Of a DNA stretch of 64,000 bases, positions 1 to 64,000 are shown one piece after another; position 1 is the first letter of the stretch, and each line of letters opens with the position of its first letter. Below the pieces are notes generated by a model that saw only the letters and a list, made by a program, of their open reading frames with translations, was not told the DNA's origin and searched no databases. The stretch is from assembly GCF_000348785.1 (NCBI RefSeq), contig NC_020520.1, forward strand, positions 3,410,001-3,474,000, read 5' to 3'. Source of the DNA: Ilumatobacter coccineus YM16-304 (GTDB taxonomy: Bacteria; Actinomycetota; Acidimicrobiia; Acidimicrobiales; Ilumatobacteraceae). Position numbers and translations under genes: made by a program.

Positions 1-523
1 GGTGAATGTCGCTGACCGCACCGAGGTCGTTGGTGGCGAACGGGATGTTGACCCCGGCACGACCGTTGAGCGGCCCGCCCGAGATGACCCGAGCGCGGAC
101 CGTCGTCGCGGTCATCGACTCGACCACGACGACAACCTGCTCGCCGTCGCCGATCGAGATGCGATCACCCACACTGCAGTCTTTGAGCAGATGCGGATAG
201 TCGACGGTGACCCGCTCGACGGTGGACTCGTCGTTGCCCACCACGAGATCGACGAGCGCGTCGGTCTCGAGTTCGATGCCATCGCGATGCGGCCGTCCGA
301 TGCGGATCATCGACCCAGGCAGGTCGACCATCGTCGCCACGACCGCACCGAGGCGGTCGGCGGCAGCGCGCACGCGGCGGTGCATGTCGAGCGCCTCGTC
401 GAGCGGGGTGTGCGCGAGCGAGATGCGCGCCACGTCCATCCCCGCTTCGATCATGTCGGAGATCACCTCGTCGCTGCTGCTCAAGGGTCCGATGGTTGCA
501 ACGATCTTCGTACGACGTGCCAC
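1..523 (-). CDS. pyk: pyruvate kinase, N-terminal part (gene runs off the window)
   Basis: Pyruvate kinase makes pyruvate and ATP from phosphoenolpyruvate and ADP in glycolysis. The 174 visible residues open with the family's hallmark start (ARRTKIVATIGPLSS), followed by a MIEAGMDVARISLAH stretch that matches the 'AGMnvaRlNfsH' segment; the usual Asn is Ser here. The later VDLPGSMIRIG segment matches the 'DLkGPeIRtG' region before the B domain. A GTG start at 523 is chosen because homology begins immediately after it. The C-terminal two thirds lie outside the window. The gene is divergent from the hydrolase at 556, with only 32 bp between the two starts, so their promoters must overlap or lie within the genes. 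Confidence 0.88.
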   Translation of the reverse strand, partial: MARRTKIVATIGPLSSSDEVISDMIEAGMDVARISLAHTPLDEALDMHRRVRAAADRLGAVVATMVDLPGSMIRIGRPHRDGIELETDALVDLVVGNDESTVERVTVDYPHLLKDCSVGDRISIGDGEQVVVVVESMTATTVRARVISGGPLNGRAGVNIPFATNDLGAVSDIH

Positions 524-555
524 GCCTGCACGGTACCGTCTGGCACACTCGAGTG

Positions 556-1194
556 ATGGCTACATCGTCGAGTCCTTCACCCGGCACGCTCCACTGGGCC
601 AACGCCGACGCCGAGGTCCACAAAGTCGTCGTGGGCCCGTACGAGAACAACGTCTTCATCGTGCGCTGCAAGCTCACCGGCGACGCGGTGCTCATCGACG
701 CCGCCAACGAACACGAGATGCTGCTCGACCTGTGCGACACCCTCGGCGTCAAGCGGGTACTCGAGACCCACGGGCACTGGGATCACATCCAGGCGATCCC
801 CGCCATGCGCGAAGCCGGCTACGAGGTGGCCGTCACCAAGCTCGACGCTCCGATGCTCGACGACGTCGGCTACGACGTGTTCCTCGACGACACCGAAGTC
901 ATCGAATTCGGCAAGCTGCGGATGAACGCCATCCACAATCCCGGCCACACGCCCGGCTCGATCTCGTTCGAGCTCGCCGGCACCCCGCTGCTCTTCACCG
1001 GCGACACGTTGTTCCCCGGCGGACCCGGCAACACCGCGACCGACCTCGGTGACTTCGACACGATCATCGGTTCGATCACCGACCGGCTGTTCACGTTCCC
1101 CGCCGACACGATCGTCCTGCCCGGCCACGGCGACGACACCACGATCGGCGAGGAACGCCCGCACCTCGACGAGTGGATCGAACGCGGCTGGTGA
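556..1194 (+). CDS. metallo-beta-lactamase-fold hydrolase (glyoxalase II-like)
   Basis: A 212-residue soluble zinc hydrolase of the MBL-fold superfamily. The HxHxDH metal motif reads THGHWDH (residues 71-77). A second ligand histidine is in NPGHTPGS (about 131), the bridging aspartate in FTGDTLF (about 150), and the final histidine in LPGHG (about 191). This is the layout of hydroxyacylglutathione hydrolase-like and persulfide dioxygenase-like proteins. The substrate cannot be read from the sequence; a thioester is likely. The ATG at 556 is preferred over in-frame upstream codons because the frame upstream overlaps the 5' end of pyk and has no homology. It is followed after 10 nt by a small hypothetical gene, probably co-transcribed. 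Confidence 0.85.
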   Translation: MATSSSPSPGTLHWANADAEVHKVVVGPYENNVFIVRCKLTGDAVLIDAANEHEMLLDLCDTLGVKRVLETHGHWDHIQAIPAMREAGYEVAVTKLDAPMLDDVGYDVFLDDTEVIEFGKLRMNAIHNPGHTPGSISFELAGTPLLFTGDTLFPGGPGNTATDLGDFDTIIGSITDRLFTFPADTIVLPGHGDDTTIGEERPHLDEWIERGW

Positions 1195-1204
1195 GCACGC
1201 TTCG

Positions 1205-1570
1205 ATGAGATACGACGAGCGGCCGACCGACGACACACCGGTGCACACCGCCGACCTGCCTCCCACCCCGATCCGCGATCGCAACATCCCGGCCGGCGCC
1301 TGGATCGAGGCGCCCGACACGCTCCGCGCGCTCGGCGACGACCTGCCCGACCGTCCGGTCGCCGAGTACAAGCGGCGCATCGGCCCGTGGATCCTCTGGC
1401 GCGCTGGGCCGGCCAAGCACGGCGACGCTCGCTACTGGGCGGCTCACGAAACGACCGGAGCCGAGTACACGCTGCGACTCTTCCCCGACGGCAGCGCGTC
1501 GGGAACCGGCCCGAGCGGGGCGACCCACGATCGCTTTCGCGCCTGGAAGGAAGACTTGCGCGACGCCTGA
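1205..1570 (+). CDS. conserved hypothetical protein
   Basis: A 121-residue protein I do not recognise. It is soluble, with no signal peptide or membrane segment. It contains Arg/Trp-rich patches (RRIGPWILWRAGPAKHG, ARYWAAHE) and ends in a basic/acidic helix (RFRAWKEDLRDA). Spacing of 10 nt from the upstream MBL-fold hydrolase and the same strand suggest one transcript. Codon use is like its neighbours, and no competing frame carries a recognisable protein. The coding call rests on frame, spacing and composition, not on a known family. Confidence 0.6.
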   Translation: MRYDERPTDDTPVHTADLPPTPIRDRNIPAGAWIEAPDTLRALGDDLPDRPVAEYKRRIGPWILWRAGPAKHGDARYWAAHETTGAEYTLRLFPDGSASGTGPSGATHDRFRAWKEDLRDA

Positions 1571-1644
1571 CCGTCGCCCGAGCGGCGCGGCGGGACCGCG
1601 GGCCTGACCGCGGCCACCAGTCACCTGCCCGTACCATCGCTGCG

Positions 1645-2274
1645 ATGCAACACCGTCTCCTCGCCGTCGTCGGCGCCGTCGCATTGATCGCCGTCGGGTG
1701 TGACGACGGCGTGCCCGACCTCGACACCGAGCCGGCCGCCGAACGGATCCGTGCGCTCCTGGATGCGAACGGCGCCGACGTCGATCTCGACGAGTGCCCG
1801 GTCGCCGACTTCTCCACGCTGCTCGCCGACTCGTTCGAACTCCTCGACGATCAACTCGTCCGCGACGCGCTCGTCGGTGCGTCTCGCTCGACGACGTTCT
1901 CCACGGACAGCACGCCCGCTGCCGGCATCGCGTGTGAACTCGTCGACGAGTCCGGCGCCACCGCCGGGTTCGTCTTCCTCGACGCACCCGCCGACCTGGC
2001 TGCGTTCACCAGCGACCTGGCCACCGGGTCGCTCGACGGCGTCACCGTCGACGTCGACGAGTCGCGCCTCTACCGCGGCGGGCGATTCCATCGCGTGTGC
2101 GCCGATGCCGACACCTCAGCGCTCGATTCGTGCGCGGTCGACTGGCTCGACGACGACGTGATGATCGGCGTGTTCGCCACCGGTGAGGGCGCGATCGAGA
2201 TCGACGTCGACGACCTCCAAGAACGCTTCGAGTACCTGCTGCCGACCATCGTCGAACGACTCGGCGACGACTGA
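1645..2274 (+). CDS. secreted lipoprotein of unknown function
   Basis: A 209-residue exported protein. The N-terminus is a lipoprotein signal: a short basic start, a hydrophobic core (LLAVVGAVALIAV) and Cys near residue 19 in AVGC, followed by an acidic mature region. The rest is Asp/Glu-rich and has three further cysteines (DECPV, IACEL, RVCAD) plus one in DSCAVDW. These could form disulfides outside the cell. Repeated short segments of the FVFLDAPADL type suggest a small alpha/beta fold. I do not recognise the family. The ATG at 1645 is chosen because it starts the signal peptide; the same frame upstream shows no homology. Confidence 0.7.
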   Translation: MQHRLLAVVGAVALIAVGCDDGVPDLDTEPAAERIRALLDANGADVDLDECPVADFSTLLADSFELLDDQLVRDALVGASRSTTFSTDSTPAAGIACELVDESGATAGFVFLDAPADLAAFTSDLATGSLDGVTVDVDESRLYRGGRFHRVCADADTSALDSCAVDWLDDDVMIGVFATGEGAIEIDVDDLQERFEYLLPTIVERLGDD

Positions 2275-2322
2275 GACCCGGCGACCGAGACCGGCGGCTG
2301 AGACCCGTCGACCTGGGCCCGA

Positions 2323-2715
2323 CTACTGGTTGTCGATGGCCTCGCGGATGGCCCCGGCGACCTGATCGGCCGTTGCTCCGGGGGTGAGGATCTTCGCCAC
2401 GCCCAGCTTCATCAGTTCGTCGACGTCCTGGTCGGGGACGATGCCGCCCACGATGACCGGGATGTCGACGCCACGCTCGCGCACCTTCTCGACCACCAGC
2501 GGAGCCAAGGTCATGTGCGCCCCCGACAGCATCGACAGACCGATCGCGTCGACGTCTTCGTCGACCGCGGCCGCAGCCACCGTGTCGGGGGTCTGGAACA
2601 GACCCGTGTAGATCACTTCGAAGCCCGCGTCACGCAGAATGCGCGCGACGACCTTCACACCGCGGTCGTGCCCATCGAGCCCGACCTTTGCCACCAGAAC
2701 GCGTTCGCCTGCCAT
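2323..2715 (-). CDS. stand-alone cobalamin-binding domain (methylmalonyl-CoA mutase C-terminal type)
   Basis: A 130-residue protein equivalent to the B12-binding domain of acyl-CoA mutases. The DxHxxG cobalamin signature is DGHDRG (residues 14-19), whose His replaces the lower axial ligand of B12. The Ser in LSMLSGAH and the glycines of VGGIVP are the usual nucleotide-tail contacts. Split acyl-CoA mutases of archaea and some actinomycetes have such a separate small subunit; the large subunit is not in this window. It follows the hydroxyacyl-CoA dehydrogenase by 9 nt on the same strand, so both probably serve branched or odd-chain acyl-CoA metabolism. Which mutase it partners cannot be told from here. 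Confidence 0.85.
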   Translation of the reverse strand: MAGERVLVAKVGLDGHDRGVKVVARILRDAGFEVIYTGLFQTPDTVAAAAVDEDVDAIGLSMLSGAHMTLAPLVVEKVRERGVDIPVIVGGIVPDQDVDELMKLGVAKILTPGATADQVAGAIREAIDNQ

Positions 2716-2724
2716 GAGAGTTCC

Positions 2725-3618
2725 TTACTTCGAGTAGTCGTAGAAGCCGCGGCCGGTCTTGCGACCCAGCAGACCCGCCTCGACCATGCGAGAGAGCATG
2801 GCGGGGGCTGCGTACAGCGGCTCCTTGAATTCTTCGTACATCGACTCGGCGACCGCAGCGGTCGTGTCGAGGCCGATGAGATCTGCGAGGGCGAGCGGCC
2901 CCATCGGGTGGTTACACCCTTCGACCATGCCGTGGTCGATGTCTTCGGCCGTGGCGAACCCCGACTCCATCATCCGGATCGCGGAGAGGATGTACGGGAT
3001 CAGCAGCGCGTTGACCACGAACCCGGCGCGGTCCTTGCTGCGGATGACGATCTTGCCGAGGATGTCGTCGGCGAAGCGCTCCGACCGCTCGATGGTCTGC
3101 TTCGAGGTCATCAGGCTCGTGACGAGTTCGACGAGCTTGAGCACCGGTACCGGGTTGAAGAAGTGGATGCCCACGACGTTCTCGGGGCGCTCGGTCGCCA
3201 TGCCGAGCTTCATGATCGGGATCGAGCTGGTGTTGCTGGCGAGGATCGCGTCGTCGGCTTCGACGACCTTGTCGAGCGTCGAGAACACCTGGGTCTTGAG
3301 CGCTTCGTCTTCGATAACCGCTTCGATCACCATGCGGCGATCGGCCATGTCGGCGAGATCGGTCGTGAAGGTGAGGTTGGCGATCGTGGCATCACGCTCT
3401 TCCTCGGTCATCTTGTTGCGGGCGACGGCCTTGTCGAACGACGAGATCATCCGGTTGCGGCCACGCTCGGCCGTCGCTGCGTCGATCTCGTGGACGACCA
3501 CGTCCATGCCCGCACGGGCCGACACCTCGGCGATGCCGGCGCCCATCTGTCCACATCCGATCACGCCCACGCGGGCGATGCTCTTGATGGCTTGTTCTTT
3601 CGCGTCTGTGCTGGTCAC
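2725..3618 (-). CDS. 3-hydroxybutyryl-CoA dehydrogenase
   Basis: A 297-residue NAD(P)-dependent 3-hydroxyacyl-CoA dehydrogenase of the Hbd/FadB2 type, which interconverts 3-hydroxyacyl-CoA and acetoacetyl-CoA-like ketones. The Rossmann motif is GCGQMG (residues 21-26). The catalytic His-Glu region is GIHFFNPVPVLKLVE, preceded by the ASNTSSIPI segment. The C-terminal helical domain is present with NALLIPYI and the LGRKTGRGFYDY ending typical of full-length members. It sits between the P450 (22 nt upstream) and the B12-binding domain (9 nt downstream) on one strand, suggesting a three-gene operon. The specific acyl chain is not deducible. Confidence 0.92.
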   Translation of the reverse strand: MTSTDAKEQAIKSIARVGVIGCGQMGAGIAEVSARAGMDVVVHEIDAATAERGRNRMISSFDKAVARNKMTEEERDATIANLTFTTDLADMADRRMVIEAVIEDEALKTQVFSTLDKVVEADDAILASNTSSIPIMKLGMATERPENVVGIHFFNPVPVLKLVELVTSLMTSKQTIERSERFADDILGKIVIRSKDRAGFVVNALLIPYILSAIRMMESGFATAEDIDHGMVEGCNHPMGPLALADLIGLDTTAAVAESMYEEFKEPLYAAPAMLSRMVEAGLLGRKTGRGFYDYSK

Positions 3619-3640
3619 GTCAGGGAGGCTACGAGCACAG

Positions 3641-4960
3641 TCAGGCGGCGCGGGTGATCGACACGTTCAGTCCGGTCAAACCGCGCAACATGAAGCTCGG
3701 GAAGTACATGAACTCGTTGTCGTCGGCCAGGGTGATCGACTCCAAGCGGCGGCCGAGCTGCTCGAACACGATCGTCATCTCGAGACGGCTCAACGGGGCA
3801 CCGAGACAGAAGTGGATGCCCTTGCCGAACGCCAGGTGCTTCTTCATGAGGCCCTCGCGGTCGGGATCGAACGCGTCGGGATCGGGGAACACCTCGGGGT
3901 CGCGGTTGGCCGCGGCGAACATCACGACGAGGCGTGCGCCCTTCGGCACCGGCACACCGTCGATCTCGGTGTCGGCCGTGACCACACGAAACATGCCTTG
4001 GGTGGGCGTCGACAGGCGCAGCACCTCCTCGACCACGGTCGGGGCGTAGCCCGCCGGATCGGCACGGAGCTTCGCCCACGTGTCGGGGTGCTCGGCCAGC
4101 AGCCGCACGCCTTCGGTGAGCGCCTTCGTGGTGGTCTCGTTGCCGGCAACGAGCAGCTGCGACACGATCGACAACATCTCCGACATCGTCAGCTCGCGCT
4201 TGCCCTCGTCGTCGACGTCGAGCCCCTTCTCGGCGTCGCCAGGGTCGGCTTCGATACGAGACTGCACCAGGTCGCTCATGAGGTCGCCGATCGGCTCGAC
4301 GCGGCGCCGTTCGAGCTGCTCGGCGAAGTAGTGCTGGAACTCGACGGTGCCGCGCAGCGCTTCGAGACGGCGCTCGTCGCTCGGGTTCGACCCGATCGGG
4401 GCGATGAAGTCGTCGCTCCAACGCTTGAAGTCGGCCATCATGTCGACCGGCACGTTGAGCACCGTGGCGATCGCTTCGATCGGCACCGGGACGTTGAGCT
4501 GGGTGACCGCGTCGAACACCTCACCGTCGGCGGGCAGCTCGTCGATGAGCCGGTTGACGATCTCGGTCACCGGTTCGCGCAGCGTCGCCATCGTCTTGGG
4601 TGTGAAGTAGGTGGCGACCGTGCCACGGAACCGCGTGTGGTGCGGTGGATCGATCGTGAGCATCGTCGGCACCGGCGGCCACCCCTCGGCCATGATCTCC
4701 TTCATCTTCTCGACCAGTTCTTTGTCGGGCGACATGCCGGCGGTCGAGAAGTTGGACGAGAAGGTCGCGGTGTCGCGAAGGATCGGCACGACGAGGTCGT
4801 GGCGCGTGACCATGTAGATGTCGGTGCCGGGAACCTGGAACACGGGGGTGGTCTCCCGCATCTTGGCGTAGTACTGGTGCGGACACTGCTGCGTTGCTGG
4901 GTCGAACGGGTTGAAACCCTCCAGCGACACGTCTTCGGCGACATTCTCGACATCGGTCAT
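3641..4960 (-). CDS. cytochrome P450
   Basis: A 439-residue soluble class I bacterial P450 monooxygenase. Visible motifs are the I-helix oxygen-binding segment AGNETTTK, the K-helix ExxR in EEVLRL, and the haem loop FGKGIHFCLGAPLSR with the thiolate Cys near residue 385. The start is the ATG at 4960 (MTDVENVAED), just before conserved sequence; a longer in-frame extension back to 5155 overlaps the divergent phoD gene and is unlikely. The substrate is unknown. It heads a minus-strand group with the hydroxyacyl-CoA dehydrogenase and the B12 domain, so an acyl or sterol-derived substrate is plausible. Redox partners are not encoded nearby. Confidence 0.9.
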   Translation of the reverse strand: MTDVENVAEDVSLEGFNPFDPATQQCPHQYYAKMRETTPVFQVPGTDIYMVTRHDLVVPILRDTATFSSNFSTAGMSPDKELVEKMKEIMAEGWPPVPTMLTIDPPHHTRFRGTVATYFTPKTMATLREPVTEIVNRLIDELPADGEVFDAVTQLNVPVPIEAIATVLNVPVDMMADFKRWSDDFIAPIGSNPSDERRLEALRGTVEFQHYFAEQLERRRVEPIGDLMSDLVQSRIEADPGDAEKGLDVDDEGKRELTMSEMLSIVSQLLVAGNETTTKALTEGVRLLAEHPDTWAKLRADPAGYAPTVVEEVLRLSTPTQGMFRVVTADTEIDGVPVPKGARLVVMFAAANRDPEVFPDPDAFDPDREGLMKKHLAFGKGIHFCLGAPLSRLEMTIVFEQLGRRLESITLADDNEFMYFPSFMLRGLTGLNVSITRAA

Positions 4961-5022
4961 GGGGCGATTCTCCCAATCCCACGCTCTCCGCAGCGAGGCG
5001 GACGACGTGAGACACTCGTTAC

Positions 5023-6639
5023 ATGCAGCTCTCGCGACGACGCTTCCTCGCACTCTCGGCATCGATCGGCCTCGGCGCCTGCGCGAGCAGCGACGGCGAC
5101 GAGGCCGCCAGCCCCTCGGCGTCGACCGAACCGTCCGGTTCCTCGACGACGGCATCGCCCACGACCGCTCCCCCGGCCACCTCCACGACGACCACCGATG
5201 CGCCGGCAGCCACCACCACCACGGAGCCCGAGCCCGACGGCATCCATCTCGACGTCGATCCCTTCACCTTCGGTGTCGCGTCGGGAGACCCGGATGCGAC
5301 GTCGGTCGTCATCTGGACCCGGCTCGACGGCGACCTCCCGGCCGACGGAATCGACGTCGCGTGGGCGTATGCACCCGACTCGGGGTCGGGTGCCATCGAG
5401 GGCGTCGTGCGCACCGATGCGTCGCTCGGCGGATCGGTGCACGTGATCGTCGAGACCGACAGCCCTGGGATCTTCAAGTTCAGTGCGGGCGGCTGGAAGT
5501 CCCCGGCGGGAACCACGGCGCCCATCGACCCGACGACCTCCGAGTTCCGCATCGCTGCGGCATCGTGCCAGAACTACGAGTCGGGTTTCTACGCCGCTCA
5601 CCGCGACATCGCCGAGTGGCGACCCGACCTCGTCGTGTTCCTCGGCGACTTCATCTACGAAGGGTTCTCGCCGGCGTTGAGCGACACCATCGTGCGACTC
5701 CACGATCCGTTCGAACCCGTCGACCTCGACGGGTACCGCGCCAGATACGCCCAGTACCTCCGCGACCCACAACTGCAGGCGTCACGTGCTGCGGCACCGT
5801 GGCTCGCCATCTGGGACGACCACGAGGTCGAGAACAACTATGCCGGTCTGGTGTCGGAAGACGACGCCGATCCCGCCGAGTTCGCCGTGCGACGCTCGCA
5901 GGCCTACCAGGCCTGGTGGGAGAACACGCCGACCCGTCTGCCGCCGCCCGACCTCGCCGACCCGACCACGCCGTATCCCATCCACCGGGGCCTCGACGTC
6001 GGTGAACTGCTCCGCATTTCGGCGCTCGACGGACGCCAGTTCCGTGACGACCAGTTGAGCGACGTCATCCTCGATCCGGGTCCACCGGTCGACGGTTGGG
6101 ACGACCCCGGCCGCTCGATGCTCGGCGCCGAACAGGAAGCATGGGCGATCGAACGATTCGCCACCAGCGAGGCGACGTGGAACTGTCTGGCCCAGCAGAC
6201 CGTGTTCGGCGACACGCGCCTCGGCGACGTCGGCGCGATCCTCAACTACGACCAGTGGGACGGCTACGCAGCGGCGCGCGACCGACTGCTCGCCGCAGCC
6301 CCATCGAACTTCGTCACGATCACGGGCGACATCCACCTCGCCGGCGTCGGTGAGATCTTCGACGCCGCCGGGACGCACGGCATCGAGTTCGTCACGACGG
6401 GCATCTCGTCGGGGCAGAACGTCGACCCGGCGCTCGTGGACGTGGTGAAGAGCATCCCGGCGATCGTCGACGCCGAACTCGAGTTCCGCGGCTACACCCG
6501 CCACACGATCAGCCCCACCACGTGGCGAGCGGAGTACCGCCAGGTCGTCGAGATCGGCGACCCCGACAGCGACGTGCGCACCTGGAAGACCTTCGAGGTC
6601 CCCGCCGGCTCCCCCACGGTCACCGAAGCCGACGTCTGA
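5023..6639 (+). CDS. phoD: PhoD-family alkaline phosphatase, Tat-exported lipoprotein
   Basis: A 538-residue phosphodiesterase/alkaline phosphatase D that releases phosphate from phosphoesters outside the membrane. The N-terminus has a twin-arginine motif (SRRRFLAL) followed by LGAC, so it may be both Tat-exported and lipidated at Cys20. A Ser/Thr/Ala linker (residues 25-70) leads to the PhoD N-terminal domain and then the metallophosphatase core: FLGDFIYEG, WDDHEVENNY, the QQTVFGD segment and GDIHLAGVG near the end. These match the Fe/Ca-binding residues of the family. Start ATG 5023 coincides with the Tat signal. It is divergent from the P450 gene, 62 bp apart. Confidence 0.9.
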   Translation: MQLSRRRFLALSASIGLGACASSDGDEAASPSASTEPSGSSTTASPTTAPPATSTTTTDAPAATTTTEPEPDGIHLDVDPFTFGVASGDPDATSVVIWTRLDGDLPADGIDVAWAYAPDSGSGAIEGVVRTDASLGGSVHVIVETDSPGIFKFSAGGWKSPAGTTAPIDPTTSEFRIAAASCQNYESGFYAAHRDIAEWRPDLVVFLGDFIYEGFSPALSDTIVRLHDPFEPVDLDGYRARYAQYLRDPQLQASRAAAPWLAIWDDHEVENNYAGLVSEDDADPAEFAVRRSQAYQAWWENTPTRLPPPDLADPTTPYPIHRGLDVGELLRISALDGRQFRDDQLSDVILDPGPPVDGWDDPGRSMLGAEQEAWAIERFATSEATWNCLAQQTVFGDTRLGDVGAILNYDQWDGYAAARDRLLAAAPSNFVTITGDIHLAGVGEIFDAAGTHGIEFVTTGISSGQNVDPALVDVVKSIPAIVDAELEFRGYTRHTISPTTWRAEYRQVVEIGDPDSDVRTWKTFEVPAGSPTVTEADV

Positions 6640-6666
6640 GCGAAACCTCACCGCGGCGAAAACCAG

Positions 6667-6697
6667 AACCGCCGCCACCCAGTGGGCAGCGGCGGTT
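6667..6697. terminator. hairpin after phoD
   Basis: A perfect 9-bp stem (AACCGCCGC with GCGGCGGTT) around a 13-nt loop, 27 bp after the phoD stop in a convergent gap. No T-run follows, so it is a candidate Rho-independent-like or processing hairpin rather than a classic terminator. Confidence 0.5.
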
Positions 6698-6804
6698 CCA
6701 GTTCAATCGGATTCAGTCAGCCAAACCAGAGCCCGTCCCGCCATCGAAGCGAGACCAGCACCCGGCCCGGAATCCTCGTCATTCACACTGATTCGGGATC
6801 ACGG

Positions 6805-6883
6805 TTTTCCGGAGGCAAGGCGCGTGGCGAGGACGTGTACTTGGGCGTACATGACGAGCTCACGGAACGCAGCCTCCGGGAAA
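6805..6883 (+). repeat. structured intergenic element, copy 1
   Basis: A 79-bp element between phoD and the aldehyde dehydrogenase gene. Its ends pair over 12 bp (TTTTCCGGAGGC with GCCTCCGGGAAA, one G-U). Inside is a second hairpin (CGTGTAC / GTACATG, six-base loop). The interior CAAGGCGCGTGGCGAGG and ACGAGCTCACGGAACGCAG is nearly identical to the inverted copy at 9308-9385, while the stem bases differ in compensating ways. The G-U wobble in the outer stem favours the plus-strand RNA as the folded form. No long ORF or transposase is associated. Confidence 0.75.
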
Positions 6884-6898
6884 GCTGGCCCGAATCGG

Positions 6899-8317
6899 TC
6901 AGAGCTGGAGGGACTTGGTTTGGAGGAACTCGTCGATGCCGTAGACGCCGTTCTCGCGGCCGTAACCCGACTGCTTGTAGCCGCCGAACGGGGCGGCGAT
7001 GTTGAAGCTGCCGCCGTTGACGTCGACCGCGCCGGTGCGCATCCGGCGAGCGACGGCCATGGCACGGTCCTTGTCGCCCGACCACACACCGCCCGACAGG
7101 CCGTAGAGGCTGTCGTTTGCAATGCGCACGGCGTCGTCATCGTCGTCGTAGCCGATGATCGACAGCACCGGGCCGAAGATCTCCTCCTGGGCGACGGTCA
7201 TGTCGTTGGTGACGTTGGCGAGCACGGTCGGCTTCACGAAGTAGCCGGTCTCCTTGCCCTCGGGCTTGCCGAGGCCACCGGCCGCGACGACCGCGCCTTC
7301 GTCGACACCCTGCTGGATGTAGCTCTGCACACGGTCCCACTGGGCCTGGCTGATGAGCGGGCCGAGGTGCATGCCCTCCTTGGTCGGGTCGTCGACCTGC
7401 ATGCCCTCCGCTGCGGCGGCAGCGATCTGCACCGCTTCGTCGTAGCGGCTGTTGGGGACGAGCATGCGGGTGTGCGCCGTGCAGGTCTGGCCCGAGTTGA
7501 GGTAGCAGGCGAAGATGCCCTTGGGGATCACGGCTTCGAAGTCGGCGTCGTCGAGGATGATGTTGGCCGACTTGCCACCGAGTTCGAGCGACACGCGCTT
7601 GACGGTCTGCGAGGCGACTTCGGCCACGCGCTTGCCGGCGCGGGTCGAGCCGGTGAAGCTCACCATGTCGACGTCGGGGTGCGCAGCGATCGCTTCACCG
7701 ACGACCTGACCGGTACCGGTGACGAGGTTGAACACGCCCGACGGGAAACCGACCTCGTGGATGATCTCGGCGAGGATGAACGCGTTGAGCGGCGCCACTT
7801 CCGACGGCTTGAGCACGACGGTGCAACCGGCTGCGAACGCACCGCCGACCTTGCAGATGATCTGGTGCAGCGGGTAGTTCCACGGCGTGATCGCGCCGAC
7901 GACACCGACCGGCTCCTTCACGACGAGGCTGTTGCCGATCTCCTCTTCGAACTCGAACGTGTCGAGCAGCGTGGCGAAGGTCTGCATGTTGCCGGCGGGC
8001 AACCCGGCCTGGATCATCGTCGACCAGGTGATCGGCATGCCGACCTCACCCGAGATGGTCTGCGCGATCTCGGCCGAACGAGCCTGGAGCGCCTCGTTCA
8101 GGCGGACGAGGTACTTCTGGCGTTCTTCGACCGGGGTCTGTGACCACGAGTCGAACGCAGCCTTCGCCGCGGCGACAGCTTTGTCGACGTCGCTCGCCGT
8201 GCCATCGGGAATCGATCCCATGACTTCTTCGGTTCCGGCGTTGACGACCTCGATCGAGCCGCTTCCGTCAGAGGCGACCCAAGCGCCGTCGATGTAGATG
8301 TTGGTGTAGTCACGCAT
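6899..8317 (-). CDS. NAD-dependent aldehyde dehydrogenase
   Basis: A 472-residue member of the aldehyde dehydrogenase superfamily, oxidising an aldehyde to its acid with NAD(P). The Asn segment is TPWNYPLHQ, the cofactor loop is FTGSTRAGK, the general-base Glu is in LELGGKSAN, and the nucleophile Cys is in NSGQTCTAH. The C-terminal EEIFGPVLS and [15 protein letters not shown] segments are standard. Start ATG 8317 matches the usual N-terminus; an upstream extension to 8551 overlaps the divergent SDR gene. It is divergent from that dehydrogenase (163 bp), and the two could act in one alcohol-to-acid route. Substrate unknown. Confidence 0.92.
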
Positions 8318-8480
8318 CGCGCCAGTCTGACAGAGCCCCTGCCCAGACCCCGCACTCAGACGCCATCGCAGGCGCCGCGGACACCCGCCGGCCACCACCT
8401 TTCGTCGCGCTCGGCACCAGGGAGCGGTTCGCGTCGGTCCGACTCGCCGCCGCCGACCCGCCGATGGGTACGTTCGGCTC

Positions 8481-9296
8481 ATGGCAGATCGATACGCAGA
8501 CAAGGTGGCCGTCATCACGGGCGGAGCAAGCGGACTCGGCGAGGCGACCACTCGTCTCCTCGTCCAGGAGGGCGGCCGCGTGGTGATCGCCGACTACGGC
8601 ACCGAGCGCGGTGAAGCGCTGGCCGCCGAGCTCGGCGACGCCGTCGTGTTCGCCCAATGCGATGTCACCGACGAAGCACAGGTCGCCGCCGCGTTCGACC
8701 TCGGTGTCTCCACGTTCGGTCGGATGGACGGCGCGTTCGCCAACGCCGGCATCGTCGGCGCCGCCGGTCCGATCGAGAGCACGCCGATGGACGACTTCGA
8801 CAAGACGATGGCCGTGCTGGTGCGCGGCGTCTTCGCCACCACGAAGCACGCGGCGCGCACGATGATCGCCGCCGGCAACGGTGGCTCGATCGCCATGACC
8901 TCGTCGGTCGCCGGAGTGCAGGGTGGCCTCGGACCGCACGCCTACGCCATGGCGAAGGCCGGTGTGATCGGCCTCGCCCGCTCCGCCGCCGCCGAACTGC
9001 AGGCCAACGAGATCCGCGTCAACGCCATCGCCCCCGGGTCGATCCCGACCGCCATGACCGCGCACGTCACCACCGGTGACCCCGACGACGTCGCCGCCAT
9101 CGAGAACCGCCTCGACAAGGCCCCGCTCCTCGGCCGACGCAGCACCCCCTACGACATCGCCGAAGCGGTGCTGTTCTTCTTCTCCGAGGCGGGCAGCTGG
9201 ATCACCGGACAGACGCTCGTGGTCGACGGCGGACAGACCGCCGCACCGGCCATGGCCGCCACCTGGTCCTCCAACCGCATGGTCGTCGCCCGCTGA
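8481..9296 (+). CDS. short-chain dehydrogenase/reductase
   Basis: A 271-residue SDR of the classical NAD(P)-binding type. The TGxxxGxG motif is TGGASGLG (residues 14-21), the structural motif is FANAG, the catalytic Ser is in MTSSVAGV and the YxxxK pair is YAMAK. The C-terminal [12 protein letters not shown] is typical of this family. The Asp after beta-strand 2 (VIADYG) suggests preference for NAD(H), an inference from known SDRs. It is transcribed away from the aldehyde dehydrogenase and ends 11 bp before a structured repeat. It may supply the aldehyde or ketone for its neighbour. Confidence 0.92.
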
Positions 9297-9307
9297 GACC
9301 GGCCAGC

Positions 9308-9385
9308 TTCGCCGGGGGCTGCGTTCCGTGAGCTCGTTGTGTACGTCCAGTACACGGCCTCGCCACGCGCCTTGCCCCCGACGAA
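9308..9385 (-). repeat. structured intergenic element, copy 2 (inverted)
   Basis: The inverted partner of 6805-6883. Read on the minus strand, its ends are TTCGTCGGGGGC and GCCCCCGGCGAA, again a 12-bp stem with one U-G pair but different bases from copy 1. The inner hairpin is GTGTAC/GTACAC with a five-base loop. The unpaired interior matches copy 1 almost base for base. It lies between the convergent SDR and APH-fold genes. The remaining 168 bp up to 9553 show nothing I can name. Confidence 0.75.
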
Positions 9386-9553
9386 CCATGATCCGGTCTC
9401 AGAGAGCCAGACTCCGGAGCCGGTGGCGACCGACTCTCAACGGCGGCATCCCTCGTCGTCTCGCGCCTTGACCTCGACCACCAGCGACACCAAACTGCAA
9501 GCTGAACTCGCCGGGGCCGGTGGTGGTTGGTTCTTGGCGGCGGGGTCGCCTCG

Positions 9554-10591
9554 CTACTGGGCGATGAAGGCTTCGGCTCGGTCGATGCTGACGACGATGC
9601 GGTCGAACAGGGCCGGCATGTCGACGCCGTCGGTCGACTTCATGCCCAACTTGTAGCGGGCGTACACGCCGTGGATGATGCACGCCGTCTTGAACGAGTT
9701 GAACGCCCGGTAGTACCCGAGGTTCGACATGTCGGCACCGGTGCGGTCGGCGTAGTAGCCGACCAGGTCGTGACGAGACGCGAAGCCCGGCAGCGTGGTC
9801 GGCGCCGTGGCCGCCGCGAGCGGACCATCCGACGACTCGGCCCACGCATTGAGCGCGTAGGCGAAGTCGGCCAGCGGATCGCCGAGCGTGCCGATCTCCC
9901 AGTCGAGCACCGCGGCGATCACGCCGGAGTCGTCGACCATCACGTTGTGCACGCCGTAGTCGCCGTGGACCACGCGGGCCGGGCCCTGCTCGGGCAGGTT
10001 GGCGACGAGGTGATCGTGCAGCGCATGCAATCGCGGCGAGTCGTACTCCGCAGCCTCCGCCGAAGCGGTCCACGACCCGTACCACGTCTTGATCTGACGG
10101 GCGACGTACCCGTCGTGACGGCCGAGGTCGTCGAGCCCGACGTCGGCCGGAACCACCGAATGCAGGTGCGCCAACACCGACATGAACGACTCGCCCACCC
10201 GTGAGCGGGCCTCCTCGTCGAGACGTGGTGCGGTGAGTTCGGCGGTGTAGAGCGCTTCGCCGGCGACCTTGCCCATGACGTAGAAGTGCTTGTCGCACAC
10301 GTCGCGATCGTCGCAGTAGCCGATCGGTTCGGGCACGGGCACCCCGACCGGGTACAGCGCGTCGATGATCCGGAACTCGCGCCACATGTCGTGCGCCTTC
10401 GGGAGCAACTCGCCCTGCGGCGGGCGGCGGATGACCGCATGCTCCCCTGCCGAGTCGGTGAGCTCGTACGTCAGGTTCGAGTGTCCGCCTTCGAGTCGCA
10501 CCCACTGGCACGGCGGTTCGAGCCGCGTGTGTTCGGCCATCCACGCTTCCACGAGGGGAACATCGAACCCGACCACGGTCTGTTCAGACAT
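9554..10591 (-). CDS. phosphotransferase family protein (APH/ACAD10-like kinase)
   Basis: A 345-residue protein with the aminoglycoside-phosphotransferase kinase fold. The catalytic loop is HGDYGVHN (His209-Asn216) and the metal-binding Asp is in LDWE (Asp230), followed by GDPLADFAYAL. This is the sequence style of ACAD10/11-like kinases in actinomycetes, which are associated with acyl-CoA or hydroxyacid metabolism rather than drug resistance. The N-lobe has EGGHSNLTYEL and HAVIRRPP, with Arg where many have a Lys pair. Start ATG 10591 is at the beginning of homology. No partner acyl-CoA dehydrogenase is adjacent. The substrate is unknown. Confidence 0.85.
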   Translation of the reverse strand: MSEQTVVGFDVPLVEAWMAEHTRLEPPCQWVRLEGGHSNLTYELTDSAGEHAVIRRPPQGELLPKAHDMWREFRIIDALYPVGVPVPEPIGYCDDRDVCDKHFYVMGKVAGEALYTAELTAPRLDEEARSRVGESFMSVLAHLHSVVPADVGLDDLGRHDGYVARQIKTWYGSWTASAEAAEYDSPRLHALHDHLVANLPEQGPARVVHGDYGVHNVMVDDSGVIAAVLDWEIGTLGDPLADFAYALNAWAESSDGPLAAATAPTTLPGFASRHDLVGYYADRTGADMSNLGYYRAFNSFKTACIIHGVYARYKLGMKSTDGVDMPALFDRIVVSIDRAEAFIAQ

Positions 10592-10736
10592 GCGCCCATC
10601 ATCGCACTTCGACCCCACACCCAGCCCATCGACGACCGAAGCGCCCCTGAGAACGAGATGCGCGGGTGTCCGTCGCGGCAAACGCGCGTCGTGGCGCACC
10701 GAGCGGCCCCAACCCACCCGGTCGCGAGATCAGCAA

Positions 10737-10847
10737 GCTGAGCCGGGATCAGATTGTTCGAGTGCAAGGAAGCATGAGGCCGAGTTGCCTTCGGGCAACG
10801 AGCGCTGAGGGCTGACGCAGCAATCGGGCAATCTGGCCCGGCTCAGC
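10737..10847 (+). repeat. structured intergenic element with UUCG hairpin
   Basis: A 111-bp region whose ends pair perfectly over 11 bp (GCTGAGCCGGG / CCCGGCTCAGC) and then, after a small bulge, over 7 bp (CAGATTG / CAATCTG). In the centre is GTTGCC-TTCG-GGCAAC, a stem capped by a UUCG tetraloop on the plus strand. Interior words (AAGG, ACGAGC, ACGCAGC) occur in the same order as in the two elements at 6805 and 9308. It overlaps the stop codon of the pgi fusion at 10843. No ORF is supported here; the rest of the 10592-10736 gap probably holds the promoter of the APH-fold gene. Confidence 0.65.
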
Positions 10848-13044
10848 GGTGGGAGCGGTAGTGGGCGATGAGTGCGTTGGTGGAGCTGTCGTGATCGTCG
10901 GGTGACGGTTCACCGACGAGTTCGGGGGTGATCTGGTTGGCGAGTTCCTTGCCCAGCTCGACGCCCCACTGGTCGTAGCTGTTCACCCCCCAGATCGTGC
11001 CCTGCACGTGCACGATGTGTTCGTACAGCGCGATGAGTTGTCCGAGCACCGACGGGGTGAGCCGTTCGGCGAGGATCACCGTGTTGGGTCGGTTGCCCTC
11101 GAAGTTGCGGTGCGGTTCGGCGTCGTTCGTCCGCCCGAAGGCCAGCGCTTCCGACTGGGCGAACAGGTTGGCCATCAACAGATCGTGGTGCTCCTGGTAC
11201 GGATGCTCGGCCTTGACGAAGCCGATGAAGTCGCACGGCACGACCCGGGTTCCCTGATGGAGCAGTTGGTAGAAGGCGTGCTGGCCGTTGGTGCCGGGCT
11301 CCCCCCAGATGATCGGTCCGGTGTGGTGCTGCACTCGCCGACCGTCGAGGTCGACCGACTTGCCGTTCGACTCCATGTCGAGCTGCTGCAGGTACGCCGG
11401 GAAGCGCGCAAGATCGTTGCTGTACGGCAGTACCGCCTTGGTGTCGTAGCCGAGCCCGTTCGCCCACCACACGCCGAGCAGCGCCATGAGCACCGGGACG
11501 TTCTCGGCGAACGGTGCGGTGCGGAAGTGCTCGTCGATCTGGTGGAAGCCGGCGAGGAAGTCGTGGAATGCGTCGGGTCCGATCGCGATCATCAGCGACA
11601 GCCCGATCGCCGAGTCGACCGAGTAGCGGCCGCCGACCCAGTCCCAGAACCCGAACATGTTGGCGGTGTCGATCCCGAAGTCGGCGACCCGTTCGGCGTT
11701 GGTCGAGACCGCGACGAAGTGATCGGCGACGGCTGCCTCGCCGAGTGCGTCGACGAGCCACGTTCGAGCGGTCCGCGCGTTGGTGAGCGTCTCGATGGTG
11801 CCGAACGTCTTCGACGCGACGATGAACAGCGTCGATGCCGGGTCGGAGTCGGCGAGCACGGCGTCGATGTCGGCACCGTCGACGTTGGACACGAACGAAC
11901 AGCGAATCCGCTCGTGGCGGAACGGGCGCAACGCCTGATAGGCCATCGCCGGGCCGAGGTCGGATCCGCCGATGCCGATGTTGACGACGTGCGTGATCGT
12001 GTCGTCGGCGCGCACCCGGTCGGAGAACGCGGCCATCTTCTCGAGCACCTCGTGGACGTCGGGCACGACGTCGACACCGTCGATCATGAACGTCGAGCCC
12101 TTCGGCATGCGCAGCGCGACGTGAGCGGCGGCGCGATCTTCGAAGACGTTGACGTGCTCACCGGCGAACATGGCGTCACGACGAACGGCCACGCCACTCG
12201 TCTCGGCGAGCGAGAGCAGCGACGCGATCACGGTGTCGTCGATCGGGTTCTTCGACCAGTCGACACGCAGGTCGGCCGCGGTGGTGGTGTATCGCTCGGC
12301 TCGACCGGGGTCGTCGGCGAAGAGCTCTCGGAGATGAGCGGGGCGAGGCAGGTCGGAGAGGTCGTCGAGCGTGGTCATCGTCGCTTGACCGTAGCCATCG
12401 AGCAGCGACGCCGCGGCGTGATCGAGGAAGACGATCGTGTCGTCGCCGGCGACCCGCGAGATCGGGAGCGACGAGTCGCCGTCGATCAGCCATCGCCGAA
12501 CCACGTCGGCCTTCCCGGCCCCGGTCACGAGCACGACGCGCAACCGAGCGCCGTTGACCGCTTCGGGCAGCAACGTCATCCGGCGTCGACCGTTGAACTC
12601 GCCGACGCACGCCACGGCTCCATCGTCGTCGACGATGCCGGCATCGGGATGCGGCGCCGGCGGCCACGATGCCGTGTGCCCATCGTCGCCGAGCCCGAGG
12701 TGCACCACGTCGAGCCGCTCCGGGAGCCTGGTCGCGTACGCCGCCGCAGCGGCGTCGAGGTCGCCATCGGTCACCGGCATCAACACCGCTGTGAGATCGA
12801 GGGCCGCCAACTGCTCCGCGTTGCGGTCGGCATCGCCGTCGGGGGCGACCCGCTCGTCGACCTGGAAGATCGAGACTCGATCGGTGTCGATGGCGTCGAC
12901 GAGCCCGGCCAGGAGCCCCGGCGCTGTCGAGCCGCCGCTCACCGCAAGCGACGCGACTCCCGACGCATCGATCGCCGAGCGAAGTCGCAGCGCAATCGCT
13001 GCTGCCGCATCGTGCGCCGGATCATCGGAGATCACCACATCCAC
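10843..13044 (-). CDS. 6-phosphogluconolactonase / glucose-6-phosphate isomerase fusion
   Basis: One frame of 733 residues joins two sugar-phosphate enzymes. Residues 1 to about 220 are a 6-phosphogluconolactonase: [11 protein letters not shown] near the start and [12 protein letters not shown], the family's GxxxDGHTAS motif. Residues about 223-733 are glucose-6-phosphate isomerase: [11 protein letters not shown], the first signature around [12 protein letters not shown] and the second around [12 protein letters not shown]. The second domain begins at an internal Met (12378), which could also be an independent start. The GTG at 13044 is taken as start; GTGs at 13038 and 13035 are alternatives. 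Both products act on glucose-6-phosphate branches (pentose phosphate and glycolysis). The fusion is unusual; no stop or frame break is seen at the junction. Confidence 0.88.
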
Positions 13045-13061
13045 CCCATCCAGCGTACGAC

Positions 13062-13119
13062 ACCCGGGTGTTTCCGTCACCCGGGTGTTCAGCGACCCAC
13101 AGGGGCCGTCGAAACACCC
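13062..13119 (+). repeat. left copy of inverted repeat bracketing the AbiEi-like gene
   Basis: A 58-bp segment just upstream of the lactonase-isomerase start. It matches the reverse complement of 14161-14218 at 48 of 58 positions by eye. It contains two CACCCGGGTGTT words and an imperfect GTGTT...AACAC hairpin around GCGACCCACAGG. Confidence 0.75.
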
Positions 13120-13227
13120 GACACCGGGCTCGCGCGCCGTTCCGCGCGCCATGGCGTGGTTCGACGATTCGTCGGTAGCTTGCGACCCCCGACTCCCTCT
13201 CCGCCAACATTCGCGAAGGGGACCACC

Positions 13228-14157
13228 ATGGCCGACCTCACGTCCGCCGCACAGCGGCTCGCCGCCCGACAGCACGGCGTCATCAGCATTCGACAACTCG
13301 TCGCGAGCGGCGTCGGTCGAAAGACCATCAGGCGCCTCGACCGCGCCGAAGTCCTCATTGCCGACTACAAGAGCGTGTACCGACTGGGCTCGTCACCGCG
13401 CACGCTCGAGCAACGCTGCGTCGAGCTCAGCCTCGCTCACCCGTCAGCGTTCGTCACCGGGCCAACGGCAGGCACCCTCATGGGCCTGCGAAAGATGCCT
13501 CGACGCTCGCCGATCACCATGTCGGCCAAGCACCCGCTCCACGTCGAGCACGCAGGCGTTCGGTTTCGCCGCAGTACCAAGGTGTCGCCTGCGGATGTCA
13601 TCGTTCGAAACGATGGCATCCGCATCGCTCACCCGGTCCGGCTGGCGTTCGATCTGGCTGGTTGGCTCGACGACCACGCCCACCGCTCGGTCGTCGATCA
13701 ACTGTTGCACGAGCACGACGTCACCGTCGGCGAACTCGTCCGCGTCGGATCGCGGCTCTTCCATCCCGCTCGCCGCGGCTCAGATCGGTTCGTCAACACG
13801 CTGAACACGCTGACGGAGACGCCCACCGAATCCGACGCCGAACGACGCGTCGCCGACGCGCTACGCCGACGAGGTGTGCCGGTCGAGACCAATGCCCAGT
13901 GGCTCACCTTCCCCGACGGGCAGCGGGCTCGACTCGACCTGAGCGTGCCGAGCGCCCGCTGGGGCGTGGAGGTCGACGTCCATCCCAGCCACCTCGGGGT
14001 GATCGGATCGACCAACGACAAACGGCGAGACCGTCGAGCTCGCCTCATCGGCTGGCAGATCGAACGGATCACCGGTCTCGACCTGCTCGACCTCGAGGCA
14101 ACGTGCGACGAATTGTCAGCCCTGTACTCCGTCCGGTGCCGTGAGGTCGCCGCCTGA
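13228..14157 (+). CDS. AbiEi-like winged-helix protein with a DUF559/Vsr-like C-terminus
   Basis: A 309-residue protein. Residues about 1-55 resemble the N-terminal domain of AbiEi-family antitoxins: a helix-turn-helix in [17 protein letters not shown] and [13 protein letters not shown], then VYRLG. The C-terminal 110 residues look like a DUF559/Vsr-type nuclease fold, with [25 protein letters not shown] followed by [18 protein letters not shown]. The acidic pair and GW-R-T pattern fit that family. Actinomycetes carry many such genes without an AbiEii toxin, and none is adjacent here. The start ATG 13228 follows a weak GAAGGGG site. It is bracketed by 58-bp inverted repeats, which raises possible mobility or a flanking-hairpin arrangement. 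Confidence 0.75.
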
Positions 14158-14160
14158 CCG

Positions 14161-14218
14161 GGGTGTTTGGCGACCCCCTGTGGGTCGCCAAACACCCGGG
14201 TGATCGAAACACCCGAGT
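14161..14218 (-). repeat. right copy of inverted repeat, with 16-bp hairpin
   Basis: Starts 3 bp after the stop of the AbiEi-like gene and mirrors 13062-13119. Its inner part (14161-14176 with 14182-14197) is a perfect 16-bp stem around a 5-nt loop, strong enough to act as a terminator for the gene. Confidence 0.75.
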
Positions 14219-14238
14219 GGGGAGGCTTGGCGTAACGT

Positions 14239-15174
14239 GTGCTGGTGACGACGGTTTCAGCGGCGCCTGCGGCGGCGGACACATCGACCGGCCGAGGGGT
14301 GCAGATCGGGTTCACCGCCTACCTGATCTGGGGACTGCTCACCATCTACTGGAAGCAGCTCAGCGCGTTCGACGCACTCGAGTTGATCGGCTGGCGCATG
14401 CTGTTCGCCGGCATCGTCATGGCGATCATCACCACGGCCCGAGGCATGTGGCCCACGATCCTCGAAGCCTTCCGTGACATCGTGCGCCTCCGCCGGCTCA
14501 CCGCCGCCGCACTGCTGCTCACCGCCAACTGGGGCAGCTACGTCTGGGCAGTCGTCAACGACCGGGTCATCGAGACGGCGCTCGGCTACTTCATGGCCCC
14601 ACTCGGCACCATGGCGGTCGGTGTGTTCGTCCTGAAGGAGACGCCCACCGCCGCGCAGCGACTCGCCTTCGCGCTCGCCGCGGTCGCCGTGGCCGCGCTC
14701 ACCGTGTCGTACGGTCGCCCACCGTGGATCGCAATGCTCATCGCGACCACGTGGACCCTCTACGGCCTGTCGAAGCGCCGTATCCGACTCGACGCGGTCA
14801 ACAGCCTCGCCGGTGAGACGTTCGTGCTCGTGGTCCCCGCCGCGATCCTGCTCGTTGCCATCAGCGGTCGGGCCGACAGCGCCGTGTCGTCGGCCGACTT
14901 CGGCGACTGGGGCTTCCTGATCGGAACGGGAGTGGTCACCGCGATACCCCTGATGTTGTTCGCGTCGGCCGCTCAATCGATCCCGTTCACGCTGCTCGGC
15001 CCACTCAACCTGATCGTGCCCGTCATCAACTTCGCGCTCGGATGGGCGTTCTACGACGAAGACATGCCGCTCGACCGGGTGATCGGATTCGCCTTCGTGT
15101 GGGCCGCGCTGATCGTGGTGATGTGGGACCGGATCCGCATCGCTCGCGCCGCTCGCAAACCAGCGACCGCCTGA
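14239..15174 (+). CDS. rarD: RarD-type EamA family transporter
   Basis: A 311-residue inner-membrane protein of the drug/metabolite transporter superfamily with about ten predicted membrane segments. The NWGSYVWAVVNDRVIETALGY region after the third segment matches RarD, as does the IWGLLTIYWKQL opening. RarD proteins are predicted permeases; the transported compound is not established. The start is either GTG 14239 or GTG 14245, both close to the transmembrane start, with no clear ribosome site. A small lipoprotein gene begins 15 bp after the stop on the same strand. Confidence 0.85.
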   Translation: MLVTTVSAAPAAADTSTGRGVQIGFTAYLIWGLLTIYWKQLSAFDALELIGWRMLFAGIVMAIITTARGMWPTILEAFRDIVRLRRLTAAALLLTANWGSYVWAVVNDRVIETALGYFMAPLGTMAVGVFVLKETPTAAQRLAFALAAVAVAALTVSYGRPPWIAMLIATTWTLYGLSKRRIRLDAVNSLAGETFVLVVPAAILLVAISGRADSAVSSADFGDWGFLIGTGVVTAIPLMLFASAAQSIPFTLLGPLNLIVPVINFALGWAFYDEDMPLDRVIGFAFVWAALIVVMWDRIRIARAARKPATA

Positions 15175-15188
15175 GTACTCTCGGGAAG

Positions 15189-15473
15189 ATGCGCCGTCTC
15201 CTCCTCGCCGTGCCCGCCGCTCTTCTCGTCGCCGCGTGCACGACCGACGCCTCCGACTTCAAGGGCCAGACGGAGGACTTCATCAACGACGACAGCGACG
15301 TCGAAGCGCTCTTCGACGGTGCCGACATCTCCGACGCGTCGTGCACCTCGCCCGACAGCACCGACGTCGGCAGCGAGTACACGTGCACCGCCGAAGCCGA
15401 GGGGATCGGCACGATCCGGTTCGATGCCGTGATCGACGCCGAGAACTCGTTCTCGGTCACCCCGGCGCTCTGA
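15189..15473 (+). CDS. small DUF4333-like lipoprotein
   Basis: A 94-residue exported lipoprotein. The signal is MRRLLLAVPAALLVAAC, with the lipid-anchored Cys at 17. The mature part has a Cys pair (DASCTSP and YTCTAEAEG) and the short beta-rich pattern of DUF4333 domains, common in actinomycete envelope proteins. ATG 15189 is the only start giving a signal peptide. It lies between rarD and another small lipoprotein. Function is unknown; a disulfide-bonded surface domain is the most that can be inferred. Confidence 0.7.
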   Translation: MRRLLLAVPAALLVAACTTDASDFKGQTEDFINDDSDVEALFDGADISDASCTSPDSTDVGSEYTCTAEAEGIGTIRFDAVIDAENSFSVTPAL

Positions 15474-15577
15474 GCCACGTCGACGTGACGTTCGTCGCGC
15501 GCGCGTAATTACCGGCGTCGGATCGCCCGCGTCTGCCAAGGTGTCGCCCGAAACGAACCTCACAAGGAGACATGGAC

Positions 15578-15910
15578 ATGAAGAAGTTTGCAGCAGTGCT
15601 GGCCGTCGGAGCACTCACGTTCACCGCCTGCGGCGGCAGCGACGGTGACGGTGACGGTGGCGGCAGCAGCGACAAGGACAAGATCGCGGCGAGCATGCTC
15701 GAGAGCGGCGACATGCCCGAAGGCATCGACGAGAGCTGCGTCCGCGGCAAGATCAACGATCTGTCCGACAGCGACGCGAAGCTCATCGCCGACAACATCG
15801 ACTCGCCCGACATGCCCGAAGGCCTGAGCGAAGAAGGCCAGGGGCTGATCATCGGGATGCTCGACTGCATCGACTTCTCCGATCTGGATCTCGGCGACCT
15901 CGACGAGTGA
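15578..15910 (+). CDS. small acidic lipoprotein
   Basis: A 110-residue exported protein with a lipobox (TFTAC) and a Gly/Asp/Ser linker. The mature part is strongly acidic, carries two cysteines (ESCVRG and LDCIDF) and ends in an Asp/Leu run. The ribosome site AAGGAGA (15564-15570) lies only 1 nt before an ATG at 15572 but 7 nt before the ATG at 15578, so the second is the better start. A strong hairpin (15928-15969) follows the stop. I do not recognise the family. Confidence 0.75.
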   Translation: MKKFAAVLAVGALTFTACGGSDGDGDGGGSSDKDKIAASMLESGDMPEGIDESCVRGKINDLSDSDAKLIADNIDSPDMPEGLSEEGQGLIIGMLDCIDFSDLDLGDLDE

Positions 15911-15927
15911 CCAGTCGCTGAACGCGT

Positions 15928-15969
15928 CGACGAGGCCCGCTTCACCAACCGGTGGAGCGGGCCTCGTCG
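15928..15969. terminator. bidirectional terminator hairpin
   Basis: A perfect 14-bp stem (CGACGAGGCCCGCT with AGCGGGCCTCGTCG) between the convergent lipoprotein and enoyl-CoA hydratase genes; the loop can pair further (CACC/GGTG). No T-run, but position and stability fit a shared terminator. Confidence 0.75.
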
Positions 15970-15982
15970 CGTCACGGCACGT

Positions 15983-16810
15983 CTAGTCCGACTTCGTGCG
16001 GTAGTCGCCGAAGTCGTCGTCGCGAGCGGTCAGTGCGCTGGTGACCCCTTCGGCGAACTTGCGGTGGTACTCGATCGAGCTCGGCTGGTGGAAGCCGATC
16101 GCGTTGATGTCGGCGGTCGCCCGCATGCCGTTGCGCATGCCCATCGACTCCATCGCACGATGCACCACGCGCTTGTTCAATGCCTGCAGATCGGCGGGCA
16201 CCTTGACGATCCGTTCGGCGACGGCGAGCACCTCGGCATCGAGCTCGGCCGCAGCAAACGCTCGGTTGGCGAAGCCGGCCTCGACCGCCTCGGCACCCGA
16301 CATCGAGTCGCCGGTCAACATCGCTTCCATGGCGCGGCGCATGCCCATCAACCAGACGTGCCAGCCCATGTCGGGGCTCGACATCGAGCGGACCGGTGGG
16401 TACCCGATCTCCGCGTCGTCGGCGACGTACACGAGATCGCACGCCGTGGCCAGCTCGGTGCCGCCGGCGAGGCAGTAGCCGTGCACTTGGGCGACCAGGG
16501 GAATCGAAAGGTCCATCATCTCGAACCAGCCCTGCAACACGTGCCGAGCCCATCCACCGTCGGCCGGACTGATCGTCCACGGCGGACGTTCGCCCGGATC
16601 CTGCGCCAGGTCGTACCCGGCGGAGAAGCATGATCCTGCACCGCGAATGATGACCGCTCCCACGTCGGGCGAGCGATCGGCCGAGCGCAGCGCATCGAAC
16701 AGCTCGGTGCGCAGCCCATGCGACAACGCATTGCGCTTGGTCGGCCGGTTGAGCGTCAAGCGGCGAACGCGCGGGGCGGGATCATCGATGAGGACGAGGG
16801 GTTCAGCCAT
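15983..16810 (-). CDS. enoyl-CoA hydratase/isomerase family protein
   Basis: A 275-residue crotonase-fold enzyme acting on enoyl-CoA thioesters. The oxyanion-hole segments are CFSAGYDL and VHGYCLAGGTELATACDL. The region that supplies the first catalytic Glu in hydratases reads AEIGYPPVRSMSS. The usual second Glu position is not clear, so isomerase, dehalogenase or other crotonase activity is possible. Start ATG 16810 (MAEPLVLIDD) matches the typical beginning; the extra upstream frame has no homology. It lies downstream of the liv operon but after a strong terminator, so it is probably separately transcribed. Confidence 0.85.
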   Translation of the reverse strand: MAEPLVLIDDPAPRVRRLTLNRPTKRNALSHGLRTELFDALRSADRSPDVGAVIIRGAGSCFSAGYDLAQDPGERPPWTISPADGGWARHVLQGWFEMMDLSIPLVAQVHGYCLAGGTELATACDLVYVADDAEIGYPPVRSMSSPDMGWHVWLMGMRRAMEAMLTGDSMSGAEAVEAGFANRAFAAAELDAEVLAVAERIVKVPADLQALNKRVVHRAMESMGMRNGMRATADINAIGFHQPSSIEYHRKFAEGVTSALTARDDDFGDYRTKSD

Positions 16811-16888
16811 GAGGTCGAACGTACTCAGAGCGCTGCAGCCGATCGGTACGCAGCGAACGCACGCGTCGGCTCGGCGTGGAAAACGCAA

Positions 16889-16920
16889 CCGGCCGGCAGC
16901 TCCGAAGAGCTGCCGGCCGG
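16889..16920 (-). terminator. liv operon terminator
   Basis: A perfect 14-bp GC-rich stem (CCGGCCGGCAGCTC and its complement) with a 4-nt loop, UUCG when read on the minus strand. It lies 40 bp after the livK stop. Downstream on that strand is a short T-rich stretch (GCGTTTTCC). A textbook actinobacterial terminator. Confidence 0.85.
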
Positions 16921-16960
16921 CACGATTCAGTGCTCGACGAATCGAGCGATGTTCAGGTGA

Positions 16961-18469
16961 TCAGCCTCCGAACGAACCGCTGGTTCCTTCGAAGTCCTGG
17001 AATTCGCCGCGGGACTCGAATGCGAGCGTCCCGTCGTTGACCACGACTTCCTGCAGCTGAGCGGCTTCGGTCCAGTAGGCGTCGTTGACACCGTCGAGCT
17101 GGAGCGTGCCACCGAGCAGCAGGTCGTTGGTGTAGCTGCCGTTCCAGACCGCAGCCATCAGGTTCACTCGGTTGAGGCCACCCGGCATGGCAGCGGCGTC
17201 GCGGACGACGTCGGCCACCATCTGGCCGTAGAGCACACCCGTGGAGTACGAGCCGTCAGCACAGCTGACGTCGCCGTACTCGGCGAGGATTTCTTCGGTC
17301 TGCTGGATTGCGGGATCGTCGGCGTACGCCGGGTCACCACACACCTTGTTCGAGTTGGCCAGGTACGGGCCGGCGCCGTCGGCGCTCAGCGTTGCCGCTG
17401 CGTCGATGACCGGCTCGAAGAACGACGACAGGTTGTTGCACGTGTACGACATGTACGTACGCGGGCGCCATTCGGAGCTGGCGAGCGCCACCGTGGTCTG
17501 CGAGCAGAACTTGGCGGTCGTGCCGGCGAAGAATGCCTGTGCATCGGAGTCGATGAGCGTCGTCATCTCGTTGGTGACGTCGGCGGCTGCCGGGTCGTGG
17601 AGCTGTTCCGACACGACCTCGAGGCCAGCACACTGCTCGGAGTTGTTGAGCGTGTTCTGGTACGTCGTACCGAAGTCGTTGTTCATGAACAGACCGGCGA
17701 CGGTTGCGCCTTCACCGAACTCGTCCTTCACCGCCGTGCACCAGATGTTGGTCTCGGTGGCGTAGTTCAGGATGTTGCCGACCGTCCACGGGAAGTTCGC
17801 CGGGTCGCCCCAGTTGGGGAAGCCCGACGAGTTGAAGAGCTGCGGGATGCAGGCTTCCTGCGTGATCGGACGGATCGCGAAGTTCACCGGCGTGCCGATG
17901 TTGTGCACGAAGGCGAAGATGTCGTCGCCGTCGATCATCTCTTCGACGTTGGCCACGGCGCGGCCTGCTTCGTAGCCGTCGTCACGAGCGACGAGCACGA
18001 GGTCCTTGCCGTCGATCGGGTCGGTGGCGTTGATGTAGTCGAAGTACATCTGCATGCCTTCGCCGATCGCACCGAATGCGGCGAGCGCACCCGACTGCGG
18101 GAGCGTCTGACCGATACGGATCTCGTCGCCGTCGACACCCTGAGTTGCTTCCCAGTCGTCGGGGCACTCGTCGAGGTCGAGCGTGGTTCCCGCTGCGATC
18201 TCGACGGCGCCTTCGAGTGCGAGCGCTTCGCCGGAAGGAGCTTCTTCCTCCGCCGGAGCGTCTTCCTCGGCCGGTGCGTCTTCTTCAGCCGGTGCGTCTT
18301 CCTCGGCCGGTGCGTCTTCTTCGGCTGGTGCGTCTTCTTCGGCCGGTGCTTCGGCCTCGGTCGTTGCTGGTTCGTCGGCGTCGCCACCGTCGTCGTCGCT
18401 GCCACATGCAGCGAAGATCAGGCCGGCGGCCATGATCGTCGCCACGCTGCGCGTAGTACGTGATCGCAT
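16961..18469 (-). CDS. livK: branched-chain amino acid-type ABC transporter substrate-binding lipoprotein
   Basis: A 502-residue extracellular binding protein that delivers a ligand to the LivHM channel. The lipobox is FAAC (Cys22), after AGLIF. It is followed by a long acidic linker with repeated AEEDAP units (about residues 39-77), which probably spaces the domain from the membrane. The type I periplasmic-binding core then starts at IRIGQTLPQSGALAAFG and includes FVHNIGTPVN and LFMNNDFGTTY. Start ATG 18469 has a strong AGGGGAG site. It is the last gene of the liv operon, 89 bp after livM. The ligand may be branched-chain amino acids or another small amide or acid. Confidence 0.9.
   Translation of the reverse strand: MRSRTTRSVATIMAAGLIFAACGSDDDGGDADEPATTEAEAPAEEDAPAEEDAPAEEDAPAEEDAPAEEDAPAEEEAPSGEALALEGAVEIAAGTTLDLDECPDDWEATQGVDGDEIRIGQTLPQSGALAAFGAIGEGMQMYFDYINATDPIDGKDLVLVARDDGYEAGRAVANVEEMIDGDDIFAFVHNIGTPVNFAIRPITQEACIPQLFNSSGFPNWGDPANFPWTVGNILNYATETNIWCTAVKDEFGEGATVAGLFMNNDFGTTYQNTLNNSEQCAGLEVVSEQLHDPAAADVTNEMTTLIDSDAQAFFAGTTAKFCSQTTVALASSEWRPRTYMSYTCNNLSSFFEPVIDAAATLSADGAGPYLANSNKVCGDPAYADDPAIQQTEEILAEYGDVSCADGSYSTGVLYGQMVADVVRDAAAMPGGLNRVNLMAAVWNGSYTNDLLLGGTLQLDGVNDAYWTEAAQLQEVVVNDGTLAFESRGEFQDFEGTSGSFGG
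18240..18347 (-). repeat. six 18-bp tandem repeats inside livK
   Basis: Five near-identical 18-bp units (18258-18347) plus one degenerate unit encode the AEEDAP linker of the binding lipoprotein. The number of units is likely to vary between strains by slippage. Confidence 0.85.
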
Positions 18470-18558
18470 ATTGCTCCCCTTGTGTTGTTGTTGCTGAGTG
18501 TTCAGCTCTTGAACCGACGGCAGCACCGTCGGAGATGTGTGTGGATCCGGGCGTTGGT

Positions 18559-19800
18559 TCACGCGTCGCCGGACGGATCGCTGGGTGTGACCGTAGTCTC
18601 ATCCGGCGGCGGCGTGCCAGCACCCGCTGTCGAACCTGCCAGCGCCGGCATCTTCGGAAGGATCCGAACGAACTTGGCCTTGATCTGACGGACACCGGAA
18701 ATGATGCCGCCAGGCAGGAAGAACGTCAGCACGATCAGCATCGCGCCCATGATCAGCGGACCGGTCGGACCCTGCAGCCAGCGCTCGGGAATCCCGGGCA
18801 GATTCTGGGTGTCGGAGGCCCACGCCGGGATGAAGGCGATGACGAGCCCGCCGACGACGGCACCCGACAGCGTGCCGACGCCGCCGACCACCATGCCGAC
18901 GATGAAGAAGATCGAGATCAACTGCGTGAAGTCACCGGGCGAGGCGATGCCGAGTTCGGCGACATAGACCATGCCGCCCACACCGCCGAGCGCCGACGCC
19001 ACACCGAACGACATCGTCTTGTAGAACGACAGGTTGATGCCGGTGACCGCTGCGCTGGTCTCGTTGTCACGCACGGCCCGCAGTGCTCGGCCCGGACGGC
19101 TCTTGACGAGGTTGCCCACCATCTTGAAGCAGATGAACGCCAAGACCACCATGACGAAGAACGTCCAGATGCGCTGTTCTTCCTTGCCCGACAGGTCGCC
19201 GTCGCCGAAGAACTTGCCGATCAGCGGGATCTTCTGCATGCCCGTGGCGGCACCGTCGAGCGGCAACCAATCGGGCGGCACCAGATCGGAATCGGTGAGC
19301 TTGCCGGCGGCACCGGCGGTCTGATCTTCGAGCACCTTGAGCTGCACGATCGACGGGAACACGGCCGCCAGGCCCAGCGTGACGAGTGCGAGGTAGAGGC
19401 CTCGGATTCGCAGCGCCGGGATGCCGAATGCCATACCGAGCAGGAAGCACACCGGGATCACGACGAGCAGCGACGTGAACCATGCCCAGTTGTGGTCGGC
19501 GACCAACCACGACGAGAGATAGGCGCCGGTGCCGAAGAAGAATCCCTGTCCGAGCGAGAGTTGGCCGGTGAATCCGGCCACGACCTGCAGCCCGAGAATG
19601 GCGATCATGAACGAGATCGCCTTGGTGACGCGTGGCAGGCCGATCGCGTACTTGTTGTCGAGGAGGGTGATCTGCCCGGTGTCGTTGAACGCGAACGCCA
19701 CGATCACCAGCAGGAGGATGAAGAGCCCCCAGCCGAGCCACTTGTAGTTGGCATAGCCGGCCGTGCCCTGGGTGAATTCGAAACGAGGTGAATTTGCCAT
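18559..19800 (-). CDS. livM: branched-chain amino acid ABC transporter permease LivM
   Basis: A 413-residue membrane permease with about ten hydrophobic segments. The family core is ILGLQVVAGFTGQLSLGQGFFFGTGAYL near residue 70 and IPALRIRGLYLALVTLG; the cytoplasmic loop that contacts the ATPases is RALRAVRDNETSAAVTGI. Compared with shorter LivM proteins it has an insertion of about 50 residues (LTDSDLVPPDWLPLDGAATG region) and a Thr/Pro-rich C-terminal tail. The start at 19800 has a GGAGTCGAC site. It sits 8 nt after livH on the same transcript. Confidence 0.92.
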   Translation of the reverse strand: MANSPRFEFTQGTAGYANYKWLGWGLFILLLVIVAFAFNDTGQITLLDNKYAIGLPRVTKAISFMIAILGLQVVAGFTGQLSLGQGFFFGTGAYLSSWLVADHNWAWFTSLLVVIPVCFLLGMAFGIPALRIRGLYLALVTLGLAAVFPSIVQLKVLEDQTAGAAGKLTDSDLVPPDWLPLDGAATGMQKIPLIGKFFGDGDLSGKEEQRIWTFFVMVVLAFICFKMVGNLVKSRPGRALRAVRDNETSAAVTGINLSFYKTMSFGVASALGGVGGMVYVAELGIASPGDFTQLISIFFIVGMVVGGVGTLSGAVVGGLVIAFIPAWASDTQNLPGIPERWLQGPTGPLIMGAMLIVLTFFLPGGIISGVRQIKAKFVRILPKMPALAGSTAGAGTPPPDETTVTPSDPSGDA

Positions 19801-19808
19801 GTCGACTC

Positions 19809-20699
19809 CTAGACCCTCTCCACCTGCGGCGTGCCGAACAGGCCAGACGGTTTGAAGAGCAAGACGAGCATCAACACCACCACCGCAGCACCGAGGCTGA
19901 GTTCGTTCGGGATCCGCAGGTACGGCACGGCGATGCTCTGGACCAGGCCGATGGCCAGGCCACCGATGATCGAACCGCCGAGGCTGTCGAGCCCACCGAG
20001 TGCCGCTGCCGACACGGCGAAGATGAGACCCGACACCATCACGCTCGGTTCGAGCTGACGGATCGGGGCAGCCACGAAGACGCAGACGCCGAGCGTGCCG
20101 ACAGCCGCCGCGATCGCCCAGCCGAACTGGAGCGTCGGGCCGACCTTGATGCCGACGAGTTCACTCGACTCGAGGTTCGACGACACGGCGCGGAACGCCA
20201 GGCCGATCTTGGTCTTGTTGAGCAGCAGCGTGAGGCCACCGGCGACCACGGCGACCGTGATCAGCGTGAACACCGTGTACCACGAGAGGCTGGCGTTGCC
20301 GATCGAGAACACGCTGCCCGACGGGAACAGTTCGGGGAACCGCTGCGGGTCGAAGCGCCAGACGATGCCGGCGATCGCGTTGATCATCAGGAACAAGCCC
20401 AACGTGATGATGACCAGTGGCAGGTGGTCGGCCGGGTCGAACGGACGGATCAACGTCCGTTCGATGCCAGCGGCCGCAACTGCGCTGATCAACATGCCGA
20501 GGATGACGGCACCCCACATCGGGATGCCCTGCTGCGTGGCGAGCACCCAGACGATGAATCCGCCGAACATGGCGAACTCGCCCTGGGCGAAGTTGATGAG
20601 TGTGGTCGCCTTGAAGATCATGACGAGTGCCATTGCGATCAAGGCGTAGGTGGATCCGTTCGACAGTCCGTCGAAGATGCGTGCGAGAAAGAGTTCCAT
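19809..20699 (-). CDS. livH: branched-chain amino acid ABC transporter permease LivH
   Basis: A 296-residue membrane permease pairing with LivM. The opening FDGLSNGSTYALIAMALVMIFK and NFAQGEFAMFGGF are diagnostic of LivH, and the ATPase-contacting loop is FRAVSSNLESSELVGI. About eight membrane segments are visible. It follows livF by 6 nt and precedes livM by 8 nt. Length and ends are standard, with no sign of damage. Confidence 0.92.
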   Translation of the reverse strand: MELFLARIFDGLSNGSTYALIAMALVMIFKATTLINFAQGEFAMFGGFIVWVLATQQGIPMWGAVILGMLISAVAAAGIERTLIRPFDPADHLPLVIITLGLFLMINAIAGIVWRFDPQRFPELFPSGSVFSIGNASLSWYTVFTLITVAVVAGGLTLLLNKTKIGLAFRAVSSNLESSELVGIKVGPTLQFGWAIAAAVGTLGVCVFVAAPIRQLEPSVMVSGLIFAVSAAALGGLDSLGGSIIGGLAIGLVQSIAVPYLRIPNELSLGAAVVVLMLVLLFKPSGLFGTPQVERV

Positions 20700-20705
20700 C
20701 TGTCG

Positions 20706-21458
20706 TCAGACTCCCAGGTAGGCCTTGCGGATTTTGTCGTCGTGCATGAGTTCCTGTGCCGGCCCGTCGAACGAGATCTGACCCGACTCGATCACGTAGC
20801 CCCGGTCGGCGACCGCCAGCGCGAGCTGGGCGTTCTGTTCGACGACGAGCATGGTCATGCCCGTCTCCTTGTTGATCTCCGCGAAGCGGTTGAAGAGGTC
20901 CTGCACGATGAGCGGTGCGAGTCCGAGCGACGGCTCGTCGAGCAGCAGCAGTTCCGGGCGCGACATCAGCGCTCGAGACACGGCGAGCATCTGCTGCTCA
21001 CCACCCGACAGGCTGCCCGCACGCTGGTTGCGGCGCTCACGGAGCACCGGGTACACGTCGAACCAGCGATCCATGTCGGCTTCGACCTCGTCGTCGTCAC
21101 GGATGTACGCCCCGACCCGGAGGTTGTCTTCGACCGACAGTTCGTTGAGCGTGCCACGACCCTGCGGGACGTGGGCGACACCCTTGCGGACGATGTCGGG
21201 GGCCTTGATGCCACCGATCTCCTCGCCCTTGAACTTGACGCTGCCCTCGACCGGGATCATGCCCGACACCGCTCGCAGCGTGGTGGTCTTGCCGGCGCCG
21301 TTGGCTCCGAGGATGACCACGATCTCGCCGGTCTCGACGTGGAAGTCGAAACCGTGGAGGACCTGGATCTGGCCGTAGCCGCCCCGCAGGCCCGTGACCT
21401 CGAGCACCCGGTCGCCCGGCGTGGATGCTGCGGTCGATGGTGTGGTGTTGTCGCTCAT
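20706..21458 (-). CDS. livF: branched-chain amino acid ABC transporter ATPase LivF
   Basis: A 250-residue ATPase. Walker A is GANGAGKTT, the ABC signature is LSGGEQQML, Walker B is LLLLDEPSLGL and the switch His is replaced by Gln-Asn in VVEQNAQLAL, which is normal for LivF. VPQGRGTLNELSVEDNL is the characteristic LivF segment. Start ATG 21458 overlaps the livG stop (ATGA), so the two are translationally coupled. An 18-residue Ser/Thr/Pro N-terminal extension precedes the conserved domain. Confidence 0.92.
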   Translation of the reverse strand: MSDNTTPSTAASTPGDRVLEVTGLRGGYGQIQVLHGFDFHVETGEIVVILGANGAGKTTTLRAVSGMIPVEGSVKFKGEEIGGIKAPDIVRKGVAHVPQGRGTLNELSVEDNLRVGAYIRDDDEVEADMDRWFDVYPVLRERRNQRAGSLSGGEQQMLAVSRALMSRPELLLLDEPSLGLAPLIVQDLFNRFAEINKETGMTMLVVEQNAQLALAVADRGYVIESGQISFDGPAQELMHDDKIRKAYLGV

Positions 21459-22231
21459 GATGCGGGTGCTCCCAGGTAGGCCTCGATGACGGCCGGGTTC
21501 TCTTGCACCTCGGACGGCAGGCCCTGTGCGATCTTCTTGCCGAAGTCGAGCACCACCACCTTCTCCGAGATGCTCATGACCAGTCCCATGTGGTGCTCGA
21601 CCAAGAGGATCGTGAGGTCGTAGTCGGTGCGGATCTTCTGGATGACCAGCGACAGTTCGTCGACCTCGCTGTGGGTCAGCCCGGTCGCCGGCTCGTCGAG
21701 CATGAGCAGCTTCGGGTTGCCCATGAGGGCCCGGGCCAGCTCGATGCGCTTCAGCGTGCCGTACGGCAGTCCGGCGCACTGCTGGAAGGCGACGCCGGCC
21801 AGGTCGAGGTCGGCGAGAATCGTGAAGGCCTGCGAAGCGAGTTCGGCTTCTTCCTTCTTGCGGCCGATGTTGAGCATCGACGAGAAGAAGTTGCCCTTCG
21901 AACGCACGTGTGCACCCGCCATCACGTTCTCGATCACGCTCATGCGGTCCCAGAGCGCCAGGTTCTGGAAGGTGCGGAAGATGCCGACCTGCGAAATCAG
22001 GTGCGGAGCGACGTCGCTCGATCCGCCGACCAGGTCGCCGCCGTTGAATCGGATCGAACCGGTCGTCGGATCGTAGATCCGGCTGATCACGTTGAACATC
22101 GTGGTCTTACCGGCGCCGTTCGGCCCGATGAGACCGCAGATGGATCCTTCTTCGATGTCGAACGTGACGTCGCTCAGCGCGACGATTCCTCCGAAGCGCA
22201 CCGAGATGTCATTCACCTCGAGTAGTGCCAT
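21455..22231 (-). CDS. livG: branched-chain amino acid ABC transporter ATPase LivG
   Basis: A 258-residue ATPase and first gene of the liv operon. Walker A is GPNGAGKTT, Walker B is LLMLDEPATGL and the H-loop is LLVEHHMGLVM. The ABC signature is the LivG variant (LPYGTLKRIELARAL) rather than LSGGQ. FRTFQNLALWDRMSVIENV matches LivG. Start ATG 22231 is preceded by AGGGGG at good spacing. The operon promoter must lie in the 232-bp divergent gap with the metalloprotease gene. Confidence 0.92.
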   Translation of the reverse strand: MALLEVNDISVRFGGIVALSDVTFDIEEGSICGLIGPNGAGKTTMFNVISRIYDPTTGSIRFNGGDLVGGSSDVAPHLISQVGIFRTFQNLALWDRMSVIENVMAGAHVRSKGNFFSSMLNIGRKKEEAELASQAFTILADLDLAGVAFQQCAGLPYGTLKRIELARALMGNPKLLMLDEPATGLTHSEVDELSLVIQKIRTDYDLTILLVEHHMGLVMSISEKVVVLDFGKKIAQGLPSEVQENPAVIEAYLGAPAS

Positions 22232-22264
22232 AGATCCCCCTGTGATCTGCCGTCATGTGCAAGG

Positions 22265-22278
22265 TGTGTCGGACGACA
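22265..22278. promoter_or_regulatory. possible operator in the liv leader
   Basis: An inverted repeat GTGTCG-GA-CGACAC about 34 bp upstream of the livG start, next to a second small palindrome (ACCTCAGAGGT on the minus strand). It lies between the likely promoter and the start codon, where a repressor or an attenuating hairpin could act. This is position-based inference only. Confidence 0.35.
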
Positions 22279-22463
22279 CCTCTGAGGTCGGCAACGTAGC
22301 ACGACAGCCTCGTTGCCACTTCAATCCGTTCGAGATCTGCGACCAACAATCTCGGTCAACTCGCGGACCAATGGTGAGAGGAACCACAAAGTTTCGCGAA
22401 AGGAGTGTTCGCGTAGTAAGGCCCGCGTGTCGGCAGGGTTCGACGCTGCCTAGAGTCGTCGTC

Positions 22464-24098
22464 GTGGGCAAACGACTCGCACTCATCGCCTCGGCAACCC
22501 TCGTCCTCGCAGCGTGCGGCGCCCCCGCCTCGCTCGTCAGCAGCGAACGATCCGACGAGATCCGCCCGACGGCGTTGAACGACGACCCCTTCGAACCGAC
22601 GACCCCGACCGAGGTCGAGGTCGATGTCACCACCGATCCGGACGATCCCGACACGGCCCAGACCGACCCGTCGACGACCACGGTCACCGAACCCATCGTG
22701 GTCGATCCCGACGCCATCGACTTCGGCGCCGACAAGCCCGAGCGTTCGTACGACGATTTCCTGCTCGCCGCCGTCAGCGACATCGACGCGTGGTTCACCG
22801 AGGAGTTCCCCGACGCGTTCGGCATCGCCTGGGAGCCGCTCGAGGGTTCGGTCTACGCCGGATACCCCGAACGGACCGACGCGCTCCCCGGCTGCGGCGA
22901 GGCGGTCACCCGATACGAAGACCTCCAGCAGTTCGTGGCGTTCTACTGCCCGGTCGGCGACTTCATCGTCTACGACGACGGCGACGAACCGATCCGCTTC
23001 GCCGACGGCACCACGCTCGACCCGATCCTCTTCTCACTCGCAGCCGAGTTCGGGCCCGCCACCATCGGCATCGTGCTCGCCCACGAATACGGACACGCCG
23101 TGCAACAGCGAACCGGCGCCCTCGACCGCAACCTGGCGACCGTCACCACCGAGCAACAAGCCGACTGCATCGCCGGCGCCTGGGCCGGACGCGCCGCCAG
23201 CGGCCTGGCACCGGGCGTGCCCTTCACCGATGCCGACATCCGCGCCGGTCTCATCTCGATGATCACCGTCCAAGATCCCGTCGGCACCGACCCCACCGCC
23301 CCCGGCGGACACGGATCCGGCTTCGACCGCGTCGGAGCGTTCCAGGTCGGCTTCCGCGACGGCCTCGCACGATGCGCCGAACTCATCGACGATCCCCTGC
23401 CGATCACGCCGTTGCAGTTCCTCGGCGAACAGGACTTCCAGAGCGGCGGCAACGCCACGTTCGGTTTCGACGAAGCCAACGCCGAACTCTTCAGCTTCCT
23501 CGTGCCCGACCTCAACCTGCTCTACGACAACGACCTCGACGTTGCGTTCCCCAACTTCGAACAACTCGAACTCGTCCCCACCCAGACCGAGGCCGAGGTC
23601 GTGTGCGCCAACCCGGTCGGCGTGTACGACGACGGCATCGTCCTGTGCCTCGAGTCGAACACCGCCTTCCTCAACGAACCTGTCGCCCGACAGCTCTACG
23701 ACGACTTCGGCGACTTCGGCCCCGGCTACATCCTCGGCATCGCCTGGGCCGAAGCAGCCCAGATCTCGGCAAACTCGACCGCCACCGGCGAAGAACGCCA
23801 ACTGCGCAACGACTGCCTCACCGGCAACTGGGTTCGCACCGTCATCCCCGAACTCGACGCCAACGGCAACCTGGTCATCGTCACCGACCCGACAACCGGC
23901 GAGAACCGCATCCTGCTCCCCGAGCCGCGCGACCCCGGCCGCACCGCGTCGATCTCACCCAACGACCTCACCGAAGCGATCCAGACCGCCATCCTCATCG
24001 GCGACCTCTCCCAAGACGAGAACATCAACGGCAGCGCCTTCGAGAAGATCGACGCCTTCCGCCAAGGCATCCTCAACGGCATCACCGCCTGCACGTAA
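22464..24098 (+). CDS. lipoprotein zinc metallopeptidase (YpfJ/neutral-zinc-peptidase-like)
   Basis: A 544-residue exported protein. The lipobox is LAAC (Cys18), followed by a Thr/Asp-rich linker to about residue 90. The zinc motif HEYGH is at 207-211, in VLAHEYGHAVQQR, with TTEQQADCIAGAWAG about 20 residues later providing the third ligand. This spacing is that of the YpfJ-like putative neutral zinc metallopeptidases. Several Cys pairs suggest disulfides. The C-terminal 300 residues are longer than usual for the family. GTG 22464 is chosen because it starts the signal peptide. The substrate is unknown, probably an envelope protein. Confidence 0.8.
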   Translation: MGKRLALIASATLVLAACGAPASLVSSERSDEIRPTALNDDPFEPTTPTEVEVDVTTDPDDPDTAQTDPSTTTVTEPIVVDPDAIDFGADKPERSYDDFLLAAVSDIDAWFTEEFPDAFGIAWEPLEGSVYAGYPERTDALPGCGEAVTRYEDLQQFVAFYCPVGDFIVYDDGDEPIRFADGTTLDPILFSLAAEFGPATIGIVLAHEYGHAVQQRTGALDRNLATVTTEQQADCIAGAWAGRAASGLAPGVPFTDADIRAGLISMITVQDPVGTDPTAPGGHGSGFDRVGAFQVGFRDGLARCAELIDDPLPITPLQFLGEQDFQSGGNATFGFDEANAELFSFLVPDLNLLYDNDLDVAFPNFEQLELVPTQTEAEVVCANPVGVYDDGIVLCLESNTAFLNEPVARQLYDDFGDFGPGYILGIAWAEAAQISANSTATGEERQLRNDCLTGNWVRTVIPELDANGNLVIVTDPTTGENRILLPEPRDPGRTASISPNDLTEAIQTAILIGDLSQDENINGSAFEKIDAFRQGILNGITACT

Positions 24099-24104
24099 TA
24101 CCTC

Positions 24105-24224
24105 GTTCGGCCTCACCGCAACCCGCCTGCACCCACGCACGATCGGCCGAACGCCAGCCGTAACGATTGGTTCGGCCTCACCGCGACCCGCCTGCACCCA
24201 CGCACGATCGGCCGAACGCCAGCC
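24105..24224. repeat. 55-bp direct repeat pair
   Basis: Two almost identical 55-bp copies (24105-24159 and 24170-24224) separated by 10 bp, directly after the metallopeptidase stop. Each begins GTTCGGCC and contains GGCCGAAC near its end, so each could fold into a hairpin with an 8-bp stem. The second is followed by a CGCCAGC/GCTGGCG hairpin. This is part of the 371-bp gap 24099-24469, which has no supported gene. Confidence 0.8.
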
Positions 24225-24263
24225 TTGCTCGCTGGCGCTCACTGCGGCGGCACCCATCAACGG

Positions 24264-24393
24264 CTCGCGACGACATCTGGCCTGGGTAGAAATCACCCTC
24301 AACGGACTTCGCGACGACATCTGGCCTGGGCAGAAATCACCCCCAACGACCCTCGCGACCACATCTGGCCAGGGCAAAAATCACCCCCAACGG
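24264..24393. repeat. three tandem ~43-bp repeats
   Basis: Three degenerate copies at 24264-24306, 24307-24350 and 24351-24393, each with the word CATCTGGCCTGGGCAGAAAT or a variant. The core TCTGGCCTGGGCAGA is a near palindrome. A frame runs through the array (WPGQKSPP-like peptide), but it is unlikely to be a gene. Units abut without unique spacers, so this is not a CRISPR array. Confidence 0.8.
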
Positions 24394-24469
24394 CCCTCGC
24401 GTGCCGTTTTGCTCCTGGGATCCGTCATCCGTGATTGATCTGCGGGGTAAAACCGGGGAGTCAGGGTCC

Positions 24470-25411
24470 TCAGAGGGTCGGGAGGAGGTCGGTCAGGATC
24501 TGTGTGAGTTCGACGGGGCGATCGCCCTGGATGCTGTGGCCGGCACCGTCGACGACGCGGATGTCGATGTCCGGCTGACGGCGGCGAGCCTCGGCGACGT
24601 CGTCGTCGTCGACCACCGGCGACACCGAACCGCGGATCAGCGTCAACGGGCACGACACCGACTCGAAGTCGTCCCACATCGGCGTCGTGCCGGCGTCGAC
24701 CACGGGTGCGTCGCCCGACGCCTCGTCGGGACGCGACCTGGCATGGCTCGAACGGTCGTAGCGCCACTGCCACGAACCGTCGGGCGACTGCTTGGCGTTG
24801 TGCAGGATCCCGCGACGCAACGACGACTCCGAGCGCGTCGGATTGTGCTCGATGGTCCGGGCGAGCAGATCGTCGAAGCTGGCAAACTCCTGCGGCCCGT
24901 CGACGAAGTCGATGACCGCCTTCGCCTTCTGCTGATTGACGCCCGGCGTGATGTCGACCATCACGAGCGCCGGGACGAGGTGCGGATGGCGCGCCGCCAA
25001 CTCCATCGCTGTGAGCCCACCCAGCGACATGCCGACGACGAGGCTGACATCAGGAGCGAGTGCAGCGACCACTCCCGCGATGTCGTCGGCCAGATTGACC
25101 GGGCTGTACGCGCCATCGGCCCGCCAGTCGGAGTGCCCGTGTCCGGGCAGATCGACGGCCAACGCCGGTCGGCCGAGCGCCAGCGCGACCGTGTCCCAGG
25201 TGTGAGCATTCTGCGCGCCGCCGTGGACGAACACGACCTCGGGTGACCCGCTCCCCCAACGCAGCACGCTGATCGACCGGCCCGGATCGTGCTCGACGTC
25301 GACCGCGACTCGTTCGACCGGCGGCACCTCGGCGACGTCGAGGTCGAACTCGGCGATGTTCTCGTCGAACAGCCCGAACTCGTCGTACTCGATCATCTGC
25401 GGTTCGCTCAT
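24470..25411 (-). CDS. alpha/beta hydrolase
   Basis: A 313-residue alpha/beta-hydrolase-fold enzyme. The oxyanion region is FVHGGAQNAHTW, the nucleophile elbow is VGMSLGG, and the catalytic His is in DGAGHSIQGDRP at the C-terminus; an acid in the VSPVVDDDDV region is likely. The N-terminal 30 residues are acidic and specific to this protein. It is the last of three minus-strand genes (glycosyltransferase, L,D-transpeptidase, hydrolase); the 30-bp gap to the transpeptidase suggests co-transcription. Ester or lactone hydrolysis is likely, with unknown substrate. Confidence 0.85.
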   Translation of the reverse strand: MSEPQMIEYDEFGLFDENIAEFDLDVAEVPPVERVAVDVEHDPGRSISVLRWGSGSPEVVFVHGGAQNAHTWDTVALALGRPALAVDLPGHGHSDWRADGAYSPVNLADDIAGVVAALAPDVSLVVGMSLGGLTAMELAARHPHLVPALVMVDITPGVNQQKAKAVIDFVDGPQEFASFDDLLARTIEHNPTRSESSLRRGILHNAKQSPDGSWQWRYDRSSHARSRPDEASGDAPVVDAGTTPMWDDFESVSCPLTLIRGSVSPVVDDDDVAEARRRQPDIDIRVVDGAGHSIQGDRPVELTQILTDLLPTL

Positions 25412-25441
25412 GGTGCGAACCTACCCAACCCCGCGCGGGCG

Positions 25442-26671
25442 TCAGCTGCTCGGAGGAACCGTGGTGGTGGTCGACGGCGGCTTGGTCGTGGTGGGTGCCG
25501 GGGCCACCGTGGTGGTGGTGGCCGGCGCGACCGTCGTGGTGGCGGCCGGCACCGTGGAGGTGGTGGCGGGGGCTTGCGTGGTGGCCGGCGCTTGCGTCGT
25601 GGCCGGGGCCTCGGTGGTGGCCGGCACCTCGGTGGTGGTGGTCGTGGTCTCGGGCGTGGTCGACGTGGTGGTGGCCGCCCACTCCTTGTCGATCCAGTTG
25701 AACGTCGGCGTGCTCTCGCGCTCGCTCTGCTCTTCGGGCTCCTTCACGCCATCCCACACGTAGACCATGTCGCCGATGCTGGCGAGGCTCTGCAACGTCT
25801 CGGAGATGCCGAGCGGAATGCGGATGCAGCCGTGCGACGCAGGCTGCAACGGCACGTTCTGTGCGCCGTGGATGGCGATGCCGTAGTTGAAGTACATCGG
25901 GTTCCACATGCTGCCGAGTGCGCTGTCGCGGATGCCCTCGACCTGGCGGTAGAACTCGAAGACGCCGCCGGGCGTGTTGGAGATGCCGCACTCGCCCCGG
26001 ACGATGGCTTCTTCACCATCACGGTTGCCGTATTCACCCGGGCTGATCGTGACCTCCTCGCACCACTGCTCGCCGGTACCGCTCGACATGTGGGTGATCA
26101 TCACCGGCGTGTCGTCGTGGAACACGGCGAGGACCTGCTCGGGCAGGTAGACCTCGGTGTGGTTGGTGCTGGGGGCGTTGGGCCGACGCGGCTGGATGAC
26201 GAACGGATCTTGCATCCGGTCCCACATCTCGGGGGTGACCTTGCCGGTCGGCGCGTTGCTCGGCACGTCGAGCACGAGCTTCTCGTAGGCCCACACCGAC
26301 TTGATCGTCTGATCGCCGTAGATCCCGTCGATCGGACCCGGCACGAACCCGAGGTCGGTCAACCGCTCCTGCACCTGTCGGACGTCGTCGCCCGCGAGAC
26401 CCTTGGTGAGGGTCCGGTCGATCGTGGTCTTCTGCACCGGTGCGGTCGTTTCGATCGTGGCGGTGACTTCGGGGATCGAGTCGGGCACCTCGAGCGCCGG
26501 CGCTGCCGTGTCGATCACGATGGTGGGTTCGGCAGCCGCATCGCCGCCGCTTCCACCGCCGAGTGCGGCTCCGGCGATCGCGACGGTCGCCAGCAACGCC
26601 GCGGCTGCGCCCGCGGGAAGCCACTGGGCAGCTTTGCTCTTGGGACGGCGGGACGGTTGGTTCACGTGCAA
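25442..26671 (-). CDS. L,D-transpeptidase with peptidoglycan-binding domain and Thr-rich tail
   Basis: A 409-residue envelope enzyme that cross-links or anchors peptidoglycan through meso-diaminopimelate. After a single N-terminal membrane segment (AAAALLATVAIAGAAL) comes a peptidoglycan-binding-like domain (LAGDDVRQVQERLTDLGF...DGIYGDQT) and then the YkuD catalytic domain. The active site is IHGAQ...SHGCIRIP, with the nucleophilic Cys. The last 80 residues are a Thr/Ala/Pro repeat (PATTQAPATT-like), probably a flexible wall-spanning tail and possible O-glycosylation site. Such a tail after the catalytic domain is uncommon. Confidence 0.88.
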   Translation of the reverse strand: MHVNQPSRRPKSKAAQWLPAGAAAALLATVAIAGAALGGGSGGDAAAEPTIVIDTAAPALEVPDSIPEVTATIETTAPVQKTTIDRTLTKGLAGDDVRQVQERLTDLGFVPGPIDGIYGDQTIKSVWAYEKLVLDVPSNAPTGKVTPEMWDRMQDPFVIQPRRPNAPSTNHTEVYLPEQVLAVFHDDTPVMITHMSSGTGEQWCEEVTISPGEYGNRDGEEAIVRGECGISNTPGGVFEFYRQVEGIRDSALGSMWNPMYFNYGIAIHGAQNVPLQPASHGCIRIPLGISETLQSLASIGDMVYVWDGVKEPEEQSERESTPTFNWIDKEWAATTTSTTPETTTTTTEVPATTEAPATTQAPATTQAPATTSTVPAATTTVAPATTTTVAPAPTTTKPPSTTTTVPPSS

Positions 26672-26773
26672 TCGGTCTTCTTCTGGCGATCAGCGGATCG
26701 CCGAGTCATCGCAGAAGACGTTATCGAACGCACCGATGGCGCAGACCTCGCGCGCCCGGTGTTTCGCCGGGTT

Positions 26774-27631
26774 TCACACCAATTTCTCGATTCCGTCGAG
26801 ATCGCTGCGCAGTTCGCGCATCTCTCGCAGAATCGTGAGGATCACACCCGGCGAACTCAGCGTCGACTCGCCCCTGGTGCGAGGGAAGTAGTCGACCCCG
26901 AACTGCAGCATCTCGAAGCCGAGCCGGGTCGCGCGGATGACCAGTTCGGCATCGATGAACGAGCCTTCGCTACGCAACTCCACGTGGTCGAACAACCGCG
27001 CTCGGCACAGCTTGAACGCGAAGTTGATGTCGCGTGCCTTGACGCCGAACATCGTGCGGATCAGCAGGTTGTACCAGAACGTGTAGACGGTGCGGAGGTA
27101 GCCCTCGCCGGTGCGGTCGAGGCGGTAGGCACTGACGAGATCGACGTCGTAGTCACGCATGAGCCGCACCGCTCGAGGCAGTTCGGCCATGTCGAACGGC
27201 AGATCGGCGTCGGTGTAGAGGATGAGGTCGCCCGTTGCCGCGGCGAAGCCGGTCTTGATCGCTCCGCCGAGCTTGCGGTTCTGCGGGTGGTGCACCACGC
27301 GGACGTGCGGGTCGTCGGCCGCGCAACGGTCGGCGATCTCACCGGTGCGGTCGGTCGATGCGTCGTTGACGACGATGAGTTCGTAGTCGCCGATGTCGCC
27401 GCGCTCGATCAGCCGATTGCAGGCCCGATGCCCGGCGGCGAGCGCCCGTTCGATGTACGCCTCCTCGTTCCACATCGGGTAGAAGATCGACAACTTCTCG
27501 AACGGTGGCACGGGCGATCGCGACAGCTCCGACCCACTCGGCGAGACGGCGACCACACCGCCGTCGCCGGAGCGAGGGTGCGCCTCGACGATGGATCCGT
27601 CGTCGGGCACGGAGTGATTTTCGCTCGCCAC
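26774..27631 (-). CDS. family 2 glycosyltransferase (polyprenyl-phosphate type)
   Basis: A 285-residue GT-A fold transferase. The nucleotide-sugar region is FYPMWNEEAYI with VVNDASTDRT, and the metal-binding motif is YTDADLPF. RKLGGAIKTGF is typical of dolichol-phosphate-mannose-synthase-like enzymes that load a sugar onto polyprenyl phosphate. There is no C-terminal membrane segment, unlike many GtrB proteins. A non-conserved 45-residue N-terminus precedes the domain. It lies upstream of the L,D-transpeptidase, so a role in cell-wall or glycan assembly is reasonable inference. Confidence 0.85.
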   Translation of the reverse strand: MASENHSVPDDGSIVEAHPRSGDGGVVAVSPSGSELSRSPVPPFEKLSIFYPMWNEEAYIERALAAGHRACNRLIERGDIGDYELIVVNDASTDRTGEIADRCAADDPHVRVVHHPQNRKLGGAIKTGFAAATGDLILYTDADLPFDMAELPRAVRLMRDYDVDLVSAYRLDRTGEGYLRTVYTFWYNLLIRTMFGVKARDINFAFKLCRARLFDHVELRSEGSFIDAELVIRATRLGFEMLQFGVDYFPRTRGESTLSSPGVILTILREMRELRSDLDGIEKLV

Positions 27632-27695
27632 GGGGCCGAACCGTACCGCGTGGTTGCCCGACTTCGGATGCAGCCGACCGGTAGCGTCGCTGCCG

Positions 27696-28328
27696 ATGAC
27701 TGTCGATCTCCCACCGCCGGTTCCCGACGCGCGGACGCCGCGGTCGGGTCCGCCGGCGGTGCCCTACGGGGTGCGGCCGGGCGATCTCACGCTCACGTGG
27801 CGGTTCGTCGTGATGTTCGGGTGGATGTTCGCGTTCTTCGCCTACGCCGCCGTGTGGCAGGCGAGCGTGCAGTTGGGGATCGCCACCTGGTGGCTCGGAC
27901 CCCGTTCGCAGCCCACGCCGCTGCTGATCCGGATGATCCCGTTCTTCATCGTCATCGTCGGTGGCATGGCGGCGGTGTACAACGTGCGCCGTCTCAGCCA
28001 CGTCTCGATCGGCGTGGCTCTCGTGTCGGCGCTCGTCGCACTCCCCGACTTCTCACGTTCGGTCGGACTCGCCGTGGTCGAACTCCTGATCTCAGGATCG
28101 TTGGTCGTGTTGAGCGTCGCCTCGCTGGCGGGCCGCTACCGGCTCGCACTCGCCGAACCGGGCGCGAACCAGATGACGGGGCCCGCTCAGGGCAACGGCT
28201 CGGACCACGTGACCGAGCCAGACCGAGTGAACGAGCCGGCACAGGCGAACGGGGTGGCGACGGGCGACGCGCCGAGCTCGTCGGAGGCCTGGGCGAGGCC
28301 CGCACCGCCGTCGTCCGGGTCACACTGA
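27696..28328 (+). CDS. hypothetical membrane protein
   Basis: A 210-residue protein with four hydrophobic segments between about residues 35 and 150 (FVVMFGWMFAFFAYAAVW; IPFFIVIVGGMAAVY; VALVSALVALP; LAVVELLISGSLVVL). It has a proline-rich start and a hydrophilic Ala/Glu/Ser C-terminus. The ATG at 27696 is preferred because it gives the shortest N-terminus before the first segment. I do not recognise the family. It is divergent from the glycosyltransferase and precedes argG by 81 bp on the same strand. Confidence 0.65.
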   Translation: MTVDLPPPVPDARTPRSGPPAVPYGVRPGDLTLTWRFVVMFGWMFAFFAYAAVWQASVQLGIATWWLGPRSQPTPLLIRMIPFFIVIVGGMAAVYNVRRLSHVSIGVALVSALVALPDFSRSVGLAVVELLISGSLVVLSVASLAGRYRLALAEPGANQMTGPAQGNGSDHVTEPDRVNEPAQANGVATGDAPSSSEAWARPAPPSSGSH

Positions 28329-28397
28329 CCCTCCGTCGGACTCGCGGACACGTCGGCGCCCGGCGTCACCTCCGTCAGCGCCGACCCTGGCAGATAG

Positions 28398-29792
<1,395 letters not shown>

Positions 29793-29851
29793 ACGCAGCC
29801 TGCAGCTGCCTGCTTCCGCCACGTCGTCGACAAGGGAGGCACCCGGCTCCT

Positions 29852-30565
29852 TCAGAGGTGCGGTTCGAGCCGACAGGCCACGTTGAGTTGCGCCACCGAC
29901 GCCGTGTTCGGCAGCGCGATGGTGGTGGCGACCAGTTCGGCGAGGTCGTCGGGATCGATCATCGTCTCCTGGTCGATGCCGAACTCCGACGTCATGTCGG
30001 TGGAGACGAACCCGGGGCACAGCGACATCGCGCGGATGCCGTCGTCCCAGCCGGCCTGTTTCGTCGCCTCGGTGAGCGCCATCACCGCGTGCTTGGTCAT
30101 CGCGTAACCGGGTGCGAATGTGCCGGCGACCCGCACGCCCGACAGCGACGCGACGTTGACGACGCGACCCGACCCGCATGATCGCAGGTGCGGAAGCGCC
30201 GCCTGGATGAGCCGAAGTGGGGCCTTCACGTTGACCTCCCACATCGCGTCGAGGCCGTCGTCGGTGAGATCCTCGAGTGACGCCTCGTCGAGGATGCCGG
30301 CGTTGTTGACGAGCACGTCGAGCGAACCGAATCGTTCGACGGTGGCGGCGATCCACGCTGCGCCCGTGGCTGGGTCGGTGGCGTCGAAATGGTGCGTCAG
30401 CACCCGATCGGCGTCGAGGCCCGACATCGCCTCGTCGAGCGCATCGACCGAGCGACCACCGACGCTCACTCGATAGCCCGCGGCGTGGAGTCGGCGGGCG
30501 ACAGCGCGACCGATACCACGGTTCGCGCCGCTGATCATCACGGTTCGGGTCGACGGGTCCAACAT
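29852..30565 (-). CDS. short-chain dehydrogenase/reductase
   Basis: A 237-residue SDR with TGxxxGxG-like SGANRGIG near the start, the NNAG motif, catalytic Ser in NVASLSG and YAMTK as the YxxxK pair. GGRSVD after the second beta-strand suggests NADP preference (inference). The ATG at 30565 is at the normal distance before the glycine motif; a GTG 30 bp upstream is possible. It faces argG convergently. Substrate unknown. Confidence 0.88.
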   Translation of the reverse strand: MLDPSTRTVMISGANRGIGRAVARRLHAAGYRVSVGGRSVDALDEAMSGLDADRVLTHHFDATDPATGAAWIAATVERFGSLDVLVNNAGILDEASLEDLTDDGLDAMWEVNVKAPLRLIQAALPHLRSCGSGRVVNVASLSGVRVAGTFAPGYAMTKHAVMALTEATKQAGWDDGIRAMSLCPGFVSTDMTSEFGIDQETMIDPDDLAELVATTIALPNTASVAQLNVACRLEPHL

Positions 30566-30607
30566 CCCAGCGACCGTACCCGCACGCTCCCCCACCCGCC
30601 GTCAAAC

Positions 30608-30620
30608 GGTGTCAGACACC
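30608..30620. repeat. short palindrome GGTGTC-A-GACACC
   Basis: A perfect 13-bp palindrome with a central base, 13 bp after the M20 peptidase stop on the minus strand, next to a CCCG/CGGG mini-hairpin. Similar palindromes are often REP-like repeats in high-GC genomes. Only one clear copy is seen in this window. Confidence 0.45.
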
Positions 30621-30632
30621 CGATGATGCGGG

Positions 30633-31745
30633 TCAGGACTGGATGGCGGCGACGAGGTTGGCGATGAGGGCGGCTCGTTCGGGCATGGTGGCGACGACGA
30701 CGTGTTCGGTGTCGGCGTGTGCGCCGCCTCCGACCGCCCCGAGGCCGTCGAGTGTCGGGACGCCGATCGCCGCGGTGAAGTTGCCGTCGCTCCCGCCACC
30801 GACCGCGATGCCGTCGATGCCGGGTGCCACCTCCTGAGCGAGCGGGAACAGTGTGGCCGACGCCGATTCGGGCATGGGAGGGCGGCCGATCGCACCCAGC
30901 ACTTCGATCGACGCGTCGGACACGGCGGGCGACAACGCCGCCATCGCCGCTTCGACGCGCTGCTTCTCGTCGGCCGACTCGACGCGCACGTCGACGCGGA
31001 TGCGGGCCTCGGCGGGCACGACGTTGTCGGTGGTACCGGCGGTGGCGACAGTGGGCGTGACCGTGGTGCCGACCGACTCGTCGCCGAACCGGTTGATCTC
31101 GAGGACCTGGTGCGCCGCCTCGACCAGGGCGTTGATGCCGTTCTCGGGTTCGAGTCCGGCGTGCGCGGCACGCCCTCGAACGATCACCTCGAAGGTGCCG
31201 CAGCCCTTGCGCCCCGTCTTGAGCGTGCCGCCGTCGGCCGATGGTTCGAGCACCAGCACGTTGCCGCATGCCGTCGCCCGTTCCTCGATCAACTCGCGCG
31301 AGTGGTGCGAGCCGACTTCCTCGTCGGAGCTGAACAGCAGCTCGACGCCCGAGGTGTCGTCGAGCCGGGCCAGGCCGTGGAGTGCCTGCACGATGCCGCC
31401 GAGCATGTCGAACACACCGGGGCCGGTGGCGACGCCGTCGGTCACGTCGAAGGGCCGCTCGGCGAGGGTTCCCATCGGGAACACGGTGTCGTGATGGCCG
31501 AGGAGCAGCACCTTCGGGGTGCCGCCACCCTTCCAGTGGACGTGCGGGCCGACCGGGCTCTCGACGAGTTCGGTGGTGCCGCCCAGGTGGCGTTCGATCA
31601 TCGCGGCGAGTGCCTCGGCCGACCTGGTGACGGCATCGACGTCGAGCGACGGCGACTCGATCTCGACCAGTTCGCGCAGATCACCGAGCATCGCATCGAG
31701 GTCGAAGGCGTCGGGTGCGATCGGGTTGGCAGCGAGGTTCGTCAC
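30633..31745 (-). CDS. M20-family metallopeptidase
   Basis: A 370-residue cytosolic dizinc exopeptidase or deacylase of the M20 family (carboxypeptidase G2/ArgE type). The metal segments are LLLGHHDTVFP, GPGVFDMLGG and SSDEEVGS (Glu-Glu catalytic/metal pair), with GGGAHADTEHV at the C-terminus. The lid domain begins at GCGTFEVIVRGRAAHAG. GTG 31745 is taken as start, as conserved sequence begins about 15 residues later. It is divergent from the S15 hydrolase gene, 90 bp apart, so both may be regulated together in peptide use. Confidence 0.88.
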   Translation of the reverse strand: MTNLAANPIAPDAFDLDAMLGDLRELVEIESPSLDVDAVTRSAEALAAMIERHLGGTTELVESPVGPHVHWKGGGTPKVLLLGHHDTVFPMGTLAERPFDVTDGVATGPGVFDMLGGIVQALHGLARLDDTSGVELLFSSDEEVGSHHSRELIEERATACGNVLVLEPSADGGTLKTGRKGCGTFEVIVRGRAAHAGLEPENGINALVEAAHQVLEINRFGDESVGTTVTPTVATAGTTDNVVPAEARIRVDVRVESADEKQRVEAAMAALSPAVSDASIEVLGAIGRPPMPESASATLFPLAQEVAPGIDGIAVGGGSDGNFTAAIGVPTLDGLGAVGGGAHADTEHVVVATMPERAALIANLVAAIQS

Positions 31746-31835
31746 GACCGAGAAGGTTACGCCGCGCCAGGAGTCGCGGAACCAACTCTCGACGACGAAT
31801 GCGCGCGCCGCCGCGAGGCACGCGAGGATGCGCCG

Positions 31836-34169
31836 ATGCAGCGTCGTGTGTTCGGTCCGTTCGTGGCGATGGCGTTGGCCGTCGCCGCGTGTTCGAGCAG
31901 CGGAGACGGGGCCGACCAGAACGACGACGCCGCGGTCACGACGCCGACCGACGCACCGACGACCGATCCGGCGACCGACCCCGAACCCGAACCCACGACG
32001 GTCGACGAGCCCGAACCCGAACCCGAACCTGCGGTGATCGAACTCGACGTGCGCGCCGGTGTCGAGCAGATCACCTTGAACGGAGCCACACCCGGCACCA
32101 CGATCGACGTGATGGCCGGCGACGACACGGTCGCATCCGGGGCCGTCGACGACTTCGGCACGTTCATCGCCAGAGGGCTCGACGCCGACCTGGATCACCG
32201 ACTCCGTACCGACGACGGCGTCACCGAACCGATCGACGTCCTCGCTCGCGACGAGCATCCCGACCCCGCGTTCTACGCCGAGCAACGACTGCCCGCACCA
32301 GGTTTCGGCTACCTCGAGACCCGCGACGGCACGCTGCTCAGCGTCAACGTCGTCTTGCCCGGCCCCGCCGAGGACGGGCCGTACCCGACGGTCGTCGAGT
32401 ACTCCGGCTACTCGGTGAGCAACCCGAACGGAGGCGGCTTCAAGGATCTGTTCCCGCCGCTCGGCTACGCCTACGTTGCGGTCAACATGCGCGGCAGCGG
32501 CTGCAGCGGCGGTTCGTTCCGATTCTTCGAGTACACGCAGAGCACCGACGGCTACGACGTGATCGAAGCGGTCGCCGCACAGCCGTGGGCGCTGAACAAC
32601 CGGGCCGGCATGGTCGGCATCTCGTACCCCGGCATCAGCCAACTCTTCGTCGCTCAGACGCAACCGCCGAGCCTCGCTGCGATCACGCCGCTTTCGGTGC
32701 TCGACGACAGCTATCAGGGGAACCTCTACCCCGGCGGCATCCTCAACACCGGCTTCGCCGTCGAGTGGACCCAGGACCGCCTCGACGACGGCCGCCCCGC
32801 GATCGACCCGTCCGGCGAGTTGACCGACGAGGGGCAGGGCTGGGTCACCGACCAGATCCTCGCCGGCGACGAGGTGTGTGCCGCCAACCAGTCGGAGCGA
32901 CTCCAGAATCCCGACGTCGTCGCCGAGATCATGGACACGCCGTACTACACGACCGAACTCGGCGACGAGATCGCGCCGCGCACGTTCGTCGATCAGATCG
33001 AGGTCCCGACCTTCATGTCGGGCGCCTGGCAAGACGAACAGACCGGCGGACGATTCCCGACGATGATCCCCGAGTTCACCGGCACCGACCAGCTCTACGT
33101 CTCGCTGCTCAACGGGCTCCACACCGAGTCGATCAGCCCCGCGGTGTTCCCGCGGTTGATCGAGTTCCTCGAGCTGTACGTGGCCGAGCGCACGCCCGAC
33201 CTCACCACGACCCGACTCGTCGCCCCCATCCTCGCCGAGGGCATCTTCGGCACGAGCGACTTCGTGTTGCCGACCGACCGGTTCGCCGGAATGGAGTACG
33301 CCGACGCGCTCGCCGCCTTCGAAGCCGAGCCCTCGATCGAGATCCTGTTCGAACAGGGTGCGTCCGACGGGGCGCCACCGCTGACACCGCTCGCTCGCTA
33401 CACCGCCGGCTTCGACGAGTGGCCGATTCCGGGCACCGTGGCGACACCGTTCCACCTCGGCCTCGACGGCAATCTGCTCGAACAGCCCGAGACCACCGAT
33501 GGGAGCATCGAGTACCTCGCGCTCCCCGATGGCGTGCCCGCCACGTTCTGGGACGGCAACTCCTCCGACCTGTGGCGCACCGACGTGGTCTGGGACTGGC
33601 AGGAGCCCGCCCCCGGCACGTTCGCCGACTTCGTGAGCGCGCCGCTCGCCGACACCCTCGTGATGATCGGCTCCGCATCGGCCGACCTGTGGGTGAGCAG
33701 CAACCTGGGCGACACCGACCTGGAGGTCACGCTCACCGAGATCCGTCCCGATGGCAACGAGGTGATGGTCCAATCGGGCTGGCTACGCGCGAGCCACCGG
33801 GCGCTGCTCGACGACGAGTCGAGCGAGCTCCGCCCGGTCCGCTCGTATCTCGAGGCCGACCTCGCGCCGCTCCCGGATCCCGACGGCGACGACCCAGCGT
33901 TCTCGCTCGCCCGCGTCGAGATCCTGCCGTTCGCGCACACCTTCCGAGCGGGCTCGCAGATCCAGCTGATGGTCGACGCGCCGGGCGGCAATCGGGCCAC
34001 CTGGGTGTTCGACACGATCAGCGGCGGCGAGCGGGTGGAGATCGGCGTCGGGCCGGACTTCCCGTCGCGGCTCGTCCTGCCCGTGGTTCCCGGCGTCGAC
34101 GCTCCCGAGACCTACCCGGCGTGCGATTCGCTCAAGGGTCAGCCCTGCCGGCCGACCGGGGAATCCTGA
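31836..34169 (+). CDS. CocE/NonD-type S15 family hydrolase, lipoprotein
   Basis: A 777-residue exported serine hydrolase of the X-Pro dipeptidyl-peptidase (S15) superfamily. The lipobox is VAAC (Cys19), followed by a Thr/Pro/Glu linker and an N-terminal beta domain. The hydrolase core has ETRDGTLLSVNVVLPG, VVEYSGYS and the nucleophile in GMVGISYPGISQ. The acid and His regions are near LNGLHTES. The C-terminal jelly-roll domain contains LVMIGSASADLWVSS and HTFRAGSQIQL. Members split proline peptides or acyl esters such as cocaine or cephalosporin precursors; the true substrate is unknown. It is divergent from an M20 peptidase. Confidence 0.88.
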   Translation: MQRRVFGPFVAMALAVAACSSSGDGADQNDDAAVTTPTDAPTTDPATDPEPEPTTVDEPEPEPEPAVIELDVRAGVEQITLNGATPGTTIDVMAGDDTVASGAVDDFGTFIARGLDADLDHRLRTDDGVTEPIDVLARDEHPDPAFYAEQRLPAPGFGYLETRDGTLLSVNVVLPGPAEDGPYPTVVEYSGYSVSNPNGGGFKDLFPPLGYAYVAVNMRGSGCSGGSFRFFEYTQSTDGYDVIEAVAAQPWALNNRAGMVGISYPGISQLFVAQTQPPSLAAITPLSVLDDSYQGNLYPGGILNTGFAVEWTQDRLDDGRPAIDPSGELTDEGQGWVTDQILAGDEVCAANQSERLQNPDVVAEIMDTPYYTTELGDEIAPRTFVDQIEVPTFMSGAWQDEQTGGRFPTMIPEFTGTDQLYVSLLNGLHTESISPAVFPRLIEFLELYVAERTPDLTTTRLVAPILAEGIFGTSDFVLPTDRFAGMEYADALAAFEAEPSIEILFEQGASDGAPPLTPLARYTAGFDEWPIPGTVATPFHLGLDGNLLEQPETTDGSIEYLALPDGVPATFWDGNSSDLWRTDVVWDWQEPAPGTFADFVSAPLADTLVMIGSASADLWVSSNLGDTDLEVTLTEIRPDGNEVMVQSGWLRASHRALLDDESSELRPVRSYLEADLAPLPDPDGDDPAFSLARVEILPFAHTFRAGSQIQLMVDAPGGNRATWVFDTISGGERVEIGVGPDFPSRLVLPVVPGVDAPETYPACDSLKGQPCRPTGES

Positions 34170-34214
34170 GCACCAGGCTCGCCACTCCGGATCGCTCCCC
34201 CGTCTGTTTGACTG

Positions 34215-35051
34215 GTGCCCGTGAGTGGGGGTGCTGACCATCGGAGAGAGCTCGCCGCGTTCCTGCGCGCCCGGCGCGAAGCGATCCGCCCCGAACAGGT
34301 CGGCCTGCCCGTCGGACGCGGCCGCCGAACGCCGGGCCTGCGGCGCGAAGAGGTCGCGCTGCTCGCCGGCGTGTCGGTCACGTGGTACACGTGGCTCGAA
34401 CAGGGTCGACGGATCAACGCCTCCGACGACGTGCTGCTCGCGATCGGTCGAGCCCTCCGACTCGACGAAGCAGGTCAAGACCACCTGCTCGCGCTCACCG
34501 ACCCCGGCACCGCCGACGTCGACGCTCCGGCTGAGGCACCGAGCGCCCTGACCCGGCTGCTCGACTCGCTGATGCCCGCCCCGGCATACGTCCTCGGCCC
34601 GCGCTGGGAGTTCGTCGCCTGGAACACGGCCCAGGAGCGCCTCTACCCACGCATCGTCGAACTGGAGCCGCCTCGACGCAACCTGCTGTGGGTGCTGTTC
34701 GCCGACCCGGCAACACGCGAGCTCATCATCGACTGGGACATCCACGCCCGACAGGCCCTCGCCGAGTTCCGCTCGGCGACCTCCGCCATCCGCCACGACG
34801 CTGCGATGACCGAGTTGATCGATCTGCTGTGCGAGGAGAGCGCAGAGTTCGCGGCCTGGTGGCCCGAGCACGATGTGTCGGGTTTCGAGACCCGGCTCCG
34901 CCGCTTCCAGCACCCGGCTGCCGGCGAGCTCACGTTCGAGTATCAGCAGCTCGCTCCGGTCGAGTGGCCGAGTCTGCGGGTGGTGGCACAGCTGCCCGTG
35001 CCCGACGACGACTCGGCGGAACGACTGTCGGTGCGCCACTACCTCGTCTGA
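34215..35051 (+). CDS. XRE-family transcriptional regulator with MmyB-like ligand domain
   Basis: A 278-residue cytosolic DNA-binding protein. The helix-turn-helix is LRREEVALLAGVSVTWYTWLEQG (about residues 39-61), preceded by RRTPG, a hallmark of MmyB-like regulators. The C-terminal half matches the MmyB ligand-binding domain (YVLGPRWEFVAWNTAQERLYP; NLLWVLFADP). Related proteins bind a fatty acid-like ligand; that is inference here. GTG 34215 and GTG 34221 are both possible starts. It follows the S15 gene by 45 bp, and neighbours give no clear target. Confidence 0.88.
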   Translation: MPVSGGADHRRELAAFLRARREAIRPEQVGLPVGRGRRTPGLRREEVALLAGVSVTWYTWLEQGRRINASDDVLLAIGRALRLDEAGQDHLLALTDPGTADVDAPAEAPSALTRLLDSLMPAPAYVLGPRWEFVAWNTAQERLYPRIVELEPPRRNLLWVLFADPATRELIIDWDIHARQALAEFRSATSAIRHDAAMTELIDLLCEESAEFAAWWPEHDVSGFETRLRRFQHPAAGELTFEYQQLAPVEWPSLRVVAQLPVPDDDSAERLSVRHYLV

Positions 35052-35105
35052 ACTCTGGGCCGAGGGACTCGGAAACTCGCCCTCGCCACGCCACACTCGA
35101 CGGTG

Positions 35106-35972
35106 ATGCGACAGTGGCTCGACAGGATGCTCGACCTCCGACTGGTGCGCGAGATCCGTGACGACGAATTGTTCGACCAGGCGGCGAGCGTCGCGTTCTG
35201 GCTCTTGTTGAGCCTCCCCGCGGCGCTGCTCGCCGCACTGTCGTCGGTGTCGCTGCTCGGCGACGGACTCGCCGACGAACTGCAGCGAGCGTCGCTCGAG
35301 TTCATCGACCGGGTGTTCACCAGCGAGGCCGAAACGCTCAAGGACTCCGTCAACGATCTGTTCAGTCGCAACCAGCCCGGTGTGTTGAGCGTGTCGATCG
35401 CGACGTCGATCTTCACGCTGTCGCGCGGTTTCGCCGGTCTGATCCGTGGCCTCGACCGGGTGTGCGACGTCGAGTCGGGCCGCAACTTCGCGCACACTCG
35501 GCTCCTCGCCGTCGGTCTGGCGATCGGCACGTTGTTCGCCGTCGCCGTGTCGACGGCGCTCTGGGCAGTGGGTGGCGCAATCGGCATCCCCACGATCATC
35601 CGGCTCCTCGGCGCGTTCGTCGTGCTGGTGATGTGGGCGGCCACCATCTTCCACATCGGTCCCAACCACCACACGCCGTGGCGCTACGACCTGCCCGGTG
35701 CGCTCGTCGCCGCGGTGGGCTGGCTGGTGCTCTCGCTCGCCTTCGGCTGGTACGTCCGCCTGATCGGCGGGGACGGCAACGAAGTGCTCGGCGCAGCGGG
35801 CGCATTGCTGCTCGGTCTCACGTGGTTGTGGGCGGTGTGCGTCGTGCTCCTGATCGGCGCCGAGGTCAACGAGATCCGCGCGTCGAGCGCCGGCGTCATC
35901 CAGGAGAGTCGCACGGTGCTCGGCCGGATTCGGGCGCGACGTTCGGGCTCCAGGTCATCGACCGACGGGTGA
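35106..35972 (+). CDS. YihY/BrkB family membrane protein
   Basis: A 288-residue inner-membrane protein with about six hydrophobic segments. The FWLLLSLPAALLAALSS opening, FTLSRGFAGLIRGLDRVCDV and YDLPGALVAAVGWLVLS fit the YihY/virulence factor BrkB family, often annotated as RNase BN by mistake. Function is not established, although transport or envelope stability has been proposed for relatives. ATG 35106 is preceded by a GTG at 35103, and either is possible. The C-terminus is cytosolic and Arg/Ser rich. Confidence 0.85.
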   Translation: MRQWLDRMLDLRLVREIRDDELFDQAASVAFWLLLSLPAALLAALSSVSLLGDGLADELQRASLEFIDRVFTSEAETLKDSVNDLFSRNQPGVLSVSIATSIFTLSRGFAGLIRGLDRVCDVESGRNFAHTRLLAVGLAIGTLFAVAVSTALWAVGGAIGIPTIIRLLGAFVVLVMWAATIFHIGPNHHTPWRYDLPGALVAAVGWLVLSLAFGWYVRLIGGDGNEVLGAAGALLLGLTWLWAVCVVLLIGAEVNEIRASSAGVIQESRTVLGRIRARRSGSRSSTDG

Positions 35973-36003
35973 CACCGAGCCGCGGGACGCACGGCGCAGA
36001 GCT

Positions 36004-36081
36004 CCGCTTGTTTCCCTTGGACCGGGACGAAAAGAAACATCCGCTTGTTTCCCTTGGACCGGGACGAAAAGAAACAAGCGG
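36004..36081. terminator. duplicated terminator hairpin
   Basis: Two identical 36-bp copies (36004-36039 and 36041-36076), 1 bp apart, between convergent genes. The second, with the next 5 bases, forms an 11-bp stem (CCGCTTGTTTC with GAAACAAGCGG) and an inner CCC/GGG pair. The run GACGAAAAG gives T-rich flanks on the minus strand. A tandem duplication of a terminator is the simplest reading. Confidence 0.75.
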
Positions 36082-36086
36082 CCCGG

Positions 36087-36836
36087 CTACTTCGGTGCGA
36101 TGAGCGCTGCGCCGACGATGCCGGCGTTGTTCTGCATCGCGGCCGGGACGATCTCGGTGGCGATCGAGATCTCCGGGAGCCACTTGTCGGCCCGCTTGCT
36201 GGCTCCGCCGCCGACGATGAAGAGGTTGGGCGAGAACAGCGCTTCGACGTGCTGCAGGTAGCGCTCGACCCGCGCCGCCCACTTCTTCCACGAGAGGTCG
36301 TCGCGTTCTCTCGCGCTCGCCGCGGCGCGCACCTCGGCGTCGTAGCCGTCGAGTTCGAGGTGCCCGAGTTCGGTGTTGGGAACCAGCATGCCGTCGACGA
36401 ACAGGCCTGACCCGATACCGGTGCCGAACGTCAGCACCATCACGACACCGGCGCGCTCCCGACCGGCGCCGAAGCGCATCTCGGCGAGGCCGGCGGCGTC
36501 GGCGTCGTTGATCATGTGGACGTCGGCGGCGAGCGCGTCGGTGAAGACCTGATCGGCGTCGACGTCGAGCCACGACTCGTCGATGTTGGCGGCGGAGCCG
36601 ACGACGCCGTTGCGAACGACGGCGGGGAACGCACAGCCGACGCTCCCGGTCCATCCATGGTGGGCGGCGAGCCGCACGACGACGTCGGCCATCGCGTCGG
36701 GGGTCGCCGGTTTCGGTGTGTCGATCCGGAATCGATCGGTGAGCAGTTCACCGGTCGTGATGTCGACGACGGCGGCTTTCATGCCCGATCCGCCGATGTC
36801 GATACCGAATGCCGCCGCTGCCCCGTGCTCAGTCAC
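36087..36836 (-). CDS. ppgK: polyphosphate glucokinase
   Basis: A 249-residue ROK-fold kinase that phosphorylates glucose with polyphosphate (or ATP), typical of actinomycetes. Motifs are [12 protein letters not shown] (phosphate), [12 protein letters not shown] (sugar), [12 protein letters not shown] and ELGHLELDG. The PpgK-specific ending has [21 protein letters not shown]-like sequence and [18 protein letters not shown] 36836 is preferred, while a TTG 9 nt upstream is possible. It follows the beta-helix protein by 24 bp on the same strand. It feeds glucose-6-phosphate to the lactonase-isomerase fusion elsewhere in the window. Confidence 0.92.
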
Positions 36837-36860
36837 GGGCGACAACGTAGCGCCGACGGC

Positions 36861-38969
36861 TCAGCACGCCGCGCTGATCGAGCATCGCTCGGGCTTCGTC
36901 GGTCGATGCCGCACCGATGCGAGACCGTCGAGCGTCGACGGTGGCGCCGCCGGGACACTCGTCGTCGGGGCCGGACTCGTGACCACCGGTGCCGTCGTCG
37001 TGGTCGTGCTGGTCGGCGCCACGGTGGTCGTCGTCGTGCTGGTGGTCGTCGTGGTGGTGGTGGTCGGCGGAACGGTGCTCGTCGTGGTGGTGGTCGGCGG
37101 CACGCTCGTGGTCGTGGTGCTCGTCGTGGTGGTGGTCGTCGTGGTGGTGGTCGTCGTCGTGCTCGGTGGTCCGATGGCTCCGGGCGTGACCGATCGCCGC
37201 AGTGAGAACTCCGAGGTGCTGCCGTTCGGGTCGGTGACGAGCGCGCTGACGTACTCGCCGTCGGTCACCACGTACGGGTCGCCGACGTCGTCGCGGAACA
37301 CGAACGTGGCCGTGCCACCGGTGGCCGTCGACGTGCCGAGCGAGCGCCGCCCGAGGCCGTACGCGGTTGCCGCCGTCGCCGTCTCGAAGAGTTCGACGGT
37401 GCATCCGGCGCAGGCGGTGACCGACACCCCGTCGGTCGTGGCCGAGGTGATCACGCCGTAGCTCACACCGTGCTGTACGAGCAGCGCGTTGGGGAAGTTC
37501 GTCGGCGTCCCGTCGGGAGACAGGTCGACCCCGAGGCCGGGACCGACGAACTCGATCGAGTTCCCGCGCAGCGTGTTGCCGAACACGGGGTAGATCCCGT
37601 CGCCCGGATTCTGGCTGTTCGGCCGTACGCCGATTCCCGTGTCGACCCGAGCGATGCGGTTGTCTTCGACGAGGTTGTCGATCGAACCGACTTCGATCAG
37701 CACGCCCCACTCCGTGTGTGCCGTCGACCCGGTCGTGCCGTCGGCGAGGACGCCGATGTGGTTGTCGCGCACGACGTTCGAGTGCGAGCCGCGCCAGATC
37801 TTGACGCCGACCTCGCTGCCGACGATGACGTTGTCGACCACCTCGTTGTCGTTGCTGTCGGGAGGGCAGAACGTGGCGCACAGGCCGCGACCTTCGAGGC
37901 CGACCCCGTACTCGCCGTTGCCGTGTTCCGAGGTGGCGATCGTGCCGGTCGGATCGGTGCCGATCAGATTGCCGGCGACGACGTTCAGTTCGGTGTCACC
38001 AGCGCCACCGTGTGCCTCGTGACCGAGCGCATCGTGCGAGATCTCGACACCCGAACCGCCGTTGCCCGAGATGACGTTGTTGCGGATGATGTTGCTGCTC
38101 GCGCCGTAGTTCAAGTCGATGCCGTGCGTGTGGTTCTTCAGCGCCGCGGTGCCCGACGGGTTCAGCCCGACGATGTTGTTCTCGATGATGTTGTCGTCGG
38201 ATGCCGGGTTGAACACACCGACACCACGTCCCGACGAACCGGAGATGACGTTGCGGTTCGCGTTGCCGGGCGCCCCGATCCGGTTCGCGGCCGACCCTTG
38301 CTGAATGTGGACTCCGTCGCCCGACGTCGTCGACTGCGAGGCGACGAACGTGCCCGCCGCGTTGGTGCCGATGAAGTTGCCGACGATGAGGTTGCGGTCG
38401 GCGGTGACACTCGCCGAGCCGGCCCAGAACCGAATCGAGTTGTGGAAGTCGTAGAGGGCGAGGCCGCGGATCGTGTTGTCACTCGAACGGAAATCGAGGC
38501 CGACACTCGGTTGGCGGGCGACGCCTCGTACTTCGATGCGGATGTCGGCGTTGGACGCGTACGGGTCGGTGTTCGGCGACGAGTACGGCTGCGTGTAGCC
38601 GTCGATGGTGACGCCATCACCGGTGATGTACGGCAGTGCCGATGCGAGCTGGATCGTGTGCACCTGGCTGGACGAGCCGGGGATGTCGAACTCGATGGTG
38701 TCGTGTCCGGGGTTCGCGTTCGCTTCGACCATCGCGGCTCGCAACGTGCACACGGGGGACGCGCCACCGGTGCTGCACACCCCGTTGCCCGGGTTGGAGT
38801 CGGATGCGTCGGAGGTGGAGTTCACCGTGAAGGTGGCGCCCACCGCGAGTGCGAAGGGTTCCGACACCACGACGATCGCGAGCGAGGCCATCGACATCGA
38901 CGCCAGCAGCGCCACGACGAAGCGCGCAACGGTCGGTCGAGCGCGCTGTGCCACTCTCCCTCCGCCCAT
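36861..38969 (-). CDS. CSLREA-domain right-handed beta-helix surface protein 1
   Basis: A 702-residue exported protein. A signal segment ([22 protein letters not shown] region) is followed by the CSLREA domain: [19 protein letters not shown] and [11 protein letters not shown]. The body is a parallel beta-helix with NosD-like repeats rich in Asn and Gly ([22 protein letters not shown]). A carbohydrate-binding or adhesin role is likely from the fold, not proven. After a beta-sandwich segment comes a Thr/Pro tail of about 60 residues and an ending RC-x5-C at the very C-terminus. It is paralogous to the next protein (39077-41128), with 107 bp between them. Confidence 0.85.
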
Positions 38970-39076
38970 GCGCGAAGCGTACTCAGCGACGCACAGTGTT
39001 CACGGGTCACGCTACGTGCTTGACCAACTCTTGACGGAGGCCGCTATCGGCTCGATCAGGCGATCATCGGCCCAGG

Positions 39077-41128
39077 TCAGCACGTACCGTCGAGCGTGCA
39101 GCGCACCGCCCGTACGTCGGCCGAGGCAGGTCCACGAATCATGAACATCGACGCCGACACGAGGGTGGTGGTGGTCGTGGTCGGGGCCATGGTGGTCGGC
39201 GGCAGCGACACCATCGACGTCGACGAGCCCGGCGAGATGGTCGTGGTCGGGCTGGCCGGTGGGGCGATCAGCCCGGCGGTCACGGTGTGGCGCAGCGAGT
39301 GTTCGGAGGTGTTGCCGGCGGCATCGGTCGTGTGGATGGCGACCTGCGATCCGGCGAGGACCACGTACGCGTCGACGGGGTCGGACCGGAACGTGACGGT
39401 CACGTCGCCGGCAGCATCGGCGGTTCCGTCGGCGACCCACCGCTCGCCTCGACCGTATGCCTCGAAACAGCCGGTGCACGCCGGCGTCGGCGTGACGAAC
39501 ACCTCGACCGTGCACCCGGCACACGTCGTGGCCGTGAGTGCGTCGGTCGTCACCTCGGTGACCACCGGGATCGCGATGCCGCCCTGCACGTCGGCAGTGG
39601 GCGGATCGTCGGGACCCGAGCTGAAACCGCCGGCGCTGAGGTCGATGCCGAGGCCCGGTCCGATGTCGCGGATCGAGTTGCGGCTGAGTGTGTTGCCGTA
39701 CGTGGGGAAGCTCGCGTCCTCGGGGCACACGACGTCGCTCGCGAGACACTCGCTCGGGAAGTCGTTGTCGGGTTTGATCATGACGCCGCGCGGCACGCCG
39801 GCGATCGTGTTGCGTTCGACCCGATTGTCGAACGCTCCGGCCTGGATCAGCACGCCCCACGTGGTGGCGGCCGACGACTCGGCAGGCGACCCGTCGGCGA
39901 GGACACCGATGATGTTGTCGACGACGAGGTTGTCGTTCGCACCCTTCCAGAACATGACGTCGGCGTTCGAGCCGACGACGACATTGCCGGCAGCGAGGTT
40001 GCCCGAGATGTCGACCGGGCACGAATCGGCACAGCGCGGCTTGCCTTCGAAGTTGATCCCGAACTCGCGGTTGCCGGCATAGATCGGTGCCGCCGAACCG
40101 TCGGGCACGGTGCCGATCAGGTTGTTGACGACCTGGTTGCCGGTCGTGACCCCGGTGCCCACGTTGTGCGAGATCTCGATGCCGGAGAGTTCGCTGCCGG
40201 CGACCACGTTGCCTTCGCCGGGGTTCCAGCCGCCGACCACGTTGTAGCTGGCGTTGAAGTTGATGTCGATGCCGTGACCCCAGTTGGTCAGGCGAGCCGA
40301 TCCGTCGGGGGTGAGCCCGAAGAGGTTGTTCTGCACGAGGTTGAACTGCGTACCCGAGTCGAACATGGCGACGCCCTTGTCGGCGTTGCCGGCGAACAGG
40401 TTGCGGTTGGCAGCGCCGGGCATCCCGATGCGGTTCGCCGAGGCGCCGCGCTCGATGTGCACGGCGTTGGCGTTGGTCTGGCGGGCGACCTGACCGAACG
40501 TCGCCGACGCGTCGGTGCCGAGGAAGTTGCCGACGACCCGGTTGTCGTGCGCCGCCGAACCGAAAATGCGGATGTGGCGGACGAAGTCGAACATCGAGAC
40601 GCCGGTGATGACGTTGTTCGCCGATCGGATGTCGAACCCGTCGATCGCATCGGGCCCTCGGCCGCGTATCTCGATCATGAGCACGGCGTCGGTGCCCGTG
40701 GCAAGCGTGTTGGGCGATGCGCCCGGCTGGCTGTACCCGTCGATGGTCACCCCTGCCGGGTCGTCGATGCGCGGATACATCGACGCCGGGTCGAGACGGT
40801 GCGGGCCAGGCCCGGGGATCGCGAACTCGATCGTGTCGTGCCCGGGCCGGGCGTCGGCCTCGTCGAGCGCCGCACGCAAGGTGCACACCGGCGTCGCCCC
40901 ACCGGTTCCGGTGTCACAGATGCCATCGCCTGGCGCCGCGTCGACGTCATCGGCGGTCGAGTCGACGACGAAGACGATCCCGGCAGCTTCGATCGTCGGG
41001 TTGGTGTGGGCGGCGACTCCGACGCTCGCGAACACGAGTCCGGCGACGAGCGCAGCGCGCGCTCGTGCCGCTCCTCCCCGTCGGCCAGACGCCGAACGTC
41101 TCGGGGACGCCACCCGCTCCGCAACCAT
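39077..41128 (-). CDS. CSLREA-domain right-handed beta-helix surface protein 2
   Basis: A 683-residue paralogue of protein 1, probably from tandem duplication followed by divergence. It has a basic start and signal (ARAALVAGLVFASVGVAA), a CSLREA domain ([21 protein letters not shown]), then beta-helix coils such as NVVAGSELSGIEISHNVG and RNSIRDIGPGLGIDLS. Several Cys pairs occur within coils. The Thr-rich tail is shorter than in protein 1, and the protein also ends RC-x5-C. ATG 41128 is preferred over an upstream ATG at 41188 because the signal starts soon after it. Likely exported and wall-attached. Confidence 0.85.
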   Translation of the reverse strand: MVAERVASPRRSASGRRGGAARARAALVAGLVFASVGVAAHTNPTIEAAGIVFVVDSTADDVDAAPGDGICDTGTGGATPVCTLRAALDEADARPGHDTIEFAIPGPGPHRLDPASMYPRIDDPAGVTIDGYSQPGASPNTLATGTDAVLMIEIRGRGPDAIDGFDIRSANNVITGVSMFDFVRHIRIFGSAAHDNRVVGNFLGTDASATFGQVARQTNANAVHIERGASANRIGMPGAANRNLFAGNADKGVAMFDSGTQFNLVQNNLFGLTPDGSARLTNWGHGIDINFNASYNVVGGWNPGEGNVVAGSELSGIEISHNVGTGVTTGNQVVNNLIGTVPDGSAAPIYAGNREFGINFEGKPRCADSCPVDISGNLAAGNVVVGSNADVMFWKGANDNLVVDNIIGVLADGSPAESSAATTWGVLIQAGAFDNRVERNTIAGVPRGVMIKPDNDFPSECLASDVVCPEDASFPTYGNTLSRNSIRDIGPGLGIDLSAGGFSSGPDDPPTADVQGGIAIPVVTEVTTDALTATTCAGCTVEVFVTPTPACTGCFEAYGRGERWVADGTADAAGDVTVTFRSDPVDAYVVLAGSQVAIHTTDAAGNTSEHSLRHTVTAGLIAPPASPTTTISPGSSTSMVSLPPTTMAPTTTTTTLVSASMFMIRGPASADVRAVRCTLDGTC

Positions 41129-41251
41129 CACGCGCGAGGGTAACGAACCCGTCTCCCGTCGCCGCCGTTGTGACCACCGTCTGCCCATTCGGCCGTCACG
41201 CGACTCGGCTCGGCGCTCGACTGCTGCGCCGACGTTGTGACGACGTGCTGG

Positions 41252-42484
41252 TCAGACCGCCAACTTACGCGCCTCCGACCAACTCAAGCCGCGCTCGACG
41301 TTCGGCTCTCGAGGCAGGCCGAGCACGTGCTCGGCGACGATGTTGCGTTGCACGGCGAACGTGCCGCCACCGAGGGTCAGCGCCGGCGAGAACAGGAAGC
41401 CGTAGTGCCAGATCGGATCGACGTCGGGGAACGGAGAATCGCTCGCCGAGAAGTTGTTCTCGGTCGGCGCACCCTGCATCGACGACGGCACCACACCGGC
41501 GGGACCCGAACCGGTGAGCATGCCGGTGGCTCCGGCGACCGCTTTCGCCAAGGCGAGCACACGTTGGCCGTGATCGTCGGCCATGATCTTCTGGATCGAG
41601 GCTTCGGGCCCCGGGGTCTTGCCCTGGAGCGTGGCGCTGAGGCTGCGGAACCTGTTGAGCCGCAGCAACTCGGCCTCGATGTACACCGAGGCCGCTTCGT
41701 CGCGGAGCACCGGGTCGTCGATGCCGCCGCCGTCTCGGATGAGACCGAGCAGATGCTCGGCCGAGGGGCCCACGCCCCACATCGATCCGGCCGACGACAA
41801 CGACACGCGCTCGTTCGAGAGCGTCACCTTCGCGAGTCGCCAACCGTCTCCCTCGTCACCGACCAGGTTCTCGGCAGGGATGCGGACGTTGTCGAAGAAC
41901 ACCTGGTTGAACGAGTGCGCCGTCGTCATGTCGACGATCGGGCTCATCGCGAGCCCCTCGGCATCCATCGGCATGATGAAGTACGAGATGCCCTTGTGCT
42001 TCGGCTGATCGGGATCGGTGCGCGCGATCAAGATGCCGAACTGCGAGTGGTGAGCGCCGCTCGACCAGATCTTCGACCCGTTGATCACGTACTCGTCGCC
42101 GTCACGAACCGCCCGTGTGGCCAGGTTTGCCAGGTCGGAGCCGGCATCGGGTTCGGAGAACAGTTGGCACCAGATCTCTTCACCGCTGAAGATCTTCGGG
42201 AGGTAGCGAGCGTGCTGCTCGGGCGTACCGGCGAGCAGGATCGTCGGGGCGGCCCACCCGATGCCGATGGCGTTGCTCGGCCGCGAGATTCCGGCCTTCG
42301 AGAGTTCGTCGTCGATGACGAGTTGCTCGATCGGCCCGGCAGCGAGCCCCCACGGTTCGGGCCAGTGCGGCACGACGTAGCCGGCGTCGGCGATCGTGCG
42401 ACCCGTCGGGTTCGGGTTCGCTGCGATCCACTCGCGGACGGCGAGTCGGGCGGGATGATCGTCGGGTGGCAGGTCGAAATCCAT
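41252..42484 (-). CDS. acyl-CoA dehydrogenase family protein
   Basis: A 410-residue FAD-dependent acyl-CoA dehydrogenase. The family signature is seen in WCQLFSEPDAGSDLANL, the FAD-contact segment is YVINGSKIWSSGAH, and the ending is VQRNIVAEHVLGLPRE. Where medium-chain enzymes have the catalytic Glu in a YEGT segment, this protein reads LGGGT, so the base must be elsewhere or the protein works as part of a hetero-oligomer, as in some actinomycete steroid enzymes. ATG 42484 begins the fold. It is on the same strand as the formate dehydrogenase operon but separated by a strong palindrome. Confidence 0.88.
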   Translation of the reverse strand: MDFDLPPDDHPARLAVREWIAANPNPTGRTIADAGYVVPHWPEPWGLAAGPIEQLVIDDELSKAGISRPSNAIGIGWAAPTILLAGTPEQHARYLPKIFSGEEIWCQLFSEPDAGSDLANLATRAVRDGDEYVINGSKIWSSGAHHSQFGILIARTDPDQPKHKGISYFIMPMDAEGLAMSPIVDMTTAHSFNQVFFDNVRIPAENLVGDEGDGWRLAKVTLSNERVSLSSAGSMWGVGPSAEHLLGLIRDGGGIDDPVLRDEAASVYIEAELLRLNRFRSLSATLQGKTPGPEASIQKIMADDHGQRVLALAKAVAGATGMLTGSGPAGVVPSSMQGAPTENNFSASDSPFPDVDPIWHYGFLFSPALTLGGGTFAVQRNIVAEHVLGLPREPNVERGLSWSEARKLAV

Positions 42485-42569
42485 CGCCGTCAGTCTCGCC
42501 CACTTTTTGGAGCGCCCCCGAATCGGCGACCGCTGAGCCAGCTCGATTCCGGTCGCCAGATCCGACGCC

Positions 42570-42602
42570 CGGACGGTTTGTCTCTGAGACAAAGCGTCCG
42601 GC
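42570..42602 (-). terminator. terminator of the formate dehydrogenase operon
   Basis: A 33-bp palindrome with a 16-bp stem, one mismatch and a single central base: CCGGACG, then TTTGTCTC-T-GAGACAAA, then CGTCCGG. It starts 22 bp after the stop at 42625, in the 140-bp gap before the acyl-CoA dehydrogenase. The structure is too compact for a normal loop, so a few central bases would open. Confidence 0.65.
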
Positions 42603-42624
42603 GAGTCGGTCACCGCGTCGATCG

Positions 42625-43494
42625 TCAGGTCGCCGATACGTACTTCCAGCCGAAGCGACCCTTCACGCACAGATGTCCGTGGGTGACCGAGTGATCGGCC
42701 GGGCTGGTGACCTTGACGATCTCGTTGTCTTGGACGTGCAGTTCGAGGTTGCAACCGACCCCGCAGTACGAGCACACGGTGCGGGTCACGGTCTGTTCGT
42801 CTTCTCGCCACTCCCCCGCGCGTCGGAGATCGAACTCGGTCTTGAACTGCAGCGCGTTGGTGGGGCACACCCCGATGCAGTTGCCGCAGTAGACGCACGC
42901 CGAGTCGGGCAGCGTCACGTCGAACTCCGTCGAGATCCGGTTGTCGAACCCGCGCCCCGACATGGCGATGGCGAACGTGAACTGCGCTTCCTCGCCGCAC
43001 GCGTCGACGCACTTGTAGCAGAGCACGCACTTGTCGTAGTCACGGATGTAGAGGTCGTCGTCGATCTTGACGTCCTGGTCGAATCGAGCGTGATCGGTCG
43101 CATAGCGCGTGATGTCGGCGTCGTAGCGCTCCGACATCGCGTTGATGGCGGGCGCTTCACTGAGATCGTTGGTCGTGCCGAGGAACTCGAGCACCATCTT
43201 GCGCGAGTGCCGGACCCGTTCGGAGTCGGTCTGGATCTCCATGCCGTCTTCGGCCGGTCGCGAACACGCGGGAACGAGGGTCCGGTTCCCTTCGACCTCG
43301 ACCACGCACACCCGGCAGGCGTTGACCGGCGTGAGGTTCTCGGCGTAACAGATCGTCGGGGTGTCGACGCCGTGCGCCGTGCACGCGTCGAGGATCGTGT
43401 CACCAGCCGGCACGGTGACGCTGGCGCCGTCGATGGTGACGCTCACCGTGGTGTCGGCGAGCGCGGGGTCGAGGCTGCTCCAGTCGGTGGTCAT
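42625..43494 (-). CDS. formate dehydrogenase Fe-S subunit (N-terminal half of the alpha subunit)
   Basis: A 289-residue NuoG-like electron-transfer protein. A [2Fe-2S] ferredoxin domain has Cys49, 60, 63 and 77 (C-x10-C-x2-C-x13-C). Then come a two-cluster ferredoxin module (CVLCYKCVDAC and CVYCGNCIGVCP). The last 50 residues hold CSYCGVGC ... CVKGRFG, the [4Fe-4S] motif that sits beside the molybdopterin in FdhA proteins. In most NAD-linked formate dehydrogenases this is continuous with the catalytic chain; here it is a separate polypeptide encoded last. The start overlaps the NuoE-F gene stop by 4 nt (ATGA). Confidence 0.9.
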   Translation of the reverse strand: MTTDWSSLDPALADTTVSVTIDGASVTVPAGDTILDACTAHGVDTPTICYAENLTPVNACRVCVVEVEGNRTLVPACSRPAEDGMEIQTDSERVRHSRKMVLEFLGTTNDLSEAPAINAMSERYDADITRYATDHARFDQDVKIDDDLYIRDYDKCVLCYKCVDACGEEAQFTFAIAMSGRGFDNRISTEFDVTLPDSACVYCGNCIGVCPTNALQFKTEFDLRRAGEWREDEQTVTRTVCSYCGVGCNLELHVQDNEIVKVTSPADHSVTHGHLCVKGRFGWKYVSAT

Positions 43495-45239
43495 GGTGTT
43501 CCTCCGATGAGGCCGAGGCGGATCGCCGACTGCACCGCGCCGGCCGCGGTGTGACCGAGCCCGCAGATCGAGGCATCGGCCATGGCTCGGGCGATGTCGT
43601 CGACGAGTTCGTGTCGCTCGGGACGCAGCGCCGCACCCGAATCGCGGAGTTCGACGAGCACCTCGTGCTGTCGGACGACACCGACCCGACAGGGCACGCA
43701 TTGACCGCACGACTCACCGCGGAAGAACTCGGCGATGCGGAGCACGAGCGACATGAAGTCGACCGAGTCGTCGAACAGCGTCACCACGCCCGAACCGAGC
43801 GTGGTGCCGCGCTCGCGTGTGTCTTCGTGGGTGAGCGGCATGTCGAGTTGATCAGCGCCGACGAAGGTCCCCGCAGCACCACCCATCAAGATCGCGCGGG
43901 TGGTTCCGGTGGCACCGCCGGCGAGTTCGATCAGGTCGCCCAGCGTGGTGCCCATCGCGACTTCGTACACGCCCGGGGCGGCGACGTGGCCGGACAGACA
44001 GAACAGTCGGGTGCCCGGCGACTTCTCGGTCCCCTCGAGCCGGAACGTGTCGGGTCCGTGCTCGGCGATGTACATCGCACTGAGGAGGGTCTCGGGGTTG
44101 TTGACGGCGGTCGGTTCGCCGAACAGTCCGTGCGTCGACGGGAAGGGTGGCTTGTTGCGCGGCTCGCCACGGAACCCTTCGATCGACTCGATCAGGGCCG
44201 TCTCCTCGCCGCAGATGTACGCGCCTGCCCCGCGCCGCAGTTCGATGTCGAACGCCTGACCGCTTCCGAGCACGTCGCCACCGAGCAGCCCGGCAGACCT
44301 GGCCTCGTCGATCGCGTGGCGCAGGCGTCGGGTCGCCAACGGGTACTCGCCACGGATGTAGATCCAACCGTGCTCGGCCCCGACGGTGAGCCCGGCCAGC
44401 GTGAGCCCTTCGATGACCGAGAACGGGTCGTTCTCCATCACCACACGGTCCTTGAACGTTCCGGGCTCCGACTCGTCGGCGTTCGCGATGACGTGCTTCG
44501 AGCGGCCGTGCTCGTCGGCGACGCCGCGCCACTTGATCGCCGTGGGGAACGCCGCGCCGCCGCGACCGGTGAGTCCGGCGGCGCGGATCTCGTCGATCAT
44601 CGCGTCGGGACCGATGTCGATCGCGCGGGCGAGGGCCGCGTAGCCGCCGTGTTCGCGGTACGACGCCAACGACGTCGGGTCGACCACACCGACCCGCTTC
44701 AGCAGACGTCGGACGCTCGCGCGGTGTGGCGCGGCGGGCTGGCCGCTGGTGTCGGCCGGCACGTGATCGGGTTCGCCTCGGCCCTGCACGAACCGGGCCG
44801 GTGCTCGCTCGCACTGTCCCAGACAGGGGCCCCGGTGCACCTGCTTGCCCTCGGCCTCGAGCTGCTGTGCGAACTGCTCGGCGCCGGCGATGTGACACGC
44901 CGTGTCGATGCACACGTGATGCACCGAGTCGGTGTGGCCCGGGTCGTCGGTGCGAAACATGTCGTAGAACGTGGCGACGCCGTACCCCTCGGCGGGAGGC
45001 ACCTGCAGCACGTCACACAGGTAGTTCAGACCTCCCGGGCTGATCCAGCCGACTTCGGCTTGGAGCGCGTGCAGGCCTGGCAGCAGAAGGTGTCGCCGAG
45101 CCTTGCGACGCGCCATGCCGCCTCGTACCAGGCGTTCGGTCACCCGAACCACCGCGTGATCGTCGGCGGTGAGCACCGCATCGACCGCCCCTCGCTCTGC
45201 GTCGGTCGAATGGTCGACCGTGAGCTTGAGGTCGGCCAT
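43491..45239 (-). CDS. formate dehydrogenase NuoE-NuoF-like fusion subunit (diaphorase)
   Basis: A 582-residue NADH-binding subunit that passes electrons from formate oxidation to NAD+. Residues about 50-150 are a NuoE-like thioredoxin-fold [2Fe-2S] domain (CIDTAC and CLGQCERAP). The rest is NuoF: GLTGRGGAAFPTAIKW for NADH, GAGAYICGEETALIESIEG for FMN and ESCGQCVPCRVG for the [4Fe-4S] cluster, with the last Cys in SICGLG. Its ATG at 45239 overlaps the stop of the catalytic gene by one base, so translation is coupled. The fusion of the FdsG and FdsB equivalents is known in other NAD-linked enzymes. Confidence 0.9.
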   Translation of the reverse strand: MADLKLTVDHSTDAERGAVDAVLTADDHAVVRVTERLVRGGMARRKARRHLLLPGLHALQAEVGWISPGGLNYLCDVLQVPPAEGYGVATFYDMFRTDDPGHTDSVHHVCIDTACHIAGAEQFAQQLEAEGKQVHRGPCLGQCERAPARFVQGRGEPDHVPADTSGQPAAPHRASVRRLLKRVGVVDPTSLASYREHGGYAALARAIDIGPDAMIDEIRAAGLTGRGGAAFPTAIKWRGVADEHGRSKHVIANADESEPGTFKDRVVMENDPFSVIEGLTLAGLTVGAEHGWIYIRGEYPLATRRLRHAIDEARSAGLLGGDVLGSGQAFDIELRRGAGAYICGEETALIESIEGFRGEPRNKPPFPSTHGLFGEPTAVNNPETLLSAMYIAEHGPDTFRLEGTEKSPGTRLFCLSGHVAAPGVYEVAMGTTLGDLIELAGGATGTTRAILMGGAAGTFVGADQLDMPLTHEDTRERGTTLGSGVVTLFDDSVDFMSLVLRIAEFFRGESCGQCVPCRVGVVRQHEVLVELRDSGAALRPERHELVDDIARAMADASICGLGHTAAGAVQSAIRLGLIGGTP

Positions 45240-47200
45240 CAACGCACTCCTTCGGCGGGCAGTTTGTCGATGCGGATCGAGGCCGCCTTGAACTCCGACG
45301 TGCCCGAGCGCCGGTCCCATGCGTCGTTGGTCAACACGTTGACGTCGACGAGTTCGGGAAAGTGGAACGTCGTGAAGGTGAGCCCTTCGGGAATGTCGGG
45401 CTGGATCCGGATCGCCATCTCGATCGCGCCGCGTGGCGACGACACCTTGACGACTTCACCGTCGACGACGCCGGCGGCCGCCGCATCGGCCGGGTTGAGG
45501 TCCAGCGCCTCGCCGTACCGGATCGGTGACGTGAAGCCGCCCGACTGCACCCCGGTGTTGTACGAGTCGAGCGAACGACCCGTGGTGAGGCGGAGTGGAA
45601 ACTCGGCGGTCAACTGCTCTTTCGGGCCTTCGTGCTCGACGACCGAGAACGGAGCCGGCTCGCGTCCGCCGAGGTCGTGCTCCCACAACCATCCGTGGAG
45701 GAACGGCGAGCCCGGGTGATCATCGGTCGGGCAGGGCCACTGCAAGCCGCCTTCGGACTCGAGTCGGTCGTACGACATGCCGGCGTGCAATGGCGACAGC
45801 GAACGGAGCTCGTCCCAGAGCGCTTCGGGCTCGCTCGTGCCGAGGTCGACGCCGAGCCGATCGGCGAGCGCCACCATGATGTCGACGTCGTGGCGCGCCT
45901 CACCCGGAGGAACGACGGCGCCGCGCACCCGCTGGACCCGCCGCTCCGACGACGTGACCGTTCCGTCGGACTCCGCCCACGCGACCGAGGCCGGGAACAC
46001 GACGTCGGCGAGTTCGGCGGTGCGGGTCATGAAGATGTCTTGCACCACGAGGCAGTCGAGGCCGCCGAGCAGTTTCCGAGCGTGCTGGATGTCGGCTTCG
46101 GAATCGGCGGGGTTCTCGCCGACCACGTACGCCGCGGTCATCTCGCCGCGCTCCATCGCTTCGAACATCAGCGTCAGGTGGAGACCCGGTGTCGGGTTGA
46201 GCGACGTGCCGTAGACCGCCTCGAACTTGGCGCGTTCGGCGTCGTCGTCGACGCTCTGGAAGCCCGGCAACTTGTCGGGCAGCGCGCCCATGTCGCCGCC
46301 GCCCTGCACGTTGTTCTGCCCGCGGAGCGGAACGAGGCCCGATCCCCACCGTCCGACGTGGCCGGTGAGCAACGCCAGGTTGCACAGCGACAACACGTTG
46401 TCGACGGCGTTGTGATGCTCGGTGATGCCGAGCGTCCAGAGAATCTGCGACTTGTCGCCGGTGGCGTAGGCGTGCGCCAGCTCGCGGATCGCGTCGGCCG
46501 GCACGCCGGTGATCTCGGCAGCGACGTCGAGCGTGTACGGCTCGACCGATGCGGCGAACTCCTCGTAGCCCTGCGTCGAGTGCGCGATGAACTCCTCGTT
46601 CGTCAACCCGGCGTGGATGATCTCGCGGGCGATGCCGTTGGCGAGGGCGATGTCGGTACCCACGTCGAGGCCGAGCCACAGGTCGGCGAACTTCGACGAC
46701 GAGGTGCGGCGCGGGTCGACGCAGTACATCGAGGCGCCATTCTTGACTCCTGTGAGGAGATGGTGGAAGAAGATCGGATGCGCCTCGCGCGCGTTCGATC
46801 CCCAGAGGACGATCACGTCGGCCTCCTCGATCTCCTCATACGAGACGGTTCCCCCGCCTGCTCCGAACACTGTCGCCAGACCGACGACGCTGGGAGCGTG
46901 TCAAGTCCGGTTGCAGGAGTCGATGTTGTTCGACCCCATCACCATGCGGGAGAACTTCTGCGCGAGGTAGTTCACCTCGTTGGTGGCCTTCGAGCACGAG
47001 AACATGCCGAACGCATTCGGATTGGTGCCGTCGGCGATCCGGGTGCGCGCCGCGCCGAGGCCCGCTGCCGCACGGTCGAGCGCTTCGTCCCAAGTCGCGG
47101 GTCGGAGTTCACCGCCGTCGCGGACCATCGGTGTGGTCAGACGGGGGAGACCCGGCCGACTCATCTTCTCGTGGTGCGGCACCTTCGAACCCTTCGGCAT
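45239..47200 (-). CDS. fdhA: formate dehydrogenase catalytic subunit, selenocysteine-containing (TGA recoded)
   Basis: A 653-residue molybdopterin bis-MGD enzyme oxidising formate to CO2, read through an in-frame TGA at 46903-46901 (residue 100). Before it the protein has GMFSCSKATNEVNYLAQK and NNIDSCNRT; after it come HAPSVVGLATVFGAGGG and VLWGSNAREAHP. This matches the active-site segment of FdhF, where selenocysteine or cysteine precedes His. The remaining body is intact: DKSQILWTLGITEHHNA, LRGQNNVQGGGDMGALP and the C-terminal LRLTTGRSLDSYNTG. ATG 47200 is chosen as start. The [4Fe-4S] motif is on another polypeptide. Conventional calling would report two fragments or a pseudogene. Dedicated selA/selB/selC genes are not in the window. 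Confidence 0.88.
46872..46903 (-). promoter_or_regulatory. bacterial SECIS element with its UGA codon
   Basis: Begins at the TGA (46903-46901). After 18 nt comes the loop GGTCT (46882-46878) on a six-pair stem (GTCGTC with GGCGAC, one G-U). The E. coli fdhF SECIS, as I recall it, has the same GGUCU loop at the same distance. SelB with Sec-tRNA would bind here. It lies inside the coding sequence, as usual for bacteria. Confidence 0.82.
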
Positions 47201-47422
47201 GGGGGTCAATTTAGTCGGGGGGACCTCTCGACCCATGCCGGGCGTTCGGCACGCTCCGACGACTGGACCGTCATCCGCCGACCGGGCGGGCGAGGCACCG
47301 TGACCTGGCGTGACTTGGCGACACATGGCGTGACCTGGCCAGGCGTGGTGTGACGCGCCGAAACGAAACATTCACCGACGCGCGCGGTCGCCCACCACCT
47401 CGATTCGTTAGGATCACCCAAC

Positions 47423-48547
47423 ATGCGTGACGACTGGAACGAGGGAGACGGCGCCGTGCTCACCACCGCTCCGCCGGCTCCTCCCGCCGACCGCCCCGCC
47501 CCTCGATTCGACAAGCCGGTCGAACAACGCAGGCGCGAGTTCGCGCTCGGCGTCGGTTCGATCGCGATCCTCGGCGCCGCAGCGATCGGCATCGTCGTCA
47601 CCGGTGGCAGCGACGGCTCCGACGAGTCACTGCTCATCAACGACACTCCCGCAGCCGGCGCCGAAGCCGCTGCCGACCTCGACGCTGCCTCCGAGATCAT
47701 CTCCGCGACCGAGAACAACGACGAGGCGTTCGTCGAGATGATCGACGTCGAACTCGCCGGCATCACCGACCCCGATCCCGAAGGCGAGGAAGGTACCGCG
47801 TCGCGCGCCGACGGCGGTTGCACGATCGGAGCACTCTCGCTCCGCCTCGGAGCGTCGGGAGACGGCGTCGTCTGCTTGCAGAACGCCTTGGCCGACGCCG
47901 GCTTCTTCGACGGGACCGCCGACGGAGAGTTCGCGCAGTCGACCTTCGACGCCGTGCAGGCGTACCAACTCGCCGAAGACCTGTTCGTCGACGGCGTGGT
48001 CGGACGCGAGAGCGCCGTGTCGCTCGACATCTGGCCCGACGAAGAATCCCTCGTCACCCGCACCCCGGCGCCCGAACCCGGCGCCGTCGACTTGTGGGGT
48101 GTCGAACTCTCACCGGTCGCCTCGGCCGGCGACGACGCGCCGCCGCTTCCCGAGAACTCCGGCTCCGGATACCGCGTCGTGTACGACCGTGCCGGCCAGC
48201 GGGTGTGGGCCGTCGACGGCGAAGAGCGCATCATCCGATCGTGGCTCGTGTCGGGCAGCACCTACACCAACGAGCGGCCCGGCACGCACACCGTGTACAG
48301 CCGCAGCGAGGTCTCGACCGCCTGGAACGGCAAGGCCTACCTGCCGCTGATGATCCGGTACCAGAAGACCGAACGCGGCAACATCGGGTTCCACGGCATC
48401 CCCACGAAGGTGTCGACCGGCGAGGTGTACCAGACCACCGAGGAACTCGGCACTCGTCTGTCGGGTGGCTGCCAGCGTCAGCACAACACCGACGCACAGT
48501 TCCTCTGGGGCTTCGCCCCCGTCGGCACCACCGTCGTCGTCACCTGA
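47423..48547 (+). CDS. L,D-transpeptidase family protein with peptidoglycan-binding domain
   Basis: A 374-residue envelope protein. A cytosolic Pro-rich start and one membrane segment (FALGVGSIAILGAAAIGIVV) lead to an acidic linker. A PG-binding-like domain follows (LGASGDGVVCLQNALADAGFF; DGEFAQSTFDAVQAYQ). The YkuD catalytic domain has FHGIPTK and SGGCQRQ, with SGGC in place of the usual SHGC; such variants occur among L,D-transpeptidases. It is the second protein of this class in the window (the other is at 25442-26671). It is divergent from fdhA; the 222-bp gap has GTGACCTGGC words repeated near 47310-47350. Confidence 0.82.
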   Translation: MRDDWNEGDGAVLTTAPPAPPADRPAPRFDKPVEQRRREFALGVGSIAILGAAAIGIVVTGGSDGSDESLLINDTPAAGAEAAADLDAASEIISATENNDEAFVEMIDVELAGITDPDPEGEEGTASRADGGCTIGALSLRLGASGDGVVCLQNALADAGFFDGTADGEFAQSTFDAVQAYQLAEDLFVDGVVGRESAVSLDIWPDEESLVTRTPAPEPGAVDLWGVELSPVASAGDDAPPLPENSGSGYRVVYDRAGQRVWAVDGEERIIRSWLVSGSTYTNERPGTHTVYSRSEVSTAWNGKAYLPLMIRYQKTERGNIGFHGIPTKVSTGEVYQTTEELGTRLSGGCQRQHNTDAQFLWGFAPVGTTVVVT

Positions 48548-48603
48548 GGCCCGAGCCACCCAGCACCGCCGCTCGCTTCGTCGAGTGAGCTCGTCGCTCG
48601 ACC

Positions 48604-48642
48604 AACCTGGTGATTTCCATCCGGGATGGAAATAACCAGGTT
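48604..48642. terminator. 39-bp palindromic terminator
   Basis: AACCTGGT and ATTTCCATCC pair with GGATGGAAAT and ACCAGGTT, with one mismatch between the two blocks, between convergent genes 57 bp after one stop and 7 bp before the other. It is markedly AT-richer than its surroundings. Confidence 0.75.
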
Positions 48643-48648
48643 CGAATC

Positions 48649-49149
48649 TCAGCCGAGCTTCCAGCGACTTTCGGCGCCGGCATGACCGGTGCGGATGAGC
48701 CAGATCGTCGCCGCGATGGCGATCACTGCGGCGAGGATGCTGAGGCCGAGCGCCACCGGGTCCTTGCTCGGTGTCACTGCGCCAGCCGACAGCGACGTGG
48801 CAGGAGCCGAACGAATCTGCCGATCGCGCACGAACAGGCCGGCGGTCACCACCAGCCAGACCAACGTGATCACGAACGTCTGCTCGCCGAGCTCCGAGTG
48901 GCGGTCGACGTTGCCGAACACGTTCTGCGCGTTCTGCGCCGCCTCCCCCGACTCCTTGGCGACGAACAACATCGCTGCGAGCGCGAACACGCCGGCGGTC
49001 ATCCCCCACGACGCTCGCTCGCGCCAGTCGGATCGGAGTGCGAACACCACCGCCACCACCGCTGCGATGGGAAGCAGCACGATCGGTGCGTGCACCGCGA
49101 ACGGATGCGTCGGCACCCCGAAGAACTCGTCGAACAGACCTGCGAACAT
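48649..49149 (-). CDS. DUF2231-like membrane protein
   Basis: A 166-residue protein with four hydrophobic segments (IVLLPIAAVVAVVFAL; WGMTAGVFALAAMLFV; FVITLVWLVVTAGLFV; SILAAVIAIAATIWLI). The opening THPFAVHAPIVLLP resembles the conserved HP...H...P pattern of DUF2231 proteins. The family has no established function, but relatives often neighbour haem or redox genes; here a cupredoxin-like protein follows 43 bp downstream, probably in the same transcript. Confidence 0.75.
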   Translation of the reverse strand: MFAGLFDEFFGVPTHPFAVHAPIVLLPIAAVVAVVFALRSDWRERASWGMTAGVFALAAMLFVAKESGEAAQNAQNVFGNVDRHSELGEQTFVITLVWLVVTAGLFVRDRQIRSAPATSLSAGAVTPSKDPVALGLSILAAVIAIAATIWLIRTGHAGAESRWKLG

Positions 49150-49191
49150 GCGGCGAAGCTAGCCCACTTGGCACGTGAGCCGAGGCCGCGG

Positions 49192-49803
49192 TCAGGAGAC
49201 GGTGATGTCGAGACGCTGCCCGGCTCCGGCGTGGCTGTTGGAGCCGCCGCCGAGATTGCACACGAGGACGTAGCTGCCGGGAGCGAGGTCGACGACCAGC
49301 TCCGCACTGCTCTGCGACCCAACTCGCGCCGTGCGACCGATGAGCGCGCCGGTCGGCAACTGCTCTTCGATGACCGTTCCGCCCTCTTCGAGCGGAAGCG
49401 AGTCGTAGCTCTCACCGGCGATGACCACGAGCTCGTGGGGGAAGCTGCCGTTGTTGACGGCGTTGAACGTGATCGTGCCCGCTGCGTACTCGGTCGGCGC
49501 CGCGATCTCCCACTCGGTCAACGTCGCCTCGATCACCTCGCCGGCGGCTTCCGGCTCCGGTTCCGGCTCGAGTTCGGGCTCGGGCTCGGGCTCGAGTTCC
49601 GGCTCGGGCTCGGGCTCGAGTTCCGGTTCGGGCTCGGGCTCAGCGGCGGTCTCGGGCACCGGCTCGGGTTCGGCCTCCGGAGCGGGCTCGACCTCGGGGG
49701 CGAGCTCGTCGTTCGAGGCGTCGTCGGATCCCCCGCCACACGCACTCACGAGCAGTGCTCCGGCGAGGATGGCAGGCAGGATCCGGTGAGTACGTGAACG
49801 CAT
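49192..49803 (-). CDS. cupredoxin-like lipoprotein with Glu-Pro linker
   Basis: A 203-residue exported lipoprotein: lipobox VSAC (Cys22), then a 60-residue linker of tandem EPEPEPEL units, then a beta-sandwich. Copper-site candidates are His in SFPHELVVI, Cys in YVLVCNL and His in NSHAGAG; no clear Met ligand is seen, and the loop differs from classical plastocyanins. It may be a copper-binding or copper-free cupredoxin. ATG 49803 begins the signal peptide. Its neighbour is the DUF2231-like membrane protein. Confidence 0.75.
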
Positions 49804-49907
49804 GGCGGCCAGGGTAATTTGCCGGGCCTCGAAACCGCGGGCACCCTCGGCGATTCCGGCAACCGGCGCATCCCTCGGTCCGGGTCCGCGGCAAGCAACG
49901 TTCGCCG

Positions 49908-50702
49908 TCACGACCGTTCGTGGAGGCCGGCGAATCGGCTCGCGATGGCGGCATGGTCGAAGGGCGCCGACACACCGAGGATCAGGCGATCGCACCCGGC
50001 AGCACCCAGCCCGTCGATGTCCAGATCGTCGGCGTGGAGCCAGTCGAGCACGCTGACCTCGAAGCTCGCTGGTCGCACCTCGGCGAGGCGCCGAAGCAGC
50101 TCGTCGGTGCGCTCCGTGGCGCGGATGTTGACGCCATCGGCCACCTCCACCGCCGCAGCGATCGTCGCCCAGGCCGATGCCCCCACGATGATCGGCGGGC
50201 ACGGCGAGCCGTCCACCACGCCGTCGAGGCCGTCGAATCCGACGCCGGGGACCTCGAACGATCGCGCTCCCGACCAGATCGCCCGGAGCGCTCCGATCGA
50301 GTCGACGAGCACACGGCGTCGCTCGTCGGCCTCGGCGAGCACGGTGCCGATCGCGTCGTGCTCGACGGCGAACCGAGATCCTGGCGCAGCTCCCGACCCG
50401 ACGCCGAGCAGAACGCGCCCCGGCGCCAGCGACTGCAGCGAGTTGACGGCGGACGCGAGTTGGGCCGGATGCCGATTGACCACGTTCGCCACCAGGATGC
50501 CGAGCCCGATGCGCGATGTGGCCACCGCCATGGCCCCCAGACACACGAACGGGTCACGCGACCACGGTTTCGACACGACCGACCCGCTGAAGTGGTCGGT
50601 CAGCCAGACGGCGTCGGCGCCCAGCGACTCGGCCAGCACGGCGACGTCGACCATGTGACGCACATCGGCGCCGAACGGATTGATGGCGAGATCGACGCGC
50701 AC
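49908..50702 (-). CDS. luciferase-like (LLM) F420/flavin-dependent oxidoreductase
   Basis: A 264-residue bacterial-luciferase-fold enzyme, shorter than the usual 280-340. It opens with INPFG and [15 protein letters not shown], then [25 protein letters not shown] and [11 protein letters not shown], all typical of F420-dependent reductases in actinomycetes. GTG 50702 is taken as the start from homology; the in-frame extension upstream overlaps the divergent gene. F420 dependence and substrate are inferences. It is divergent from the N-acetyltransferase, 63 bp apart. Confidence 0.85.
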
Positions 50703-50765
50703 GTGGGCACGGTACCGGCGGCCGAGTTCTCCGAGATGTCGGCCGAGGCCTCTAGCGTGGAGGCG

Positions 50766-51569
50766 ATGGCTGGTGGGTTCGACGTCGACGCATACCTCGA
50801 ACGAATCGGACGCGAACGCCCGGCGGCCGCCGATGCGGCGACGCTCGGCGATCTGCAGTACGCCCACCTCGTGGCGGTGCCGTTCGAGAACCTCGACATC
50901 GTGTTCGCCGGCGGGGTGCCACACGATCGCGACGAGGCCGTCGGCAAGATCCTGCGTGGCCGCGGCGGATGGTGCTTCGAACTCAACGGAGCCTGCTCGA
51001 TGCTGCTCGACGAGCTCGGATACGACGTCAAGCTCATCGGCGCTGCGGTGCTCCTCGACGGCCCGAGCAAGGTGCTCGACCACCTCGCACTCGAGGTCAC
51101 CCCCCGTGAGAGCGACGGAGACGCCGAGGTCGGGGCGCCGATGCTCGTCGACGTCGGCTTCGGCGACACCTTCGTTCGCCCCCTCGAGCTGAATCGATCG
51201 GGACCGCAAGACGGCGGCACGAACGACTTCGAATTCATCCCGAGCCCGCAGGGCACCACGCTCGCCGAGGTGGTCGACGGGATTCCCGAGGCCCGCTATC
51301 GGTTCAAGCGCGTGGCGCACCGCTTCGACGACTTCGCCCCGGCCGCCTCATCGATGCAGCGCGACCCGGCGAAGCACTGGCGGTCGAAACCGTTCGCCAC
51401 TCGCCTGCTCGGCAACGGCACCGACCGGGTGACCCTCACGCACGACACGCTCAAGTTCCGTCGGGCCGGCACTCAGACCGAGCAACCGGTGGCACGCCAC
51501 GAGTGGGACGACGCGCTCGGCGAATGGTTCGGCGTCGAACGGCCCGGCCCGTGGCCCGACGCGACGTGA
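50766..51569 (+). CDS. nat: arylamine N-acetyltransferase
   Basis: A 267-residue cytosolic enzyme that transfers acetyl or propionyl groups from CoA to aromatic amines or related substrates. The Cys-His-Asp triad is visible in RGRGGWCFELNG, VLDHLALEV and LVDVGFGD. VPFENLDIVFAG near residue 40 is typical. ATG 50766 is the start closest to homology. In mycobacteria NAT is linked to sterol catabolism, but no steroid genes are adjacent here. Confidence 0.9.
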   Translation: MAGGFDVDAYLERIGRERPAAADAATLGDLQYAHLVAVPFENLDIVFAGGVPHDRDEAVGKILRGRGGWCFELNGACSMLLDELGYDVKLIGAAVLLDGPSKVLDHLALEVTPRESDGDAEVGAPMLVDVGFGDTFVRPLELNRSGPQDGGTNDFEFIPSPQGTTLAEVVDGIPEARYRFKRVAHRFDDFAPAASSMQRDPAKHWRSKPFATRLLGNGTDRVTLTHDTLKFRRAGTQTEQPVARHEWDDALGEWFGVERPGPWPDAT

Positions 51570-51623
51570 ATCGAGCTGCGCCACGCCTCGCCGGTCGTGA
51601 CCGGCAAGACTGTCGCCAGACTC

Positions 51624-53276
51624 ATGACGAACCACACCGAGAACCCCACGCCGATGCCCGCTCCGCGCGCTGACACCCCGTCGTGGTGGCGGCGCAGCTG
51701 GGTCGCATTCGGGGCGTGCCTCGTCCCGGCCGCGGTGCTCGCTGCCTGTTCACTCGGTGGCGACGACGATGCGGCGACGAGCGATGCGGTCGACCTCACC
51801 GCCGACGCCGAGATCGCAGCCACGTCGACGCCAGCCGCAGACACGACGACCAGCGACACCGCGACCAGCGACACCGCGACCAGCGACACGGCGACCGACG
51901 CCACGACCACGGCAACGCCGACCACCGAGCCCGACACGACCTCGGTCGCCACCGACGTGCACGGCATCTCCTTCGCCGCCGACATCGAACCGATCATCAC
52001 CACGAGTTGCGCGAACTGCCACACCGGCAACGGCCCCGGCACGCAGCACGTCATCATGGACACCGCCGGCGTGGTGGCCAAGGCGTCGGTCGGCATCGAG
52101 TTCGTCACCCGCACCGGCTTCATGCCGCCGTGGCCCGCCTCCGACGAGAGCGTCGCGTTCGAGCACGATTGGAGTCTCACCGACGACCAGATCGCACTGC
52201 TCGCCGACTGGCACGAGGCCGGAGCCCCACTCGACGTCGCCGAAGATCACGTCATCGCACCCGCATCCGGACAGACCGTGCGACTCACCGACCCCGACGT
52301 CGCCGTGCTGTCGCAGGGCGCGTACGACGGCAAACTCGGCCAGGACGACGAGTATCGCTGTCTGATCTACGACCCCGAGTTCGACGGTCCCGGCTTCGTC
52401 ACCGGCATGGACTTCCAACCGCAGCAGGAGCAGGTCGTCCACCATGCGGTCGGCTTCCTGCTCAGCGCCGACGACCGCGCGGCCCTCGAAGCGATCGACG
52501 CCACCGACGGCAACGGCGGCGGCTGGACCTGCTTCGGCTTCTCCCCCGCGCCCAGCGCCGACCTGATCTACGCGTGGGCTCCTGGCCAGGCAGCCTCGCG
52601 ATACCCCGAGGGCAGCGGCCTCCACCTCGACGACGGCGACTTCTTCGTCATCCAGACGCACTACCACTTCGACGTCGAGGCGCCCGCCGATCAGTCCACC
52701 CTCGCCCTCGACTGGACACCCGAAGACGAAGGGGCCGACCTCGACCGCGTCGACATCACGGTCTACACCGGCCCCGCCGAGGTGCCGTGCTCATCCGACG
52801 AGGCGGGCCCGCTGTGCGACCGCGACGCGGCGATCGCGCTCGCGCGGGAGAAATACGGCCCGGGCGGAGTGCTCGCCGACGGGATCCTCGCGCTGTGTGG
52901 CCAGACGCCTGCCGACTACGCAGGCTTCACCGACGGCTACTCCGAGTCGAGCTGCGACCTCCGCGCCGGTGCGAGCGGCGAGTTGGTGTCGGTGTTCGGG
53001 CACGAACACGAAGTCGGCGCCAGCTTCCGCATGACCCTCAATCCGGGCACACCGGAGGAGCTCGTGGTGCTCGACATTCCCGACTGGGACTTCGACTGGC
53101 AGCTGAACTACGAACCGACCGACACGATCGTGATCGAGCGCGACGACGTCGTGCGACTCGAGTGCTCGTGGGACCGGGCACGCCGCGACCCGACGCTCGA
53201 ACCGGCGTACATCGTGTGGTCCGACGGCACCGACGACGAGATGTGCTTCGCGTCGATCGTCACGCGCCCGATCTGA
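51624..53276 (+). CDS. haem c / copper type II monooxygenase-like lipoprotein
   Basis: A 550-residue exported protein. The signal has a lipobox (LAAC, Cys42) after a longer than usual N-terminus. A Thr/Asp/Ser repeat linker (TSDTA units, residues 70-110) precedes a cytochrome c site, CANCH (129-133), with possible Met ligand in GFMPPWP. Next are peptidylglycine-monooxygenase-like copper sites: VVHHAVGF, QTHYHF and the C-terminal TDDEMCFA. This resembles ascorbate-dependent type II copper monooxygenases with a fused haem domain, found in various marine bacteria. The substrate is unknown, and haem may feed electrons in place of ascorbate (inference). Confidence 0.8.
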   Translation: MTNHTENPTPMPAPRADTPSWWRRSWVAFGACLVPAAVLAACSLGGDDDAATSDAVDLTADAEIAATSTPAADTTTSDTATSDTATSDTATDATTTATPTTEPDTTSVATDVHGISFAADIEPIITTSCANCHTGNGPGTQHVIMDTAGVVAKASVGIEFVTRTGFMPPWPASDESVAFEHDWSLTDDQIALLADWHEAGAPLDVAEDHVIAPASGQTVRLTDPDVAVLSQGAYDGKLGQDDEYRCLIYDPEFDGPGFVTGMDFQPQQEQVVHHAVGFLLSADDRAALEAIDATDGNGGGWTCFGFSPAPSADLIYAWAPGQAASRYPEGSGLHLDDGDFFVIQTHYHFDVEAPADQSTLALDWTPEDEGADLDRVDITVYTGPAEVPCSSDEAGPLCDRDAAIALAREKYGPGGVLADGILALCGQTPADYAGFTDGYSESSCDLRAGASGELVSVFGHEHEVGASFRMTLNPGTPEELVVLDIPDWDFDWQLNYEPTDTIVIERDDVVRLECSWDRARRDPTLEPAYIVWSDGTDDEMCFASIVTRPI

Positions 53277-53294
53277 GTCGAGGCGCTGCGCTCG

Positions 53295-53912
53295 TCAACC
53301 GGTGGGTGCGAGCAGCCGCTCCATGGCGAAACGAAGTGCCGCCGTGGTCTCGGTGAGGTCGCGATTGCAGCGCCCGGCGAGCGTGTTGATCGTGCGCATC
53401 CGGACGAGCACGGCGAGCGCTGACTCCGCCGACGCCCGGACCGACTCGTCGAGCGCGTCGAGTTCGGGACCGAACGCGGTGAGCACCGCCGAGTCGAGTC
53501 GAAGCATCGCCGCTTCGACCACGTTCTCGGGGAGGTGCCCGAGCAACGGCGCGACCTCGAACCACATGAGCACGCGTTCACGGCTCACCCGGTCGAGCTT
53601 GACGTCGATGTCCTGATGAGGATTGATCTGTGACGGCTCGGGGACACGCTGGATCTCTTCTTCGAGGCGCGTCGTGACCGCGTCACGCACCGCCTCTTCG
53701 AGCACGCCGTAGTAGCGGTACACGCTCCGACTGGCGACCCCGGCACGCCTGGCGACGATCGGGATGCTCAGGTGCGCTCGCTCGGCGAGGAGTTCGACGA
53801 TCGCGCCGCGCACTGCGGCCATGTTGCGACTTCGTCGGAGGACTCGGCCGTCGGTCTCGGAGCCAGACTCCCGCTGAGGGCCCTCTGCCTTGTCGATCAC
53901 GGTGTTCTCCAT
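53295..53912 (-). CDS. TetR-family transcriptional regulator
   Basis: A 205-residue regulator. The N-terminal helix-turn-helix is LSIPIVARRAGVASRSVYRYYGV (about residues 49-71), the TetR signature. The C-terminal ligand-binding half has no recognisable ligand class. ATG 53912 (MENTVIDKAEG) is favoured over an upstream ATG at 53963 because it leaves a normal N-terminal arm. It follows the VOC gene on the same strand (87 bp gap). Confidence 0.88.
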   Translation of the reverse strand: MENTVIDKAEGPQRESGSETDGRVLRRSRNMAAVRGAIVELLAERAHLSIPIVARRAGVASRSVYRYYGVLEEAVRDAVTTRLEEEIQRVPEPSQINPHQDIDVKLDRVSRERVLMWFEVAPLLGHLPENVVEAAMLRLDSAVLTAFGPELDALDESVRASAESALAVLVRMRTINTLAGRCNRDLTETTAALRFAMERLLAPTG

Positions 53913-53999
53913 TGCGGTTCCATTCAGCCATCCGTCGCTCACGTTGTCAATACGTCGGCACATTCCCGACCGAACTTGAACGCTTTCCGTGGTCGGATG

Positions 54000-54542
54000 T
54001 CACCGAGTGGCGTCGACGGCGGTCCTCGGAGTGTGGCTGACGTCGTCGGGTCCGAGCTCCCGTGTCCACGCCGCCATCTCGAGCGAGATGCCGTCGGGAT
54101 CGGTGAAGTAGATCGAGCGAACATACACGTCGTCTGTCACTTCGCGCGAAATGCCCCATTCGCTGTTGTCGTGGTTCGCCACCTCGGTGCAGTCGACGCC
54201 TGCGGCGCGCAGCACCTCGACGTAGTCGTCGATCTTGTCGGCCGGCACGCCGAACGCGACGTGGTTCATCGAGCCGTGCGCCGTCGTGATCGGCCCCTGA
54301 TCGGGGCGGTGCGCAGGCGCCGACACGCCCGGCACGGCTGGTGGCGCGTCGGGGAACCAGAAGAACGCGAGCGAGTCGCCGTTGCCGCAGTCGAAGAAGA
54401 AGTGCTGACCCGCTCCCCCACCGAGTTCGATCGTCTTGACGAGCGGCATGCCGAGCACCCCCTCGTAGAACTCGACCGTTCGCGCCATGTCGCTCGACAC
54501 CAGCGCGAGGTGATTGATTCCTGTGAACTCGAACTTCCCCAT
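54000..54542 (-). CDS. VOC-superfamily protein (glyoxalase/dioxygenase fold)
   Basis: A 180-residue protein of the vicinal oxygen chelate fold. Metal-site positions fit INHLALVSSD (His), MNHVAFGV (His) and ISLEMAAW (Glu). The HFFFDCGNGDSLAFFWFP segment is typical of glyoxalase-like proteins in actinomycetes. The reaction is undetermined. It is divergent from the helicase gene (103 bp), and the TetR regulator lies downstream on the same strand. Confidence 0.85.
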   Translation of the reverse strand: MGKFEFTGINHLALVSSDMARTVEFYEGVLGMPLVKTIELGGGAGQHFFFDCGNGDSLAFFWFPDAPPAVPGVSAPAHRPDQGPITTAHGSMNHVAFGVPADKIDDYVEVLRAAGVDCTEVANHDNSEWGISREVTDDVYVRSIYFTDPDGISLEMAAWTRELGPDDVSHTPRTAVDATR

Positions 54543-54645
54543 CGCGCCAGTCTTCCACCGTCACACTCCGGCCGAGACCATCGGCACGACCATCGGGCGT
54601 CCACCGGCGCGACCGCACGGCCCGCGGGTCGATACGGTCGGGGTC

Positions 54646-57213
54646 GTGACCGAGCCTGCGCTCATACGGCATCTTCCGCCTACACCCGACGACGACGCCC
54701 TGCTCACGGCGTTCATGTCGTACGCCGACGAGATGGGCATCGAGCTGTACCCGGCGCAGGAGGAAGCGATCTTCGAGTTCCTCGTCGGCAATCACGTCAT
54801 CGTCAACACCCCCACCGGTTCCGGCAAGTCGCTGGTGGCGACCGCCGCACACTTCGCGTCACTCGCGGCCGACCGACGCAGCGTCTACACCGCGCCGATC
54901 AAAGCGCTGGTGAGCGAGAAGTTCTTCGCGCTGTGCCGAGAGTTCGGCTCCGAACACGTCGGGATGATCACCGGCGACGCGTCGGTCAACCCCGACGCAC
55001 CCATCATCTGCTGCACCGCCGAGATCCTCGCCAACTGGGCGCTGCGCGACGGGGCCGACACCCCGATCGACGTCGTCGTCGTCGACGAGTTCCACTACTA
55101 CGGCGACCCGCAGCGAGGCTGGGCGTGGCAGGTCCCGCTGCTCACGCTGCCGCACGTCCAGTTCGTGCTCATGTCGGCCACGTTGGGCAACGTGCAGTTC
55201 TTCCAGCGCGACCTCACCGCTCGAACGGGTCGCGAGACCTCGGTCGTCAAGACGGCCACCCGGCCCGTGCCCCTCGACTTCGAGTACCGCACCTCCACCC
55301 TGCACCACTCGGTCGAGCAACTCCTCGAGGCCGGACGCGTCCCGATCTACATCGTCCACTTCACGCAGAAGGACGCGACCGAGGCAGCGCAGGGCTACCT
55401 CGCGCTCGACCCGCTGACCAAGGCCGAGAAGGTGCTGGTGCGCGAAGCGATCGGCGGATTCCGGTTCGACTCCCCCATCGGCAAGGACCTCAAGCGATTC
55501 CTCACGGCAGGTGTCGGCGTCCACCACGCCGGGTTGCTTCCCAAGTACCGACTCCTCGTCGAGAAGCTGGCGCAGTCGGGGCTGCTCAAGATCATCTGCG
55601 GAACCGACACGCTCGGCGTCGGCGTCAACGTGCCCATCCGCACGGTGCTGTTCACGCAGCTGTGCAAGTACGACGGCACGTCGGTGCGCGTGCTGAGCAA
55701 CCGTGACTTCGCGCAGATCGCCGGACGAGCCGGCCGCAAGGGATTCGACACCGAAGGCCACGTGTTGGTCCAAGCGCCCGAACACGTGGTGGAGAACCTG
55801 CGCGCCGACCAGAAAGCAGCGACGAGCAACTCGAAGAAGAAGCCGGTCAAGAAGAAGGCGCCCGAGCGCAACTACGCCCACTGGGACCAGAACGTGTTCG
55901 AGAAGTTGCGTGACGGCGAGCCCGAGGCGCTGCGATCGCACTTCCAGGTCAACCACCAGATGATCATGAGCATGCTCGATCGCCCCGTGGTGGTCGAGGC
56001 CGACGGCACCGAGGTCGACGGTTGCCTGGCGATCCGCCGGCTGCTCACCGACAACCACGAGACCCGCAAGCGTCAGCGCGGGCACATCCGACGGGCCATC
56101 TCGATCTACCGATCGCTGGTCGACGCGGACATCCTCGAGTTTCTCGACGAGCCCGATTCCCACGGTCGTCGCGTGCGCGTCAACTTCGATCTGCAAGACG
56201 AGTTCGCCCTGCATCAGCCGTTGTCGCTGTGGGCACTCGAGGCGCTCGACCAACTCGACCCGCCGACCGAGCCCGGCGACGCCGAACAGCACGCGCTCGA
56301 CGCACTGACGATCATCGAAGCCGTGCAGGAGAACCCTGGCGTCGTGATCGCCGCGCAGGTCAACCATGCCAAGTCCGAGCTGATGGCGGAGATGAAGGCG
56401 TCGGGAGTCGAGTACGAGGAACGGATGGAGCGGCTCGAACACGCCGACGCCCCCAAGCCGAACAAGGAGTGGCTGTACGAGAGCTTCAACATGTTCCGCA
56501 CCCGCCACCCGTGGGTCGGCGGCGACACCGTCAAGCCGAAGTCGGTGGCGCGCGAACTGTTCGAGCGGTCGATGACCTTCGGCGAGTACGTGCAGCACTA
56601 CGGCCTCAAACGGTCGGAGGGAGTGCTGCTCCGATACCTGTCAGACGTCTACAAAGGGCTTCGCCAGAACGTCCCGGAGGCGGCGCGGACCACGGAGATC
56701 GACGACATCACCGCCTGGCTCGGTGCGCTGGTGCGCCAGGTCGACTCCAGCCTCATCGACGAGTGGGAGCGACTGGTCAACCCGTCCGACGACGAGACGG
56801 TCGAGGCCGTCCGCTCCGACCGGGAGGTCACGATCGTCGACGACCACCGAGCGTTCCGGGTGATGGTGCGCAATCAGATCTTCGAGTGGATGCAGCGCCT
56901 CGCCGCCAACGCCGGGCGCTCGTCGCTCGCACCGCTGGTCGAGCAGCCGGTCGACGACGAACGCTGGACGTCGGTCGACGACGTCGCCGAGGCCATCGCG
57001 CCGTACTGGGACGAGTTCGACGAGATGCTGCTCGGCGCCGGCGCGCGGAGCCCCGAACGCTTCCAGCTCGATCGAGACACCTGGGCGGTCACCCAGATCA
57101 TCCACGACCCCGACGAGACCAACGAGTGGCGTATCGACGCCCAGGTCGACGTGGAAGCGTCGATCGAACAAGGACGGGCCGTGCTCCGACTCGTCGACAT
57201 CCGTCGAGCCTGA
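54646..57213 (+). CDS. Ski2-like DEAD/DEAH-box RNA helicase
   Basis: An 855-residue superfamily 2 helicase. Motifs are Walker A TPTGSGKSLV, motif II VVDEFHYY (DEFH rather than DEVH), motif III SATLG, motif IV-V FTQK and GTDTLGVGVNVP, and motif VI QIAGRAGRKG. A Lys-rich segment (SKKKPVKKKAPER) follows. The C-terminal 400 residues are the less conserved actinomycete extension with WERL and DEFDEMLLGAG segments. GTG 54646 is taken as start; upstream extension runs into the divergent gene. Related proteins are involved in RNA turnover or repair; the exact role is unknown. Confidence 0.88.
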   Translation: MTEPALIRHLPPTPDDDALLTAFMSYADEMGIELYPAQEEAIFEFLVGNHVIVNTPTGSGKSLVATAAHFASLAADRRSVYTAPIKALVSEKFFALCREFGSEHVGMITGDASVNPDAPIICCTAEILANWALRDGADTPIDVVVVDEFHYYGDPQRGWAWQVPLLTLPHVQFVLMSATLGNVQFFQRDLTARTGRETSVVKTATRPVPLDFEYRTSTLHHSVEQLLEAGRVPIYIVHFTQKDATEAAQGYLALDPLTKAEKVLVREAIGGFRFDSPIGKDLKRFLTAGVGVHHAGLLPKYRLLVEKLAQSGLLKIICGTDTLGVGVNVPIRTVLFTQLCKYDGTSVRVLSNRDFAQIAGRAGRKGFDTEGHVLVQAPEHVVENLRADQKAATSNSKKKPVKKKAPERNYAHWDQNVFEKLRDGEPEALRSHFQVNHQMIMSMLDRPVVVEADGTEVDGCLAIRRLLTDNHETRKRQRGHIRRAISIYRSLVDADILEFLDEPDSHGRRVRVNFDLQDEFALHQPLSLWALEALDQLDPPTEPGDAEQHALDALTIIEAVQENPGVVIAAQVNHAKSELMAEMKASGVEYEERMERLEHADAPKPNKEWLYESFNMFRTRHPWVGGDTVKPKSVARELFERSMTFGEYVQHYGLKRSEGVLLRYLSDVYKGLRQNVPEAARTTEIDDITAWLGALVRQVDSSLIDEWERLVNPSDDETVEAVRSDREVTIVDDHRAFRVMVRNQIFEWMQRLAANAGRSSLAPLVEQPVDDERWTSVDDVAEAIAPYWDEFDEMLLGAGARSPERFQLDRDTWAVTQIIHDPDETNEWRIDAQVDVEASIEQGRAVLRLVDIRRA

Positions 57214-57228
57214 TAGCGCTGGGCTCAT

Positions 57229-57262
57229 TTCCCTCGTAGCCCTCGGTCCAGGCCCGAGGGAA
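57229..57262. terminator. bidirectional terminator
   Basis: TTCCCTCG with CGAGGGAA (outer) or CCCTCGG with CCGAGGG (inner), two alternative stems around TCCAGGC, in the 63-bp gap between the convergent helicase and acyltransferase genes. Confidence 0.7.
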
Positions 57263-57276
57263 GCACGGGTGCGAGT

Positions 57277-58272
57277 TCAGGTGGTCGAGACCGGAGACCT
57301 GCGTCCGGGCGGCACCGGGATCGGCCCCGACGGATCGCCCGCTCCGACCGGCACCGACGAGCGCGCCGACGGGGGCCGGAGGATCGGGCGGGCCGGCGGC
57401 GTCGGGATCATCGACGGACTGTCACCGACGATGCTCGGTCGCTTCGGCGCCACCTGGGTGTGCTCGGACGTCGGCGTTTCGAGCCCGATCACGTCGGGCT
57501 TTCGCTCGGGCAACGCGATCTTCGGCCTGGTCGGCGGCGTCGGGGCATCGACGCCGACCGAGTCGGGCGTGTCGTCTTTACTCGCGTACACGTCGACGTA
57601 GCGCTGGCCGCTGAGCTGCGAGATCTCGAACATCACGGCGTCGGTGAAGCTGCGCAGCGTGCGCGGATCGTCGGGGTCGCCGTACTCGTGCGCCCACATC
57701 GGTGCGCCGAACCGAACCGTGACCGTCTTGCGCGGCTTCATCGTGAACTGATCGGGCGGTTGCACCTCGAGCGTCCCCTCGTGCCCGACCGGAACGACCG
57801 GCGCGTCGCAGCGAATGGCGAGGCGAGCAGCGCCCGTGCGACCCTTGTGCAGGTTGCCACTGCGCGACCGGGTGCCTTCGGGGTAGATCATGAACAGGTG
57901 CCCGCCGTCGAGCACCTGCGCCGCCGTGTCGAGCGCCGCCTGGGCCGCGTCGCCACCCGACCGGTCGACCGGGATCATGCCCATCGCCGGAAACAGATGC
58001 TTGGTCTTCCAGTCGTCCATGTACTCGCCTTTGCCGATCGCCCACACGCGACGAGGCAATGCAGCAGGAACGAACACGGAGTCGCAGAACGACAGGTGGT
58101 TGGGCGTGATGATGGCCGGACCCTCGAGGGGCACGTGCTGGCGACCTTCGACGCGGAAATCCCACAGTCGATGCGTGGTCCGGCGAACCGCACCGAAGCC
58201 GTACTTGCTCAGGCGGTCGGAACCCGGCAGTTCCGGAGCCTCCTCGAAGTGGAACTCCGGTGCCTTGCTCAC
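57277..58272 (-). CDS. 1-acyl-glycerol-3-phosphate acyltransferase (PlsC-like) with Pro-rich tail
   Basis: A 331-residue membrane-associated acyltransferase. The NHxxxxD motif is NHLSFCDSV, and the substrate motif is YPEGTRSRSG. IPVDRSGGDA and PVVPVGHEG are typical of PlsC proteins. The last 90 residues form a Pro/Ser/Thr-rich tail (PTPPTRPKIALPE...PPGRRSPVSTT) that is not part of the enzyme fold. GTG 58272 overlaps the stop of the acyl-CoA synthetase gene (GTGA), so the two are coupled: the synthetase can provide the acyl-CoA used here for phosphatidate synthesis. Confidence 0.88.
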   Translation of the reverse strand: MSKAPEFHFEEAPELPGSDRLSKYGFGAVRRTTHRLWDFRVEGRQHVPLEGPAIITPNHLSFCDSVFVPAALPRRVWAIGKGEYMDDWKTKHLFPAMGMIPVDRSGGDAAQAALDTAAQVLDGGHLFMIYPEGTRSRSGNLHKGRTGAARLAIRCDAPVVPVGHEGTLEVQPPDQFTMKPRKTVTVRFGAPMWAHEYGDPDDPRTLRSFTDAVMFEISQLSGQRYVDVYASKDDTPDSVGVDAPTPPTRPKIALPERKPDVIGLETPTSEHTQVAPKRPSIVGDSPSMIPTPPARPILRPPSARSSVPVGAGDPSGPIPVPPGRRSPVSTT

Positions 58273-59717
58273 GACCGCAGCTCCCGCCGTATGGCCTTGC
58301 CGGTCGCAGCGATCGGCAAGACGTCGAGGAAGTGGTACTGCGTCGGGCGTTTGTATCGACTGAGATGCTCGGCGACGAATGCTTCGAGCGAACTCTGCGT
58401 CGCCGACCCGGTGACGTGGGCGACCACGCATTCGCCCGTGTCGGGGTCGTCCGACCCGGTGACGATGGCCCCCGTCACCTCGGGGTGCTTCATCAGCACG
58501 TTCTCGACCTCGGCCGGGTAGACGTTGAAGCCCGACACGATGACGACGTCCTTGATCCGGTCGACGAGATACAGGTAGCCGTCTTCGTCGAAGATGCCGA
58601 CGTCGCCCGTCCACAACCACCCGTCGGCGGTGAGCACGGAGTCGGTCGTGTCTTGATCGTCGAGGTAGCCCAGGAACACGCCGGGGCTCCGCACCACGAC
58701 CTCGCCTTCGTCGCCGACGTCGACGGGCCGACCCGACATGTCGACGAGTGCCACCGACACACCGTCGACGACCTTGCCCACCGATGACGGTCGCGTCGGG
58801 TGATCGCGGCCCATCGTGACGACCGGGGAGGTCTCGGTGAGCCCGTACCCCTGTTTGATCTCGAAGCCGAAACGATCGCGGACCTGCTCGAACACGCCGA
58901 CCGGAAGCGCGGCAGCACCGGATGACGCGTGGCGCACCGTTGCCATGGAGTCGTCGGGACCGTCGGCCGCGAGCCAGCGCTGCCACATCGGCGGAGCACC
59001 CGACACGAGGGTGACGCCGTGTTCGCGGATCAGGCGGAGTCCTTCGGTCTCGTCGAACGAGCGCTGCAGCACCACGCACGCTCCGGCGCGCAGCGAGGTG
59101 AGCAGCACGACGTTGAGGCCGAAGATGTGCGCGAACGGGAGGACGCCGAGCATCACGTCGTCGGAGGTGACCGGGTCGTCGCCGGTGACGAGGAGGTTCT
59201 GCACCCAGTCGAGGTTGCCGTGCGACAGCATCGCGACCTTGGGTGAGCCCGACACACCGCTGGTCGCCATGTAGAACGCCCGATCGGAAGGATCGAGATC
59301 GACGACCGAGTGATCGGGTTCGACGTCGACCGACGCGGCGTCCAGCTCGACGAGGTCGATGACCTCGACGTCGAGGTCACCGGCGTACCCGGTGACACGC
59401 TGGCCGCCCTTGCCGGCGAGGATCAGTTTCGGTTTGCCGACGGCGATCTTCGCCACCATCTCCGACGACGTGCTCGACGGGTTGAGCGGCATCGGAATCG
59501 CGCCGATTCCGAGCAGGGCGATCGCCGACGTCGCGAAGTGGATCTCGTTGCCCGCCGCGACCACGACCACGTCGGAGCGGTCGACGCCGAGCGCCTTGAG
59601 CTGGGTGCGCAGCCGACCGACTCGCTCGCGAAACTCCCCGTAGGTGACCCGTTGATCACCTTCGATCAACGCCACTCGTGATGCGTCGTGCCGCTCGATC
59701 ACCGTCGCCAGATTCAT
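58269..59717 (-). CDS. acyl-CoA synthetase (AMP-forming)
   Basis: A 482-residue ANL-superfamily ligase that activates a carboxylic acid with ATP and CoA. The P-loop region is FYMATSGVSGSPKVAMLSHGN, where the consensus is (S/T)SGTTGxPK, so Val replaces Thr. QGYGLTETSPVV, GWLWTGDVG and DRIKDVVIVSGFNVYPAEVE are standard. The final Lys is in ATGKAIRREL. Start ATG 59717 is at the beginning of homology. It is the first gene of a two-gene operon with the PlsC-like gene and is divergent from the HAD-acyltransferase gene. Confidence 0.92.
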   Translation of the reverse strand: MNLATVIERHDASRVALIEGDQRVTYGEFRERVGRLRTQLKALGVDRSDVVVVAAGNEIHFATSAIALLGIGAIPMPLNPSSTSSEMVAKIAVGKPKLILAGKGGQRVTGYAGDLDVEVIDLVELDAASVDVEPDHSVVDLDPSDRAFYMATSGVSGSPKVAMLSHGNLDWVQNLLVTGDDPVTSDDVMLGVLPFAHIFGLNVVLLTSLRAGACVVLQRSFDETEGLRLIREHGVTLVSGAPPMWQRWLAADGPDDSMATVRHASSGAAALPVGVFEQVRDRFGFEIKQGYGLTETSPVVTMGRDHPTRPSSVGKVVDGVSVALVDMSGRPVDVGDEGEVVVRSPGVFLGYLDDQDTTDSVLTADGWLWTGDVGIFDEDGYLYLVDRIKDVVIVSGFNVYPAEVENVLMKHPEVTGAIVTGSDDPDTGECVVAHVTGSATQSSLEAFVAEHLSRYKRPTQYHFLDVLPIAATGKAIRRELRS

Positions 59718-59874
59718 GCGTTCTCTCGCCTTCCGTCGTGCTGTTCGCTCAGTATGACACGCGACACACCACATTCTCCCGGCGACCTCACGACATGTTT
59801 GACGCGGCGCCTGCCGAGAAGGGCCACAATGGGGCGGGAACGGGCACTCGGCTCGCGCAGAGGGGAACCCAGAC

Positions 59875-61323
59875 ATGGCCGCAACCGCAGCAATCTTCGA
59901 CCTCGACCGCACCTTGGTGGCCGAGTCGTCGACCACCGTGTTCATAAAACACATCGCCGAGGCCGGCATCAGCGACGGCACCGACATTCCGTTTCTCGAC
60001 CCGCTCGTCGAGGTGACCCAGCGAGCGATCAAGACGATCTTCAACACCGTCGGCGAGTCGCGGTTGCTGATGCAACCGGCGAAGCTGGCGGTCCGCGCCG
60101 CTGCCGGTTGGTCGGTGGTCGACGTCGACGCGGCGAGTCGAGCCGCGGCGAAGGAGCTCGCCGACCACGTCCTGCCCTTCGCGAAGCTGATCATCGACGA
60201 CCACCGAGCGGCCGGGCGGCTGCTCGTCCTCGCGTCGACGTCGCCGGTCGCGTTCACCGCGCCCCTGGCGGACGAACTCGGCTTCGACGCCGTGATCGGC
60301 ACCAAGTGGGGCAGCGATGGTTCGGCGTACAACGGGATCCTCGACGGACCGTTCGTGTGGGGACCCGACAAGGCTGCTGCCGTCGAGCGATGGGCGGACG
60401 AGAACTCGGTCGATCTCTCCCGCAGCTACGCCTACAGCGACAGCTACTTCGATTCGCCGTTGCTCGATCTCGTCGGCCATCCCACCGCCGTCAACCCCGA
60501 CGCCCGGCTCGCCGCGACCGCCGCGATCAAGGGCTGGCCGATCCGCCACTTCGACAAGAGCGACGGAGTCATCAAGGTCGCCGGTCGCGAGATCCAGGAA
60601 TGGTCGCGGCCGCTGATGCGACCCGAACTCGTGGCCCCGTACGCCGACATCAGCTTCGAACACGTCGACAAGATCCCGTCCGACGGGCCGGCGATCGTGG
60701 TGTTCAACCACCGCTCGTACTTCGACCCCACTGTGATGGGGCTGCTGATGGCCAAGGCGGGCCGCAACGTGCGCGGCCTCGGCAAGAAGGAGGTGTTCGA
60801 CGTGCCGATCATCGGCCGACTCATGCGCGGCATCGGCGGGGTGCGTGTCGAACGGGCATCGGGTTCCGACGAGCCGCTCCGGGCGGCTGCTCGCGCCCTC
60901 GACGGAGGGGAAGTCGTGATGCTCGCACCCGAGGGCACGATCCCCCGCGGGCCCGCATTCTTCGATCCCGCACTTCGCGGCCGCTGGGGCGCCGCGAAGC
61001 TCGCCGCCCAGACGGGCGCCCCCGTGATCCCCGTCGGCCTCTGGGGCACCGAGCACGTGTGGCCTCGCAGCGCCCGGCTCCCGAACCTCAATCCGCTCCG
61101 CCGACCCGAGGTGTCGGCCGTCGTCGGCGACCCGGTCGAACTGTCCCGCGACGACCCCGACGCCGACACGACGGCGATCATGCAGGCGATCGTCGATCTG
61201 CTGCCCGACGAGGCGCGCGAGCAGCGCACGCCGACCGTCGACGAACTGATGCGGACGTTCCCGCCCGGATATCGCGGCGACCCGAACGCCGAGACCACCC
61301 GGCGACCGGGCACCGACACATGA
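59875..61323 (+). CDS. HAD-IB hydrolase / 1-acyl-glycerol-3-phosphate acyltransferase fusion
   Basis: A 482-residue two-domain enzyme. Residues about 1-230 are a HAD-IB phosphatase: FDLDRTLV (Asp9, Asp11), ASTSPVAF, and YAYSDSYFDSPLL. Residues about 250-480 are a PlsC acyltransferase with NHRSYFDP around residue 278 and LAPEGTIPRG. The two domains suggest phosphatidate-related synthesis and dephosphorylation toward diacylglycerol, though a direct phosphatidate-phosphatase activity is not shown. It is followed by the WS/DGAT gene; stop and an upstream ATG overlap (ATGA at 61320). Together these form a triacylglycerol or wax-ester route. Confidence 0.88.
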   Translation: MAATAAIFDLDRTLVAESSTTVFIKHIAEAGISDGTDIPFLDPLVEVTQRAIKTIFNTVGESRLLMQPAKLAVRAAAGWSVVDVDAASRAAAKELADHVLPFAKLIIDDHRAAGRLLVLASTSPVAFTAPLADELGFDAVIGTKWGSDGSAYNGILDGPFVWGPDKAAAVERWADENSVDLSRSYAYSDSYFDSPLLDLVGHPTAVNPDARLAATAAIKGWPIRHFDKSDGVIKVAGREIQEWSRPLMRPELVAPYADISFEHVDKIPSDGPAIVVFNHRSYFDPTVMGLLMAKAGRNVRGLGKKEVFDVPIIGRLMRGIGGVRVERASGSDEPLRAAARALDGGEVVMLAPEGTIPRGPAFFDPALRGRWGAAKLAAQTGAPVIPVGLWGTEHVWPRSARLPNLNPLRRPEVSAVVGDPVELSRDDPDADTTAIMQAIVDLLPDEAREQRTPTVDELMRTFPPGYRGDPNAETTRRPGTDT

Positions 61324-61343
61324 ACCGCAGACAGGAGACCACG

Positions 61344-62918
61344 ATGGCCCGACGAGAACGAGAATCCGAACTGTCACCACGGATGAGCGAGCACGAGGCG
61401 CTCATGTGGAACATCGAGAAGGACCCGTGGCTCAACCCCAGCGGCGCGTCGGTGATACTGCTCGACAAGCCGCTCGACACGGAGCGCTTCCGCCGTCAGA
61501 TCCGTGCGGGGATCGCGAAGACGCCGCGTCTCTACCAGCGTGTCGTCCCCGGCTTCGCGCGTCTGTCGACCCCGGCCTGGGTCGCCGACGCCGAGTTCGA
61601 CCTCGATGCCCACATCCGCGAGATCGTGCTCCCCGCCCCCGGCACGCAACGCCAACTGCTCGACCTCGCTGCACGCCTCTACGCCGAGCCACTCGACCGG
61701 ACTCGACCGCTCTGGCGGTTCGTGATGATCAACGGACTCGAAGGCGGCGGCAGCGCGCTCTACACGATGATCCACCACTCGGTCAGCGACGGCATCGGCC
61801 AGCTCCGGATATCGGAGATCTACCAGCAGCTGACGCGCGACGAGGACGCGCCACCGCCCGTCGACCTCGACGGCATCATCGCCGAAGCGGTCGCCGCCGA
61901 TCTCGGCAAGGAGTCGGGCGGTGACCTCGCCGAGAGTCCGCTGTCGGCCCTGCGCGACTCGACCAGCCATCTGGTCCGTCGTCAGATCGGGATCGGACGC
62001 CGGATCGCCGGCGAGCTCGCGTTGTGGCCGGCCGATCCGAGCCGCATCTCGAACCGAGTCGACACCTTGCTCGAGACGGTGAGTAGTGCGGTGGCACAGT
62101 TGCGACCCAGCGACGAGGAGCGAGCGAGCGGTTCGCCGCTTTGGAAGCACCGGTCGCGGCATCGCCACCTCGAGTGGGTACGCGTGCCCGTCGCCGATCT
62201 GAAAGCAGCGGCGGCAGTTGCCGGCGGCACGGTGAACGACGCGTTCATGGCCGGACTCGCCGAGGCCGCATCGCGGTATCACCTCGACCGCGGGGTCGAG
62301 ATCGACCACGTGAACTCGAGCTTCGTCTTGAGTACCCGTCACGATTCGAAGGCCGGCGGCAACGCCTTCACGCCGGTGCCGGTGAAGCTCCCGGCCGGAC
62401 CGATGTCGATACAAGAGCGCATGTCCACCATCACCGAGACCCTCGCCGAGGCGAAGCAGACCGCGAGCAGGACCGGCGGCATGACCGCCATCTCGGGCGT
62501 GGCGAACCTGCTTCCGATCTCGACCGTCACCCAGACGGCACGCGCCGCGGCGTCGCGAATCGACTTCTCGACGTCGAACCTGCGCGGCGCGCCCTTCGAG
62601 GTGTACTGCTCCGGGGCGAAGGTGCTGGCGACGATTCCGATGGGCCCGGTAGCCGGCACGGGAGCGAACATCACCGCGCTGTCGCTCGACGGTCAACTCG
62701 ACATCGGCATCTTCATCGACCCGGCGGCGATCACCGAGCCCGAGGCCTTCCGTACGGCGATCGAAGCGTCGTTCGCCGACATGTTCGCGGCAGCGGTGCC
62801 CGCACCGCGACCGCGCAAGCAGCGTGCTGCCAAGAAGACCGCGACGAAGAAACGAGCGGCGAAGAAGGCCGCAACGAAGAAGACCGCGGCGAAGAAACGA
62901 GCTGCCACCAAGAAGTGA
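61344..62918 (+). CDS. wax ester synthase/diacylglycerol acyltransferase with histone-like tail
   Basis: A 524-residue WS/DGAT enzyme that acylates diacylglycerol or alcohols for storage lipid. The catalytic HHxxxDG is HHSVSDG (His144-Gly150). MSEHEALMWNIEKDP at the start and NLRGAPFEVYCSG near the end are typical. The last 39 residues (486-524) are a Lys/Ala/Thr-rich tail, AAKKTATKKRAAKK-like, uncommon for this family and similar to histone-like tails of granule-associated proteins. The AGGAGA site at 61333 favours the ATG at 61344, while an ATGA overlap makes 61320 possible. It probably acts at lipid droplets and may tether them to DNA (inference). Confidence 0.88.
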   Translation: MARRERESELSPRMSEHEALMWNIEKDPWLNPSGASVILLDKPLDTERFRRQIRAGIAKTPRLYQRVVPGFARLSTPAWVADAEFDLDAHIREIVLPAPGTQRQLLDLAARLYAEPLDRTRPLWRFVMINGLEGGGSALYTMIHHSVSDGIGQLRISEIYQQLTRDEDAPPPVDLDGIIAEAVAADLGKESGGDLAESPLSALRDSTSHLVRRQIGIGRRIAGELALWPADPSRISNRVDTLLETVSSAVAQLRPSDEERASGSPLWKHRSRHRHLEWVRVPVADLKAAAAVAGGTVNDAFMAGLAEAASRYHLDRGVEIDHVNSSFVLSTRHDSKAGGNAFTPVPVKLPAGPMSIQERMSTITETLAEAKQTASRTGGMTAISGVANLLPISTVTQTARAAASRIDFSTSNLRGAPFEVYCSGAKVLATIPMGPVAGTGANITALSLDGQLDIGIFIDPAAITEPEAFRTAIEASFADMFAAAVPAPRPRKQRAAKKTATKKRAAKKAATKKTAAKKRAATKK

Positions 62919-62972
62919 TCGGCGAAGCAGCGTGCTGCCGAGCAGGCCGACGCAGCGACGACGTAGCGCTCA

Positions 62973-62988
62973 GCCGAGGTGACTCGGC
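62973..62988. terminator. short hairpin between convergent genes
   Basis: GCCGAG with CTCGGC around a GTGA loop (GNRA type on the plus strand), 54 bp after the WS/DGAT stop and just before the hydrolase stop. A weak terminator candidate. Confidence 0.5.
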
Positions 62989-62992
62989 CCGA

Positions 62993-63925
62993 TCAGCGTT
63001 CGAGCAGATCGAACAACAGATGCGGATGCGTGAGCGCCACGTGATGGCCGGCGCCGTCGACGTCGACGATCGTCGCCCGGCGAGCGACGGCGGTGAGATG
63101 CGCTCGGTCCCCGATCGGATCGTCGGCGCCACGGAAGACGGTCACCGGCGTGTCGATCGCGAACAGCTCACGCCAGTCGGCGTCGAGCACCAGTTCGTGG
63201 AGCGAACCGTCGAAGGCTTCCCAGGTGTGCAGGCTCGCCCGTCTGCTCACGTCGGTCGGCCAGCGAGGTGAGGCCGCGGCCATCAGCCAGCCGGCGACGC
63301 GGCGGTGTTCACAGTTGAGCCGGCACAGGCGCCTCGACCACTCGTTGTCGGCGACGAGCAGCTTCGTCATGCCGCCCGCTTCGTCGGCGATCTGCTGCGC
63401 GGCGTCGGCCGACTCGTAGACGGGCGGCCCCCAGAGCACCACGCCGGTCGCCCGGTCGGGGTGCCGTTTCGCCCAGGCCAACGCGACCGCGGAGCCCATC
63501 GAGTGCGCTGCGATCAACACGCGCGATCGGCCGGCTCCGAGCGACTCGAGCACCCCGTCGATCGCGTCGACGTGCGCATCGAGGCCGAAGTCGGTGCGGA
63601 GTTCGTCGAGCGAGCGACCGAAGCCGAGCAGGTCGGGCATCACCAGTCGGTGGTCGATCGCTATGCCTTCGTAGATGTCGCCGAAGTAGTCGGCGGTGGC
63701 TCCCAGGCCGTGGAGCACGACGACGACTTCGGGGTCGTCGGGGTGGAGCCGATCGGACGGAGCGCCGCCCTCGAGCATGCCGAGTCCGCCGGTGACGCGA
63801 CCGGGGAACGACGACGGGTTCCACACCTTCACCAGCGGTGAGCGGCGCTGCATTATCTCCCACACGATGAGTGCCGTGATCGCCACGGTGAGCAGCACGA
63901 CGACGACGGTCAGGAACAGCTGCAT
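62993..63925 (-). CDS. alpha/beta hydrolase with N-terminal membrane anchor
   Basis: A 310-residue protein with one membrane segment at the very start (LFLTVVVVLLTVAITALIVW) and a hydrolase domain behind it. The oxyanion region is VVLHGLGATADY, the nucleophile elbow is AAHSMGSA, and the catalytic His is in DGAGHHVALTHP. An acid is likely in FRGADDPIGD. No lipobox is seen, so the protein is probably an anchored enzyme facing either side of the membrane. It lies next to the lipid cluster, and a lipase or esterase role is plausible but unproven. The last 75 bp of the window (63926-64000) hold no feature I can support. Confidence 0.82.
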   Translation of the reverse strand: MQLFLTVVVVLLTVAITALIVWEIMQRRSPLVKVWNPSSFPGRVTGGLGMLEGGAPSDRLHPDDPEVVVVLHGLGATADYFGDIYEGIAIDHRLVMPDLLGFGRSLDELRTDFGLDAHVDAIDGVLESLGAGRSRVLIAAHSMGSAVALAWAKRHPDRATGVVLWGPPVYESADAAQQIADEAGGMTKLLVADNEWSRRLCRLNCEHRRVAGWLMAAASPRWPTDVSRRASLHTWEAFDGSLHELVLDADWRELFAIDTPVTVFRGADDPIGDRAHLTAVARRATIVDVDGAGHHVALTHPHLLFDLLER

Positions 63926-64000
63926 CGTGCTCGACCCGCCCTCGTCGTCATGGGTTCGATCATCGTTTCGACCCTAACAGCGAAGTACCACATGAGGGTT

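Follow-up and report, generated by a model that had tools for sequence, protein, structure and literature searches.

A palindrome-bracketed AbiEi-like nuclease gene of Ilumatobacter coccineus as a candidate REP/RAYT-like selfish element

In REP/RAYT systems, or REPtrons, the gene for a DNA-processing enzyme is flanked by palindromic repeats that are also found alone between other genes. The DNA-binding antitoxin AbiEi of the AbiE type IV toxin–antitoxin systems recognises a pair of 23-bp inverted repeats with 3 bp between them (about 49 bp in all), as reported in PMC7319586, and the EDxHD homing endonuclease I-Bth0305I acts as a dimer on a site of nearly 60 bp, as given in PMC3943268. The MTES_1575 domain (PF18741) is described in PMC3710099 as a Vsr-type REase domain. 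Here we describe a locus of Ilumatobacter coccineus YM16-304 that resembles a REPtron in its arrangement, in that palindromic units flank a gene and recur without it elsewhere in the genome, and whose protein joins an AbiEi-like part to a Vsr/EDxHD-type nuclease in the predicted model. The locus lies in a window of 64,000 nucleotides (positions 3410001–3474000 of a genome that is a single contig of 4,830,181 bases), and all positions below are those of the window unless the genome is named.

A single-gene cassette and an empty site in congeners

The longest inverted pair within positions 12000–15500 has arms of 59 nt (13061–13119 and 14161–14219) that are 83% complementary, with 1041 nt between them, and encloses a single gene of 930 bp, or 309 codons, as the original prediction held (Table 1). 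A DNA search of the genome matched the right arm to the left arm with E = 1.4e-10, so the pairing is not due to chance; the length of the inverted pair and the DNA folding z scores (right unit −5.73, left unit −2.88) likewise rule out a chance repeat. Each unit is built from a box, CGGGTGTTT with some changes, that occurs twice at a 17-bp step and is followed by a core ending in an inverted box. The right unit is itself a hairpin, again as predicted, with a 16-bp stem (14161–14176 and 14182–14197) and a 5-nt loop by reading (20 nt, 95%, in the inverted-repeat search). Pfam shows no transposase domain in the enclosed gene, in agreement with the predicted absence of a transposase; a target-site duplication at the outer ends, the presence of which had been proposed as a check, was not seen when the ends were read by eye. 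No Rfam match reached the gathering score in four loci, and a simple consensus scan gave no intrinsic terminator within 12900–14400.

Table 1 Features of the cassette, its neighbours and the further places of its palindromic unit
Feature	Position	Strand	Basis or detail
Left neighbour, 6-phosphogluconolactonase/glucosamine isomerase-like domain fused to phosphoglucose isomerase (PGL/PGI)	10843..13035	-	Pfam; 13035 is the start used
Left palindromic unit, 60 bp	13061..13120	+	Covariance-model match 3423061–3423120 of the genome, 81.9 bits
Two direct boxes of the left unit	13061..13073 and 13078..13090		CACCCGGGTGTTT and near-copy; then core and inverted box ending AAACACCC
309-aa gene, AbiEi-like part and Vsr/EDxHD-type nuclease	13228..14157	+	Open reading frame, domain and fold comparison
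Right palindromic unit, 60 bp, inverted relative to left	14160..14219	-	Covariance model, 83.6 bits
Right neighbour, EamA transporter	14239..15174	+	Pfam
Further places of the unit	231 kb, 3407 kb (a pair of units that start about 120 bp from one another), 3930 kb and 4171 kb of the genome		

We looked for the corresponding site in the nine other genomes of the genus, most of which are incomplete drafts. An orthologue of the EamA gene was found in eight of them. In seven of these eight congeners it lies directly beside a divergently oriented PGL/PGI gene, and no homologue of the enclosed gene (hereafter, family gene) separates the two, an empty site of the kind that the original prediction had suggested seeking in relatives. 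The eighth congener (L078) has neither PGL/PGI nor a family gene on the stretch examined, so that none of the eight EamA loci has a family gene. The intergenic gap of I. coccineus without the cassette would measure about 44 bp (13036–13060 plus 14220–14238); in the congeners the aligned parts of the two neighbour proteins are separated by 119–224 bp, unaligned first codons included. The intergenic DNA of the congeners is too diverged to give a base-exact insertion boundary. By parsimony, the 1.16-kb segment 13061–14219 is best read as an inserted cassette, with insertion preferred over loss.

The enclosed protein

In the predicted model, residues 1–196 (about 13228–13815) are AbiEi-like and residues 202–305 (about 13831–14142) form a Vsr/EDxHD-type nuclease, and the prediction of an AbiEi-like protein with a nuclease was right. 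Among Pfam families (E ≤ 0.1) only AbiEi_4 (26.5 bits; cut-off 25) and MTES_1575 (19.1 bits, below the 38.2 cut-off) were matched, and NCBIfam gave no match for the window protein. The AlphaFold2 model, made from 16 aligned sequences (mean pLDDT 89.7, pTM 0.64), resembles Streptococcus agalactiae AbiEi (6y8q; Z 13.4, 4.3 Å over 183 residues) over residues 1–196 and Rv2827c (1zel; Z 9.3) over residues 1–198; residues 202–305 resemble the catalytic domain of I-Bth0305I (3r3p; Z 13.0, 2.4 Å over 96 residues), and the nuclease part also resembles NGO0050 (Z 11.7) and Vsr (1cw0; Z 10.8). In the Foldseek ranking AbiEi came out on top (E 1.1e-6) and 3r3p in sixth place (E 4.7e-3), and the Z scores are a second look at the Foldseek matches that excludes nothing. 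E205, D237, E248, H255, D264 and R267 are invariant in the 16 sequences. In a larger alignment of 108 sequences, neither D237 nor E248 is ever replaced in the 106 that are ungapped there, and H255 is present in 104 of 106; E205, D237, H255 and D264 are nearly invariant and, by our own reading, answer the letters E, D, H and D of the EDxHD motif.

A role in defence or self-marking, in which the nuclease would be held at chromosomal palindromes and would act on invading DNA or spare DNA that carries them, is consistent with the match of PADLOC AbiEi models to the protein (best E 4.4e-10) and with the presence of several paralogues per genome. Neither of the adjacent genes encodes an AbiEii toxin, however, which leaves the earlier suggestion of a defence-type gene without support from a partner gene, and solo palindromes in other intergenic gaps would call for a further explanation. 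We regard this role as improbable. Spread on plasmids or phages was considered separately and rejected: tblastn with the window protein matched nothing at E ≤ 1e-5 in 72,556 plasmid records or in 50,697 phage records, a result that speaks neither for nor against defence.

Dispersed palindromes and the layout of the family

A DNA search of the genome with positions 13000–14300 gave, besides the query itself, matches only inside its two repeat parts. A covariance model of six copies found the unit at the cassette and at at least four further places in the genome without the gene; the search returned 13 matches in all, as palindromes match both strands, and scored 150 of 964 candidates, so that weaker copies may be missing. 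The original prediction had named a search for other copies as its check and had counted repeats at many unrelated gene ends against itself; such copies do occur, at four places, but they fit a dispersed, REP-like family instead. At E ≤ 0.001 the covariance model found no unit in the other nine genomes of the genus, mostly incomplete drafts, and the exact hairpin pattern occurs in one of the ten genus genomes, namely its own. An exact 20-base pattern of the core hairpin had no match in collections of genome contigs or viral contigs, from which the source genome is possibly absent. With a looser two-box pattern, 22 stretches of 8 kb or less were matched, none of them with a family gene at E ≤ 1e-3, and among three that were read only L063, from uncultured Ilumatobacter FRAM18, has a comparable four-box palindrome (positions 170–270), with the same CGGGTGTTTC box around another centre and no family gene in 6.6 kb. 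As a side observation, in L061 of Paractinoplanes ovalisporus a 17-bp unit with GGAAACACCCGCC in it is repeated in tandem at 3767–3860, beside other tandem units.

Dispersal was tested for three repeat families, those of the window, of L011 and of L147. Paralogue L011, at 1746 kb of the same genome (G000), has other palindromes, two units on each side by reading. Its upstream flank gave 24 matches in its own genome, four weak ones in congener G001 and none in the remaining eight genomes of the genus; nine stretches carry 12 dispersed clusters of the L011 repeat, and a tenth stretch is the cassette. Close orthologues of its HAD neighbour are found in seven of the nine other genus genomes, and in all seven the AMP-ligase and HAD genes are adjacent, with 44–140 bp between aligned ends and no family gene, which is a second empty site. 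The L147 repeat, in genome G375 from another family of the order, has 20 matches in that genome, cassette included, with 12 dispersed clusters in the stretches examined and one weak match in one of three congeners. Twenty of the 24 dispersed clusters of the L011 and L147 repeats overlap no gene called by a composition-based gene finder. A further family gene of the I. coccineus genome, L131 (3669100), has a weaker flanking inverted repeat (score 39) and a downstream gene that appears GTPase-like by eye.

We then compared the flanks of family genes across Actinomycetota. Among the matches listed, with at most a few scored per genome, 134 of 396 genomes of a phylum sample hold the family at E ≤ 1e-10. 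The set was assembled from 109 loci: besides the window gene itself, two paralogues, 17 loci from the genus, 29 returned by the phylum search and 60 picked from the list of that search, with no set rule but in part with a preference for complete genomes and for the family of Ilumatobacter. L046 was dropped, as it held no gene by our criteria, and six of the remaining 108 genes had too little flank, which left 102 for comparison. Matching upstream and downstream repeats, inverted or direct, reached a score of at least 35 in 63 of 102 genes as against 1.15% of 4000 mismatched flank pairs; at 50 or more the figures were 50 of 102 and 0.05%, and at 60 or more 40 of 102 and none. Two of 33 other genes of the window scored 35–36 and none higher, and the congener loci of EamA and HAD orthologues (15 taken, 14 scored, one too short) reached 31 at most. 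Repeats scoring at least 35 were present in 2 of 3 loci from the own genome, 10 of 11 from the genus, 17 of 29 from the phylum search and 34 of 59 picked loci, so picking did not raise the share. Arranged by origin, the counts were 13 of 15 for the own genome and genus, 14 of 16 for other genera of the family and 36 of 71 for other families.

The layout is not uniform. Among the 63 genes the inverted orientation is clearly stronger in 24, the direct one in 27, and the two are alike in 12. This mixed orientation counts against a selfish system, and so do other observations: 39 of the 102 genes have no repeat at a score of 35 or more (outside the family of Ilumatobacter only 36 of 71 have one), D237, E248 and H255 are intact also in 37 family genes without repeats, neither a target-site duplication nor a base-exact boundary was seen at the cassette, some paralogues have partly similar flanks and related proteins rarely share theirs, most congener genomes are incomplete, and the I. 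coccineus genome has Y1_Tnp genes that might move repeats. In 16 loci that were read, many units are palindromes of about 46–60 bp, one to three per side, and some loci are less clear. Upstream palindromes scoring at least 40 were found in 40 of 108 family genes versus 3 of 31 controls, and downstream ones in 25 of 102 versus 7 of 31, with no clear excess. A palindrome alone thus does not separate the family from controls; matching repeats on both sides do. At L151 and L153 (genome G130) the matching repeats overlap the gene start and lie right behind the stop, unlike palindromic arrays; L115 (genome G040, 2902107) has a flanking direct repeat with a weak score of 38 and, downstream, a possibly IS-like reading frame by eye.

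These data also bear on whether the palindromes are only binding sites, that is, operator arrays through which the AbiEi-like part would repress its own gene together with a few others, with an unrelated role for the nuclease. Units do lie upstream of the family gene, and AbiEi and Rv2827c are reported in PMC7319586 to bind inverted repeats in their own promoters. Against this reading, matching units are found downstream too, in the same 63 of 102 genes. At 22 of the 24 dispersed clusters a gene 3′ end lies on at least one side, two of these far away, although most intergenic gaps would have one as well and the excess over them is small. Gene and repeats are, moreover, jointly missing at the two congener places, with four weak matches to the L011 repeat elsewhere in G001. 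On balance we think operator arrays unlikely, though somewhat less so than defence.

Paralogues mostly carry different repeats. For the five paralogues of G375, the upstream and downstream flanks of the same gene scored 64–219 and flanks of different genes 28–40, with one pair at 59; cross scores were 23–28 in G000, 25–36 in G100 and 23–34 in G186. Partly similar flanks were found for L102/L149 (59) and, in G130, for L150/L152 (197), L152/L153 (48) and L152/L154 (41). An own repeat at 35 or more is lacking for one of the four G000 genes, for two of the five in G186 and for three of the five in G130. A tight co-inheritance of repeat and protein was not found: with pairs that have similar neighbours left out, flank sequence is common (score at least 45) to 2 of 13 protein pairs at least 60% identical, and to 0 of 39 pairs that are 50–60% identical. 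Since few related pairs share flanks, the repeats turn over fast, and we do not claim strict co-evolution.

The palindromes might instead be miniature elements of an unrelated transposase, from a resident IS or a Y1/RAYT enzyme, with the nuclease gene as a passenger. The I. coccineus genome does have four Y1_Tnp genes over the family cut-off (at 3742074, 3756929, 2039255 and 3329753, the first three being L231, L233 and L234) and a fifth match below it; G040 has one such gene, and G375 and G025 have no match at E ≤ 0.001. However, L231, L233 and L234 carry neither the window nor the L011 repeat (scores 19–22 against full matches of 120 and 102), two of the three have inverted repeats of their own (scored in 1200-base flanks around the domain and so not on the scale of the family flank scores), and the L147 repeat is dispersed in G375, where Y1_Tnp has no match at that threshold. 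Among the copies of the window unit located (150 of 964 candidates scored), only those of the cassette lie 0.5–5 kb from each other in the manner of IS ends, and one common enzyme would leave the mostly different repeats of paralogues in one genome unexplained. We hold a foreign transposase to be about as improbable as defence. The repeats of the three Y1 loci, inverted in two (scores 65 and 61) and direct in one (134), are unrelated to the window repeat, and these loci are possibly RAYT-like units in their own right.

A possible mode of spread and comparison with known systems

We consider it probable that the cassette belongs to a selfish system that resembles REP/RAYT but is based on an unrelated nuclease. 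The two folds are fused next to palindromes of about the length of the AbiEi and I-Bth0305I sites, which points to the palindrome as the likely target of the window protein. From these features we infer binding, cutting and a nuclease-driven spread of the palindrome: a protein dimer would bind the palindrome flanking its own gene and cut or nick the DNA there, and repair or strand exchange could then copy the palindrome, alone or with the gene, to further intergenic sites. In this scheme a solo palindrome would count as a non-autonomous copy and the cassette with its gene as the autonomous one. The original prediction of a mobile unit with terminal inverted repeats survives as to the cassette and its mobility, given the empty site in seven of eight congeners; the term non-autonomous is probably wrong, because the protein has predicted AbiEi and Vsr/EDxHD nuclease folds and, of 102 homologues, 63 lie between repeats that are particular to them. 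The enclosed gene is probably better read as an autonomous partner.

The same layout in many related genes of Actinomycetota suggests an unrecognised kind of selfish DNA. The broader proposal, which we judge to be evenly poised, is that of an independent class of chromosomal selfish elements across the phylum, in which AbiEi–EDxHD nucleases each maintain and spread their own palindrome of about 50 bp, with several pairs per genome and a fast-changing pair specificity; this would be a second solution to the RAYT/REP role in which a homing-type nuclease replaces HUH chemistry. If it is correct, many apparently stray genes with antitoxin or endonuclease domains would turn out to be selfish elements of one class, and the intergenic palindromes of Actinomycetota could be assigned to an owner. 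The origin and spread of extragenic palindromes could then be studied in a second, non-HUH case, and nature would offer a set of nuclease–target pairs with long recognition sites. The top-ranked matches of broad literature queries, which included few subscription papers and preprints, contained no description of the family with flanking or dispersed palindromes; absence from print is thereby unproved.

Among known systems, insertion sequences of the DDE type and their MITEs are marked by a target-site duplication at the outer ends and a transposase between them, and neither was seen at the window cassette (ends by eye, enclosed gene by Pfam); a full-length relative with the same ends elsewhere in the genome could take the place of the enclosed transposase, and among the 150 of 964 candidates scored no other pair of units is spaced 0.5–5 kb. 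The locus is like AbiE in the AbiEi-fold part of its predicted model and in the palindromic DNA upstream, and unlike it in that the protein carries a nuclease domain and that neither adjacent gene, PGL/PGI or EamA, is an AbiEii nucleotidyltransferase toxin. Its nuclease part has a likeness to the MTES_1575 domain, albeit at a bit score well below the cut-off; that domain is described in a large protein fused to HEPN, and the part of PMC3710099 that deals with it makes no mention of repeats. With I-Bth0305I it shares, in the predicted model, the catalytic fold, the conserved E, D, H and D residues and a separate DNA-binding part, but the window gene is not inside an intron, is bracketed by intact palindromes and has no match in the phage records at E ≤ 1e-5. 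In homing, an allele that lacks the gene is cut and the gene is then copied there; alleles of that kind, the empty sites, exist in congeners for both the window cassette and L011. REP/RAYT is the closest in arrangement. Two inverted flanking palindromes, a RAYT trait according to PMC2817692, are present at the window cassette, though the inverted orientation is clearly stronger in only 24 of the 63 family genes, and dispersal between other genes was found for all three repeat families tested. A GT(A/G)G head next to the palindrome, also given as a RAYT trait in PMC2817692, was not seen in the six aligned window units; the family units measure about 46–76 bp, often several per side by reading, as compared with 20–40 bp for REPs in the account of PMC3733652; and the enzyme is AbiEi-like with a Vsr/EDxHD-type nuclease instead of a Y1 (HUH) domain, PF01797 giving no match at E ≤ 0.1. 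The cassette fails the definition of a RAYT: it would work like a REPtron and is not one.
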